Shown: positions 1 through 36,973 of the stretch, piece after piece
How positions within the stretch are numbered: position 1 is the first letter of the stretch
How the letters are laid out: the number at the start of each line of letters is the position of its first letter
From: a virus
Virus record (IMG/VR): IMGVR_UViG_3300033978_000232
Span: 1 to 36,973 of that record
Direction: 5' to 3' (one strand)
DNA length: 36,973 nucleotides
Program-made: the position numbers and the translations under genes
The notes under the pieces: generated by a model
The model's database searches: none
Seen by the model: the letters and a program-made list of their open reading frames with translations, nothing else
Told to the model about the DNA's origin: nothing

Positions 1-114
1 GAAACATTGAGCTTTCTTTCAATTCATACAACAGCGGGGCGGGTGCTTACAAATACCTGCAAACTGACACCGCTTCACTCTATCGCGCTTCGTCGGTTCA
101 TTCGTGGTTTGTCG
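1..114. repeat. Terminal overlap identical to 36860..36973
   Basis: The first 114 bases are the same, base for base, as the last 114 bases of the window, and the tail-fibre reading frame continues through the join. This shows the molecule is circular or circularly permuted, with a unit length of 36,859 bp. The repeat lies inside a coding gene and is about the length of an assembler k-mer, so it is most likely a contig-closing overlap and not a true terminal redundancy. Confidence 0.95.
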
Positions 115-536
115 CCCCCTCCGGCACAGCTGGAAACGCCATCACCTTCACGCAAGCGATGACGCTGGATGCGAGTGGGAATCTCGCATTGGGTCAATCA
201 TCGTCGGCACTTCAATCTGGAGGAACAGGAATCACTATTTATGGTTCAACTGCATCAGAGCTTAAGTTCCTTAACAGCACCACAGGATCAAGCGCAAATG
301 ATGGAACTGCTCTTGTTACATCAGTAAACAATTTTTCAATCAACAATAGAGAATCTGGATCTGTTTCGATTGGAACCACCAATACTCAACGCATGATTGT
401 TAAAACAGATGGTCAAGTTCGCTTTGTCCCTCTCGCTGCCGATCCTGGCGGTGCTGAAGCTGGAGACGTTTATTACAACAGCAGCAGCAATAAGCTGAAG
501 TGCTACAACGGATCTACTTGGAACGACCTATTCTAA
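1..536 (+). CDS. Tail fibre protein 1, C-terminal part (continues from 36394)
   Basis: This is the 3' part of a 1,002-nt gene (333 aa) that begins at 36394 and crosses the circular junction. In this window the frame starts at base 3 and stops with TAA at 534-536. The product is rich in Gly, Ser, Thr and Asn and contains the phrase MTLDASGNLALG, typical of phage fibres and of the region before a C-terminal head domain. The C-terminus (VYYNSSSNKLKCYNGSTWND) is also a common fibre ending. Predicted role: host-surface contact. The start codon at 159 is internal, not the true start. It lies directly upstream of the small genes of the lysis-type cassette. Confidence 0.85.
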   Translation, partial: NIELSFNSYNSGAGAYKYLQTDTASLYRASSVHSWFVAPSGTAGNAITFTQAMTLDASGNLALGQSSSALQSGGTGITIYGSTASELKFLNSTTGSSANDGTALVTSVNNFSINNRESGSVSIGTTNTQRMIVKTDGQVRFVPLAADPGGAEAGDVYYNSSSNKLKCYNGSTWNDLF

Positions 537-543
537 TCCTACC

Positions 544-921
544 ATGCCCACCATCCTCTGGCTCATCGAACGCCTTCTCGTAAAACCGACCGAAGGCTCC
601 TACACCGATGTCGTAATCACCGCCGACTGGCGTTGCAACGGCTCGCAGGAATCGTACAGCGGAACCTGCTACGGCTCGTGCAGCTTCGCTCCGCCGACTG
701 GTAGCTTCACTCCTTACGCCGATCTGACCGAGCAGCAGGTGCTAGACTGGTGCTACGCAAACGGCGTGGACAAGTCGGCCATCGAAGCGAACGTCACCGC
801 GCAGATCGAAGCGCAGATCAACCCGCCGGTTGTTAGTCTGCCGCTGCCGTGGGTGCCTCCCGCTCCCGAGCCGGTTTTGGTTGCGGAGCCGGCCACCGTT
901 GTCGATTCTCCGGTCGCATGA
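544..921 (+). CDS. Phage protein of unknown function next to tail fibre
   Basis: A 125-aa protein. The N-terminal half is beta-like and holds five Cys (RCNGS, TCYGSC); a central motif TPYADLTEQQVLDWCYANG looks helical, and the C-terminus is a Pro/Val/Ala-rich tail (PPAPEPVLVAEPA). Similar small proteins, with the pattern 'L-T-E-x-x-V-L-x-W', are common beside phage tail fibres, but their function is not established. Its TGA stop overlaps the next ATG in an ATGA junction, suggesting coupled translation. No signal peptide is seen. A fibre chaperone or accessory is possible but unproven. Confidence 0.8.
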   Translation: MPTILWLIERLLVKPTEGSYTDVVITADWRCNGSQESYSGTCYGSCSFAPPTGSFTPYADLTEQQVLDWCYANGVDKSAIEANVTAQIEAQINPPVVSLPLPWVPPAPEPVLVAEPATVVDSPVA

Positions 922-1073
922 TCAAGATCGAACTCACGCAAGAGCAGTTTAACACCGTGCTGCAACTCATCGACATCGCAATCAAAGCGGGCGGCTACCA
1001 GAACGCAAAGGTCGCCGTTCCGATTGTTGAAGTGTTGATTTCACAAGCTGAGAACCCCAAAGCCTCCGAGTAA
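918..1073 (+). CDS. Small hypothetical protein (51 aa)
   Basis: It starts at the ATG in an ATGA overlap with the preceding stop. The protein MIKIELTQEQFNTVLQLIDI... is amphipathic and helical, with no membrane segment and no known domain. Proteins with the pattern 'L-T-x-E-E-x-x-x-L-x-x-x-I-D-x-A-x-x-x-G-G-x-x' are frequent in phages just before holin genes; the function is unknown. The longer frame start at 849 would overlap the upstream gene heavily and is not supported. The next gene begins immediately after its TAA. Confidence 0.75.
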   Translation: MIKIELTQEQFNTVLQLIDIAIKAGGYQNAKVAVPIVEVLISQAENPKASE

Positions 1074-1250
1074 ATGGACACATCCAATCACGGCGGTGAC
1101 ACAAATCAGATGATCGCCTCCATGGGAGGAGCAGCAGCGGCAACCGCTGTTTCGTTTATCCCCTGGCTGACCGACATCGTTCGACTCATCACCGCCGTGA
1201 TTGGCCTGCTCTGCGCCATTTACGGGGCTTACAAACTCTTTAGAAAATGA
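1074..1250 (+). CDS. Small membrane protein, holin candidate (58 aa)
   Basis: ATG directly follows the previous TAA with no gap. After a polar N-terminus there is an Ala/Gly-rich stretch (about residues 18-30) and a strong membrane segment near residues 38-53 (LITAVIGLLCAIYGAYKL), ending in a basic LFRK tail. Size, topology and position in a run of small genes after a tail fibre fit a holin or anti-holin. Its TGA overlaps the next ATG (ATGA). The gene is too short for many gene callers. The role is inferred from context; no experimental family is recognised. Confidence 0.75.
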   Translation: MDTSNHGGDTNQMIASMGGAAAATAVSFIPWLTDIVRLITAVIGLLCAIYGAYKLFRK

Positions 1251-1429
1251 AGAACACCAAGACCACTCTCGCCGGCATCGGTGCCATCCTCGTTGCCATC
1301 GGTGGGGCTATGAAGGCCTTGTTCGACGGTGACCCGACTACCCATCTGGACATCACCACGACCATCGCCGCGGTGACCGCTGGCATCGGTCTGATCTGGG
1401 CCAAGGACGCCGAGAAGAAGGCCGAGTGA
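1247..1429 (+). CDS. Small membrane protein, second holin candidate (60 aa)
   Basis: It overlaps the upstream stop by ATGA. The sequence has two hydrophobic segments (GIGAILVAIGGAMKALF, about residues 10-26, and TTTIAAVTAGIGLIWA, about 37-52) joined by a short polar turn (DGDPTTHLD) and ends in a charged tail DAEKKAE. Two-helix hairpins of about 60 residues with the turn and final charged tail seen here are common in phage holin-like families. The downstream start is a GTG inside GTGA. It probably acts in the inner membrane during lysis; which of the two small membrane proteins is holin and which is antiholin cannot be told. Confidence 0.8.
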   Translation: MKNTKTTLAGIGAILVAIGGAMKALFDGDPTTHLDITTTIAAVTAGIGLIWAKDAEKKAE

Positions 1430-1599
1430 ACTGGATCTACCAGATCCTGAAGGCCCTTCTGGATTGGCTCAGGGAAACACCACCCACCGATGTTCAACAC
1501 GGCAAAGCACCCGAGGCTCTCAAGAACGATCTGGCTGATCGCATTGCTGGACTGCCTCGGTTGCCAGATGACCAAGGTGGTCCTGGTCCCTTCCGGTGA
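1426..1599 (+). CDS. Small hypothetical protein overlapping a lipoprotein-like gene (57 aa)
   Basis: GTG start in a GTGA overlap with the upstream gene. The N-terminal helix is amphipathic to hydrophobic (NWIYQILKALLDWL), followed by a polar segment and a Pro/Gly-rich end. Its 3' half overlaps the next gene (1490..1720) in another frame for 110 nt. This embedded arrangement resembles Rz/Rz1 spanin pairs, but the N-terminal helix is short for a classical i-spanin and no long coiled coil follows. It could also be a lysis regulator. Confidence 0.6.
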   Translation: MNWIYQILKALLDWLRETPPTDVQHGKAPEALKNDLADRIAGLPRLPDDQGGPGPFR

Positions 1600-1720
1600 C
1601 CCGGTGATGCTGGCCAAACCCACCAGGGCCAGCGTCTACGGATTCGACAAAGACAAGAAGCTGGTGGGGCCGTCCACCGTGGTCCTGCCGGCTGGTTGGT
1701 ACGCACTACCGAAGAACTGA
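1490..1720 (+). CDS. Putative lipoprotein / o-spanin-like protein (76 aa)
   Basis: A positively charged start (KHPRLSR) is followed by a hydrophobic stretch IWLIALLDCLGC that resembles a lipoprotein signal with Cys at residue 25; the lipobox is imperfect because residue -3 is Cys. The mature part (VVLVPSGDPVMLAKP... VVLPAGWYALPK) resembles a family of short phage lysis-region proteins with a 'V-L-V-P-x-G-x-P-V-x-L-A' and 'I-P-A-G-W-Y-x-L-P' pattern. The start lies inside the preceding gene in another frame, as in spanin pairs. The probable role is outer-membrane disruption; this is inference from topology and position. Confidence 0.65.
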   Translation: MFNTAKHPRLSRTIWLIALLDCLGCQMTKVVLVPSGDPVMLAKPTRASVYGFDKDKKLVGPSTVVLPAGWYALPKN

Positions 1721-1721
1721 T

Positions 1722-3044
1722 ATGGGAACTCCACTCACAGGCAGTAGCGTCGCATCGACATACACTGGCCTACTAAAAAGCTCCGACAACTCCGCGCTGA
1801 CCACGGTCCTCAAAGCCGTTGGAGATGGCAGCGGTATCGATTCCGCGCTCCAGCTATCGACCACCGCAGTCAATACCACTGGCGACTTCAGCGTCGGGTC
1901 CAACAAGCTCACGGTGGCCGCGGCAAGCGGTAACACGGTCGTCGGTGGTACCCTCACCGTAACCGGCGCAACGAGCCTCAGCGGCAATCTGGCGATCCCC
2001 GGCAACCTCTCGGTGACCGGTACATCCACTCTCACTGGTGCCACAAGCGTCGCCAGCACCCTCGCGGTGACCGGAGCCACCTCGCTCTCAAGCCTCTCCA
2101 CCAGCGGAGCGGCTACCATAGGGACCACTCTGGGGGTCACAGGAGCCTCTACGTTGGCCAGCTTGGGTGTTACCGGTGCGGCGACGGTTGGAACGACCCT
2201 AGGCGTCACTGGAGCGACTACGCTGGCAAGCCTAGGGGTGACCGGCGCGGCTACTGTCGGAACCACGTTGGGAGTCACCGGAGCCACCACTCTCGCTTCA
2301 GTCGGTGTCACCGGAGCGGCTACGGTTGGTACTACGCTCGATGTTACCGGTGCTGCAACTCTCTCCAACAACCTGACCGTCACCGGCAACGCTACGGTCA
2401 ACGGCAACACCACGATTGGAAACCTAGGCACCGATCTCCTGACGATCAACGCCAACGAGGTCACGCTTCCGAACCTGACCAATGTCACGGTCGATCTAGC
2501 CAACGATAAGGTTCTGATCACCGATGCGAATGATTCCAGCAAACTTCGCTCCATCGCAGCCAGTGCGCTCGGAATCAATGCGTCGAACGCTCCTCAGTCT
2601 GTTCAGACAGTTGATACCACGAGACAAACTTACTCTGGATCAGCAACCGCTCCAGGGCAAGAGATCACGGTGCTTAACACCACCATAACTCCGAGAAGCA
2701 CATCTTCTAAGATACTGGTAACTGTTTGTATCAATTATTCCTGCCTTGTTAATACATCGCAATTTGTTCTTTTTAGGCTAACAAGGAATTCAACCGAAAT
2801 CGGAACATCTACTGGATTAAACACAAAGGGTATATCCAGTGCTTCTTATGAAGATGGTGAGGTTACTACGATTAGTAACAAGATAATCCAGTTCCTTGAT
2901 AGTCCAAACACCACTTCTCCTGTAACATATCGGATCCATAACTACGGTCCAACAAGCGCACAGCAATTGTACCTTAATTATGCTGTGAACGACAATACGG
3001 TATCGACCTCTTCCACGATGATCTTGCAAGAGTACTTCGCATGA
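1722..3044 (+). CDS. Tail fibre protein 2 with tandem repeats (440 aa)
   Basis: It begins one base after the upstream stop (TGA-T-ATG). Residues about 65-230 are a low-complexity shaft rich in Gly, Thr, Ala and Val, built from alternating units GVTGAATVGTTL and GVTGATTLASL (about 23 residues per pair), as in trimeric beta-structured phage fibres. A junction region NLTNVTVDLANDKVLITDAND follows. The C-terminal 150 residues (NAPQSVQTVDTTRQTYSG onward) form a non-repetitive head that may bind the receptor. Its nucleotide composition is visibly more AT-rich than the shaft, hinting at domain exchange. The stop overlaps the next ATG (ATGA). Confidence 0.85.
   Translation: MGTPLTGSSVASTYTGLLKSSDNSALTTVLKAVGDGSGIDSALQLSTTAVNTTGDFSVGSNKLTVAAASGNTVVGGTLTVTGATSLSGNLAIPGNLSVTGTSTLTGATSVASTLAVTGATSLSSLSTSGAATIGTTLGVTGASTLASLGVTGAATVGTTLGVTGATTLASLGVTGAATVGTTLGVTGATTLASVGVTGAATVGTTLDVTGAATLSNNLTVTGNATVNGNTTIGNLGTDLLTINANEVTLPNLTNVTVDLANDKVLITDANDSSKLRSIAASALGINASNAPQSVQTVDTTRQTYSGSATAPGQEITVLNTTITPRSTSSKILVTVCINYSCLVNTSQFVLFRLTRNSTEIGTSTGLNTKGISSASYEDGEVTTISNKIIQFLDSPNTTSPVTYRIHNYGPTSAQQLYLNYAVNDNTVSTSSTMILQEYFA
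2131..2358 (+). repeat. Degenerate tandem repeats encoding the fibre shaft
   Basis: About three and a half copies of a 69-nt (23-residue) unit. Protein repeats are nearly identical, but the codons differ between copies (for example GVTG is written with several different synonymous combinations), so the DNA repeat is strongly decayed. Related units recur at 1960-2130 and in the other fibre gene near 36575-36620, with a shared 14-mer ACCGGCGCGGCTAC at 2241 and 36580. Confidence 0.85.
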
Positions 3045-3802
3045 AACCCTCTGAAGTAGCCCAAGCGGCTTGCGACAAGCTCTCCTTCACCGACGCGAAC
3101 ACCCTCGCGTTGGCCAAGAAGTTCTGCATCCGCCGCTACTCCATGATCTGGGATTCGTGCCTCTGGAACGATACCCTCGGCGTCATCTCGCGCTCAGTCA
3201 GCCAAGGCAACGAACTGGTCACCCTCGACCAAACCGTAACCGCTACCTACGCCTCAGGTACCGGCTACAACATGTTCCTCGACTTCCCAGTCGCCATCCG
3301 ATTCACGATCAACGGCGAGACCGATGGCATCGAAGTCCCCGCCGCGGAATGGGTCTCGTTCTTCCAGCTCGATCCCAACACTTGGAACAACGTCGATAGC
3401 CGCAAGTCCACCCCCGGCAACTTCGTCAACTGGACCCGAGTCATCGGTGCTTCCTACGGAGAAGCCGGTGTCCCGCGCATCAAGCTCGTTCCCACGCCCA
3501 ACACCGATGGCAACCTCTTTATCCTCGGGAAGAAGCAGTCCCAGATGCGGCAGTTCGGCGAGAACCAAGCGATCGTCAACGACAGCAACTTCGAGCTGCG
3601 CGGTGTCGAGAACGCTCTGATGGCCTACACCGAAGGCGATCTCCTCGAATACTCCCGGCAGTACGGGAAAGCCCAAGCCAAGTTCCAAGAAGGGGCCGCT
3701 CAAGTCTCCATTATGAAGGACATGGAACGCGGTCAGCAGCAGCAGATCAGCCGCATCATTCCAGATAGCTTGTACGATTATACGTTCCAAGACATCCTGT
3801 AA
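3041..3802 (+). CDS. Tail tubular protein A-like / head-tail adaptor (253 aa)
   Basis: The length, the all-helical ends and the beta-rich centre resemble the T7 gp11-type tail tube protein of podoviruses. The N-terminal helices (PSEVAQAACDKLSFTDANTL) and IRRYSMIWDSCLWNDTL are typical, and the C-terminus has a long helix (MAYTEGDLLEYSRQYGKAQAKFQEGAAQVSIMKDMERGQQ) like that of proteins docking on the portal. It is followed 6 bp later by a tail-tube-B-like gene, the same order as in T7-like phages. Assignment is by pattern and synteny; identity is likely low. Confidence 0.75.
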   Translation: MKPSEVAQAACDKLSFTDANTLALAKKFCIRRYSMIWDSCLWNDTLGVISRSVSQGNELVTLDQTVTATYASGTGYNMFLDFPVAIRFTINGETDGIEVPAAEWVSFFQLDPNTWNNVDSRKSTPGNFVNWTRVIGASYGEAGVPRIKLVPTPNTDGNLFILGKKQSQMRQFGENQAIVNDSNFELRGVENALMAYTEGDLLEYSRQYGKAQAKFQEGAAQVSIMKDMERGQQQQISRIIPDSLYDYTFQDIL

Positions 3803-3808
3803 TCCGCC

Positions 3809-5776
3809 ATGCCATTCCAATCCTCAGATGCTCTTGATGATCAGATGCTGTTGGATGGAAGCACCGGCTTCAGTACCGGTGTCGTCTCTGCTACTCGTCC
3901 CGATGCCATCCCTGCTACGAGCATGGAGTCGGCCATCAACATGGACTACGATGACTTCGGCAACCTAGTCACTCGTCTCGGATCAGTTTCACTCGCCGGT
4001 AACAGCGAATCCAGAAACTGGGAGGAAATCCTCACCGCTTGGAACTTAACCACCTCCAACTACGGCAGCAACCTACCGACAAATGCGGAGGTTTATTCTG
4101 GATTTTTCTTCGATACCGCAGCATCCGAGCGGCTGGTCATCGCGGTCAGCGATCGTAACGCCAACACCAAGAACCTCTACTTCGGTTCACCCGGCGTTTC
4201 CTACAACGCGATCAGCGGCGCGACACTCAATGCCTCAGCCACCTTCGTCTACTTCGCTCAGCTCAATGACAAGCTGTTCTATTCCGATGGCTACGGAACT
4301 CTGAAGTACGTCTCCAGCGCGAATCTCAATAGCTCGATCGCCGCCGGCAAGATCAGCCGCATCGATGTCATCAATCAGGGAAGCGGTCACAACAGCATCC
4401 CAACAATCACCATATCCGCTCCACCGAGCGGTGTGACCGCAACCGCGGAAGCAAGAATTGGTGGGGATGGAGCGGTTCTTTCCATCGTAATCACAAACCC
4501 TGGCAGCGGTTACATCACCGCTCCCACAGTCTCCATCTCGCCGGCCAACCAGTCTCACGCGGTCGCTTTCGTATCCCTCACGCCGCCCAACAAGCCGCTC
4601 TACCTCACCACCCATACCAACCGGCTATGGGCCGTCTCCGGTGATACCACCATCCAGCCCGATACCCTCTACTTCTCGGATATCCTCGATGGCGAATCCT
4701 GGGATCCGCTCGGCTCCATCCGGGTCGGCGGCGACGGCGATCCCATCAAGGGTCTCTACTCGTGGTTCGGATACAAACTGCTCGTCTTCAAGGAACGCTC
4801 AATTTGGGCCGTGGATGCCGATCCTACGCAGGATCCTGCCGATTGGACCATATCACTCATCAGCGGCAATATCGGCTGCTCCTCGCACCGCTCCATCGCT
4901 GCGGTCGGTGCTGACGTATTCTTTCTCTCCCGCGACGGCATCCGGTCGATGGCGCAGATCCAAGCCGGTACCCAGACCAGCGTCGGCCTCGCGCTCTCCA
5001 GCCCCATCAACGACCTGATCAGCAAGATCGACAAGACCAAGCTCGACCTCTGCGACGGTGTGTTCTGGAACAACCGCTATCTCCTCGCTGTTCCGTTCGT
5101 TCTCGATGAAGCAAACGGACTTGGACTAGAGAGCGAGTTCGGTGTTCTCCTCGAATCCGGTTCTTTGCTCGAACTCGAAGCCGCTTTCCCCCGGAACAAC
5201 GCAGTCATCGTCTATCACTCACTGGCCCGCTCTTGGCTCGGGTACTGGGACAACTGGCAAGTAAGCGACTTCTTCGCCACCTCGTTCTCCACGTTCGGAC
5301 CCGTACTCATGTTCGCGGGCGACATGACCTCGATCTCAGAGGGATCAGGCCAAGTCTGGTCATTCAACGACTTCCTCCCGAACACCCGTCTCGCACCGGT
5401 CGCAAGCTCCGCGTACCTGGACGGTGGATCCCGTTATCAGTCTACGGTGATCACCAAGGCGTACAACCTGAACGAGCCCATCCCCGACAAGATCGGGTAC
5501 AGCATTCAGTTCGCGTTCGACAACCCGTACACCACTTCCAATACGGACGCGGCGATCGCTTACGCGACCGACATGTCGGGGACGTTCACGGACCTCGATT
5601 CGAGCCTGACGATCACCAACTCACAGAAGTTCCTCAAAGCGTACAACCTGATCAGCAAGGGACGCTGGAACACGATCCAGTTCAGGGTTCAGACCAACCC
5701 CAACTCGGGCGGTCGCTTGTCGCTTCAATCCACTATCCTCTCTGGCTTTGTCGATTCTGTGCGTCCTCAGCAATGA
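3809..5776 (+). CDS. Tail tubular protein B-like / tail nozzle (655 aa)
   Basis: A large beta-rich protein with repeated aromatic-Gly blades (SGFFFDTAASERLVIAVSDRN, YFAQLNDKLFYSDGYG, LYLTTHTNRLWAVSG, GLYSWFGYKLLVFKERSIWAV, DVFFLSRDGIRSM), as expected for the beta-propeller nozzle of podovirus tails. The Gly-rich insert near residues 185-255 (INQGSGHNSIPTITIS and NPGSGYITAPTVSIS) is a duplicated beta module with the 'I-x-x-x-G-S-G-Y' phrase common in phage structural proteins. It overlaps the next gene by ATGA at 5773. Together with the upstream gene it would form the tail. Confidence 0.75.
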   Translation: MPFQSSDALDDQMLLDGSTGFSTGVVSATRPDAIPATSMESAINMDYDDFGNLVTRLGSVSLAGNSESRNWEEILTAWNLTTSNYGSNLPTNAEVYSGFFFDTAASERLVIAVSDRNANTKNLYFGSPGVSYNAISGATLNASATFVYFAQLNDKLFYSDGYGTLKYVSSANLNSSIAAGKISRIDVINQGSGHNSIPTITISAPPSGVTATAEARIGGDGAVLSIVITNPGSGYITAPTVSISPANQSHAVAFVSLTPPNKPLYLTTHTNRLWAVSGDTTIQPDTLYFSDILDGESWDPLGSIRVGGDGDPIKGLYSWFGYKLLVFKERSIWAVDADPTQDPADWTISLISGNIGCSSHRSIAAVGADVFFLSRDGIRSMAQIQAGTQTSVGLALSSPINDLISKIDKTKLDLCDGVFWNNRYLLAVPFVLDEANGLGLESEFGVLLESGSLLELEAAFPRNNAVIVYHSLARSWLGYWDNWQVSDFFATSFSTFGPVLMFAGDMTSISEGSGQVWSFNDFLPNTRLAPVASSAYLDGGSRYQSTVITKAYNLNEPIPDKIGYSIQFAFDNPYTTSNTDAAIAYATDMSGTFTDLDSSLTITNSQKFLKAYNLISKGRWNTIQFRVQTNPNSGGRLSLQSTILSGFVDSVRPQQ

Positions 5777-6201
5777 CCGCACATCCCACCATCATCGAAG
5801 CGGCCCAACTGCTGCGACAGCATTGGCCTACTTGTTCCACATGGAACAATGATCAGCTCCTCAACTGGATCGGACTCTTCAATGCCAAGAAGCTCATCGG
5901 GATTGTGAAGAACGATGAGGGGAAGTGTGTCGGTGTAGGGGCTGTGCGATTCCTCAACTCGATCGAGGAGTCCGAGGATCTGAACAACAACTTCCCAGAT
6001 GGTCACATCGCTTGGATCGAGATAGCGATTGGTACTGAGCCTCATGCGGTTCAGACACTCTGGGTGGCCATGATGGGGCTATGCTCGAAGAACGTCACCA
6101 AGCTCGGTGGGTTCCGCAAAGGCATTTCCCGTTTGTACGATTTTGACAGGTACTCCAAACTACTGATGAACCGAAGGATTTCCTATGGGCGGATCATATA
6201 A
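5773..6201 (+). CDS. Virion-associated hypothetical, possible acyltransferase-like fold (142 aa)
   Basis: The start is the ATG in the ATGA overlap with the nozzle gene; the long upstream open frame (from 5233) is a shadow of that gene. The pattern of alternating strands and helices (KLIGIVKNDEGKCVGVGAVRFL, HIAWIEIAIGTEPHAVQTLWVAMMGLC, RRISYGRII) resembles small GNAT-like proteins found at this position in podoviruses between the tail and internal proteins. No acetyl-CoA loop is clearly visible, so the enzymatic function is doubtful. It overlaps the following gene by 17 bp. Confidence 0.7.
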   Translation: MTAHPTIIEAAQLLRQHWPTCSTWNNDQLLNWIGLFNAKKLIGIVKNDEGKCVGVGAVRFLNSIEESEDLNNNFPDGHIAWIEIAIGTEPHAVQTLWVAMMGLCSKNVTKLGGFRKGISRLYDFDRYSKLLMNRRISYGRII

Positions 6202-7540
6202 AGCACCAGATTTGGCAGCGGCGAACCGCGAAGCGGTTATGGCTGCAATCGAGACCTTCCCGATCCAACGGCAGATCGAGGCGGCATCGCGGATAGGTGA
6301 GACTGTTGACGTTCCAATCTATAAAGACGGCAAAGATACCGGAAAAACTAGGCTCGTAGATTTCAGCAAGACCTCAGACATCGCTCTAACCAAAGCTATC
6401 GGCCAAGCACTGGCTGATCTGGCTCCTATTCAGGCAGAGCGTGAGCTTGATGCCGCTAAGGCATACGGAACCCAATTTGCCGAGCAACGCCGCAAGGAGC
6501 TTCAGGCTCTTGATCCGGAGCGTTACGGTACTCCTGGTGTTGATGGAAAACCTGGAGAACCCGGCCTCTACGCCCAGTTCCTCAAGGACATCGGCAGTCG
6601 GCCCATCGCCGAGGAAACTATCGCCGCGCCTTCCTACGAGCGTGTGGGTATGCCTACTGGCCCCCAGGATACCGGTGAGGCAGCAAGGATCCGCAGCGAT
6701 CTCGAACGCCAGATCGGTGCCGGTCTCGCTCAGGCCGGTACGCTCGATCCCAGTTTGATTCGAGCCGCTGAGCAGGCTGTTCGCGCCCGCGGTACCGCTT
6801 CCGGTAACGTCCTTGGTAATCTCTCCGCATTCCGCGAAGCCCGCGCCGTCAGCGAAGCGATCGCAAACGCTGATGTCCAACGCCGGCAGCAGGCTCTTGG
6901 CCTACTCCAGAGCGGTCAGACCACTAGCGATGTCGCCAATCGACAGGCGCAGGAAGCCTTCCAGAACATCCTAGCGGCCACCGGTCAGCGGAATACCGCG
7001 ATGCAGCAGAGCTTCGCCGGCCAGATGGCTTCGCAGCAGCAGCGTCAGGCTTCGCAGCAGCAGAACATTGCGAACATCCAGTCTGCTCTGGGTCTCCAGC
7101 CGATCGTCTCACAAGCAGCTCAGCTTGGCGGTCTCCAGCAGGGTGCTTCTCCGTTCGCTGCTCCTCAGTTGTTTCAAGGAATGCAGCAGGCCAGTCCTAG
7201 TCAGCTCATGCAGACTGGGACGAGCTTCGCTTTGTCGAACGCCCAGAATCAATTTGCGGCATCTCAAGCCGGTTCTCCCCTATCGATTCTCAAGGGTGTT
7301 ACCGGCGCAATCGGTGCGCTCGGTGGAGCCGCTGGTTGCTACGTCGCCCGCGAATGTATTCCCGATCAGTGGGAGGCGTTCTTCTTCTGGAAGGAACTCG
7401 TCGGCCCCGCTTGGTTCAAGAGCTTCTACGACAGCAATGCCGAGAAGTTCGCCAAGTGGCTCAAGAACAAGCCGAAGGCGAAGAAGCTGGTGGCCAACTG
7501 GATGCTCGGTCGAATCAAGAGCTTGGTTCCCAAAGCTTGA
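6185..7540 (+). CDS. Probable internal virion / DNA-ejection protein (451 aa)
   Basis: A mostly helical protein rich in Ala and Gln (QQQRQASQQQNIANIQSALG, residues about 275-300), followed by a short hydrophobic Gly/Ala segment (ILKGVTGAIGALGGAAG, about residues 365-385). The C-terminal 75 residues form a distinct domain (CYVARECIPDQWEAFFFWKEL ... WFKSFYDSNAEKFAKWLKNKP), a module seen at the C-termini of several podovirus virion proteins. Position after the tail nozzle and composition fit an ejection protein. The exact role is not known. Confidence 0.65.
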   Translation: MGGSYKAPDLAAANREAVMAAIETFPIQRQIEAASRIGETVDVPIYKDGKDTGKTRLVDFSKTSDIALTKAIGQALADLAPIQAERELDAAKAYGTQFAEQRRKELQALDPERYGTPGVDGKPGEPGLYAQFLKDIGSRPIAEETIAAPSYERVGMPTGPQDTGEAARIRSDLERQIGAGLAQAGTLDPSLIRAAEQAVRARGTASGNVLGNLSAFREARAVSEAIANADVQRRQQALGLLQSGQTTSDVANRQAQEAFQNILAATGQRNTAMQQSFAGQMASQQQRQASQQQNIANIQSALGLQPIVSQAAQLGGLQQGASPFAAPQLFQGMQQASPSQLMQTGTSFALSNAQNQFAASQAGSPLSILKGVTGAIGALGGAAGCYVARECIPDQWEAFFFWKELVGPAWFKSFYDSNAEKFAKWLKNKPKAKKLVANWMLGRIKSLVPKA

Positions 7541-7543
7541 TCT

Positions 7544-8578
7544 ATGGCAAGCGATACCAGCACAGATACGTCAGGATCTGAAACGGAGTCATCAAGTCCG
7601 AATCAGGCGTCTGAGAGGCTGTATCTTGCCAACGGCGAGTATCTGCCATGGGGAGCGGTCATTCCTGGCACTGGTGGACTCCGAGTTGGAGATGAATTTT
7701 TCGATGACGCTGGGAATCGCTGGGACTGGCAGATCGATGACTGGGAATACAATAGGCCAGCAGTCGATCTCTCAACCCCTCCAGCCCCCAAGTTCGGTCC
7801 AGTAACCGCATCCGGATACGCGATTCCTCCTGTCGATCCGTTGAGCTACTACTCGACGCCAGAGCCGACTCCTGAACCGACTCCGTACACTGGTGGGCCA
7901 ACTCGATGGACCGAGGTTTATCGTCCTCCTGTAGACCTGAGCAACATCCAGACGTTCACGCCGGCTCCTACTCCGGTTTCTCAGCCTACCCCTCAGCCAA
8001 CCCCGACTCCTGCTCCTGCTCCCCAAGAAGCCACCTACAGCAGCGAAGGAGAGGACTCCGGAATCAGCCTGATTACCCCTGAGAACAGGGAGCGGTACAT
8101 CAGGGAAGGCACGATGGACCTTCAACAGCCTCCGGTATCGACTGTTGTAAATCCTCTCCCTGAAACCAGTATTCCAAAGGTCGAAGATGTTGATACCAAC
8201 ATTTTTAGCGGTGTTGTTACGACCCCTGTCAAAGGAGACGAGAAGCCCTACTATGTCGAGAACACTGGTGTTCCCGGCACTGTAGAGGCCAAGCCACCCA
8301 CTCCGGGTCTGGTTCCGCTTGATAAGCCTCAGATCACGTTCCAGACATCGACCACCTTGCCGACTTCAACGGCAAGAGTTCCGGTTACACCGACCAATAG
8401 GCCATCAATCATCCGTCCGTTCAACATGCCCACCGAGGTTCCGATTCCCGCTCGTAGGACTGTTGAAAGGCTTGCTCCCGGCTACTTCCAAGATGTCAAC
8501 TACGACCCCGATGAGATCCTCGCCGCGGCTATGCGGGTTCTCCGCGGTAGGGGCGCAGGCAGATCGTTGATGGAGTAA
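7544..8578 (+). CDS. Proline-rich virion-region protein (344 aa)
   Basis: It starts three bases after the upstream stop (TGA-TCT-ATG) with no Shine-Dalgarno site. Residues 1-80 contain aromatic motifs (YLANGEYLPWGAVIPGTG, RWDWQIDDWEYN), followed by two Pro/Thr-rich linkers (TPEPTPEPTPYTGG near residue 106 and QPTPQPTPTPAPAPQ near 150), a region of unclear structure, and a basic Arg/Gly-rich end (MRVLRGRGAGRS). The composition suggests a flexible spacer or internal protein. No catalytic motif is seen. Confidence 0.7.
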   Translation: MASDTSTDTSGSETESSSPNQASERLYLANGEYLPWGAVIPGTGGLRVGDEFFDDAGNRWDWQIDDWEYNRPAVDLSTPPAPKFGPVTASGYAIPPVDPLSYYSTPEPTPEPTPYTGGPTRWTEVYRPPVDLSNIQTFTPAPTPVSQPTPQPTPTPAPAPQEATYSSEGEDSGISLITPENRERYIREGTMDLQQPPVSTVVNPLPETSIPKVEDVDTNIFSGVVTTPVKGDEKPYYVENTGVPGTVEAKPPTPGLVPLDKPQITFQTSTTLPTSTARVPVTPTNRPSIIRPFNMPTEVPIPARRTVERLAPGYFQDVNYDPDEILAAAMRVLRGRGAGRSLME

Positions 8579-8582
8579 CACT

Positions 8583-9020
8583 ATGGCTTTCGAGAACTTC
8601 CTACAGAACGCCGCCAACTTCGCCACCGGAGGGTTGTACAACGAACTCTCGGGCCGAGACAAAGAACTCGAACGCCAAAAGATGGCCGAGGTCGAGGCAT
8701 TCCGCGCCAACCCGGAGCTGGTACGCGAAGCCGCCAAGTACGATCCCAGCATCATGGAACGGCTCGGGAACCTTCTCACCGGAGGTCTCTACGGCAAAGC
8801 CACCGGCATGGACGACAAGCTCGAACAGCGGGCGTTGGCCATGCAGCAGATCCGTGAGGATGAGCTTCAGAGACGCATGATGGAGCGTATGAAAGGCTAC
8901 GGCATCGCTCCCGTCGAGGAACCGATGGGAAGCGAACTAAACCCCGATCGAAGCGCGGCACCGATGCCCGTCGCACCCGGAACAATTCGCAAGAAGAACA
9001 CTTTCGCTGGAGGCTACTGA
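8583..9020 (+). CDS. Virion-region protein with duplicated TGGL motif (145 aa)
   Basis: A helical protein with an internal duplication: NFATGGLYNELSGRDKELER near residue 12 and NLLTGGLYGKATGMDDKLEQ near residue 62, each followed by charged helix. A similar element (NVLTGGLAGQISGSTQRAQE) is near the N-terminus of the next gene, so these adjacent genes share a building block. The C-terminal tail is unstructured and Pro-rich. A likely capsid-internal or ejection protein; function inferred only from location. Confidence 0.7.
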   Translation: MAFENFLQNAANFATGGLYNELSGRDKELERQKMAEVEAFRANPELVREAAKYDPSIMERLGNLLTGGLYGKATGMDDKLEQRALAMQQIREDELQRRMMERMKGYGIAPVEEPMGSELNPDRSAAPMPVAPGTIRKKNTFAGGY

Positions 9021-9023
9021 TCT

Positions 9024-10514
9024 ATGGCTACACCTAATTATTTCGACCCTGCTGATATTGAGACCCAAGCTAGATACCGCCCCGGTGTCGCTTCCAATAT
9101 CTTCAATGTCCTGACTGGAGGATTGGCCGGCCAGATCAGTGGAAGCACCCAGAGGGCGCAGGAGGCCGCTCGGGCGCGTCAGGCGTTGCTACAGGAGGAG
9201 TTTGGGAAGAGGGATGAGCAGCGGATGCTGGAGCGTCAGTTGCTGATCAATTCGATTCAGCAGGGAATCGAACTTAGTCCCGGAGGAACGTTTGAGCAGA
9301 GGATGGCCGACTTCAGGAACAAGTCTGTTCGCAAGACTCTTGCCGCAGCGCAAGGAGCTAGAGAAGGCATTCAAAGCCCCACCGGACCCTATCAGTCTCC
9401 GTATCAATCTGATCCCGCATTCCAAATTGCAGCAGCTCAGGCTCAAGCCGACTTGGAAAAGAGAAGGGTCGAGTTGCAGCAAACTGAAGACATTCAGAGA
9501 AGGAATCTGTTCAACCAAGCCAAAGGTTTTGGAATCAATGTTGGACCAGATGCTACTGCTGGTGAAATCCAAGCAGCAATTGAATCCAAGCGTCCAAGTA
9601 TTCAAGCCGGTGCTTACACCGAAGAGGCTGGTAAGAAGGCCAAGGCTCAATTGCGAACATTGCAAGGAATGGGGTTTGTTCCATCTCCTGTTAACGTTGA
9701 TTCAATGTCTGACGCTGAGGCTATCGCAAACGCTGACATCTACGGTCGCCAGCAACAGCAAAGCGATTACATTGGTGCTGCCCAAAGAGCATCAAAAGCT
9801 GAAACTCAAGCACTCAGGACTTTCACTCAATTGCTCGCAACTCCTAATGTTGATAAGAACACTCTTCAAGAGGCTTATTACAATCTCGGAAAAGATGAGC
9901 AAAAGAACGAGGAGTTTCGTATTTTGGCTCAGGTTCCAAGAGCGGCCACTCCAAAAGAAAACGAGTCTCTTGATAAGTACATTTCATCAATCGACAAGTC
10001 TTCTAAATTGGCCAAGTCGATGTCCAATCTCGCTGGCCTTGGTGAGATATCAAAAGTGTCTAAAGAAAACTTTAATGGATTTCAGTCTTGGTTTAGAGGG
10101 TTGGAGAACAGGTTTGGAGCTGAAGATGCAAGACTTAAATCTATCAACAATGTCGTTCAGGAGTTCCAAGCTCTTATCGCTGAGCAGCGCAAAGACTTCT
10201 TTGGCGCATCTCTTACAAACAACGAGTTTGAAGTTGCTAAGCAACTGTTTGCTGATCCGAATCAAGCCAACTTCTTGCCTCGTGTTATTGAGTTGGTTGA
10301 TTCGATTATGAGCAAAGACGAGATCCAGCGTAAGTATGAAAGGAGAGGGATCTATATTGATCCTTATACCAAGAAGGATGTTCAAGATGCTCGTAAAGGA
10401 TGGGATGAGATCAAGAAGCAGTACAACTTTGGTGGATTAGGTGCTGCAAGTGGTGGCCTTTCTCCAGATAAGATGTCGAGATTGCAAGAACTCCAACGCA
10501 AGAAGAACCAATAA
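9024..10514 (+). CDS. Probable internal virion protein (496 aa)
   Basis: Long, mostly helical and rich in Gln, Ala, Arg and Lys, with a TGGL module at about residues 28-45 shared with the preceding gene. Residues 60-260 look coiled-coil like (QAALRQALLQEE-type helices and QIAAAQAQADLEKRRVEL). The C-terminus (DKMSRLQELQRKKNQ) is basic. It begins three bases after a TGA (TGA-TCT-ATG). In podoviruses this location holds ejection proteins that enter the envelope with DNA. Codon and base use are more AT-rich than in the upstream neighbours. Confidence 0.7.
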   Translation: MATPNYFDPADIETQARYRPGVASNIFNVLTGGLAGQISGSTQRAQEAARARQALLQEEFGKRDEQRMLERQLLINSIQQGIELSPGGTFEQRMADFRNKSVRKTLAAAQGAREGIQSPTGPYQSPYQSDPAFQIAAAQAQADLEKRRVELQQTEDIQRRNLFNQAKGFGINVGPDATAGEIQAAIESKRPSIQAGAYTEEAGKKAKAQLRTLQGMGFVPSPVNVDSMSDAEAIANADIYGRQQQQSDYIGAAQRASKAETQALRTFTQLLATPNVDKNTLQEAYYNLGKDEQKNEEFRILAQVPRAATPKENESLDKYISSIDKSSKLAKSMSNLAGLGEISKVSKENFNGFQSWFRGLENRFGAEDARLKSINNVVQEFQALIAEQRKDFFGASLTNNEFEVAKQLFADPNQANFLPRVIELVDSIMSKDEIQRKYERRGIYIDPYTKKDVQDARKGWDEIKKQYNFGGLGAASGGLSPDKMSRLQELQRKKNQ

Positions 10515-10520
10515 ATCGAT

Positions 10521-13100
10521 ATGGCACTTACCGCTGCTGAAGAGGCTGAATTGGCCGCATTGGAAGCTGAACTTGGCCGAAGTGAACAAGAGCAAGCCAG
10601 ACTTGAGGCTAGAGAAATGGCGCGGCTTCGAGCGGAAGCTCGTGGTGGTGGCATTTCCGCAGGACCGATCAGTCCAGAGGCTGAGAAAAAAGCGATTTCT
10701 GCAACCCTTCGATACGGAGTTCCTGCCGCCGTTGGGTTGGCTGCTGGTCCTGTTACTGGACTTGCTGCGCTTGCAAGATCAGCAGCGATTACAGGAGGTG
10801 CTGCTGGTGCCGGTGAAGCGGCTGCTCAAACTGTTGAGAATGTAACGGAAGGCAAAGATTACCGAACTAGAGACATTTTTGGGGCCGCTTTGCGTGGAGC
10901 TTCTCCCACAATGAAAGCTGCTCCTATTCGCAATGTTGTGATGGCTGGAGGAGCTGGAGTCGCCGGAGGTGCCGCTGAAGGCAAGACGGGAGGCGGAGAA
11001 ATGTTTTGGGAAGGTGTAAAATCCGCTTCTCCAACAGCCTTTCTTCAGGGTTTGGGATCCGCCCTTGGAGCAGGGAGACAGCTACTTACCGGGGGAATTA
11101 TTAACTCTCAAAACATTGAGAAGATTGCTCCAGGTCAAATTAGGGCGACATTTGGACAAGCGTTTCCTGAATTTGCTGGTCTTGAAACTCGTATTGGATC
11201 TCAAACCGGAAGCCAAGGGCTTAATGAACAGCTTCTAGAGCAATCAAGGGTAATCACGAGAGCTATTCAAACCCGTCCCGACCTAGCTGGAATTCCCGCT
11301 GAGGCTCACTCAGATCTCGTAAACAGAGTCGCTCAAACGATTGGAGGTCTTAGCCCTGAAACCGGAGCTAGGTTGGCCAATGAAGCGCAAGGTGTTAACG
11401 ATGCCTTTCTGGCTGTCGAACGCGCTCGTTCTGAAGCTCAAAAGAGCATTGCCCAAGATGCGCTTGCAGAAGCGCAGAAATCATTCCAAAGGGCCGTTGA
11501 AGTAGAAACCCTTAAAGGTGGAATTCGAGGAGGAGGAGTCAGGCCTTATCAGTCCGCGGTAATGGGCAATGAAATCGAGGGTGTGCTTGGAAGTACAAAG
11601 AAGGCTTTTTCCAATCACGCCGACATCCTGTATACGCCAGTTAAGCAGTTTGAAAACGACCCCGTTTTTGTTCTGACTCAGAGAGCAGGTCCAACCGACC
11701 CTTCGGTGGAACAAGAGGTTCTCAACCTGATGGATAAATACCCTGTTCTGAGTTCTGGAGAACAGAGCAAGGCATTCACGCCGTACTTCAAAAAACTTCA
11801 GGATATAATCGATGGCAAGATCCCTGCATCTCTCAATCAGCTTAGGGCTATTAGAGATCAGTTGTACGACGTATCAGACGTTGCCGGACAAGCGTTTGGA
11901 ACTTCCGCAAAACGAGATATCCGCGGTGTAGCCAACCGGATCACTCAGACCATCGACTATCAGGCTCCAGCTTACCTTGGAAAAGACAACGCCGATTCAC
12001 TGAAGACTGCCAACAAGTTCTACAGCGAGTTTCGTCCCCGCTTTGATGAGTTCGGTGTCTCTCAAGCGTTCAAACCTGGAACAATGGAGACTGGTCAGAT
12101 GGCCGACTTGTATGCCGGTCGAGTCGCTCGCCAAGGAACCGCAACGCCAGCGTTTGAGAACGCCTCATCGCTGCTTGAGGATCTCACTAAAGCCAAGGTG
12201 CAAAACGTACCTAGCTCCTCAAAGCTCATCGACATCACGCGCTCCGGGATCGTCGATCGGTCAATCGATCCAGTTACGAATCAATTGGATCTAAAGAGAC
12301 TCGCTGGAGACCTGAACTACATTGAGCAGCAAAACCCCGGAGGGTTGGCCAAGCTCGGTTTTGGATCTAGAAACGAACTCAAAAAGTTCGTAAACTACAT
12401 GGAAAATCTCGATCCAGCTCAAGCCAAAGGCCCTGAAGCAGTCCTCCAGTTGCTCAAGACTGGAACCCCTGCTGGATATGCCATCGCATCCCGAGCGGTT
12501 CAAACTCTTCCCAATCTTGCCACCGTTGATTCGGTGCTGAAGTCGCTGGAAAAGCAGGCTGTAAACGGCTCCAAAGCAGCCGCTGACACGCTTCTGAACA
12601 TCCGAGCTAGAGAAATTGAGAACGTCCTCCTCGAGGCCGGCAAAAGTGGCCCCAAGCCCAATCTCGGGTCATTGATCGAGCTGACTAATCCGGAGATGCG
12701 GCAAAAGGTCGAGTTGATCCTTGGCCCGAAGCTGCTGAAGACGATCGATGATTCATTCCTTCCAGGATTCCGCGTCATGGAAACAGCCCGTGAAGCCGCC
12801 GGTATGGCTGGATCCACGGTTCGCGGCGCGGCTCTCGAGCGGATTGGAAAGGCTGCGCTTGAAGCCCCAGTCCAACTTGCGGCTGGAGAGGTTGTTAAGC
12901 CCACGGTGAACGTATTCAGCAAGATGGCGGACGCTTTCGGATACGCCTTCATGTCCAAAGTTCTCGCAAAGGGAGCTGGAGTCTCAGGTCTTCGAGATCG
13001 CAAGCAATTCTACGGTTTTCTTCAGCAAATCGCTGAAAAACCGCAAGCTCAGCAGATTCAACTCCTTCGCCGATACGTCGGTGAAGACGAGTCTCGATAA
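10521..13100 (+). CDS. Large internal virion / DNA-ejection protein (859 aa)
   Basis: The largest protein of the genome. The N-terminus is a charged coiled coil (EEAELAALEAELGRSEQEQARLEARE), followed by Gly/Ala-rich hydrophobic segments (about residues 65-100: GVPAAVGLAAGPVTGLAALA and AITGGAAGAG; again near 135-150). A long helical region follows, ending near YAFMSKVLAKGAGVSGLRDRKQFYGFLQQI. The mix of hydrophobic and coiled-coil segments fits an ejection protein that crosses the cell envelope. A lytic transglycosylase or peptidase domain, expected in some such proteins, is not recognisable. It is the last gene of the late block. Confidence 0.7.
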   Translation: MALTAAEEAELAALEAELGRSEQEQARLEAREMARLRAEARGGGISAGPISPEAEKKAISATLRYGVPAAVGLAAGPVTGLAALARSAAITGGAAGAGEAAAQTVENVTEGKDYRTRDIFGAALRGASPTMKAAPIRNVVMAGGAGVAGGAAEGKTGGGEMFWEGVKSASPTAFLQGLGSALGAGRQLLTGGIINSQNIEKIAPGQIRATFGQAFPEFAGLETRIGSQTGSQGLNEQLLEQSRVITRAIQTRPDLAGIPAEAHSDLVNRVAQTIGGLSPETGARLANEAQGVNDAFLAVERARSEAQKSIAQDALAEAQKSFQRAVEVETLKGGIRGGGVRPYQSAVMGNEIEGVLGSTKKAFSNHADILYTPVKQFENDPVFVLTQRAGPTDPSVEQEVLNLMDKYPVLSSGEQSKAFTPYFKKLQDIIDGKIPASLNQLRAIRDQLYDVSDVAGQAFGTSAKRDIRGVANRITQTIDYQAPAYLGKDNADSLKTANKFYSEFRPRFDEFGVSQAFKPGTMETGQMADLYAGRVARQGTATPAFENASSLLEDLTKAKVQNVPSSSKLIDITRSGIVDRSIDPVTNQLDLKRLAGDLNYIEQQNPGGLAKLGFGSRNELKKFVNYMENLDPAQAKGPEAVLQLLKTGTPAGYAIASRAVQTLPNLATVDSVLKSLEKQAVNGSKAAADTLLNIRAREIENVLLEAGKSGPKPNLGSLIELTNPEMRQKVELILGPKLLKTIDDSFLPGFRVMETAREAAGMAGSTVRGAALERIGKAALEAPVQLAAGEVVKPTVNVFSKMADAFGYAFMSKVLAKGAGVSGLRDRKQFYGFLQQIAEKPQAQQIQLLRRYVGEDESR

Positions 13101-13105
13101 AATTC

Positions 13106-13153
13106 GCACGAATTCTCTTGCACGTTTTGCGGCACGTCTCTACTTTCGACGAC
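13106..13153 (+). promoter_or_regulatory. Candidate promoter with GCACG repeats
   Basis: TTGCAC (13118-13123) and TACTTT (13141-13146) are separated by 17 bp, so transcription would begin about at the GTG start at 13154, giving almost no leader. Three GCACG words lie at 13106, 13120 and 13132, over the -35 and spacer, where a repressor could bind; the HTH gene just downstream is a candidate. The -10 match is weak, so this is a suggestion. Confidence 0.35.
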
Positions 13154-13327
13154 GTGAGCGTGAAACTCCTGACAATCAAAGAGATCGCAACGGCTCTCGG
13201 GACTCATCCCGAGACCGTTCGTCGCTGGATCCGGGGAGGTAAGCTACCGGCCATGAGGGCTACCAAGCGCACGATCCGTGTCCGCTCCGACGTAATCGAA
13301 GAAATGCTACGGCAACAAAATCCATGA
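13154..13327 (+). CDS. Excisionase/MerR-like helix-turn-helix DNA-binding protein (57 aa)
   Basis: The sequence LLTIKEIATALGTHPETVRRWIRGGKLPAMRATKRTIRV is a classic HTH_17-type winged helix: 'T-x-x-E-x-A-x-x-L-x-x-x-x-x-T-V-R-R-W-I-x-x-G-x-L-P-A'. I place the start at GTG 13154 (a second GTG follows at 13160); the longer TTG start at 13118 would cover the candidate promoter. With no integrase present it is more likely a transcription regulator of the replication operon than an excisionase. Its stop overlaps the RecT-like gene by ATGA. Confidence 0.8.
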   Translation: MSVKLLTIKEIATALGTHPETVRRWIRGGKLPAMRATKRTIRVRSDVIEEMLRQQNP

Positions 13328-14106
13328 ACGCAATCGCAACGACAACGCAACAGCCATCATCCGAGATGTACGACAAGATCTCGGACCCCATCACCGCCAT
13401 CGAGAAGATGGGCGAGTGGATAGCCTCCAGCGGAATGCTGGGATGCACCAAGGTCGAACAGGGTAAACTCATCGCGTGGCAGTGCGCCGCCGAGAAAAAG
13501 ACCCCGTTCGACTTCAAGCGCGAGTACCACATCATCGGTGGTTCTCTCTCCATGCGCTCCGATGCCATGCTCGCCGGATACCGCGCCCGTGGTGGTAAGG
13601 TTCTCTGGAAGCAGTTCGACTCCCGCGCCGCGGTCGCCCTCTGGACCTACGACGGCAACTCCTGCGAGATCTCATTTACCACCGAAGACGCCAAGCTCGC
13701 TGGCCTGCTCCCCGCTAAACCCGGCTCTGGGTGGGCCAAGGATCCTTCCGCAATGCTCCGCGCTCGGTGCATATCCAAAGCGGTTCGCATGCTTGCACCC
13801 GAGGTTGTCGCCGGCATCTACACCCCGGAGGAGACCGAGGACTTCCAGCCTGCTATCGCCGAGGTTGCCGCCGCTCCCACCAAGAGCTTCGACATCACCG
13901 CCAAGCTCGAAGCCCTGTTCGAGGATCGTGAGGAAGAGGTCAACGCCCTGCTCATCAAGGCCGGGCGCATTCAGGATGGCCAGACCTTCCGCGATCTCAC
14001 CGATGCTCATGCCTCCAAGTACATCGCAAAGCCCGACCTGATCCTTGGTAAGCTGGCTGTGATCGTCACCCCTGAGATCGCCACCACGGAGGTGACCAAT
14101 GGTTGA
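13324..14106 (+). CDS. RecT-like single-strand annealing protein (260 aa)
   Basis: The middle of the protein matches phage RecT-type recombinases: 'G-W-x-K-D-P-x-A-M-L-R-A-R-x-I-S-x-A-V-R-M-L-A-P-E-V-V-A-G-I-Y-T-P-E-E' at about residues 136-170, preceded by the YHIIGGSLSMRSDAMLAGYRARGG segment. Such proteins anneal complementary single strands during phage recombination and replication. It is paired with a RecE-like exonuclease 8 bp overlapping downstream, the usual recombination couple. The C-terminal third (about 190-260) is variable. Close sequence family not certain, but the pairing makes the call firm. Confidence 0.8.
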   Translation: MNAIATTTQQPSSEMYDKISDPITAIEKMGEWIASSGMLGCTKVEQGKLIAWQCAAEKKTPFDFKREYHIIGGSLSMRSDAMLAGYRARGGKVLWKQFDSRAAVALWTYDGNSCEISFTTEDAKLAGLLPAKPGSGWAKDPSAMLRARCISKAVRMLAPEVVAGIYTPEETEDFQPAIAEVAAAPTKSFDITAKLEALFEDREEEVNALLIKAGRIQDGQTFRDLTDAHASKYIAKPDLILGKLAVIVTPEIATTEVTNG

Positions 14107-14875
14107 TATCATGCACGACATGCCCGCCGCGGATTACCACGCGGAGAAGGCTCTCTCCAAGTCCGGCCTCGATCAGTTCCGCAAGTCCCCCGCTCACTTC
14201 CGCGCTTGGCAGGATGGCAGGACCAAGAACGAAACCAGCCCCGCGCTGGAGTTCGGTTCCGCCGCTCACTGCGCTGTCCTGGAACCGGAGCGGTTCGTCA
14301 TCACCTACAAGCTCTTCACCGGCGATCGCCGTACCAAGCAGGGCAAGGAGGATTACCAACTGATTATCGACAACGGATTTACTCCGCTCAACCAAGACCA
14401 GTGGGAGAGCATCACCGGTGTCGCTGCCGCGGTTCACGCCCATCCCGCTGCTTCTGGCCTACTGGATGGAATCAAGACCGAGGTCAGCTACTTCGCCGAT
14501 TGGTCCGGCATCGAGGTCAAAGCTCGCATCGATGGTCTCGGCAAGGACTACATCATCGACCTCAAAACCACGCAGGATGCGTCGCCAAGCGCGTTCGCCA
14601 AGTCCTGCGCTCAGTTCCGCTACCACGTTCAAGCCGCTTGGTACCAGCGCATCACCGGCATCAACCGGTTCGTGTTCATCGCCGTCGAGAAGGAGGCTCC
14701 GTTCGGTGTCGCCTGCTACGAGCTTGATCAGTTGGCCATCGATCTTGGAAACTCCATCATCGATGAACAACTCAAGACCTTCATCGAATGCCAGGAACTC
14801 AACTCTTGGCCTTGTTACTCCTCAACCACTCAAACACTCTCGCTGCCCGCGTGGGCGGCTCGTCAGTCCGAATAA
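14099..14875 (+). CDS. RecE-like PDDEXK exonuclease (258 aa)
   Basis: Conserved positions of the phage exonuclease VIII-like (DUF3799) family are visible: GSAAH (His57), Glu128 in KTEVSYF, Asp145 in KARIDG, the D-L-K motif at 154-156 (YIIDLKTT) and a YHVQAAWY helix at 175-182. These residues match the metal-binding core of PDDEXK nucleases. It would resect double-stranded ends to give single strands for the adjacent annealase. A good ribosome site (GGAGGTGA) lies before the ATG, inside the end of the annealase gene. Confidence 0.85.
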   Translation: MVDIMHDMPAADYHAEKALSKSGLDQFRKSPAHFRAWQDGRTKNETSPALEFGSAAHCAVLEPERFVITYKLFTGDRRTKQGKEDYQLIIDNGFTPLNQDQWESITGVAAAVHAHPAASGLLDGIKTEVSYFADWSGIEVKARIDGLGKDYIIDLKTTQDASPSAFAKSCAQFRYHVQAAWYQRITGINRFVFIAVEKEAPFGVACYELDQLAIDLGNSIIDEQLKTFIECQELNSWPCYSSTTQTLSLPAWAARQSE

Positions 14876-14893
14876 CAAACAACACACAACACC

Positions 14894-15313
14894 ATGAAAT
14901 TCACAGTCGATCGTTCACAAGCTGAAGTTAAGCCGTTCGCCAGCCCCGGCGAATACATCGTCACCGTCAACTCCTGCAAGGATGACAACCTCGACAAGAA
15001 CGGGAACCCCGTCTGCACCCTGCGCTACAAGGGCGGCAACGGAGAGGTCATCAGCGACCGCTTCGTTCTCAAGGATACCATGATGTGGCGGCTTCAGGCC
15101 CTCATCAGTGCCACCGAGGCGAACATCAGCGATGGCGATGAGTTCGACTTCAGCATCGGCGGCGCGTTCTTTCGATTCCTTCAGGGGTTCGTTGGACTCC
15201 AGTTGGTGGTCGTCCTCGAAGAGGAGAAGTACACTGACAAGAACGGAGCCGAACAGGTTACACTCCGCGTGAAACGAATGAAGAAGGTTCCGGCTGATGT
15301 CGATGACATCTAA
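14894..15313 (+). CDS. DUF669-like phage protein, likely ssDNA-associated (139 aa)
   Basis: The beta-rich layout (FASPGEYIVTVNSCKD, CTLRYKGGNGEVISDRFVL, LQLVVVLEEEKYTDKNGAEQ, LRVKRMKKVPADVDDI) resembles the DUF669 family, often encoded between exonuclease/annealase and helicase genes of phages. Like SSB proteins it ends in an acidic tail (DVDDI), which suggests binding to replication partners. Its leader (AACAAACAACACACAACACC) is CA-rich with no Shine-Dalgarno site. Function inferred from family and neighbourhood. Confidence 0.7.
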   Translation: MKFTVDRSQAEVKPFASPGEYIVTVNSCKDDNLDKNGNPVCTLRYKGGNGEVISDRFVLKDTMMWRLQALISATEANISDGDEFDFSIGGAFFRFLQGFVGLQLVVVLEEEKYTDKNGAEQVTLRVKRMKKVPADVDDI

Positions 15314-15329
15314 GCCCTGAAAACGAAAG

Positions 15330-15357
15330 CCCCCCGGAGAGTGTAAGCTCCGGGGGG
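15330..15357. terminator. Perfect 10-bp GC hairpin after the DUF669-like gene
   Basis: CCCCCCGGAG (15330-15339) pairs perfectly with CTCCGGGGGG (15348-15357) around an 8-nt loop. On the + strand no T-run follows; on the minus strand it is followed by CTTTCGTTTTC, so it is a better terminator for minus transcripts although no minus gene lies upstream. It may attenuate or protect the + transcript 17 nt after the stop at 15313. Confidence 0.6.
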
Positions 15358-15402
15358 TGACAACGAGTCCGTAACAAACAATACAGAGCGCAACGACACG
15401 CT

Positions 15403-16524
15403 ATGCAGACCAAGAATCATCCCGAAATCGTTCCGACGCAAGCCTTTCTGCTTCGTCCCTATCAACAACGAGCAGTCGAGTGGGCCAAGACTGGTGCCGA
15501 TGGACTCATCATCGCCCCTGCTGGATGCGGCAAGACACTGATCGCTTCCTCGATCATAAAGTACTACGCGAAACACTTTCCAAACTACCGATTCGGATGG
15601 CTCGCCCCTACCCGTGAAACCTGTCAGCAGGCTATAGCCTCGCTCAAAGCGGTGGGCGTGGATCCTTCACTGGTAGACGTGCGTTGCCCGCACGAGTCTG
15701 TCGATTTCAGCGGCAAGCATCTGGTCATCATAGACGAGGCGAAGCATGCGCCCGCGACCACCTGGCGGCGCATCATCGAATCAACCCGTGGCCTGCGCTA
15801 CGGATTCGACGCCACCCCGTGGTGCGACGATAGCGAGCGGAACGAGATCCTGCGTAAGCTATTCCGCGATACCCAGTTCGAGATCCGCCGCGAGGAACTG
15901 GCCGGTGTTCTGGCCCACGCGACCGTGTACATGAGTTCGGCCAGCGACTTCCTGATCCAGCGGAAAATCGATGACTACATCGAGAAGCTCTTCACCGATC
16001 GCAAGCGGTACATGCGGATCAGCCAGCCGGAACTCCGAGCCATGTGCGCTTGGGAGGCAATCACTGAGATCGGTATCTGCGGCAACAAGCAACGCAACGC
16101 CGCGGCGATCATGTTCGCAAATTGCGGTGGTCACTCGCCCACGCTCGTTCTCGTTCCTAGGGTGACCCTCGGGGAGGAATACGCGAAAGCGATCGGTGAC
16201 GCCGTACTCGTCTACTCCAAGATGGCCAAGAAGGCGCGGCGCGAGGCGATGGAGGAGTTCAAGGCCGGCAACATCAAGACCATGATCGCCACCTCGCTGG
16301 CCGATGAGGGACTTGACCTTCCCAACGTCGAGACGCTGGTCATGGTCTCCGGAGGTCGGAGCGCACAGAAAACGATCCAGCGGGCCAGCCGTGCGCTTCG
16401 GCGGGCCGATGGCAAGGACCAAGCGTTCATCCACGACTTCAAGGATAACTTCCACCCACTCGCTCAGGCTCACGCCAACAAGCGAATTAAATGCTACAAG
16501 GAACTCGGCTGCTCGATCGTATGA
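15403..16524 (+). CDS. SF2 DNA/RNA helicase (373 aa)
   Basis: The protein has Walker A APAGCGKT (residues 38-45), motif II IIDEAK (109-114; DEAK in place of DEAH), a motif resembling III at TPWCDD, and motif VI QRASRALRR at 326-334. The Q-rich preceding part (LLRPYQQRAVEWAKTGADG) is the usual N-terminal 'RPYQ' of type-III/DEAD-like phage helicases. It likely unwinds DNA in replication or recombination. The CA-rich leader before ATG lacks a Shine-Dalgarno site. The stop overlaps the next ATG (ATGA). Confidence 0.9.
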   Translation: MQTKNHPEIVPTQAFLLRPYQQRAVEWAKTGADGLIIAPAGCGKTLIASSIIKYYAKHFPNYRFGWLAPTRETCQQAIASLKAVGVDPSLVDVRCPHESVDFSGKHLVIIDEAKHAPATTWRRIIESTRGLRYGFDATPWCDDSERNEILRKLFRDTQFEIRREELAGVLAHATVYMSSASDFLIQRKIDDYIEKLFTDRKRYMRISQPELRAMCAWEAITEIGICGNKQRNAAAIMFANCGGHSPTLVLVPRVTLGEEYAKAIGDAVLVYSKMAKKARREAMEEFKAGNIKTMIATSLADEGLDLPNVETLVMVSGGRSAQKTIQRASRALRRADGKDQAFIHDFKDNFHPLAQAHANKRIKCYKELGCSIV

Positions 16525-16646
16525 ACACCGCACTTACCATCATGGGCATGGCCATCCTCCTGCCCCTCTGCGTGATCGCCGGGATCTATGTAGGCCACTC
16601 TCTCACCATCAAATCACAACAAACCAAAACCAATGAGCAAAAGTGA
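16521..16646 (+). CDS. Small single-helix membrane protein (41 aa)
   Basis: It starts in an ATGA overlap with the helicase. The N-terminus is one membrane segment (ALTIMGMAILLPLCVIAGIY, residues 4-23), followed by a Gln/Lys-rich tail. It overlaps the next gene by 14 bp. Its strict overlap supports real translation. Function unknown; might anchor replication or alter the membrane, but there is no specific evidence. Confidence 0.6.
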   Translation: MNTALTIMGMAILLPLCVIAGIYVGHSLTIKSQQTKTNEQK

Positions 16647-16806
16647 ATTCGTTCCCATGAACGGACATATTCCGAATGCCGTAGTTTTCGAGGTATTGGA
16701 AGACCTAAAGACCGGAAAAACCTATCGACAGATTGCGGAAGAATACGCGGTAAGCCTTGGATGGATTTCAAAGGTAAAGCGTGGTCAGATCAGGAGGAAT
16801 CGATGA
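16633..16806 (+). CDS. Small HTH protein (57 aa)
   Basis: Sequence around residues 21-50 (VLEDLKTGKTYRQIAEEYAVSLGWISKVKRGQ) fits a helix-turn-helix similar to resolvase or sigma-like recognition helices. The leader holds CAACAAACC with no clear Shine-Dalgarno. Its stop overlaps the next start by ATGA at 16803. A small DNA-binding regulator is the best guess. It is a real gene by composition and junctions. Confidence 0.7.
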   Translation: MSKSEFVPMNGHIPNAVVFEVLEDLKTGKTYRQIAEEYAVSLGWISKVKRGQIRRNR

Positions 16807-17621
16807 GAATCTTAAATCTAGGCGGTGGCGTTCAATCAACGACACTCTACCTGATGGCTCTCCGTGGTGAAATCGCTCCAATTGATTGCGCCATCTTCGC
16901 AGACCTCGGTGAGGAACCAAAGTCTGTCTACGCACACATGGAATGGCTGAAGAGTTTGGGTGGGCCAACCATCCATGTCGTCTCCGCAGGGTTGCTAGGG
17001 AATGACCTTGTTCATGGTATGAATTCAACTGGTCAACGCCATGCGACAATTCCAGCATTCACCGCTCAAAACGAAGGCGAACCGCTTGGAATCATGCGGA
17101 GGCAATGTACAGCCGAGTACAAAATTAAACCGATTGAACAGTTTATTAGGAGACAACTTCTTGGGTTAGAAAAAGGACAGAGAATCAAGACAACACTGAC
17201 CCAACTTTTCGGAATCAGCCTTGATGAAGCAGGTCGAGCGACTCGGATCAAAGCTAACTCTCCACATTGGTCAGATCCAGAGTTTCCGCTCTGCGACAAG
17301 ATGATGACCCGAGCTGACTGCGTGAAGTGGCTTGAGACGTTCGGAATACCTCACACGGTTCCAAGATCCGCTTGTGTATTTTGCCCTTACAAGTCCGACC
17401 ATGAATGGCTTTTGCTGCGTGAAAGAGACGAGGATGGCTGGAATCGGGCTGTAGAAATTGATGAGGCTTTGAGAAAGGAAGGAACCGTGAGGAACCGTGG
17501 ATGCGATGACAAACTCTACCTCCACAAGTCCTGCCGACCGCTCAAAGAGGTTCACCTGACCGATGGCGAACGCGGCCAGTCAGCATTCAACTTTGAGTGC
17601 GAAGGTGGATGCGCTCTGTGA
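16803..17621 (+). CDS. PP-loop / PAPS-reductase-like family enzyme (272 aa)
   Basis: The N-terminus MRILNLGGGVQSTTL is a PP-loop (SGGxxS-type, with the first S replaced) as in phosphoadenosine phosphosulfate reductase-like proteins common in phages. Other conserved points: RRQCTAEYKIKPI (Cys near residue 101), a Cys-rich region with CVFCPYKSDHEW near residues 194-205, and CDDKLYLHKSC near the end. A strong Shine-Dalgarno (AGGAGG, 16796-16801 region) precedes ATG 16803; the longer start at 16761 lies in the upstream gene. Such enzymes transfer adenylyl or sulfur groups; here perhaps DNA or RNA modification. Substrate unknown. Confidence 0.8.
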   Translation: MRILNLGGGVQSTTLYLMALRGEIAPIDCAIFADLGEEPKSVYAHMEWLKSLGGPTIHVVSAGLLGNDLVHGMNSTGQRHATIPAFTAQNEGEPLGIMRRQCTAEYKIKPIEQFIRRQLLGLEKGQRIKTTLTQLFGISLDEAGRATRIKANSPHWSDPEFPLCDKMMTRADCVKWLETFGIPHTVPRSACVFCPYKSDHEWLLLRERDEDGWNRAVEIDEALRKEGTVRNRGCDDKLYLHKSCRPLKEVHLTDGERGQSAFNFECEGGCAL

Positions 17622-17661
17622 GATGAGCGTCGAATAGATATTTCAGTTAACCAACAAACCA

Positions 17662-18120
17662 ATGACAAACAAAACAATCGTAGCCTGTGACCCAGGCGTG
17701 AACGGCGGATTCGCAATCAAAACTCCAGATGGAATCCTCCTGTTTCCAATGCCGGAGTCGTTACCCGACATGCACTATCTCCTCTCCGGGTTTAAGGTAG
17801 CAAACTCCCACCTCTGGATCGAGAAGGTGCCGAAGTTCGTGAGCAAGCTGACCCCATCATCCAGTGTCGCCACCCTGCATGAGAACTACGGCATCATCCA
17901 AGGACTGGCCTACTCTCTTGGCTACGCTCTCCACCGCGTGGAACCCAAAATCTGGCAGGATCCGCTTGGACTCGGTGGCAAACGCTCCTGCGCCACCGGA
18001 CCCGAATGGAAGCGCAAGTTGAAGGCCAAAGCCCAGGAGTTGTACCCGCACCTCGATGTGACGTTGAAGAACTGCGATGCCTTATTGATTCTCCACTACG
18101 CAACCGGAGGCGGTCGATGA
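17662..18120 (+). CDS. RuvC-like Holliday junction resolvase (152 aa)
   Basis: The N-terminus TIVACDPGVNGGFAI carries the first catalytic Asp (residue 10), LWIEKVP has the Glu (54), and the C-terminal KNCDALLILHY has Asp139, all as in RuvC/RNase H-fold resolvases. It would cut branched DNA, complementing the RecE/RecT pair and preparing concatemers for terminase. The leader TTAACCAACAAACCA has no Shine-Dalgarno. The gene ends in an ATGA junction with the next. Confidence 0.85.
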   Translation: MTNKTIVACDPGVNGGFAIKTPDGILLFPMPESLPDMHYLLSGFKVANSHLWIEKVPKFVSKLTPSSSVATLHENYGIIQGLAYSLGYALHRVEPKIWQDPLGLGGKRSCATGPEWKRKLKAKAQELYPHLDVTLKNCDALLILHYATGGGR

Positions 18121-18284
18121 GCCAGCAGGCCAAGCGAATGATCAACGATGGTACCGGGGTGTACCAGATGAGCAGAAGCCAAGCCGGGGAAATATATCGT
18201 GCAGCGAAGAAATTGAAGAAATATGAAATCAGCTATTGGAATAGGAATAAAAGGAACAAGCAAACCCAAGCGACCAACAGCTAA
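18117..18284 (+). CDS. Small basic hypothetical protein (55 aa)
   Basis: It starts by ATGA overlap with the resolvase stop, preceded by GGAGG. The protein is Lys/Arg-rich with a C-terminal basic tail (NRNKRNKQTQATNS). Ser/Gln-rich helices (MSRSQAGEIYRAAKKLKKYE) precede it. It overlaps the following frame by 62 bp. A nucleic-acid-binding role is possible; no known family. Confidence 0.6.
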   Translation: MSQQAKRMINDGTGVYQMSRSQAGEIYRAAKKLKKYEISYWNRNKRNKQTQATNS

Positions 18285-18411
18285 GGTGCTTGTTGTATCA
18301 GATGAGACTCACAAACGATTGAAAGATTATGCAATGAAGATGGGATATAAAACTCAGCACATCGCCGATGAGGCGGTCAGTGAATATCTCAAGCGAAAGG
18401 AGCAGCAATGA
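18223..18411 (+). CDS. Ribbon-helix-helix-like small regulator (62 aa)
   Basis: The sequence TAKVLVVSDETHKRLKDYAMKMGYKTQHIADEAVSEYLKRKEQQ fits the ribbon-helix-helix fold: a short strand with hydrophobic residues, helix 1 DETHKRLKDYAMKMG and helix 2 TQHIADEAVSEYLKRK. Such proteins are typical phage repressors. The start lies inside the preceding gene. The next gene overlaps by ATGA. It may control this cluster. Confidence 0.7.
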   Translation: MKSAIGIGIKGTSKPKRPTAKVLVVSDETHKRLKDYAMKMGYKTQHIADEAVSEYLKRKEQQ

Positions 18412-18758
18412 ACATCGAACAAACCAAAGAAGCCATCCGCGTCATGCAAGCGTATGTGGATGGGAATGAAGTGGAGTTTAAGTGGGGTTCAATGGATTGG
18501 AACTCTACCGATAAACCGGAATGGAATTGGAGTGCATACGACTACCGCATCAAACCCACCGCAACGCTCCGACCGTGGACTGCGGATGAGGTGCCGCTGG
18601 GGGCGTGGATACGGTACAAAAGAGCGTTGCATGACCGAAGCATCCTCGCATGGACATCAAACCAAGCTGACCGAGATATGTGGCTGGACGAACGCGAACA
18701 CAGCACCGACGGTGGTAAGAACTGGCTCCCGTGTGGGGTCGTGGAGGAATCGAAATGA
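18408..18758 (+). CDS. Hypothetical protein with Trp-rich fold (116 aa)
   Basis: Start chosen at the ATGA overlap, with AAAGGAGC upstream. The protein alternates acidic helices and Trp (KWGSMDWN, EWNWSAYDYRIKP, PLGAWIRYK, WLDEREH), a layout seen in common phage proteins of unknown function that carry a 'Y-D-Y-R-I-K-P' strand. No catalytic motif is evident. Stop overlaps the next ATG. Confidence 0.75.
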   Translation: MNIEQTKEAIRVMQAYVDGNEVEFKWGSMDWNSTDKPEWNWSAYDYRIKPTATLRPWTADEVPLGAWIRYKRALHDRSILAWTSNQADRDMWLDEREHSTDGGKNWLPCGVVEESK

Positions 18759-18961
18759 ACCAACCAATCAACGACGGCGGACCGGCGTTTCCGACACCGG
18801 CAGGAATACAACACAACGACGGCATGACCCTCCGCGACTACTTCGCAGCGGCTGCGTTGGAAAAAGCATCGAGAGGATCAGATCGAAATGCTGATGAAAT
18901 AGCCAAGCGAGCGTTCTACATCGCCGACGCGATGCTCAAAGCCAAGGAGGCCAAGCTGTGA
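18755..18961 (+). CDS. Conserved small phage protein, GGPAFP family (68 aa)
   Basis: The N-terminus INDGGPAFPTPAG and the following GMTLRDYFAAAALEKA are a widely shared pattern of short phage and prophage proteins ('G-G-P-A-F-P ... G-M-T-L-R-D-Y-F-A'). C-terminal helix ends KAKEAKL. SD GGAGG before ATG. Function unknown. Overlaps the GTG of the next gene by four bases. Confidence 0.8.
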   Translation: MNQPINDGGPAFPTPAGIQHNDGMTLRDYFAAAALEKASRGSDRNADEIAKRAFYIADAMLKAKEAKL

Positions 18962-19140
18962 GTGTTGAGGAACGAATCCTTTTCCTAGCGGAGTCTCCCG
19001 ATTGCAACCATCCACGCGAACTCCGCGCAATCGCCTTTCAGGTGCGAAAACTGGAGGATCGGATCAAGCAACTCGAATCCGAGAACGACGCACTCCGCGC
19101 TGATCTGCTGCTGTGGAATGAGAAGGAGGCCAAGCCGTGA
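18958..19140 (+). CDS. Coiled-coil miniprotein with RIKQLE motif (60 aa)
   Basis: GTG start in a GTGA overlap, with AAGGAGG seven bases upstream. The second half is a heptad-rich coiled coil, KLEDRIKQLESENDALRADL. The same word recurs in several neighbours. It ends with EKEAKP; the next gene begins in an overlapping GTGA with the same upstream sequence as this gene. Function unknown; might form homo- or hetero-oligomers. Confidence 0.7.
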   Translation: MSVEERILFLAESPDCNHPRELRAIAFQVRKLEDRIKQLESENDALRADLLLWNEKEAKP

Positions 19141-19328
19141 GTAGCATTTCACTTTTAGAACAATGCATGTACGGACTTGTGGCCGGTTGTTTTCTGTCCT
19201 TAGCCATCCTGTGGGGCGATCAGCTTGGCAAGAGCAGCATGCGCGAAGAAGCCGTGAGAAAGGGCCACGCTGAGTTGGTGGTCGATTGCGCGGGTAAAAA
19301 TCAATTCAAATGGAAGGAGTGCAAATGA
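19137..19328 (+). CDS. Small membrane protein (63 aa)
   Basis: GTG start with AAGGAGGCC upstream and GTGA overlap. A hydrophobic N-terminal helix (LLEQCMYGLVAGCFLSLAILW, residues 6-26) is followed by a soluble Lys/Glu-rich tail with two Cys (VDCAGK, WKECK). A short membrane-attached phage protein; function unknown. Next gene overlaps by ATGA. Confidence 0.65.
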   Translation: MSSISLLEQCMYGLVAGCFLSLAILWGDQLGKSSMREEAVRKGHAELVVDCAGKNQFKWKECK

Positions 19329-19573
19329 GCGACTACACAATACCAACGTCGAATACGGTGACTACAATCGACCCACAGGCCACAAAGATCCGCGAGCTTC
19401 AATCCGATGTGAACGAGCTGAAGGAGCTGGTCGAGTACCTGCAAGATCGGATCAAGCTGATGAAGAGTACTGGCGACGAACTGCTTGAGTGGCTGAAGGA
19501 CGGTACTATTTCCGACTCAAACTATCGTCTGCTGGCCAATGCATGGCAGCGAGCAAAGGAGAACAAGCGATGA
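19325..19573 (+). CDS. Coiled-coil miniprotein (82 aa)
   Basis: Start at ATG in the ATGA overlap, with AAGGAG before it. The core is KIRELQSDVNELKELVEYLQ, followed by DRIKLMKSTGDELLEWL, a variant of the DRIKQLE word in the nearby genes. DNA GATCGGATCAAGC is shared exactly with 19057-19069. No other domain. Function unknown. Confidence 0.7.
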   Translation: MSDYTIPTSNTVTTIDPQATKIRELQSDVNELKELVEYLQDRIKLMKSTGDELLEWLKDGTISDSNYRLLANAWQRAKENKR

Positions 19574-19857
19574 ACCCCGAATACGAAGCGCACGAACGCT
19601 TGTGCAAATCCATCGGAGCAATGGCGAAAGAGAACGAAGATCTTAAGCAGCACGTCACCGAACTCGAAAACCGTCTCCGCGCTTTGTGGGACAAGCTAGA
19701 AGGTGAGAGGAAGTATTACATGGAGCATCTCCAGTTGAATGAAGAACTAGTTTCCGAAATTGAGCTGGAGAACGAACGGTTGAAAGAGCAGAACAAACGG
19801 CAAAATGAAGCGATTGATTCGCTGCGCGAAATGTATGCGAAGGATGGAAAGCTATGA
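19570..19857 (+). CDS. Coiled-coil miniprotein (95 aa)
   Basis: Start by ATGA overlap with AAAGGAG upstream. Nearly the whole protein is Glu/Leu/Lys-rich helix (ENEDLKQHVTELENRLRALW and ELVSEIELENERLKEQNKR), a long coiled coil. It is the most charged of the set and lacks the exact RIKQLE word. Function unknown; a scaffold or host-interaction protein is conceivable. Confidence 0.7.
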   Translation: MNPEYEAHERLCKSIGAMAKENEDLKQHVTELENRLRALWDKLEGERKYYMEHLQLNEELVSEIELENERLKEQNKRQNEAIDSLREMYAKDGKL

Positions 19858-20114
19858 GTGAAACACCTAGGACTGATAAAAACCGTTTCCATTCTGACAT
19901 TGGAGGGTGGGTCTGTTACTCATCATTATGCCGCCAGCTAGAACGAGAACTCAATGAAGCCAGCGAGAGGATCAAGCGAATGGAGTCATTCATCAACCGA
20001 TTCCTAGATCCTGAGGACTTGGGCTACGTCGTGAACAACTACGTCCGAGATGATGCGCGTGAGGCTCTCGGGCGTGAACGAGTGGAGTCTAAAAGCAGAA
20101 AGGAGAAGCCATGA
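19854..20114 (+). CDS. Conserved small phage protein, ETPRTD family (86 aa)
   Basis: The N-terminus SETPRTDKN and the following LCRQLERELNEASERIKRME are a recurring pattern of short phage proteins ('P-R-T-D ... R-Q-L-E-R-E-L'). The ERIKRME segment is related to the RIKQLE word of nearby genes. ATGA overlaps at both ends. Function unknown. Confidence 0.75.
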   Translation: MSETPRTDKNRFHSDIGGWVCYSSLCRQLERELNEASERIKRMESFINRFLDPEDLGYVVNNYVRDDAREALGRERVESKSRKEKP

Positions 20115-20239
20115 AACTCAGAGAATTTATTGAATTTGTTAAAGAGGAGATTGATTTCCACAAGCGACATCCAGAACTGTTGATTGCACTTCTGATTGCT
20201 GGTTCGTCTTACTTCATACTGAAGGAGGTAAATCGGTGA
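20111..20239 (+). CDS. Short membrane-tail peptide (42 aa)
   Basis: Too short for many gene callers, but the frame is fixed by ATGA with the previous gene and GTGA with the next one, with a good AAAGGAG in front. N-terminal amphipathic helix (LREFIEFVKEEIDF) then hydrophobic ELLIALLIAGSSYFIL (residues 22-37). Predicted single-span peptide. Function unknown. Confidence 0.6.
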   Translation: MKLREFIEFVKEEIDFHKRHPELLIALLIAGSSYFILKEVNR

Positions 20240-20439
20240 AACGCTACACCCACATCGTGTTGCGACGAATGCCTCCACTGAATGGATTCAGCATCAAGAC
20301 TCCAGAAGGTAAGTTCCTAAGCGACATACGTCCACGGGGCATTGTGATGGAACTCAATCGTCTAAACGACCGAATCAAACAACTCGAAGCCAAGATCGCT
20401 GAACTCCATGACCTCGAAAAATGGTTGGAGGGAAGATGA
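20236..20439 (+). CDS. Coiled-coil miniprotein with DRIKQLE motif (67 aa)
   Basis: GTG start in a GTGA overlap; AAGGAGG upstream. The C-terminal half RLNDRIKQLEAKIAELHDLE is a coiled coil carrying the same word as the 18958 gene. N-terminal half is beta-like (RYTHIVLRRMPPLNGF). Function unknown. Ends at ATGA junction 20436. Confidence 0.7.
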   Translation: MKRYTHIVLRRMPPLNGFSIKTPEGKFLSDIRPRGIVMELNRLNDRIKQLEAKIAELHDLEKWLEGR

Positions 20440-20639
20440 ACCCCGCATTCATCTACCGACACACCATTACCAGCGAGGTGCTTGTGGTTGACATTGAGCG
20501 AGCGAAGGAACTCGACGCAGCAAGACCTTACTGGAAACTGCTGCACTCAATCAACGCGGTCGAGGTGCTGCATTTCATCATCGGACTGACACCACGGCAG
20601 AGGAACCGATACATCAAATCGCTTACGAAAAACCCATGA
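20436..20639 (+). CDS. Hypothetical protein (67 aa)
   Basis: Starts within ATGA overlap; GAGGGAAG upstream. Sequence is mixed helix/strand with a basic C-terminus (RQRNRYIKSLTKNP). No recognised domain. Its place in the overlapping chain and protein-like composition support it. Confidence 0.65.
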   Translation: MNPAFIYRHTITSEVLVVDIERAKELDAARPYWKLLHSINAVEVLHFIIGLTPRQRNRYIKSLTKNP

Positions 20640-20821
20640 GCAATATCAAAATCAGCGACTTTATCAACGAGCCATGGCGCGAAGTTGGATTGGACGCAGT
20701 GAAACGAGGGGTTGAAACCTGCAAGCGCAACGGGATTGAGAATCCCCAAGCCTACATGGCCATGATTATTGGATTGTGCGACATCATCAACGAAATGAAA
20801 GCAAAGCAGATCAAACCATGA
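20636..20821 (+). CDS. Hypothetical helical protein (61 aa)
   Basis: ATGA overlap; the upstream sequence is A-rich without a Shine-Dalgarno site. It begins SNIKISDFINEPWREVGLDAVK and continues in mostly helical segments with two Cys. No recognised domain. Confidence 0.6.
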   Translation: MSNIKISDFINEPWREVGLDAVKRGVETCKRNGIENPQAYMAMIIGLCDIINEMKAKQIKP

Positions 20822-21045
20822 CCATCGAAGAAATGAGAACCATCGACGCCGTCAAGACTTGGAAGGAGTTGGAGGAGGCGAAGCAACACATCAAACGACT
20901 GGAGGACTACGGCAACGCCCTAGTCGCCCATGTCTACGCCTACCGCACCCAGAGGCAATGGACCGAGGAATCGTACCATGACCTCATCCAGACCATCGCC
21001 GACTGGGACAAGGCAAAGGCAAGCACGAGACTAAGAGAAAAATGA
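20818..21045 (+). CDS. Hypothetical helical protein (75 aa)
   Basis: ATGA overlap with the previous gene; no Shine-Dalgarno. The central KELEEAKQHIKRLEDYGNAL is related to the RIKQLE series. The C-terminus is basic (KAKASTRLREK). Function unknown; likely another member of the coiled-coil family. Confidence 0.65.
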   Translation: MTIEEMRTIDAVKTWKELEEAKQHIKRLEDYGNALVAHVYAYRTQRQWTEESYHDLIQTIADWDKAKASTRLREK

Positions 21046-21287
21046 CAATACTCCAACAATTAGGGTTGACGAAGGAATCCATGTCTCGCATGGTCGGCCA
21101 TGTCACTCCGTTCAAGGATCCGAGCCCTCGGATCAACCGGCGGTGGCCGGCTGTTCCAACCGAGATCCGGGATGCCATCCTCAAGGAGGACAAGTCACGC
21201 ACTTACCCAGAACTATCCAAGAAGTACGGTATCTCACTGTCATGCGTATGGAACATCAGGAACAACAAAACCAACAAACAACAATAG
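21042..21287 (+). CDS. HTH-type small protein (81 aa)
   Basis: ATGA overlap. The C-terminal 45 residues, IRDAILKEDKSRTYPELSKKYGISLSCVWNIRNNK, are a likely helix-turn-helix ('Y-P-E-L-S-K-K-Y-G-I-S-x-S-x-V-W-N-I'). A DNA-binding regulator of the small-gene block is plausible. No SD. Confidence 0.7.
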   Translation: MTILQQLGLTKESMSRMVGHVTPFKDPSPRINRRWPAVPTEIRDAILKEDKSRTYPELSKKYGISLSCVWNIRNNKTNKQQ

Positions 21288-21427
21288 AGGAGCTACAACG
21301 ATGGAAACAGTTATGTCACGAATTGGCCGATTGCTTGGGATGCGGATGCACAATCCAACACGGCCTGTGTGTCCAGTGCCACAAAGCACAGAAGCGGTAC
21401 CGAGCAATACAGATACCGCTCCGGTAG
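21242..21427 (+). CDS. Overlapping Cys-rich small protein (61 aa)
   Basis: A frame running across the 21287/21301 boundary. From residue about 15 it reads as a real protein: IEELQRWKQLCHELADCLGCGCTIQHGLCVQCHKAQ, with a CxC and CxxC pattern like a zinc knuckle. The alternative frame in the same DNA is less protein-like. Either start ATG 21242 or 21248. This is one of two competing assignments for this segment; see the next entry. Confidence 0.5.
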   Translation: MRMEHQEQQNQQTTIEELQRWKQLCHELADCLGCGCTIQHGLCVQCHKAQKRYRAIQIPLR

Positions 21428-21873
21428 AACAGCCAGTCATCAGCAGTAAGACTAAGAAGAAGAGGAGCAGGAGGAACAACATCCTGCTCAAATCCAAATA
21501 CATGAAACTCAATGAATCAATCGACGCAGTTGTCAAACTACGGGGCGAGGGTCTCACCTACCGGCTCATCGGTGAACACCTCAAGATGTCCAAGCAGCGC
21601 GTCTATCAGATCATCCAAGCCGGCAGGCAGCGCGATCTGGATCGGGCTAAGTGGACCTTCGGACTCAGCGTCCGCAACTCCAAGCTGATGGATAGACTCG
21701 AACTCAAATCCAAGGAGGAAGCTCGCAACGCGGTCCTCTCCGGTGGTATCGCTCCGCTCAAGTGGGTCAACTTCGGTCGCAAGTCCTACACCGACCTCTG
21801 CAAGTGGCTCGATGTCAAACCGCTTGAATCAATTCCCGATAGGAAATGTCCTCACTGCGGACTCAAAACATGA
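21301..21873 (+). CDS. HTH phage protein with C-terminal zinc-like tail (190 aa; start uncertain)
   Basis: The core IDAVVKLRGEGLTYRLIGEHLKMSKQRVYQIIQAG is a clear sigma-like helix-turn-helix. A C-terminal CPHCGLKT suggests half a zinc site. The ATG at 21301 has AGAGGAG upstream, but its first 40 residues (METVMSRIGRLLGM...) overlap the Cys-rich frame; the ATG at 21502 would avoid that overlap. Likely a regulator. The stop overlaps the next gene by ATGA. Confidence 0.75.
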   Translation: METVMSRIGRLLGMRMHNPTRPVCPVPQSTEAVPSNTDTAPVEQPVISSKTKKKRSRRNNILLKSKYMKLNESIDAVVKLRGEGLTYRLIGEHLKMSKQRVYQIIQAGRQRDLDRAKWTFGLSVRNSKLMDRLELKSKEEARNAVLSGGIAPLKWVNFGRKSYTDLCKWLDVKPLESIPDRKCPHCGLKT

Positions 21874-22133
21874 CCGCTCGTCACCAATACCCACTCGTAG
21901 AATCAATCAAGGTGGTCCGTCTCTCCTCGGGGCGGACCATCCGCATTACAAGGGATCGTACCAAGCAGGATCTCAAACTGATCCACGGCGACGGAGACAT
22001 CCATCTCACCTGCGTCACTCACGCCGACGATCCCATCGAGATGATCAAGACACTGGCCCGCCTCGAAGACGTTCGATCAGTCGAACTCACCGACGACAAA
22101 GGCAACGGAATCATAGTCCACAAACAAAAATAA
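21870..22133 (+). CDS. Hypothetical protein (87 aa)
   Basis: ATGA overlap with the HTH gene. Beta-rich (VVRLSSGRTIRITRD, LIHGDGDIHLTCVTH) and a short helix; ends KGNGIIVHKQK. No catalytic motif. Function unknown. Confidence 0.7.
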   Translation: MTARHQYPLVESIKVVRLSSGRTIRITRDRTKQDLKLIHGDGDIHLTCVTHADDPIEMIKTLARLEDVRSVELTDDKGNGIIVHKQK

Positions 22134-22134
22134 C

Positions 22135-22380
22135 ATGCACCAGTCCTCAACACACGATCTAGTCAACGCACTCAATATCATTTCATCCGAACTCGATACA
22201 CCCGATGGAATCCCCAATGCGCTCTGTGCAGAAGCATCTCAACGTCTCCTTGAGCTGGTCCAGCTCACGAGCGACCTCACAGCACACATCCTCGCCAATC
22301 CTGTGCATCACCCTCGATGTAACTCCAAAACCAAGGGTACCTACTGCAATTGTATCCTGGCGCGAGTCCTCCCCACATGA
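22135..22380 (+). CDS. Hypothetical helical protein with His/Cys tail (81 aa)
   Basis: Starts one base after the previous TAA (TAACATG). Helical, with a C-terminal HHPRCNSKTKGTYCNC that contains two Cys pairs and two His and may bind metal. The stop overlaps the next ATG. Function unknown. Confidence 0.65.
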   Translation: MHQSSTHDLVNALNIISSELDTPDGIPNALCAEASQRLLELVQLTSDLTAHILANPVHHPRCNSKTKGTYCNCILARVLPT

Positions 22381-22640
22381 AGACCCCAAGACACGAACAA
22401 CCTTGGTACGAATCACGCCTGCTCAATAACAAGAAACCAAGCCCCATCACCGAAGAGGAACGAACAAGCATCACCGACGAGAACCGCCGGCTCATCGAGG
22501 AGTCGGCCAATATCATTGCCATCGGCGTCAAGCGCGGATGGATCAGCTTCCCGGCAAAGACCGAAACCCAGACCTGGGTGCCATCGCCAACCAGTCCCCA
22601 ACCACCAGATCCACTCAGCATGATCTGGCCAGAATCCTAA
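22377..22640 (+). CDS. Hypothetical Pro-rich protein (87 aa)
   Basis: ATGA overlap. N-terminal basic (KTPRHEQPWYESRLLNNKKPSP), helical centre EEERTSITDENRRLIEESA, and a Pro/Thr-rich end PTSPQPPDPLSMIWPES. No recognised domain. The following 30 bases are the CA-rich leader of the primase-helicase. Confidence 0.6.
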   Translation: MKTPRHEQPWYESRLLNNKKPSPITEEERTSITDENRRLIEESANIIAIGVKRGWISFPAKTETQTWVPSPTSPQPPDPLSMIWPES

Positions 22641-22670
22641 CAACCCCGTAACAAGCAACGAATCAACGAC

Positions 22671-24485
22671 ATGACAACGCTCCAACGAGCGGCCCTTTGG
22701 CTTTCCAAGGTTCCGCCAGCCATCTCCGGATCCGGTGGCCACAACGCCACCTACACCGCCGCAGTCGGCCTCGTCCACGGCTTCGCCCTCTCCCATGTGG
22801 ACAGCCTCACCCTCCTCGAAGACTGGAACAAGTCCTGCCAACCCCCGTGGAAGGCCACAGAGCTGGCCTACAAGCTACGGGAAGCCGCGTCCCGCGCTCA
22901 CACTAAGCCTAGGGGACATCTTCTCGATGCCGGGGGATCATCACCCTCCGGGCCATTCGATCTCAGCAGGGTGACATTCAAGAAGCCGGTGGCCGATGCT
23001 GCCCCGGTGCCGGTGCCATCGCTCAGTCCGGTTGCTCTTGATCCCCAAGCCAGCGAGTTCAAGCGGTTCATGCAGGCCGCGTTCGCCCCGACTGAGGTCG
23101 TCTGCATCTGCGATGCTGTCGAGGAGGGTAGGCCAGTCAGTGCAGGCTCGTTCATCACAATCGAGGAATGGCTCAACCGCTTCGATGATCCCCAGTCCCG
23201 CATCCTCTCACCGGAGCGCGAGGGGATCTTCGTCCGCATCAACCCCTTCAAGCCCAACCTCTACAGCGGCAGCGACAACGATGTCAGTGCCTACCGTCAT
23301 GTCCTAGTCGAGTTCGATGACCTACCCAAGCCCGAGCAGGAAAAGCGACTGCGTGACTCTGGCCTGCCCATCACCGTCCTCATCGACTCCGGGGGCAAGA
23401 GCATCCACGGCTGGGTCCGGGTCGATGCCCCCAACCGCAAGGAATGGGACGCCCGCCGGGATGAGATCTATCGGGTAATCCCCGGCATCGATGCCAAGAA
23501 CAAGAACCCCTCGCGCTATTCCCGCCTACCCGGCGCATGGCGAAGCCCCACCTCGCAGCAGCGGCTGTTGGACACCAACCTCGGGGCCGCATCCTGGGAG
23601 GATTGGCTCACCAACCGGGAGACCGACGATGATCAGTCCACCATCGTCACGGTCAAAGACCTCATCAACTTTGATCCGACCAAAGATCCGGACAACCTCA
23701 TCGGCAAACGCTGGCTCACCCGCGGCTCATCCATGATCATCAGCGGCGGCACCGGCATCGGGAAGTCATCCATGATGATGCAGATCGTCATCCGCTGGGC
23801 TCTAGGCAAAGATTTCTTTGGAATCGCTCCTGTGCGCCCGCTCCGCATCGGTATCGTCCAAGCCGAGAATGACAAGGGCGACCTCGCTGAATCCTTCCGG
23901 GGAGTCGTCCAAGGACTCAACATGGGCGTCAGCGACATCGGTATGCTTCAAGAGAACCTCCACTTCCGCACCGAGTCCGTTCGCACCGGAGATCAGTTCC
24001 TCGCCTTTGCCCGCCGCTTCATCACACGCTCAAAGCTAGATGTTATCATCGGAGATCCCCTGTTCTCCTACTTCGGCGGCGATCTCAGCGACCAAGGCGA
24101 GGTCAGCGTATTCCTTCGCAACAAGCTCCAGCCCATCCTCCACCAGACCAAGGTCGCTTGGATCTGGATGCACCACATCGGAAAAACCCAGCGCAAGGAC
24201 GGCGAACCCCTCACCACCATGGAACTGGCCCACGCAGGGTTCGGAAGCTCCGAGCTTGCCAATTGGGCGCGGGAGATCGCGGTCCTTGCAGAAGTAGGCC
24301 AATCAAAGCCTAGACGCTTCCAGTTAGCCTTCTGCAAGCGGGGATCGCGTCTCCCGGCCAACACACTCAACCTTCAGCACGCTCCCAGCGGGATCGTATG
24401 GGAAAAGTGGAATCCGATGATGATGACGGGGGCGGAGTTGAAGAAGGAGAAGCCGTATCAGACCCGTAAAGGGCGACGCGCATAG
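22671..24485 (+). CDS. Primase-helicase (primase-like N-terminus, RepA-like AAA+ ATPase; 604 aa)
   Basis: Residues about 5-95 resemble the PriCT-type helical domain (SGGHNATYTAAVGLVH). Residues about 150-300 form an archaeo-eukaryotic primase-like region (RHVLVEFDDLPKPEQ, VLIDSGGKSIHGWVRVD, NPSRYSRLPGAWR). The C-terminal half is a RecA-like hexameric helicase with Walker A GGTGIGKS (359-366), Walker B VIIGD (458-462) and IWMHHIGK (a likely sensor motif). The combination suggests primer synthesis and unwinding in one protein; no polymerase is encoded, so the host enzyme would extend. CA-rich leader, no Shine-Dalgarno. Its 3' end overlaps the minus gene by 119 bp. Confidence 0.85.
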   Translation: MTTLQRAALWLSKVPPAISGSGGHNATYTAAVGLVHGFALSHVDSLTLLEDWNKSCQPPWKATELAYKLREAASRAHTKPRGHLLDAGGSSPSGPFDLSRVTFKKPVADAAPVPVPSLSPVALDPQASEFKRFMQAAFAPTEVVCICDAVEEGRPVSAGSFITIEEWLNRFDDPQSRILSPEREGIFVRINPFKPNLYSGSDNDVSAYRHVLVEFDDLPKPEQEKRLRDSGLPITVLIDSGGKSIHGWVRVDAPNRKEWDARRDEIYRVIPGIDAKNKNPSRYSRLPGAWRSPTSQQRLLDTNLGAASWEDWLTNRETDDDQSTIVTVKDLINFDPTKDPDNLIGKRWLTRGSSMIISGGTGIGKSSMMMQIVIRWALGKDFFGIAPVRPLRIGIVQAENDKGDLAESFRGVVQGLNMGVSDIGMLQENLHFRTESVRTGDQFLAFARRFITRSKLDVIIGDPLFSYFGGDLSDQGEVSVFLRNKLQPILHQTKVAWIWMHHIGKTQRKDGEPLTTMELAHAGFGSSELANWAREIAVLAEVGQSKPRRFQLAFCKRGSRLPANTLNLQHAPSGIVWEKWNPMMMTGAELKKEKPYQTRKGRRA

Positions 24486-24969
24486 CTCGGAACCATTCCT
24501 CCGGATCAGCCGCTTTCTCTTCGGGGGGAGCGGCTTGTTGCTGCTCAGGCTTAGGCTCCGGATCCACATCTCCCACCTCATCGTCGGCCACCTCCTCATC
24601 CCTCCTGCTACCCTTGCGCCGGCGCAAGGAGACCATCTCATGCTTCACCTTCCGAAGCTCCGTTCTCAACGAAGATATATCACGCTTCAGCTCTGTAACA
24701 GTACTCATCAATAGAGATATCTTGTCCAGCTCATCAATAGGCATCCAATCACATCCACGCCACTGGCGATGAATACGATCGTATATCAAGACCGCGCTCT
24801 TCAGGTGGCGCATCGAATCAAACGCACGGAGCGCACGGCCCAGTTCACAGCGGAGATTCTCGCGGATGTAGTTCACAACATCAGACCGTGTGGGGTCGGC
24901 ATCGTGCCTCATCGGCGGCATCAGGCGGAACATGGCGCGGAGGGTGGAACCATTCTCTAAGTAACTCAT
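24367..24969 (-). CDS. Hypothetical protein with coiled coil and disordered tail (200 aa)
   Basis: The N-terminus begins MSYLENGSTLRAMFRLMPPM and continues in a helical region; a coiled coil DKISLLMSTVTELKRDISSL follows, then an acidic and Pro/Ser-rich tail (DEVGDVDPEPKPEQQQ and SSTPPPSSSSDST). The last 40 residues overlap the primase-helicase gene antisense. It faces all the + genes of the replication block. Function unknown; a candidate promoter lies immediately upstream. Confidence 0.7.
   Translation of the reverse strand: MSYLENGSTLRAMFRLMPPMRHDADPTRSDVVNYIRENLRCELGRALRAFDSMRHLKSAVLIYDRIHRQWRGCDWMPIDELDKISLLMSTVTELKRDISSLRTELRKVKHEMVSLRRRKGSRRDEEVADDEVGDVDPEPKPEQQQAAPPEEKAADPEEWFRAMRVALYGSDTASPSSTPPPSSSSDSTFPIRSRWERAEG
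24508..24535 (+). terminator. Candidate terminator after the replication operon
   Basis: AGCCGCT (24508-24514) pairs exactly with AGCGGCT (24529-24535) across a 14-nt loop, 23 nt after the primase-helicase stop, and is followed by TGTTG. The stem is short and the T-tract weak, and it lies inside the minus gene, so support is modest. Confidence 0.3.
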
Positions 24970-25007
24970 GGGACGAACAAGGTAGCTTCTCCCAGGACGC
25001 CAGTCAA
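24970..25007 (-). promoter_or_regulatory. Minus promoter for the 24969 gene, near-leaderless
   Basis: On the minus strand TTGACT (complement at 25002-25007) is followed after 17 bp by TACCTT (24979-24984), and the ATG lies only nine bases further. The expected transcript would have a leader of about two or three bases. Confidence 0.4.
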
Positions 25008-25104
25008 CTATCCAAAAGGAAATTCAAATCGTGGTAGCAGGAAGTTCCCACCCCCCCCCGCTATCTCCCCTAAAAGGGAGTCTTAATACTCCCTTAAAAG
25101 GGAG

Positions 25105-25172
25105 TCAATAAATGCATCGCCGCTACGCTCTGGGGGGCTCTAACGGCCCCCCGCGGCGGCGGCATTTATTGA
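25105..25172. repeat. 68-nt imperfect hairpin with nested GC stem
   Basis: TCAATAAATGC (25105-25115) pairs with GCATTTATTGA (25162-25172), an 11-bp outer stem. Within it, GGGGGGC (25132-25138) pairs with GCCCCCC (25146-25152). It is directly preceded by the GGGAGT/ACTCCC repeats. The size and nested arrangement suit a cruciform or a structured RNA. Confidence 0.7.
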
Positions 25173-25327
25173 GAACCCCCGACTGATTGCGAAGTACCCG
25201 TGTTGGTGGTTGTGGTGGTGGATGGAGGATAGCGATTGCTGGAGCGGGAAGGGGGCTAGGAGCGCGTTTGATTGCGAAATGGTCTGTTGATGCGGAATGG
25301 GGGTGGCGATCGCTTAGAAACGAAAAG

Positions 25328-25347
25328 CCCCGGATGGGGGTCCGGGG
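25328..25347 (-). terminator. Terminator of the minus gene 25385..25645
   Basis: On the minus strand CCCCGGA and TCCGGGG (25341-25347 and 25328-25334) form a 7-bp GC stem with a 6-nt loop followed by CTTTTCGTTTC. It lies 37 bases after the stop of the minus gene. The CTTTNCGTTT tail is the same type as at 15330. Confidence 0.65.
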
Positions 25348-25370
25348 ATCGCTTGGGGGGGTGGATGGGG

Positions 25371-25385
25371 AGGGGATGATTGGCC
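25371..25385. repeat. 15-bp direct repeat AGGGGATGATTGGCC, copy 1
   Basis: The same 15 bases recur at 25964-25978, and each copy is close to one edge of the minus-strand HTPGPW gene and its control region. It may mark insertion of that gene or be a protein-binding site. Confidence 0.6.
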
Positions 25386-25645
25386 TACTCCTTAACCCCT
25401 CTCGCCTTGGCAATGATCTCACGCGCATAGTCCAGATCCTCGTCGTCGGCCATCGGATGGGTTAGACGCTCCAGAGCGAGCAGCATTTGAGGGGCGCAGG
25501 CAATCAGGCGAGCATTGGCCAACTTCTCAGACTCCGGAGTCTCCGCGTTCGCGTGATGGTTGGTTGCCCAGCAAATCAGAGCATCACCAGCGCGGACGTT
25601 GATGCCGGTTTGCCGCCAAGGGCCGGGGGTATGTGGGGTTCTCAT
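25385..25645 (-). CDS. Conserved small phage protein, HTPGPW family (86 aa)
   Basis: The N-terminus RTPHTPGPWRQTG and the later KLANARLIACAPQMLLALERL are the recurring pattern of a widely distributed short phage protein ('H-T-P-G-P-W ... N-A-R-L-I-A-x-A-P-x-L-L-x-A-L'). Function unknown. It has a CA-rich leader on the minus strand (GAACAACGAACCAACGAAC) without a Shine-Dalgarno site, and the promoter area upstream contains three copies of an 11-bp motif. Confidence 0.8.
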   Translation of the reverse strand: MRTPHTPGPWRQTGINVRAGDALICWATNHHANAETPESEKLANARLIACAPQMLLALERLTHPMADDEDLDYAREIIAKARGVKE

Positions 25646-25678
25646 GGTCGTTGTTCGTTGGTTCGTTGTTCGGGGGAC

Positions 25679-25816
25679 AACCTACCGCACCATATCCATC
25701 AGCGTCAAGAGGGAAAATACCGCACCATGAAGATTTCCTGTACCCCGGTTCCGGATTCTGGATTCCCGAATTCCGAATTCCGTATGGCGTATGGGAGTTC
25801 CGGAATACCGCACCAT
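25679..25816 (-). promoter_or_regulatory. Minus promoter with three TACCGCACCAT motifs
   Basis: TTGACG (complement at 25703-25708) and TAGGTT (about 25679-25684) form a weak promoter for the 25645 gene. The 11-bp word TACCGCACCAT occurs at 25683-25693 (over the -10/spacer), 25718-25728 (just upstream) and 25806-25816. Repressor or activator sites are likely; the binding protein is unknown. Confidence 0.5.
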
Positions 25817-25963
25817 GAGATCCTAGGACCGCGGGGGCGGGCGCGGGGCGCGGGCGGGCGGATCCTGGGCCGGTGTAACGGGGTGGGACATGGGATGTCC
25901 GGGGGGGGTCACCTAGCGAATTGTCAAATCGAAATTGACCAGTGACAAGCGACCGGACTAGGA

Positions 25964-25978
25964 AGGGGATGATTGGCC
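25964..25978. repeat. 15-bp direct repeat AGGGGATGATTGGCC, copy 2
   Basis: Exact second copy of the 25371-25385 sequence, 593 bp away, flanking the 25385..25645 gene and its promoter. Confidence 0.6.
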
Positions 25979-26026
25979 AACTAGGAAGGACAAGCGGGCG
26001 GGCGGGCGGGCGGTACTATCGGGGCA

Positions 26027-26060
26027 AAGAAAAGGCCCCAAGGGGATTCCTTGGGGCTTT
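26027..26060 (-). terminator. Terminator of the minus operon
   Basis: On the minus strand GCCCCAAGG and CCTTGGGGC form a 9-bp stem with a 5-nt loop and are followed by CTTTTCTTT. It lies 17 bases after the last stop (26077) of the minus operon. This is a textbook intrinsic terminator. Confidence 0.85.
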
Positions 26061-26076
26061 GGTGGGGACTTCTATG

Positions 26077-26166
26077 TCAATTGCCGGCGAGCGCGGAAAG
26101 GAGGAGGAGCATGGTGAAAAGCAAACACAGGGCTAAATAGCCCAAGACACGCAATAGGGGCTTCAA
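26077..26166 (-). CDS. Tiny membrane peptide with TTG start (29 aa)
   Basis: The TTG overlaps the TGA of the upstream gene in a TTGA junction and has AAGGA seven bases upstream, so the frame fits the 4-bp overlap rule of the operon. Protein KPLLRVLGYLALCLLFTMLL and nine more residues: a single hydrophobic helix with basic N-terminus. A longer in-frame start exists but would run antisense-like through the previous gene. A holin-like, toxin-like or regulatory membrane peptide are all possible. Confidence 0.5.
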   Translation of the reverse strand: MKPLLRVLGYLALCLLFTMLLLLSALAGN

Positions 26167-26423
26167 CGTAGTTTCCTTCCATCTATTACCTCCAAGCGCA
26201 ATCCAAGCGGGCCAAGCTTGCTTTCGATGACAGGGCGCACACGGTCGGCGCAATCGGCGCAGAATACTTTGATTGAAACGTACTTCTCCCCCTTGCAAGC
26301 GGAGAGTTCCACAGCCCGCTTCCAATCCAGAATCACCCCGCAGTCGGGGTGAGAGCAGAATATGGCGCGACCCACGGCGGACTTGAATGCGTCCCGTTGA
26401 ATGAGATCAAAAGCGGATTTCAC
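26163..26423 (-). CDS. Cys-rich zinc-site protein (86 aa)
   Basis: Start taken at GTG 26423, inside a GTGA overlap with the upstream gene; a longer frame start at 26519 would run deep into that gene. The protein has CSHPDCGVIL and VFCADCADRV, four Cys in two pairs suited to bind zinc, with a basic core. Function unknown. Likely co-transcribed in the minus operon. Confidence 0.7.
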   Translation of the reverse strand: MKSAFDLIQRDAFKSAVGRAIFCSHPDCGVILDWKRAVELSACKGEKYVSIKVFCADCADRVRPVIESKLGPLGLRLEVIDGRKLR

Positions 26424-27112
26424 AGCGCCGCTCCTTCCTTGAAATGACGGGCTCCGGTCCCGTGCACCGGGATGTGGATTGAGCGGACACCGGAACGGGC
26501 GCCCGCGCAGGCTAAGCAATCGGCGCAGGGGGTTCCGGAGCGGTCACTGGCGCATAGAGTCTCCACCGTGTGGTGATCGAGGTCCGGAGTCACACGGAAG
26601 GTGCTCCAGCCCATCGATCTTGCGATCACAAGCTCCGCGGCAGTGTCCACACTGGCCATCAGGATTTGACGCCAACCCTGCAAAGAGGGTTTGCGCCATT
26701 GATGGGTGTAGCCTGTCCATCCCGATGAGGCTCCGGCGATCGCGAGGGCGAGGCTCAAAGGTAGATGAGTCGGGTCCCCGTATGCTCCGAAGCGCACCCG
26801 CCGACCCGCGAAAACGGAAACGGAAGGGAGGGGGAGATAAGCGCCCGCTTGCCATGCGCGATAGATCCCGAGGGGCGCTTGGCCGACATTGACGTAGCAT
26901 GAGCGCCCGCCCCCGGTACCGTTGCCGCGGTGGACGCAGGAACCGCAAATCAATCGGTCTAACCCTTCCTTGATTGCGCGGACGGGGTCCATGGATCGCA
27001 CAAGGATCCAGATTTGAACCATCGGGCCCGTTTTCCGATTGTCGGAGGGAGATTCGAAGCCCGTCGCGATTATGACCCTTTGGGAGTCTTCATGGAGAAT
27101 AAATCCGTTCAC
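26420..27112 (-). CDS. Conserved Cys-rich phage protein of unknown function (230 aa)
   Basis: GTG start in a GTGA overlap. Conserved landmarks: CGSCVHRG (Cys56, 59), SCYVNVGQAPLGIYRAW (Cys72), VRFGAYGDPTHLP (about 106-118), GYTHQW, and CASDRSGTPCADCLACAG (Cys187, 196, 199, 202). Homologous proteins with the 'C-x-x-C-x-H-R', 'C-Y-V-N-V-x-x-A-P-x-x-x-x-R-A' and 'C-x-x-C-x-x-C-x-G' pattern occur in many phages; the function is not established. The Cys groups suggest metal or iron-sulfur binding. Confidence 0.8.
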   Translation of the reverse strand: MNGFILHEDSQRVIIATGFESPSDNRKTGPMVQIWILVRSMDPVRAIKEGLDRLICGSCVHRGNGTGGGRSCYVNVGQAPLGIYRAWQAGAYLPLPSVSVFAGRRVRFGAYGDPTHLPLSLALAIAGASSGWTGYTHQWRKPSLQGWRQILMASVDTAAELVIARSMGWSTFRVTPDLDHHTVETLCASDRSGTPCADCLACAGARSGVRSIHIPVHGTGARHFKEGAAL

Positions 27113-27363
27113 TGGGCACCTCCGTTGATGACCGTGAACCGGAAGTTGTGGCCAGTCGTTTCGTTTCTACCGCTCGGATATCCGATGAAAGCGGCAAATT
27201 CCACGATGGAAAGGTTACGGGTGTAAGAATCCTCGTTTAGAACACGGACGATTCCACGGCGACCGAAAGCCCGACGGGCGGCACGGCGGGCGAAGATTTC
27301 AGCGGCGTCGTAAATGCCAAGGGCACGAACCGAACGGAAGCCCGAACAACGAAAGAGAATCAT
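27109..27363 (-). CDS. Hypothetical basic protein (84 aa)
   Basis: Start ATG at 27363, with GGAGGT seven bases upstream and an ATGA overlap with the tiny membrane gene; the earlier frame start at 27429 is not supported. The sequence is rich in Arg and Ala (AAEIFARRAARRAFGRRGIV) with conserved-looking SIVEFAAFIGYPSGR. Stop overlaps the next GTG. Function unknown. Confidence 0.75.
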   Translation of the reverse strand: MILFRCSGFRSVRALGIYDAAEIFARRAARRAFGRRGIVRVLNEDSYTRNLSIVEFAAFIGYPSGRNETTGHNFRFTVINGGAQ

Positions 27364-27467
27364 TGGAGACCTCCAATTGCTTCGATGAGGGCCGTGATGG
27401 CGATGATGGCGATGAATCCAAGCAGGCAAAGGGGCCCGTGGAATTTAGGGGGAATGCGGTGTTTCAT
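27360..27467 (-). CDS. Tiny membrane peptide (35 aa)
   Basis: Not visible to length-limited gene finders. ATG 27467, stop overlapping the ATG at 27363 (ATGA); the next gene's ribosome site lies inside its last codons. The sequence KHRIPPKFHGPLCLLGFIAI and 14 more residues hold one membrane helix (LCLLGFIAIIAITALI). The strict junction supports translation. Function unknown. Confidence 0.55.
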   Translation of the reverse strand: MKHRIPPKFHGPLCLLGFIAIIAITALIEAIGGLQ

Positions 27468-27476
27468 TGGTTTTAG

Positions 27477-27536
27477 TTACTGGCCACGATGACCAGACCA
27501 GATGGCACCGTTTCCGATGCCACCGGATCCGGTCAC
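27477..27536 (-). CDS. Possible 19-aa peptide, GTG in GTGA overlap
   Basis: The GTG at 27536 overlaps the stop of the first gene of the operon (GTGA) and reads MTGSGGIGNGAIWSGHRGQ before TAA. It follows the junction rule of the operon but is very short, and there is no membrane segment. An alternative ATG at 27563 would give 28 aa. Low confidence. Confidence 0.3.
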   Translation of the reverse strand: MTGSGGIGNGAIWSGHRGQ

Positions 27537-27859
27537 TGCGGGGTGATCCGTGCTGCAACGCATAGCTGGTGATCGTGAGTCCCGGTGTCGTGATCGTAAG
27601 AATAGTAAATCAGCCAATCGCCGGGGGGGAGTCCGTCGCCACGCTGAAAGCGAACGAATAGCATGCACCAGCAATCTTCCGGGGTTCCCGATAGAATTTC
27701 ATGACCTCCGTGATGGGAGTCGGTCACTCCCGGAACCCAGTCGGGAGTCGGGCTGATGGTTGCAATGGGAACGAAAGTTCCGGGACGAACCCATCCGACA
27801 TTCGTGAATGAGGCGAAGGGGTGTTCGGTGGTTGCTGCGGTCGTTACGGTCGTTTTCAT
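27533..27859 (-). CDS. Hypothetical protein, first gene of minus operon (108 aa)
   Basis: Start ATG at 27859; the longer frame start at 27973 runs through the divergent control region. Thr-rich start (KTTVTTAATTEHPF), a His-rich middle (VTDSHHGGHEILSG) and a Cys/Trp segment (EDCWCMLFVRFQRGDG) followed by YYSYDHDTGTHDHQLCVAAR. Several His and Asp could bind metal. Function unknown; faces terS in the divergent intergenic region. Confidence 0.75.
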   Translation of the reverse strand: MKTTVTTAATTEHPFASFTNVGWVRPGTFVPIATISPTPDWVPGVTDSHHGGHEILSGTPEDCWCMLFVRFQRGDGLPPGDWLIYYSYDHDTGTHDHQLCVAARITPQ

Positions 27860-27972
27860 ATGGAGTCGCCTATTTAAGACACTTGTCAGCAATTGTCGAC
27901 AAAATCTGAAAAAATGTGGCGAAGTGGCCTTTTTTAGGGGCCAGTTGCTTTCGCATGCGCTACCAGGGAGCA
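27860..27972. promoter_or_regulatory. Divergent control region between minus operon and terS
   Basis: Contains TTGTCAGCAA and the perfect palindrome TTGTCGACAA (27893-27902) as a tandem pair, candidate operator half-sites, and AT-rich TAAAT at 27871-27876 suited as a minus -10. The + side holds a run of A and T boxes (GAAAAAAT; TTTTTTAG). Nearly all late and minus-operon transcription would start here, but I cannot fix the promoters. Confidence 0.45.
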
Positions 27973-28401
27973 ATGACGAAAGGGGAGAAAGGGAAGGGGA
28001 AAGGGAAGGAACCCATAAATCGTCCTTCCGGTTACGTCAAAAAAAATGGGCCGGATCCCAAGTCGGTCGCGGAAGCCGACTGGTCGCGGGTACTTGATGC
28101 TGCTTCTCTCGGGATTCCCTTTGAGCGGCTTTGTCATCTAGCGGGCATGACGGATAAGACATTCACGAAGTACCTCACACGATACCCTGAAAGGAAGGAA
28201 GCGATCGAAGCCGCAAGAACTCGGGGGGAATACGATCTTACTTCAACCGTGAGGTCATGCGGCAACGGCTGGCAAGGAAGCGCATGGTTACTGGAGCGAA
28301 CTCGAGGCTATGTCGCTCGCGCTCAATTGGATCACACTACTAAAGGAAAAGAATTGTCAGTTAGCGGTAGTTTACTAGGGGCATTCGGTGGGGGGAAGTA
28401 A
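27973..28401 (+). CDS. terS: Terminase small subunit (142 aa)
   Basis: Location directly before terL and a helix-turn-helix region (FERLCHLAGMTDKTFTKYLTRYPERKEAIEAARTRGEYDL) fit small terminase subunits, which recognise phage DNA for packaging. N-terminus is Lys/Gly-rich (MTKGEKGKGKGKEP), basic as in DNA binders. Start at 27973 (weak GGGAG upstream) is preferred over the in-frame ATG at 27916 because the latter reaches into the promoter. C-terminus ends in SLLGAFGGGK. Confidence 0.8.
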   Translation: MTKGEKGKGKGKEPINRPSGYVKKNGPDPKSVAEADWSRVLDAASLGIPFERLCHLAGMTDKTFTKYLTRYPERKEAIEAARTRGEYDLTSTVRSCGNGWQGSAWLLERTRGYVARAQLDHTTKGKELSVSGSLLGAFGGGK

Positions 28402-28433
28402 TACAATAAGCCGCTATTGTAGTAGCCGCTATT
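28402..28433 (+). promoter_or_regulatory. Dyad TACAATA-AGCCGC-TATTGTA and half repeat
   Basis: TACAATA (28402-28408) and TATTGTA (28415-28421) flank AGCCGC, forming a perfect 7-bp dyad immediately after the terS stop. The same AGCCGCTATT follows once more at 28424-28433. An operator or a short hairpin. Confidence 0.5.
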
Positions 28434-28477
28434 TACATAGAAGATCCATGGATAGGAGTCCAATGCATAGAACCACG

Positions 28478-28537
28478 GGGTAGGGGGGACCCCCACGAGG
28501 GGGGTGGGGTGATACCTGATACCCCCTCCCCCTACCC
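28478..28537 (+). ncRNA. Predicted three-way-junction element upstream of terL
   Basis: Outer stem GGGTAGGGGG (28478-28487) with CCCCCTACCC (28528-28537), 10 perfect pairs. Inside are two hairpins: CCCCC-acga-GGGGG (28490-28503) and GGGGT-10 nt-ACCCC (28506-28525). It lies 11 bases before the terL start, in the 147-nt gap after terS. May be a structured leader RNA, a packaging signal, or DNA structure; only the pairing is seen. Four G-runs also allow a competing G-quadruplex. Confidence 0.5.
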
Positions 28538-28548
28538 ACATCAATTTT

Positions 28549-30090
28549 ATGGCAGTCAAGCAAATTAAGCGCAAGAAATCCCCTTCACTCGGCATGGGTT
28601 CGCATATCCCTGCTTGGAAGCAGCGGAAGCTATTGGAGGAGGCGCAGCAGCTCTCGAACTTCCCTGAGATGATGCTTGGCCTACGCGATACCTATGCGTG
28701 GCAGAAGGCGGTGCTTGGGGCTCTGAACGAGAAGCACGCGAAGGTGGCTCTCAAAGCGGCGAACGGCTCGGGCAAGACGAGCATGGTGGCGGCATCGGCT
28801 GTCATCTGGCACATGCTCCGCTGGCCGGGGAGCTTGGTGGTATGTACGGCTGGTGTGTACCGGCAAGTGGCGGATGCTCTGTGGCCGCACCTGCGGAAGA
28901 TGATCAATGGACTGGGTGGCGAGGAGAACGGTTTCTCGATCAAGGATGGCGAGATCCGCTATGTATACCCTAGGTTGGTTGATGGCCAACAATTGATCAG
29001 CCGGTGTATCGGGTTCAGCGCGAGCAACCCGGAGAAGGCTGAGGGCTGGCATGTGCAGGGTCCGAGTAACGACCTGATGTACATCGTGGACGAGGCGAAG
29101 GCGGTGCCGGACGGGATATTTCAGTCGATGGAGCGGTGCCAGCCGACGAGGACATTGCTGATGAGCAGCCCTGGGGGCAGCAGCGGGTACTTCTACGATG
29201 TATTCCGCCGGAATGACGGCAAGTGGAAGACCTTTACCGTTACCGCTTTCGACTGCCCGCATATCCGGAAGGAGTGGATCGACGATCAGTTTGCGCGATG
29301 GGGAGAGGGCCACCCGCTGGTCCGCTCGATGATCTACGCGGAGTTCATGGAGGATGATGGGAGCTTGACGGCTGTACGAACCGCCGACTGGCAGAAGCTG
29401 GTCAGTGGCCCACCCAAGGAGGATACCGAGGGGCATCGGCTCACCGCGGGTTGTGATTTCAGCGCAGGCGGCGACGAGAGCGTGATGGTGGTGAGACAAG
29501 GGAACACGGTGAAGGGTCTGATCCGCTGGCGGGACAAGGACACGATGGCGAGTGTGGGGCGGTTCATCAGCGAGTTCCGCAAATGGAAGCTGAAGGCGGA
29601 GGACATCTACGCGGATGTGGGTGGTATGGGGGTGGTGATGTGCGATGCGCTCAGAGCGGAGGGGTGGGATGTGCGGCGGGTGAACTTCGGGGAGCGGGCG
29701 ATACGGGATGATCAGTTCGTGAACAAGGCCGCGGAGATGTGGATTGAGTTCGGGCGGATGGTGGAGGAGGGGCGAGTGAACCTGGGTCCGGTGGGTACGG
29801 ATGAGGTGCTGCTCCAGCAGTTCGTGAGCCGGAAGGTGCGGACGAACGGGAAGGGGAAGCTGACGCTGGAGGGGAAGGATGAATTGCGAGCCCGCGGGGT
29901 GAATAGCCCGGATCGTGCGGATGCGGTGGTACTGGCCTTCTGCGGAGCCGGTGGGAAGCGGATGGACGATTACATGAAGGCTCTTGGCGAGGATGGGAGG
30001 AGCCTGCTGGAGCGGATGGAGGATGAGATGGGGGCGATTGAGGGGGATGGTAAAGGGTCTGCGCTTGCTGGTTGTGAGGTTGGGGGATAG
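28549..30090 (+). CDS. terL: Terminase large subunit (513 aa)
   Basis: ATPase with Walker A ANGSGKTS (71-78) and Walker B YIVDEAK (178-184), followed by a C-terminal RNase H-like nuclease with GCDFSAGGDESV (Asp303), DIYADVGG (Asp356) and NSPDRADAVVLAF near residue 470. It cuts concatemers and drives DNA into proheads with TerS and the portal. No Shine-Dalgarno is seen before the ATG; the preceding structure may matter for expression. Confidence 0.95.
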   Translation: MAVKQIKRKKSPSLGMGSHIPAWKQRKLLEEAQQLSNFPEMMLGLRDTYAWQKAVLGALNEKHAKVALKAANGSGKTSMVAASAVIWHMLRWPGSLVVCTAGVYRQVADALWPHLRKMINGLGGEENGFSIKDGEIRYVYPRLVDGQQLISRCIGFSASNPEKAEGWHVQGPSNDLMYIVDEAKAVPDGIFQSMERCQPTRTLLMSSPGGSSGYFYDVFRRNDGKWKTFTVTAFDCPHIRKEWIDDQFARWGEGHPLVRSMIYAEFMEDDGSLTAVRTADWQKLVSGPPKEDTEGHRLTAGCDFSAGGDESVMVVRQGNTVKGLIRWRDKDTMASVGRFISEFRKWKLKAEDIYADVGGMGVVMCDALRAEGWDVRRVNFGERAIRDDQFVNKAAEMWIEFGRMVEEGRVNLGPVGTDEVLLQQFVSRKVRTNGKGKLTLEGKDELRARGVNSPDRADAVVLAFCGAGGKRMDDYMKALGEDGRSLLERMEDEMGAIEGDGKGSALAGCEVGG

Positions 30091-30108
30091 GAAAGGGGGA
30101 GGATTTTT

Positions 30109-31998
30109 ATGATGAACGACAAACAGCGGAACGCGTTGCAGGGCCAGATAGTGGAGGCTGTCGAGCAGCGCAGTCCGTGGGAGCTACGGCAGACGAGGTG
30201 GTATGAGTTGCGCCATCACGGGTTGCGAAGGACCAATAAGCCTTGGCCCAAGGCCGCGGATCTGCATTGGCCGCTTATCGATACGGCGATCGAGAAGCTC
30301 AAGCCATTGTTCCTCCAGCAGGCACTGGGTATGGATGTAGTGGCCAGCTTTGTTCCGATGCGCCAGCAGTTGAATGCGTATACGAAGGTGGCTGAGGACT
30401 GGTTCAATTATAAGATCCGAGACAAGACAAACTTCACCGATGAGGTTCTCTCGTGGGTTGATTATACGCTGATGAGCGGGCGCGGGGTGATTAAGTGCTT
30501 CTGGAATCCGGGTGATAAGCGGGTGGGGTTTGATGCGATCGATCCGATGTATATCGTGGTCCCGGCGTATACCGTGGATTTGCAGGATGCGGACTGGCTG
30601 GTGCATGTGATGCCGATGAGCGTCAATGCGTACAAGCGAATGGCCGGCCAGTTCGGCTGGAAGGCCGATAACAAGACGATCGAGAAGATCCGGGGTAACC
30701 CGCAGGAGGATGATAATATTCCGGGGGCGGCGACCGAAACGGATGCGAAGCAGTTGCGTGAGGGTATTACCTATACGAACAACACCGATGGGGTGATCGT
30801 GTGGGAGGTGTACCGGAAGCGGGATGACGGGGTGTGGGAGGTTTATCTCTATAGCCCCGCGGCGGTGGATCTCGATCTGCGGGATCCGATGGAACTGCCC
30901 TATGATCATGGCCAATGTCCGTTCGTGGACTTCCCGTATGAGATCAAGGATAAGGGCTGGTTCAGCCCGCGGGGCATTTGCGAGATCATGGCTCCGTTCG
31001 AGCTGTCCATGACCTCGATGTGGAATCACAAGCATGATGCGATGACCCTGTACAACCGCCCGCTGTTCCGTGCGGAGCGGGAGTTGCCGAACTCCATCAA
31101 CCTGCGGTTCCAGCCGGGACAGATTCTGCCCTATGGTGTGGCCCCGGTGCAGATGCCGCAGCCTCCGGTGAGCTTTGATCAGGAGCTGAACCAGATGCGG
31201 GCGGTGGCGGAGAACCGGATCGGGAGCCCGGATTATGCGATGGGGAGCGTGATGAGTGGGGGTAGCGACCGGCGCACGGCGACTGAGATCCAGAGCATCA
31301 ACGCGCAAGCCATGCAGAGCGGTGATCTCCGGGCGAGATTGTTCCGTATGGCTCTGGGAAAGCTGTACCGGCAGGCGTGGAGCCTGTATGTGCAGTACGA
31401 TAGCAAGAGTCTGCGGTACCGGTTCGCGGAAGATTCGCTGGATGCAGATCCGGTGGCTCTGCATGACCAGTACGAGCTGGAGCCGAAGGGCGGAATGGAC
31501 ATGGTGAGCCGTCAGGTGATGGTGCAGCAGGCGGTAAATCGTAAGCAGTTGTTTATGAATTCGCCCTGGGTGGATCAGGTGGAGCTGGACAAGAGCATCA
31601 TGGAGCTGGATGACCCAAGTCTGATCAAGCGATTGCTCCGGGATCCTGGCCAGAAGGCGCAGGATGAGCTGGAGGACGAGACGAAGACGATCCCGACGCT
31701 GCTGGTGGGTATTCCTGTGCCGGCGAAACCGGGTCAGAACTACGCTGGGCGCATCGGGGTGCTGATGCAGTATCTCAATGGGGCGATCCAGCAGGGTCAG
31801 CAGTTCAGTCCGGCGGCCCAGAATGCGTTTATGATGCGTCTGGACAGCCTGTTGCAGTTCTACGAGCAGGTGGCGACGAACGAGGCGCGGAAACTGCGGA
31901 AGGAGATCCAGAAATTCTTGGAGGGAAGCGGCTTATTGGCTGCTCAGCAGCAGCAATTGCCGGTTCCGCAGCCTGAGATGGCGCAAGCCCCTGTTTAA
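30109..31998 (+). CDS. Portal protein (629 aa)
   Basis: Podovirus-type portal by position after terL, by length and by motifs: KCFWNPGDKRVGFDAIDPMYIVVP, the wing region and the conserved helix 'G-G-S-D-R-R-T-A-T-E-I-Q-S-I-N-A-Q' near residue 395, and a Gln-rich C-terminus (AAQQQQLPVPQPEM). It forms the dodecameric DNA entrance and the docking site of the tail. A good GGGGGAGG lies before ATGATG. The following genes are small head proteins. Confidence 0.9.
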   Translation: MMNDKQRNALQGQIVEAVEQRSPWELRQTRWYELRHHGLRRTNKPWPKAADLHWPLIDTAIEKLKPLFLQQALGMDVVASFVPMRQQLNAYTKVAEDWFNYKIRDKTNFTDEVLSWVDYTLMSGRGVIKCFWNPGDKRVGFDAIDPMYIVVPAYTVDLQDADWLVHVMPMSVNAYKRMAGQFGWKADNKTIEKIRGNPQEDDNIPGAATETDAKQLREGITYTNNTDGVIVWEVYRKRDDGVWEVYLYSPAAVDLDLRDPMELPYDHGQCPFVDFPYEIKDKGWFSPRGICEIMAPFELSMTSMWNHKHDAMTLYNRPLFRAERELPNSINLRFQPGQILPYGVAPVQMPQPPVSFDQELNQMRAVAENRIGSPDYAMGSVMSGGSDRRTATEIQSINAQAMQSGDLRARLFRMALGKLYRQAWSLYVQYDSKSLRYRFAEDSLDADPVALHDQYELEPKGGMDMVSRQVMVQQAVNRKQLFMNSPWVDQVELDKSIMELDDPSLIKRLLRDPGQKAQDELEDETKTIPTLLVGIPVPAKPGQNYAGRIGVLMQYLNGAIQQGQQFSPAAQNAFMMRLDSLLQFYEQVATNEARKLRKEIQKFLEGSGLLAAQQQQLPVPQPEMAQAPV

Positions 31999-32006
31999 GA
32001 ACACAA

Positions 32007-32309
32007 ATGACCTGCAAAGATTGCCGATATCGGGCCTCTGACAGCACTTGTCGGAGGTTTCCGCCCACCAGTAGACCCACTTGTTGGCCTACTGTGCTGG
32101 AATTTGACTGGTGCGGTGAATTTCAAGCCATGATCGCCATTGTCGCTCCCCCGCCGCCCATTCCGCCGACCCCGCAACAGCCTATTCCTCAGAGTGGGCC
32201 ACTGCTTGAGGAATTGGTGGAGGGTGTTGCGCCAAAAATCAGGTTCCAGAAGGTTCGCAAGCCCGAGAACATGAAGGACATCCAAGAATCACCCCTATTC
32301 CAATCTTGA
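32007..32309 (+). CDS. Cys-rich N-terminus, Pro-rich hypothetical protein (100 aa)
   Basis: MTCKDCRYRASDSTCRRFPP contains a CxxC and further Cys (TCWPT, DWCGEF) that resemble a small zinc-binding knuckle, followed by a Pro-rich stretch (APPPPIPPTPQQPIPQ) and a helical acidic end. Common as a small gene after phage portals. Function unknown. Confidence 0.7.
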   Translation: MTCKDCRYRASDSTCRRFPPTSRPTCWPTVLEFDWCGEFQAMIAIVAPPPPIPPTPQQPIPQSGPLLEELVEGVAPKIRFQKVRKPENMKDIQESPLFQS

Positions 32310-32310
32310 T

Positions 32311-32556
32311 ATGGCCGAGTACCAGGGAAAGAAGGTCACGCTCAACAAGCCTTTCTACACTCCGGGCGAGACGAAGAAGCGGGCGGTTTATGTTCGCAAC
32401 CCCAAGGGGACTGTGATCAAAGTTCGCTTCGGCGATCCGAAGATGGAGATCAAGAAGGACGATCCGGAGCGGCGGAAGAACTTCCGCGCACGGCATAACT
32501 GCGATACGGCGACGGATAAGACGACGCCGAGGTATCACTCCTGCAAAGCTTGGTAA
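32311..32556 (+). CDS. Conserved small basic phage protein (81 aa)
   Basis: Start one base after TGA (TGA-T-ATG). Contains a beta segment (KAVYVRNPKGTVIKVRFGDP-like) and the strongly conserved C-terminal block KNFRARHNCDTATDKTTPRY followed by HSCKAW, present in head-gene clusters of many tailed phages. The function of this block is not established. Small basic head protein. Confidence 0.75.
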   Translation: MAEYQGKKVTLNKPFYTPGETKKRAVYVRNPKGTVIKVRFGDPKMEIKKDDPERRKNFRARHNCDTATDKTTPRYHSCKAW

Positions 32557-32559
32557 TTT

Positions 32560-32718
32560 ATGAAGAAGAAATCGAAGTTCAGCAAACTGGCAACGCAACT
32601 CAAGAAGGAGGGCGCGGATGATCCGCGGGCTCTCGCGGCATACATCGGGCGCAAGAAGCTCGGTGCCGCGGAGTTCATGCGGCGTCAGGCGGCGGGTCGG
32701 AAGAAGGCGGCCAAATGA
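32560..32718 (+). CDS. Small basic helical protein (52 aa)
   Basis: Sits in the small head-gene cluster, start shortly after the previous TAA. Very basic: KKKSKFSKLATQLKKEG and RRQAAGRKKAAK. Reads through GRKKLGAAEFMRRQ, a motif common in phage head clusters. Stop overlaps the next ATG (ATGA). Possibly DNA- or prohead-binding. Confidence 0.65.
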   Translation: MKKKSKFSKLATQLKKEGADDPRALAAYIGRKKLGAAEFMRRQAAGRKKAAK

Positions 32719-33038
32719 TCAGCACCTTCGCCAAGCTCCGAGCCGCGTGGGCTTTTACGCGGCACCAGCGATGGGTGGATCCGCTTCCGTGGACACGCGA
32801 GGACGCCACTGCGCTCAATAGCTTTTTCAAGAGCGATACCGGGAAGAAGTTCAAGGACGCTCTCCTGAACACGGTTCTGATGCAGAACGCTTCTGCTATA
32901 ACAGACCGAAACCATTTGCAATATTCCTCAGGCTTTGCAATGGGTCAGGCCAGTCTTGTGAAGGTCATCGAGATGATGGCCGACCGAGAATCAATTACGG
33001 GGCAGGAAGATGATCCGGATTCTGCCACGAACACATAG
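32715..33038 (+). CDS. Hypothetical head-region protein (107 aa)
   Basis: ATGA overlap. Mostly helical; ends acidic (RESITGQEDDPDSATNT). The segment NSFFKSDTGKKFKDALLNTVLMQNA resembles short phage proteins of unknown function upstream of scaffold genes. No catalytic motif. Confidence 0.7.
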   Translation: MISTFAKLRAAWAFTRHQRWVDPLPWTREDATALNSFFKSDTGKKFKDALLNTVLMQNASAITDRNHLQYSSGFAMGQASLVKVIEMMADRESITGQEDDPDSATNT

Positions 33039-33094
33039 GATCAAAGTTGCGGTTGCTGCGTCTGTGCGGGCCAGCAAACGAGTATAAGCACAAT

Positions 33095-34045
33095 ATGTCA
33101 GATGAAAACATGAGCGCGGATGCGATGCTCGCATTAGCCAGAGATCACGATGCCGGTGTCGATATCGACAGCCAGCCAGCGGAGCAGACTCAAAATAATA
33201 ACGAGTCAGCTTCGGTTGAGCAGGAATCCTCAAATGAGGTGACCGCCAGCAAAGAGACCGATGGTGGCGAGCAGGAGGTCAGCGCGAAATCAGAGCCAGA
33301 ATCCAAGGCCAAGCAGAAGGAGGAGAAGCCGAAGGATCAGAAGAGCAGCAGTAAGTTCGCCCAAGAGCAACAGCGTAAGGCTAAGACTTGGGAGCAGATC
33401 AACGCCGAGAAGGAGGCTATCAAGGCCGAGCGCGAGGCGGTGAAGCGTGAGCGGGAGGAGTGGAGCAGGCAGCGGGAGCAATCCAGTGCTGCCGAATCTA
33501 ACTCGTTTCGGGACGACAAGGGATACACTGCGGAGGATTACGAGGCTGCGGCCAAGGAGTTCGATGCGGATGGTGATACCCAGTTGGCCAAGGCAGCGCG
33601 AGCCAAGGCTGATGGAGTCCGGAAAGCGGCGGGTGCCAAGCAGCAGCAGATTCAGCAGGAGCGTTTTAACAAGTCATGGGCTGAGAACTATGGCCGACTC
33701 TCTGAGAAGGAGACTTGGTTGAAGGATCAGTCCAGTCCTGAGTACAAGCGCACGGTTGAGTTGTTGCAGCGGGTTCCGTTCCTCACTGCGATGCCCGATG
33801 GACTTGTCCATGCGGTTGAACTGATGAAGCTCCAAGATACTGCGGGTCGATCTCAGTCGCTTGAAGCCGAGAACAAGGCTCTGAAAGAACAGCTTAATAA
33901 GCTCCAGCAGAAGACCGCTATTGGGAAAAGCGTTCCGGCAGGACAACTCAAGACCGAGGAGAAAGATTTCTCGCGGTTATCCCTGAAGGAGCAGAGGGAT
34001 GCGCTCATGCGAGCCGCACGAGAGTTCGACCGGGAAGCAGCCTAG
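33095..34045 (+). CDS. Scaffold-like head assembly protein (316 aa)
   Basis: Glu/Lys/Gln-rich, largely helical and coiled coil (EEKPKDQKSSSKFAQEQQRK, EKEAIKAEREAVKREREEW), acidic N-terminal part and no Trp-rich fold, directly before the major capsid gene: the hallmark of scaffolding proteins. Start at 33095 (CAATATG) matches the MSDENMSADAMLALARD N-terminus typical for these proteins; the frame start at 33047 is upstream. It would be expelled on maturation. Confidence 0.8.
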   Translation: MSDENMSADAMLALARDHDAGVDIDSQPAEQTQNNNESASVEQESSNEVTASKETDGGEQEVSAKSEPESKAKQKEEKPKDQKSSSKFAQEQQRKAKTWEQINAEKEAIKAEREAVKREREEWSRQREQSSAAESNSFRDDKGYTAEDYEAAAKEFDADGDTQLAKAARAKADGVRKAAGAKQQQIQQERFNKSWAENYGRLSEKETWLKDQSSPEYKRTVELLQRVPFLTAMPDGLVHAVELMKLQDTAGRSQSLEAENKALKEQLNKLQQKTAIGKSVPAGQLKTEEKDFSRLSLKEQRDALMRAAREFDREAA

Positions 34046-34066
34046 TAGCACAACCTCAACTAAAAT

Positions 34067-35236
34067 ATGCCTATCACTACTTCCGGTTCAACCGGCATTC
34101 AACTCCAGTTCCAGAACTACTTCAGCAAGGAGCTGCTCTCGATCGTCCAGCAGGAGACGATTCTTGATCAGTTCGGCATGAAGGCCCCGATCCCCAAGAA
34201 CAATGGTAACAAGGCGATCTCGATGTTCCGTTTCGGAGCCCCGAGCATCGGCAGTGTTCAAAACCTGACTGTTGCGGGTGAAGGTGCGCCTATCAGCACG
34301 GCCAACTACCGCGCCCTGTCTCTGAACCGTCTTGAAAAGACGCTTTCGCAGTACGGTCAGGTGATCGGTTTGACCGACATCCTCCGCGCTACGGACCTGT
34401 TCAACTCCCTCCAGCAGGCCACCAAGACCAGCGGTCTGGACATGGCCCTCTGGGTTGACTCGGTGATTCGTAACACCCTGATCGGTTCCAACCTTTTGGC
34501 CAGCGGATCCTCGATCGGTACTGGTATCGAATCCTCGATTTCCAACGATGACGCGGTGAACGTCAATGCGAACGCGAACCCTACGGGTATCAAGGTGTAC
34601 GGTAACCCCGCCACGCTCACTAATCAGAGCTTCTCTGATCTGAACAGCGCGACTGCTGCCGCAAATGCCACGATGACGGCGTCCGCCGTCCTCGATTCCA
34701 TGACCCGGCTGAAGCGCAACCGCGCCCCGCTGATCAACGGCGGCTACGTCCTGGCGACCGACCCACGCGTGTCTCGCGACCTGATGCGCGACAGCGACTG
34801 GTTGAACGCCTCTAACTACGGCAACAAGGGTACCCCGTTCTACAAGGGCGAGGTCGGCTCCATCTACGGTTGCCGCGTGGTCAATCAGACCAACTCGTTT
34901 GTCAGCACCGGCTCCGGTACCGCTGCCGATGAGTTCGTCTATCAGGCTACCCCTGCGGGTGGCGGTCTCGGCACTGGCAAGGACATCATCGCTTCGTTCT
35001 TCTTGGGTAACGAGGCGTTCGGTATCCCTGCCCTGACCGGTGATGATCCGTTGTCTCCGAAGATCGTGATCACTGATACCCCCGACAAGAGCGATCCGTT
35101 GAACCAGCTCGTCACCGTTGGTGTGAAGCTGTACTTCGCCGCTCTGCGTTTGGCCGCTGGTAACACCGCGGTTACGAACACCAACAACCCGGTGTGGTAC
35201 TTGGTGCATCGTACTAAGACCTCGACCACGCTGTAA
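34067..35236 (+). CDS. Major capsid protein, N4-gp56 family (389 aa)
   Basis: The pattern fits the N4-gp56 family of major capsid proteins: TSGSTGIQLQFQNYFSKELL near the start, LSLNRLEKTLSQYGQVIGLTD near residue 90, NGGYVLATDPRVSRDLMRDSDWL near 225-245 and GEVGSIYGCRVVNQTN. It forms the HK97-fold head shell. Length close to family norm. A long open frame on the opposite strand is a shadow. Note strong codon bias, as expected for a highly expressed gene. Confidence 0.93.
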   Translation: MPITTSGSTGIQLQFQNYFSKELLSIVQQETILDQFGMKAPIPKNNGNKAISMFRFGAPSIGSVQNLTVAGEGAPISTANYRALSLNRLEKTLSQYGQVIGLTDILRATDLFNSLQQATKTSGLDMALWVDSVIRNTLIGSNLLASGSSIGTGIESSISNDDAVNVNANANPTGIKVYGNPATLTNQSFSDLNSATAAANATMTASAVLDSMTRLKRNRAPLINGGYVLATDPRVSRDLMRDSDWLNASNYGNKGTPFYKGEVGSIYGCRVVNQTNSFVSTGSGTAADEFVYQATPAGGGLGTGKDIIASFFLGNEAFGIPALTGDDPLSPKIVITDTPDKSDPLNQLVTVGVKLYFAALRLAAGNTAVTNTNNPVWYLVHRTKTSTTL

Positions 35237-35237
35237 T

Positions 35238-35633
35238 ATGCGACCCAAGACGGCCACCATCATGGTGATTGCCGTCAGCCCCAAGGGGTATCATCGAGCA
35301 ATCGGTGGTACCCCTTCTCATTCCGCTTGCGGATGTGAAGAGGCTGACAACAATGCGCCCATGATTTCTATTCCGGTCGAGGCTCTTTCCACCGACATGG
35401 AGGATGGCCAACAAGCCATGCCCGAAGTTGGTGATGAAGTTGTCCTAGAGGAAGTTCGCGGTGTTCTCAAGAAGCTCGAAAACGGCGAGGCTTATGTCGA
35501 GATCCGCAGTGTGAACGGTATGCCCGCCGAATACGAGTCCAAGGGCGACAAGGGTATGGAGAAGGAAGGCCCCATGGACGAGAAGGGTATGCGCGACATG
35601 GTCGCCGAGTACGATAGCGAGATGGAATCCTGA
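35238..35633 (+). CDS. Acidic hypothetical head protein (131 aa)
   Basis: Starts one base after the capsid stop (TAA-T-ATG). The N-terminal 40 residues are basic and Cys-containing (HSACGCEEA); from residue 42 it is acidic (DEVVLEEVRGVLKKLENGEA and KGDKGMEKEGPMDEKGM). An alternative start at residue 42 (MISIPVEAL, 35361) would give a purely acidic protein. Decoration or head-completion role is possible. Confidence 0.7.
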   Translation: MRPKTATIMVIAVSPKGYHRAIGGTPSHSACGCEEADNNAPMISIPVEALSTDMEDGQQAMPEVGDEVVLEEVRGVLKKLENGEAYVEIRSVNGMPAEYESKGDKGMEKEGPMDEKGMRDMVAEYDSEMES

Positions 35634-35634
35634 T

Positions 35635-35889
35635 ATGCCGATCTACACCTTCGAGAGCAATGGCAAGTCCATCGAGCATATCGCTCCGATGGGTACTGAT
35701 TCCATTGTCCTTGATGGCAAGCGTTGGAGCAGACAGCCGGTGGCCCGCTTCGGGGTCACCGGTTTTGCCCGCGAGGCCGAACTCAAGGACTATGTGAAGA
35801 AGGGATTCAGCCGGATGGAAGACCGGCAGGGCTCCCGCTTTGAAAGCACTTTCAGCAAGAATCAAATTCGCAAGATCTGGGATATATGA
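35635..35889 (+). CDS. Hypothetical head/tail-connection protein (84 aa)
   Basis: TGA-T-ATG start. Begins with a beta hairpin (IYTFESNGKSIEHIAPMG) and includes VLDGKRWSRQPVARFGVTG; the C-terminus is basic (SKNQIRKIWDI). No known motif. Overlaps the next gene by ATGA. Confidence 0.7.
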   Translation: MPIYTFESNGKSIEHIAPMGTDSIVLDGKRWSRQPVARFGVTGFAREAELKDYVKKGFSRMEDRQGSRFESTFSKNQIRKIWDI

Positions 35890-36152
35890 GCGCAAATTCA
35901 AATCTGGCCACTGAATATTCGATGGGCAACGGCGGGTTCCAGCTTGTCCTTGTTACCACGTTGACCACTGGCCCATTCGTTGCGGTCACCACGATTGCTC
36001 CGACTACCTTCACTTCGATCACCGGCAAGAACATCAGCGGCAGTTGGTCGTCGGCCACCATCCCCGCTGGTATCACGCTTCCTGGACCGATCGACAGTTT
36101 CCAGATTTCGAGTGGTCAGGTGGTTGCGTTCAATGGAGTGATCAACTCTTAA
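35886..36152 (+). CDS. Small beta-rich structural protein (88 aa)
   Basis: Rich in Thr, Ser, Val and Ile, with repeated short strands (GGFQLVLVTTLTTGPFVAVT). Reads like a small head decoration or tail protein. ATGA overlap with the previous gene. Function unknown. Confidence 0.65.
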   Translation: MSANSNLATEYSMGNGGFQLVLVTTLTTGPFVAVTTIAPTTFTSITGKNISGSWSSATIPAGITLPGPIDSFQISSGQVVAFNGVINS

Positions 36153-36155
36153 GCC

Positions 36156-36392
36156 GTGACACTCGCTCTCGGAACAAGATTAACGTCCAGCGGATCCGGC
36201 GGGAATGTCACCCCGATCGATCCGCCTATCTTGCGCCGGGATCTTTTGCAGGAGGATGATTTCTTCGTCCTTCTGGAGGATGGGGACAAGATTGTCATTA
36301 CGTTCGGAACTTATGACAAGATCGCCCTCGAAGACGGCACAGACCTGCTACTGACCGAAGATTCAAACAAGTTCATACTAACAGTCTACTGA
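36156..36392 (+). CDS. Small acidic tail-region protein (78 aa)
   Basis: GTG start three bases after the previous TAA. The C-terminal half has a repeated LEDG motif (VLLEDGDKIVI, ALEDGTDLLL) with beta spacing, a phrase found in phage tail-fibre-associated proteins. The next fibre gene begins one base after the stop (TGA-T-ATG). Confidence 0.7.
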   Translation: MTLALGTRLTSSGSGGNVTPIDPPILRRDLLQEDDFFVLLEDGDKIVITFGTYDKIALEDGTDLLLTEDSNKFILTVY

Positions 36393-36393
36393 T

Positions 36394-36973
36394 ATGCCAG
36401 ATACGAAAATCACAGCCTTAACGGCGATCGGAGCCAATCCGATCATCCCATCAACCTTCCCCATCCCGATGGTCGATCTTACCGACACATCGATGGCGGC
36501 GAGCGGCACCACGAAGAAGGTGACCGTGAACCAAATCCTGGGAGCCGGCGGCACCGCCACGCTCGCCTCCGCCACCATCACCGGCGCGGCTACGGTGGGG
36601 ACGACTTTCGGCGTGACTGGTGTTTCCACCTTTGCTGCTGGCACCGCTTTGCTTCCCGCTCTGACAACGACTGGAGACACAAACACCGGCATTTACTATC
36701 CAGCGGCAGACACGTTTGCTGTTACGACTGCTGGCGCCGAGCGTTATCGTGTGGACTCAGCGGGAAATTGCGGCATCGGGGTTACGCCGAGTGCGTGGGT
36801 GGCTGGAGCAAAAGCTCTTCAGTTTGGAGCTTATGGTGCGCTTGCGCAAAGCTCTTCAGGAAACATTGAGCTTTCTTTCAATTCATACAACAGCGGGGCG
36901 GGTGCTTACAAATACCTGCAAACTGACACCGCTTCACTCTATCGCGCTTCGTCGGTTCATTCGTGGTTTGTCG
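36394..36973 (+). CDS. Tail fibre protein 1, N-terminal part (continues at 1)
   Basis: ATG at 36394 opens a frame that runs off the window and continues in phase into base 3 after circularisation, giving a 333-aa protein ending at 536. N-terminus MPDTKITALTAIGANPIIPS with the 'P-M-V-D-L-T-D-T-S-M-A-A-S-G-T-T-K-K-V-T-V' block is typical for fibre proteins of tailed phages with an N-terminal anchoring domain; the middle has ATITGAATVGTTFGVTG, the same repeat unit as fibre 2. Likely a second host-binding fibre. Confidence 0.85.
   Translation, partial: MPDTKITALTAIGANPIIPSTFPIPMVDLTDTSMAASGTTKKVTVNQILGAGGTATLASATITGAATVGTTFGVTGVSTFAAGTALLPALTTTGDTNTGIYYPAADTFAVTTAGAERYRVDSAGNCGIGVTPSAWVAGAKALQFGAYGALAQSSSGNIELSFNSYNSGAGAYKYLQTDTASLYRASSVHSWFV
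36860..36973. repeat. Terminal overlap identical to 1..114
   Basis: Second copy of the 114-bp overlap that closes the circle; it is coding sequence of tail fibre 1. Confidence 0.95.

Follow-up and report, generated by a model that had tools for sequence, protein, structure and literature searches.

A conserved non-coding element downstream of terS as a candidate packaging-initiation site in a family of uncultured phages

The window, i.e., the whole stretch of DNA analysed here, is IMG/VR record IMGVR_UViG_3300033978_000232 at its full length of 36,973 nt. Its first and last 114 nt (1-114 and 36860-36973) are identical, and with this exact overlap counted once the record closes into a map of 36,859 bases. 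On the plus strand it carries terS (27973-28401, stop codon at 28399-28401), which encodes a small terminase subunit of 142 aa (PHROG 4102 terminase small subunit, E 8e-6), followed by terL for the large terminase subunit (28549-30090, ATG at 28549; PHROG 2 terminase large subunit, E 2.5e-33) and next by the portal protein gene. PDB sequence searches with TerS and TerL gave no useful match. An alignment-based AlphaFold model of TerS is confident for about residues 31-90, with helices at 34-45, 50-56, 61-70, and 72-95; the top match in a PDB fold search with this model was Sf6 TerS, which was not significant (E 0.29), and the assignment of TerS therefore rests on PHROG 4102 and gene order. The preliminary description of this locus pointed out that terL has no Shine-Dalgarno sequence. 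This is true, but it is no hint of control as it is ordinary for this genome, where a Shine-Dalgarno is lacking upstream of nearly all genes, and the scarcity may be a pointer to the host group. Elsewhere in the window (13324-15310 and 16761-17618) PHROG matches identify a RecT-like annealing protein, an exonuclease VIII-like protein, an SSB and a PAPS reductase-like gene.

The gap between terS and terL is two-layered, with a cassette of 0-85 bases straight after terS and then a constant module running from an ACNAC anchor to a T tract. In the window the cassette lies at 28402-28471 (plus strand) and contains ATCCATGGAT and AATGCATAG motifs as well as a perfect dyad, TACAATA (28402-28408) and TATTGTA (28415-28421), present 3' of the terS stop as was originally observed. 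The cassette is variable and dispensable, as seen from the alternative types in close relatives: phages with nearly identical terL have AATAG/GTATAC-like sequences, AACGTTA repeats, ATGCAT/GCCGCTATT-like sequences, or no cassette at all (3-4 nt). The TACAATA/TATTGTA dyad is part of one of these types and is found in 2 of 86 relatives, and it was rejected as a functional element. No correlation is visible between cassette type and the type of HTH carried by TerS. The fast-changing cassettes carry repeated palindromic words, i.e., TAACGTTA, ATGCAT, GTATAC, GGTACC, and CCACGTGG (window 28402-28471; L007, L009, L017, L067; L486, L535, L536).

The constant module is a terS-linked non-coding element of 77 nt (28472-28548, plus strand), of which 106 alleles were gathered from relatives in IMG/VR; 105 of these were used for spacing, 102 for folding and 24 diverse ones for alignment. 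The preliminary description placed its feature at 28402-28537 and so took in the variable cassette while omitting the conserved T tract. The element is arranged as a ACNACGGG anchor, G/C tracts, an ACCCCC C tract, and the T tract, spanning about 73 bp. The 5' anchor, ACCACGGG in the window (28472-28479, plus strand) and ACNACNGG in its family form, is nearly invariant in the alignment and mostly unpaired in the fold proposed for the region. The core ACCCCCACGAGGGGGGTGGGG (28489-28509, plus strand), which comprises the first inner hairpin of that fold and the 5' arm of the second, is near-identical in L452, L486, L535, and L536, and it has a single match in the window when up to 3 mismatches are allowed, with a chance expectation of none. 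In the C tract ACCCCCTCCCCC (28521-28532, plus strand) several C columns are invariant or at least 90% kept among 24 representatives. The T tract (28545-28548, plus strand) forms the 3' anchor and is found at the same distance in distant clades, although it does not adjoin a start codon there; in L486 it is interrupted.

Spacing within the element is tightly kept. The total from ACNAC to the T tract is 71-75 nt in 105 alleles, and 98 of these fall at 72-74. Of the inner distances, the one between ACNAC and the T behind the second G tract is 31-35, the next, up to the C tract, is 14-16, and the last, up to the T tract, is 22-26. In permutations, compensation between these lengths within the element lacked significance (0.18). 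Position by position the clades agree in the ACNAC anchor, in the ACCCCCACG core and in the order of the tracts. Over its first 62 nt the element has 78% (L452), 81% (L486), 77% (L535), and 74% (L536) identity to the window, and likewise 74-81% in L488, values to which shared base composition contributes. For these pairs of genomes, identity at terL fourfold sites is only 39% (L452), 35% (L486), 42% (L535), and 44% (L536), at 55-75% amino acid identity between the TerL proteins. It is hardly credible that the element is a composition artefact, in which G/C-rich sequence pairs by chance and conservation reflects nothing but a short divergence time, as terL fourfold sites would not then be so much less conserved (35-44%) than the element; the artefact reading does stand for two features of the region, the outer stem and the dyad, which behave as chance. 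On sequence comparison the element is under strong purifying selection, whatever follows it and whichever HTH its TerS carries.

The element is found downstream of terS in every clade that holds both. What varies is the distance to terL, which is 0.1 kb in the window, about 0.4 kb in L536 and 4-5 kb in L452, L486, and L488. A pattern search with the 5' part of the element gave matches in L397, L419, L475, and L452, and in the last of these terS is at 2723-3040, the element at 3248 and the terL start near 8630. In L486 and L488 (TerL about 74% identical) the element again follows terS, with terL about 4 kb off and its start abutting other sequence. In L536 (TerL 54-55%) the element follows terS about 440 bases upstream of the terL match, and in L535 (TerL 58-60%) it is about 500 bases upstream of the terL match on a contig from which terS is missing. 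Blocks of 4-5 kb separate the unit of terS and element from terL in L452 (3300-8630) and L486 (1900-6100).

Judging from these positions the element is tied to terS rather than to the terL start codon. Its retention after terS in phages with terL at a distance of about 0.4 or 4-5 kb means that it must be more than a simple terL leader. Translational control of terL, one of the functions originally suggested, is thereby contradicted as a general function by L452, L486, L488, L535, and L536, the element lying immediately upstream of terL only in the window's own clade. The element also differs in this respect from a structured leader of a late-gene mRNA, which it otherwise resembles in the window clade, where its 3' end directly precedes the terL start codon. 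There is one match per near-complete relative and one copy in the window. The exception is G009, where both overlapping ends carry the element. Contig 3300035703_000218 (L114 and L097) has the end of terS, the element and the start of terL at both ends with two different element alleles, and probably represents strain variants joined across the closed map.

The neighborhood of the element also bears on whether it could control transcription of terS, as a terminator, an attenuator, a Rho-linked C-rich tract, or an operator for a late regulator. Such a role would agree with the 3' part of the element, which is C-rich and G-poor and runs into a T tract, with the frequent occurrence of strong hairpins at the ends of transcription units, and with the arrangement in L486 and L488, where terS is followed by the element and this by another gene, with a TTGACA-like box between them (read by eye). 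In the window clade, however, terL starts right after the element, which leaves no room for a promoter, and a terminator would silence terL. No intrinsic terminator, i.e., a GC stem directly followed by a U tract, was called at the element, the T tract does not adjoin a stem, and a terminator would not call for anchors nearly so strict in sequence. We therefore consider a transcriptional role unlikely, though with a structured RNA it ranks as a main alternative to the reading favored below. More improbable still is a DNA site that serves some other process (for instance, the start of replication, the resolution of concatemers, or recombination) and is near terS by happenstance. It is indeed a rigid, single-copy, non-coding module with palindromic, fast-changing motif arrays alongside, in a phage that encodes a RecT-like annealing protein, an exonuclease VIII-like protein and an SSB, but its place is always by terS and at a distance from the replication genes, also in the phages in which terS and terL are not adjacent.

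The region was originally singled out for a predicted three-way junction. The outer stem is present as described, with arms GGGTAGGGGG (28478-28487) and CCCCCTACCC (28528-28537) forming 10 perfect pairs on the plus strand and ending 11 nt upstream of the terL ATG, and it encloses two inner hairpins (CCCCC at 28490-28494 with GGGGGG at 28499-28504, and GGGGT at 28506-28510 with ACCCC at 28521-28525). The MFE of 28472-28548 (-42.2 kcal/mol) is this very junction. Still, this is barely beyond chance, as 49 of 1000 dinucleotide shuffles of the element were as stable and 214 of 1000 (21%) also gave a three-way junction; over a 181-nt region the folding z was -1.46, with 18 of 200 shuffles as stable. 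Among 102 alleles the MFE was junction-like in 60, the mean folding z was -0.51 with 4 alleles below -2, and the commonest allele (L032, 32 loci) has a best fold without the junction.

Pairing across relatives does not improve the case for a conserved fold. In 24 diverse alleles 75.4% of cells were paired in the proposed structure as against 77.0% in shuffles, with 69.2% for the outer stem, and the covariation score of the whole structure was reached by 498 of 500 shuffles. When outer arms were swapped among alleles, the swapped arms paired as well or better in 5 of 6 groups and in the whole set, and the single stem retained by RNAalifold has 7 bp and a covariation term of 0.05. All of these tests have little power, since many pairing registers are open to runs of G and C. 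The search for covariance among related terS-terL gaps, which had been proposed as a check, found no compensatory change in the outer stem, and the three-way-junction RNA is rejected as a conserved fold for that stem on z, arm swap, covariation, and RNAalifold; conserved pairing of the stem is unsupported. A G-quadruplex formed by the same G runs, suggested as a competing structure, is not conserved either, the motif being found in 59 of 106 alleles on the plus strand and 17 of 106 on the minus strand. Rfam gave no gathering-level match in the window and none at E up to 1 around the element.

It is nevertheless conceivable, if doubtful, that the element works at the level of a structured RNA, be it a small packaging RNA comparable to phi29 pRNA or a folded part of the mRNA downstream of terS that tunes expression or stability. 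The order of G, C, G, and C tracts is kept in all clades, the second inner hairpin retains a G/C stem with a variable loop, and the element is on the same strand as terS throughout; the junction of the window allele and the 60 junction-like alleles point the same way. Against this stand the tests above, which give a folded packaging RNA no covariation support, weak as they are, the low mean z, the junction-free commonest allele and the missing Rfam match, together with the conservation of the ACNAC and T-tract anchors although these are unpaired. The resemblance to phi29 pRNA lies in a possible three-way junction in the vicinity of packaging genes. The element differs from it in having neither covariation nor an Rfam match, and its phage has genes for both TerS and TerL.

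TerS itself consists of a variable N-terminal HTH region and a nearly invariant WQGSAWLLERTRGYVARA... C-terminal part. The HTH regions form four clusters, between which identity reaches at most 32-56%, while the C-terminal part is well conserved. Among phages whose TerL proteins are 92-100% identical the HTH (window 27973-28200; L001, L005, L032, L034, L038, L044) is swapped among at least four clusters. In pairwise comparison the break covers the HTH segment and similarity resumes within terS, at its 3' end and some 200-300 nt ahead of terL, and continues through the element into terL. The recombination genes of the window may drive this mosaicism of terS. One identical 77-nt allele of the element is found with all four HTH clusters, and the site does not co-vary with the HTH as would be expected if the HTH were its specific reader. 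A constant site beside changing HTHs would be surprising only in that case. In distant clades the C-terminal tail also differs (TLTIAHQLL... as against ELSVSGALLGAF...), with the element retained. Words resembling TGTTCCACGTGGAACA are seen beside or within terS in L486 (about 1300 and 1775), L488 (about 5230), and L530, and presumably resemble the ParB-binding parS site. The downstream copy in L486 sits in an inverted repeat (CAGTTAACG/CGTTAACTG).

We give about even credence to the element being a double-stranded DNA site for packaging initiation in this phage family, of the pac kind or, less likely, of the cos kind. This reading is favored because the element is next to terS, single copy, non-coding, strictly conserved, of fixed length, and independent of the gene that follows. 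Among the functions originally proposed, a pac site or packaging-recognition DNA site is thus the candidate that fits the conserved sequence and fixed spacing best. The terminase complex would dock on the element in the replicated concatemer by parts that do not vary with the HTH, i.e., the core or C-terminal part of TerS and/or TerL. TerL would then cut in or near the element, after which packaging would run in one direction. The length of 73 bp, about 7 turns of B-DNA, would keep both anchor contacts on one face of the helix. The swappable HTH might make weak or accessory DNA contacts, or provide a second specificity within the swapped terS segment. Known pac and cos sites are located within terS or adjoin it (PMC9611059). 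A single HTH of SF6 TerS binds weakly and with little sequence specificity, DNA conformation being what is selected (PMC4737164), and the specificity of HK97 TerS comes from N- and C-terminal segments and is exerted beside an A-tract (PMC11331095). In view of these reports of weak reading by the HTH or reading by other segments, a site read by invariant parts of the terminase is therefore favored.

Several points count against a packaging site on DNA. Well-studied pac sites are sequence-tolerant whereas the element is strict, the C-terminal tail of TerS differs in distant clades while the element stays, and a site that functions as DNA only has no obvious need for a conserved order of pairable G and C tracts. 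We regard it as possible, though on the unlikely side, that the HTH in this family is freely exchanged, perhaps because satellites or defence exert pressure, while the packaging signal is read by an invariant part of the terminase, or, more radically, that these phages with TerS and TerL use a packaging RNA whose G/C-tract helices slip in register and so leave no trace of covariation.

Compared with known packaging sites, the putative site has traits of both kinds: its strict sequence and spacing are those of a cos-type site, while its position next to terS and its single occurrence per genome are those of a pac-type site. With pac of the headful phages P22 and SPP1/SF6 it shares the linkage to terS, one place per genome, and a closed, apparently permuted map. 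The pac of P22 is, however, 22 bp inside terS, and that of SPP1/SF6 is flexible, sequence-tolerant DNA (PMC9611059, PMC4737164), whereas the element is non-coding, downstream of terS, about 73 bp long, built of G/C tracts, and strictly conserved. The cos of HK97, a cleavage site with a 15-bp TerS site and an A-tract, and that of PaP3 are like the element in strict sequence and spacing and in the fixed distance of an A/T tract; in HK97, TerS recognizes DNA through segments outside its HTH (PMC11331095). No sequence similarity to these cos sites is claimed, and they differ from the element in that contig ends do not clearly pile up at it and circular maps close at scattered points. Overlapping ends of 25-588 bases were found in 8 of 10 near-complete relatives at scattered map positions, which suits headful packaging, although the same picture would be given by a cos phage whose DNA is circular inside the cell. 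The right-hand ends of complete contigs, counted by eye, showed no clear pile-up near the element. Of the 31 left contig ends within 3 kb of terL, 4 are within 100 bases of it; this excess is weak and could also stem from assembly trouble.

We infer that the element is best filed as a variant of the terminase recognition sites, with a putative function. A search of bacterial genomes with the element pattern gave two matches, both chance-like. In the collection of named phages searched there was no DNA match to the window region or to L536, and identity over the length of TerL did not exceed about 36% in any of them; no cultured relative was found. Closest by TerL are Akkermansia phages (about 36%), which are without such a gap where annotated, terS and terL of Chambord overlapping. 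How TerS discriminates phage from host DNA is still debated (PMC9611059). The present family amounts to a natural experiment on this matter, with a near-frozen, precisely bounded candidate site by a TerS whose HTH is swapped among close relatives, and it permits one to ask directly by which of its parts the terminase recognizes the packaging signal. The element also makes packaging accessible by sequence in a lineage of uncultured phages whose nearest named TerL is about 36% identical. Finally, in L535 and L536 a long purine tract of G runs and A (GGGGAGGGGGAGAAAGG...) lies on the coding strand upstream of terL.
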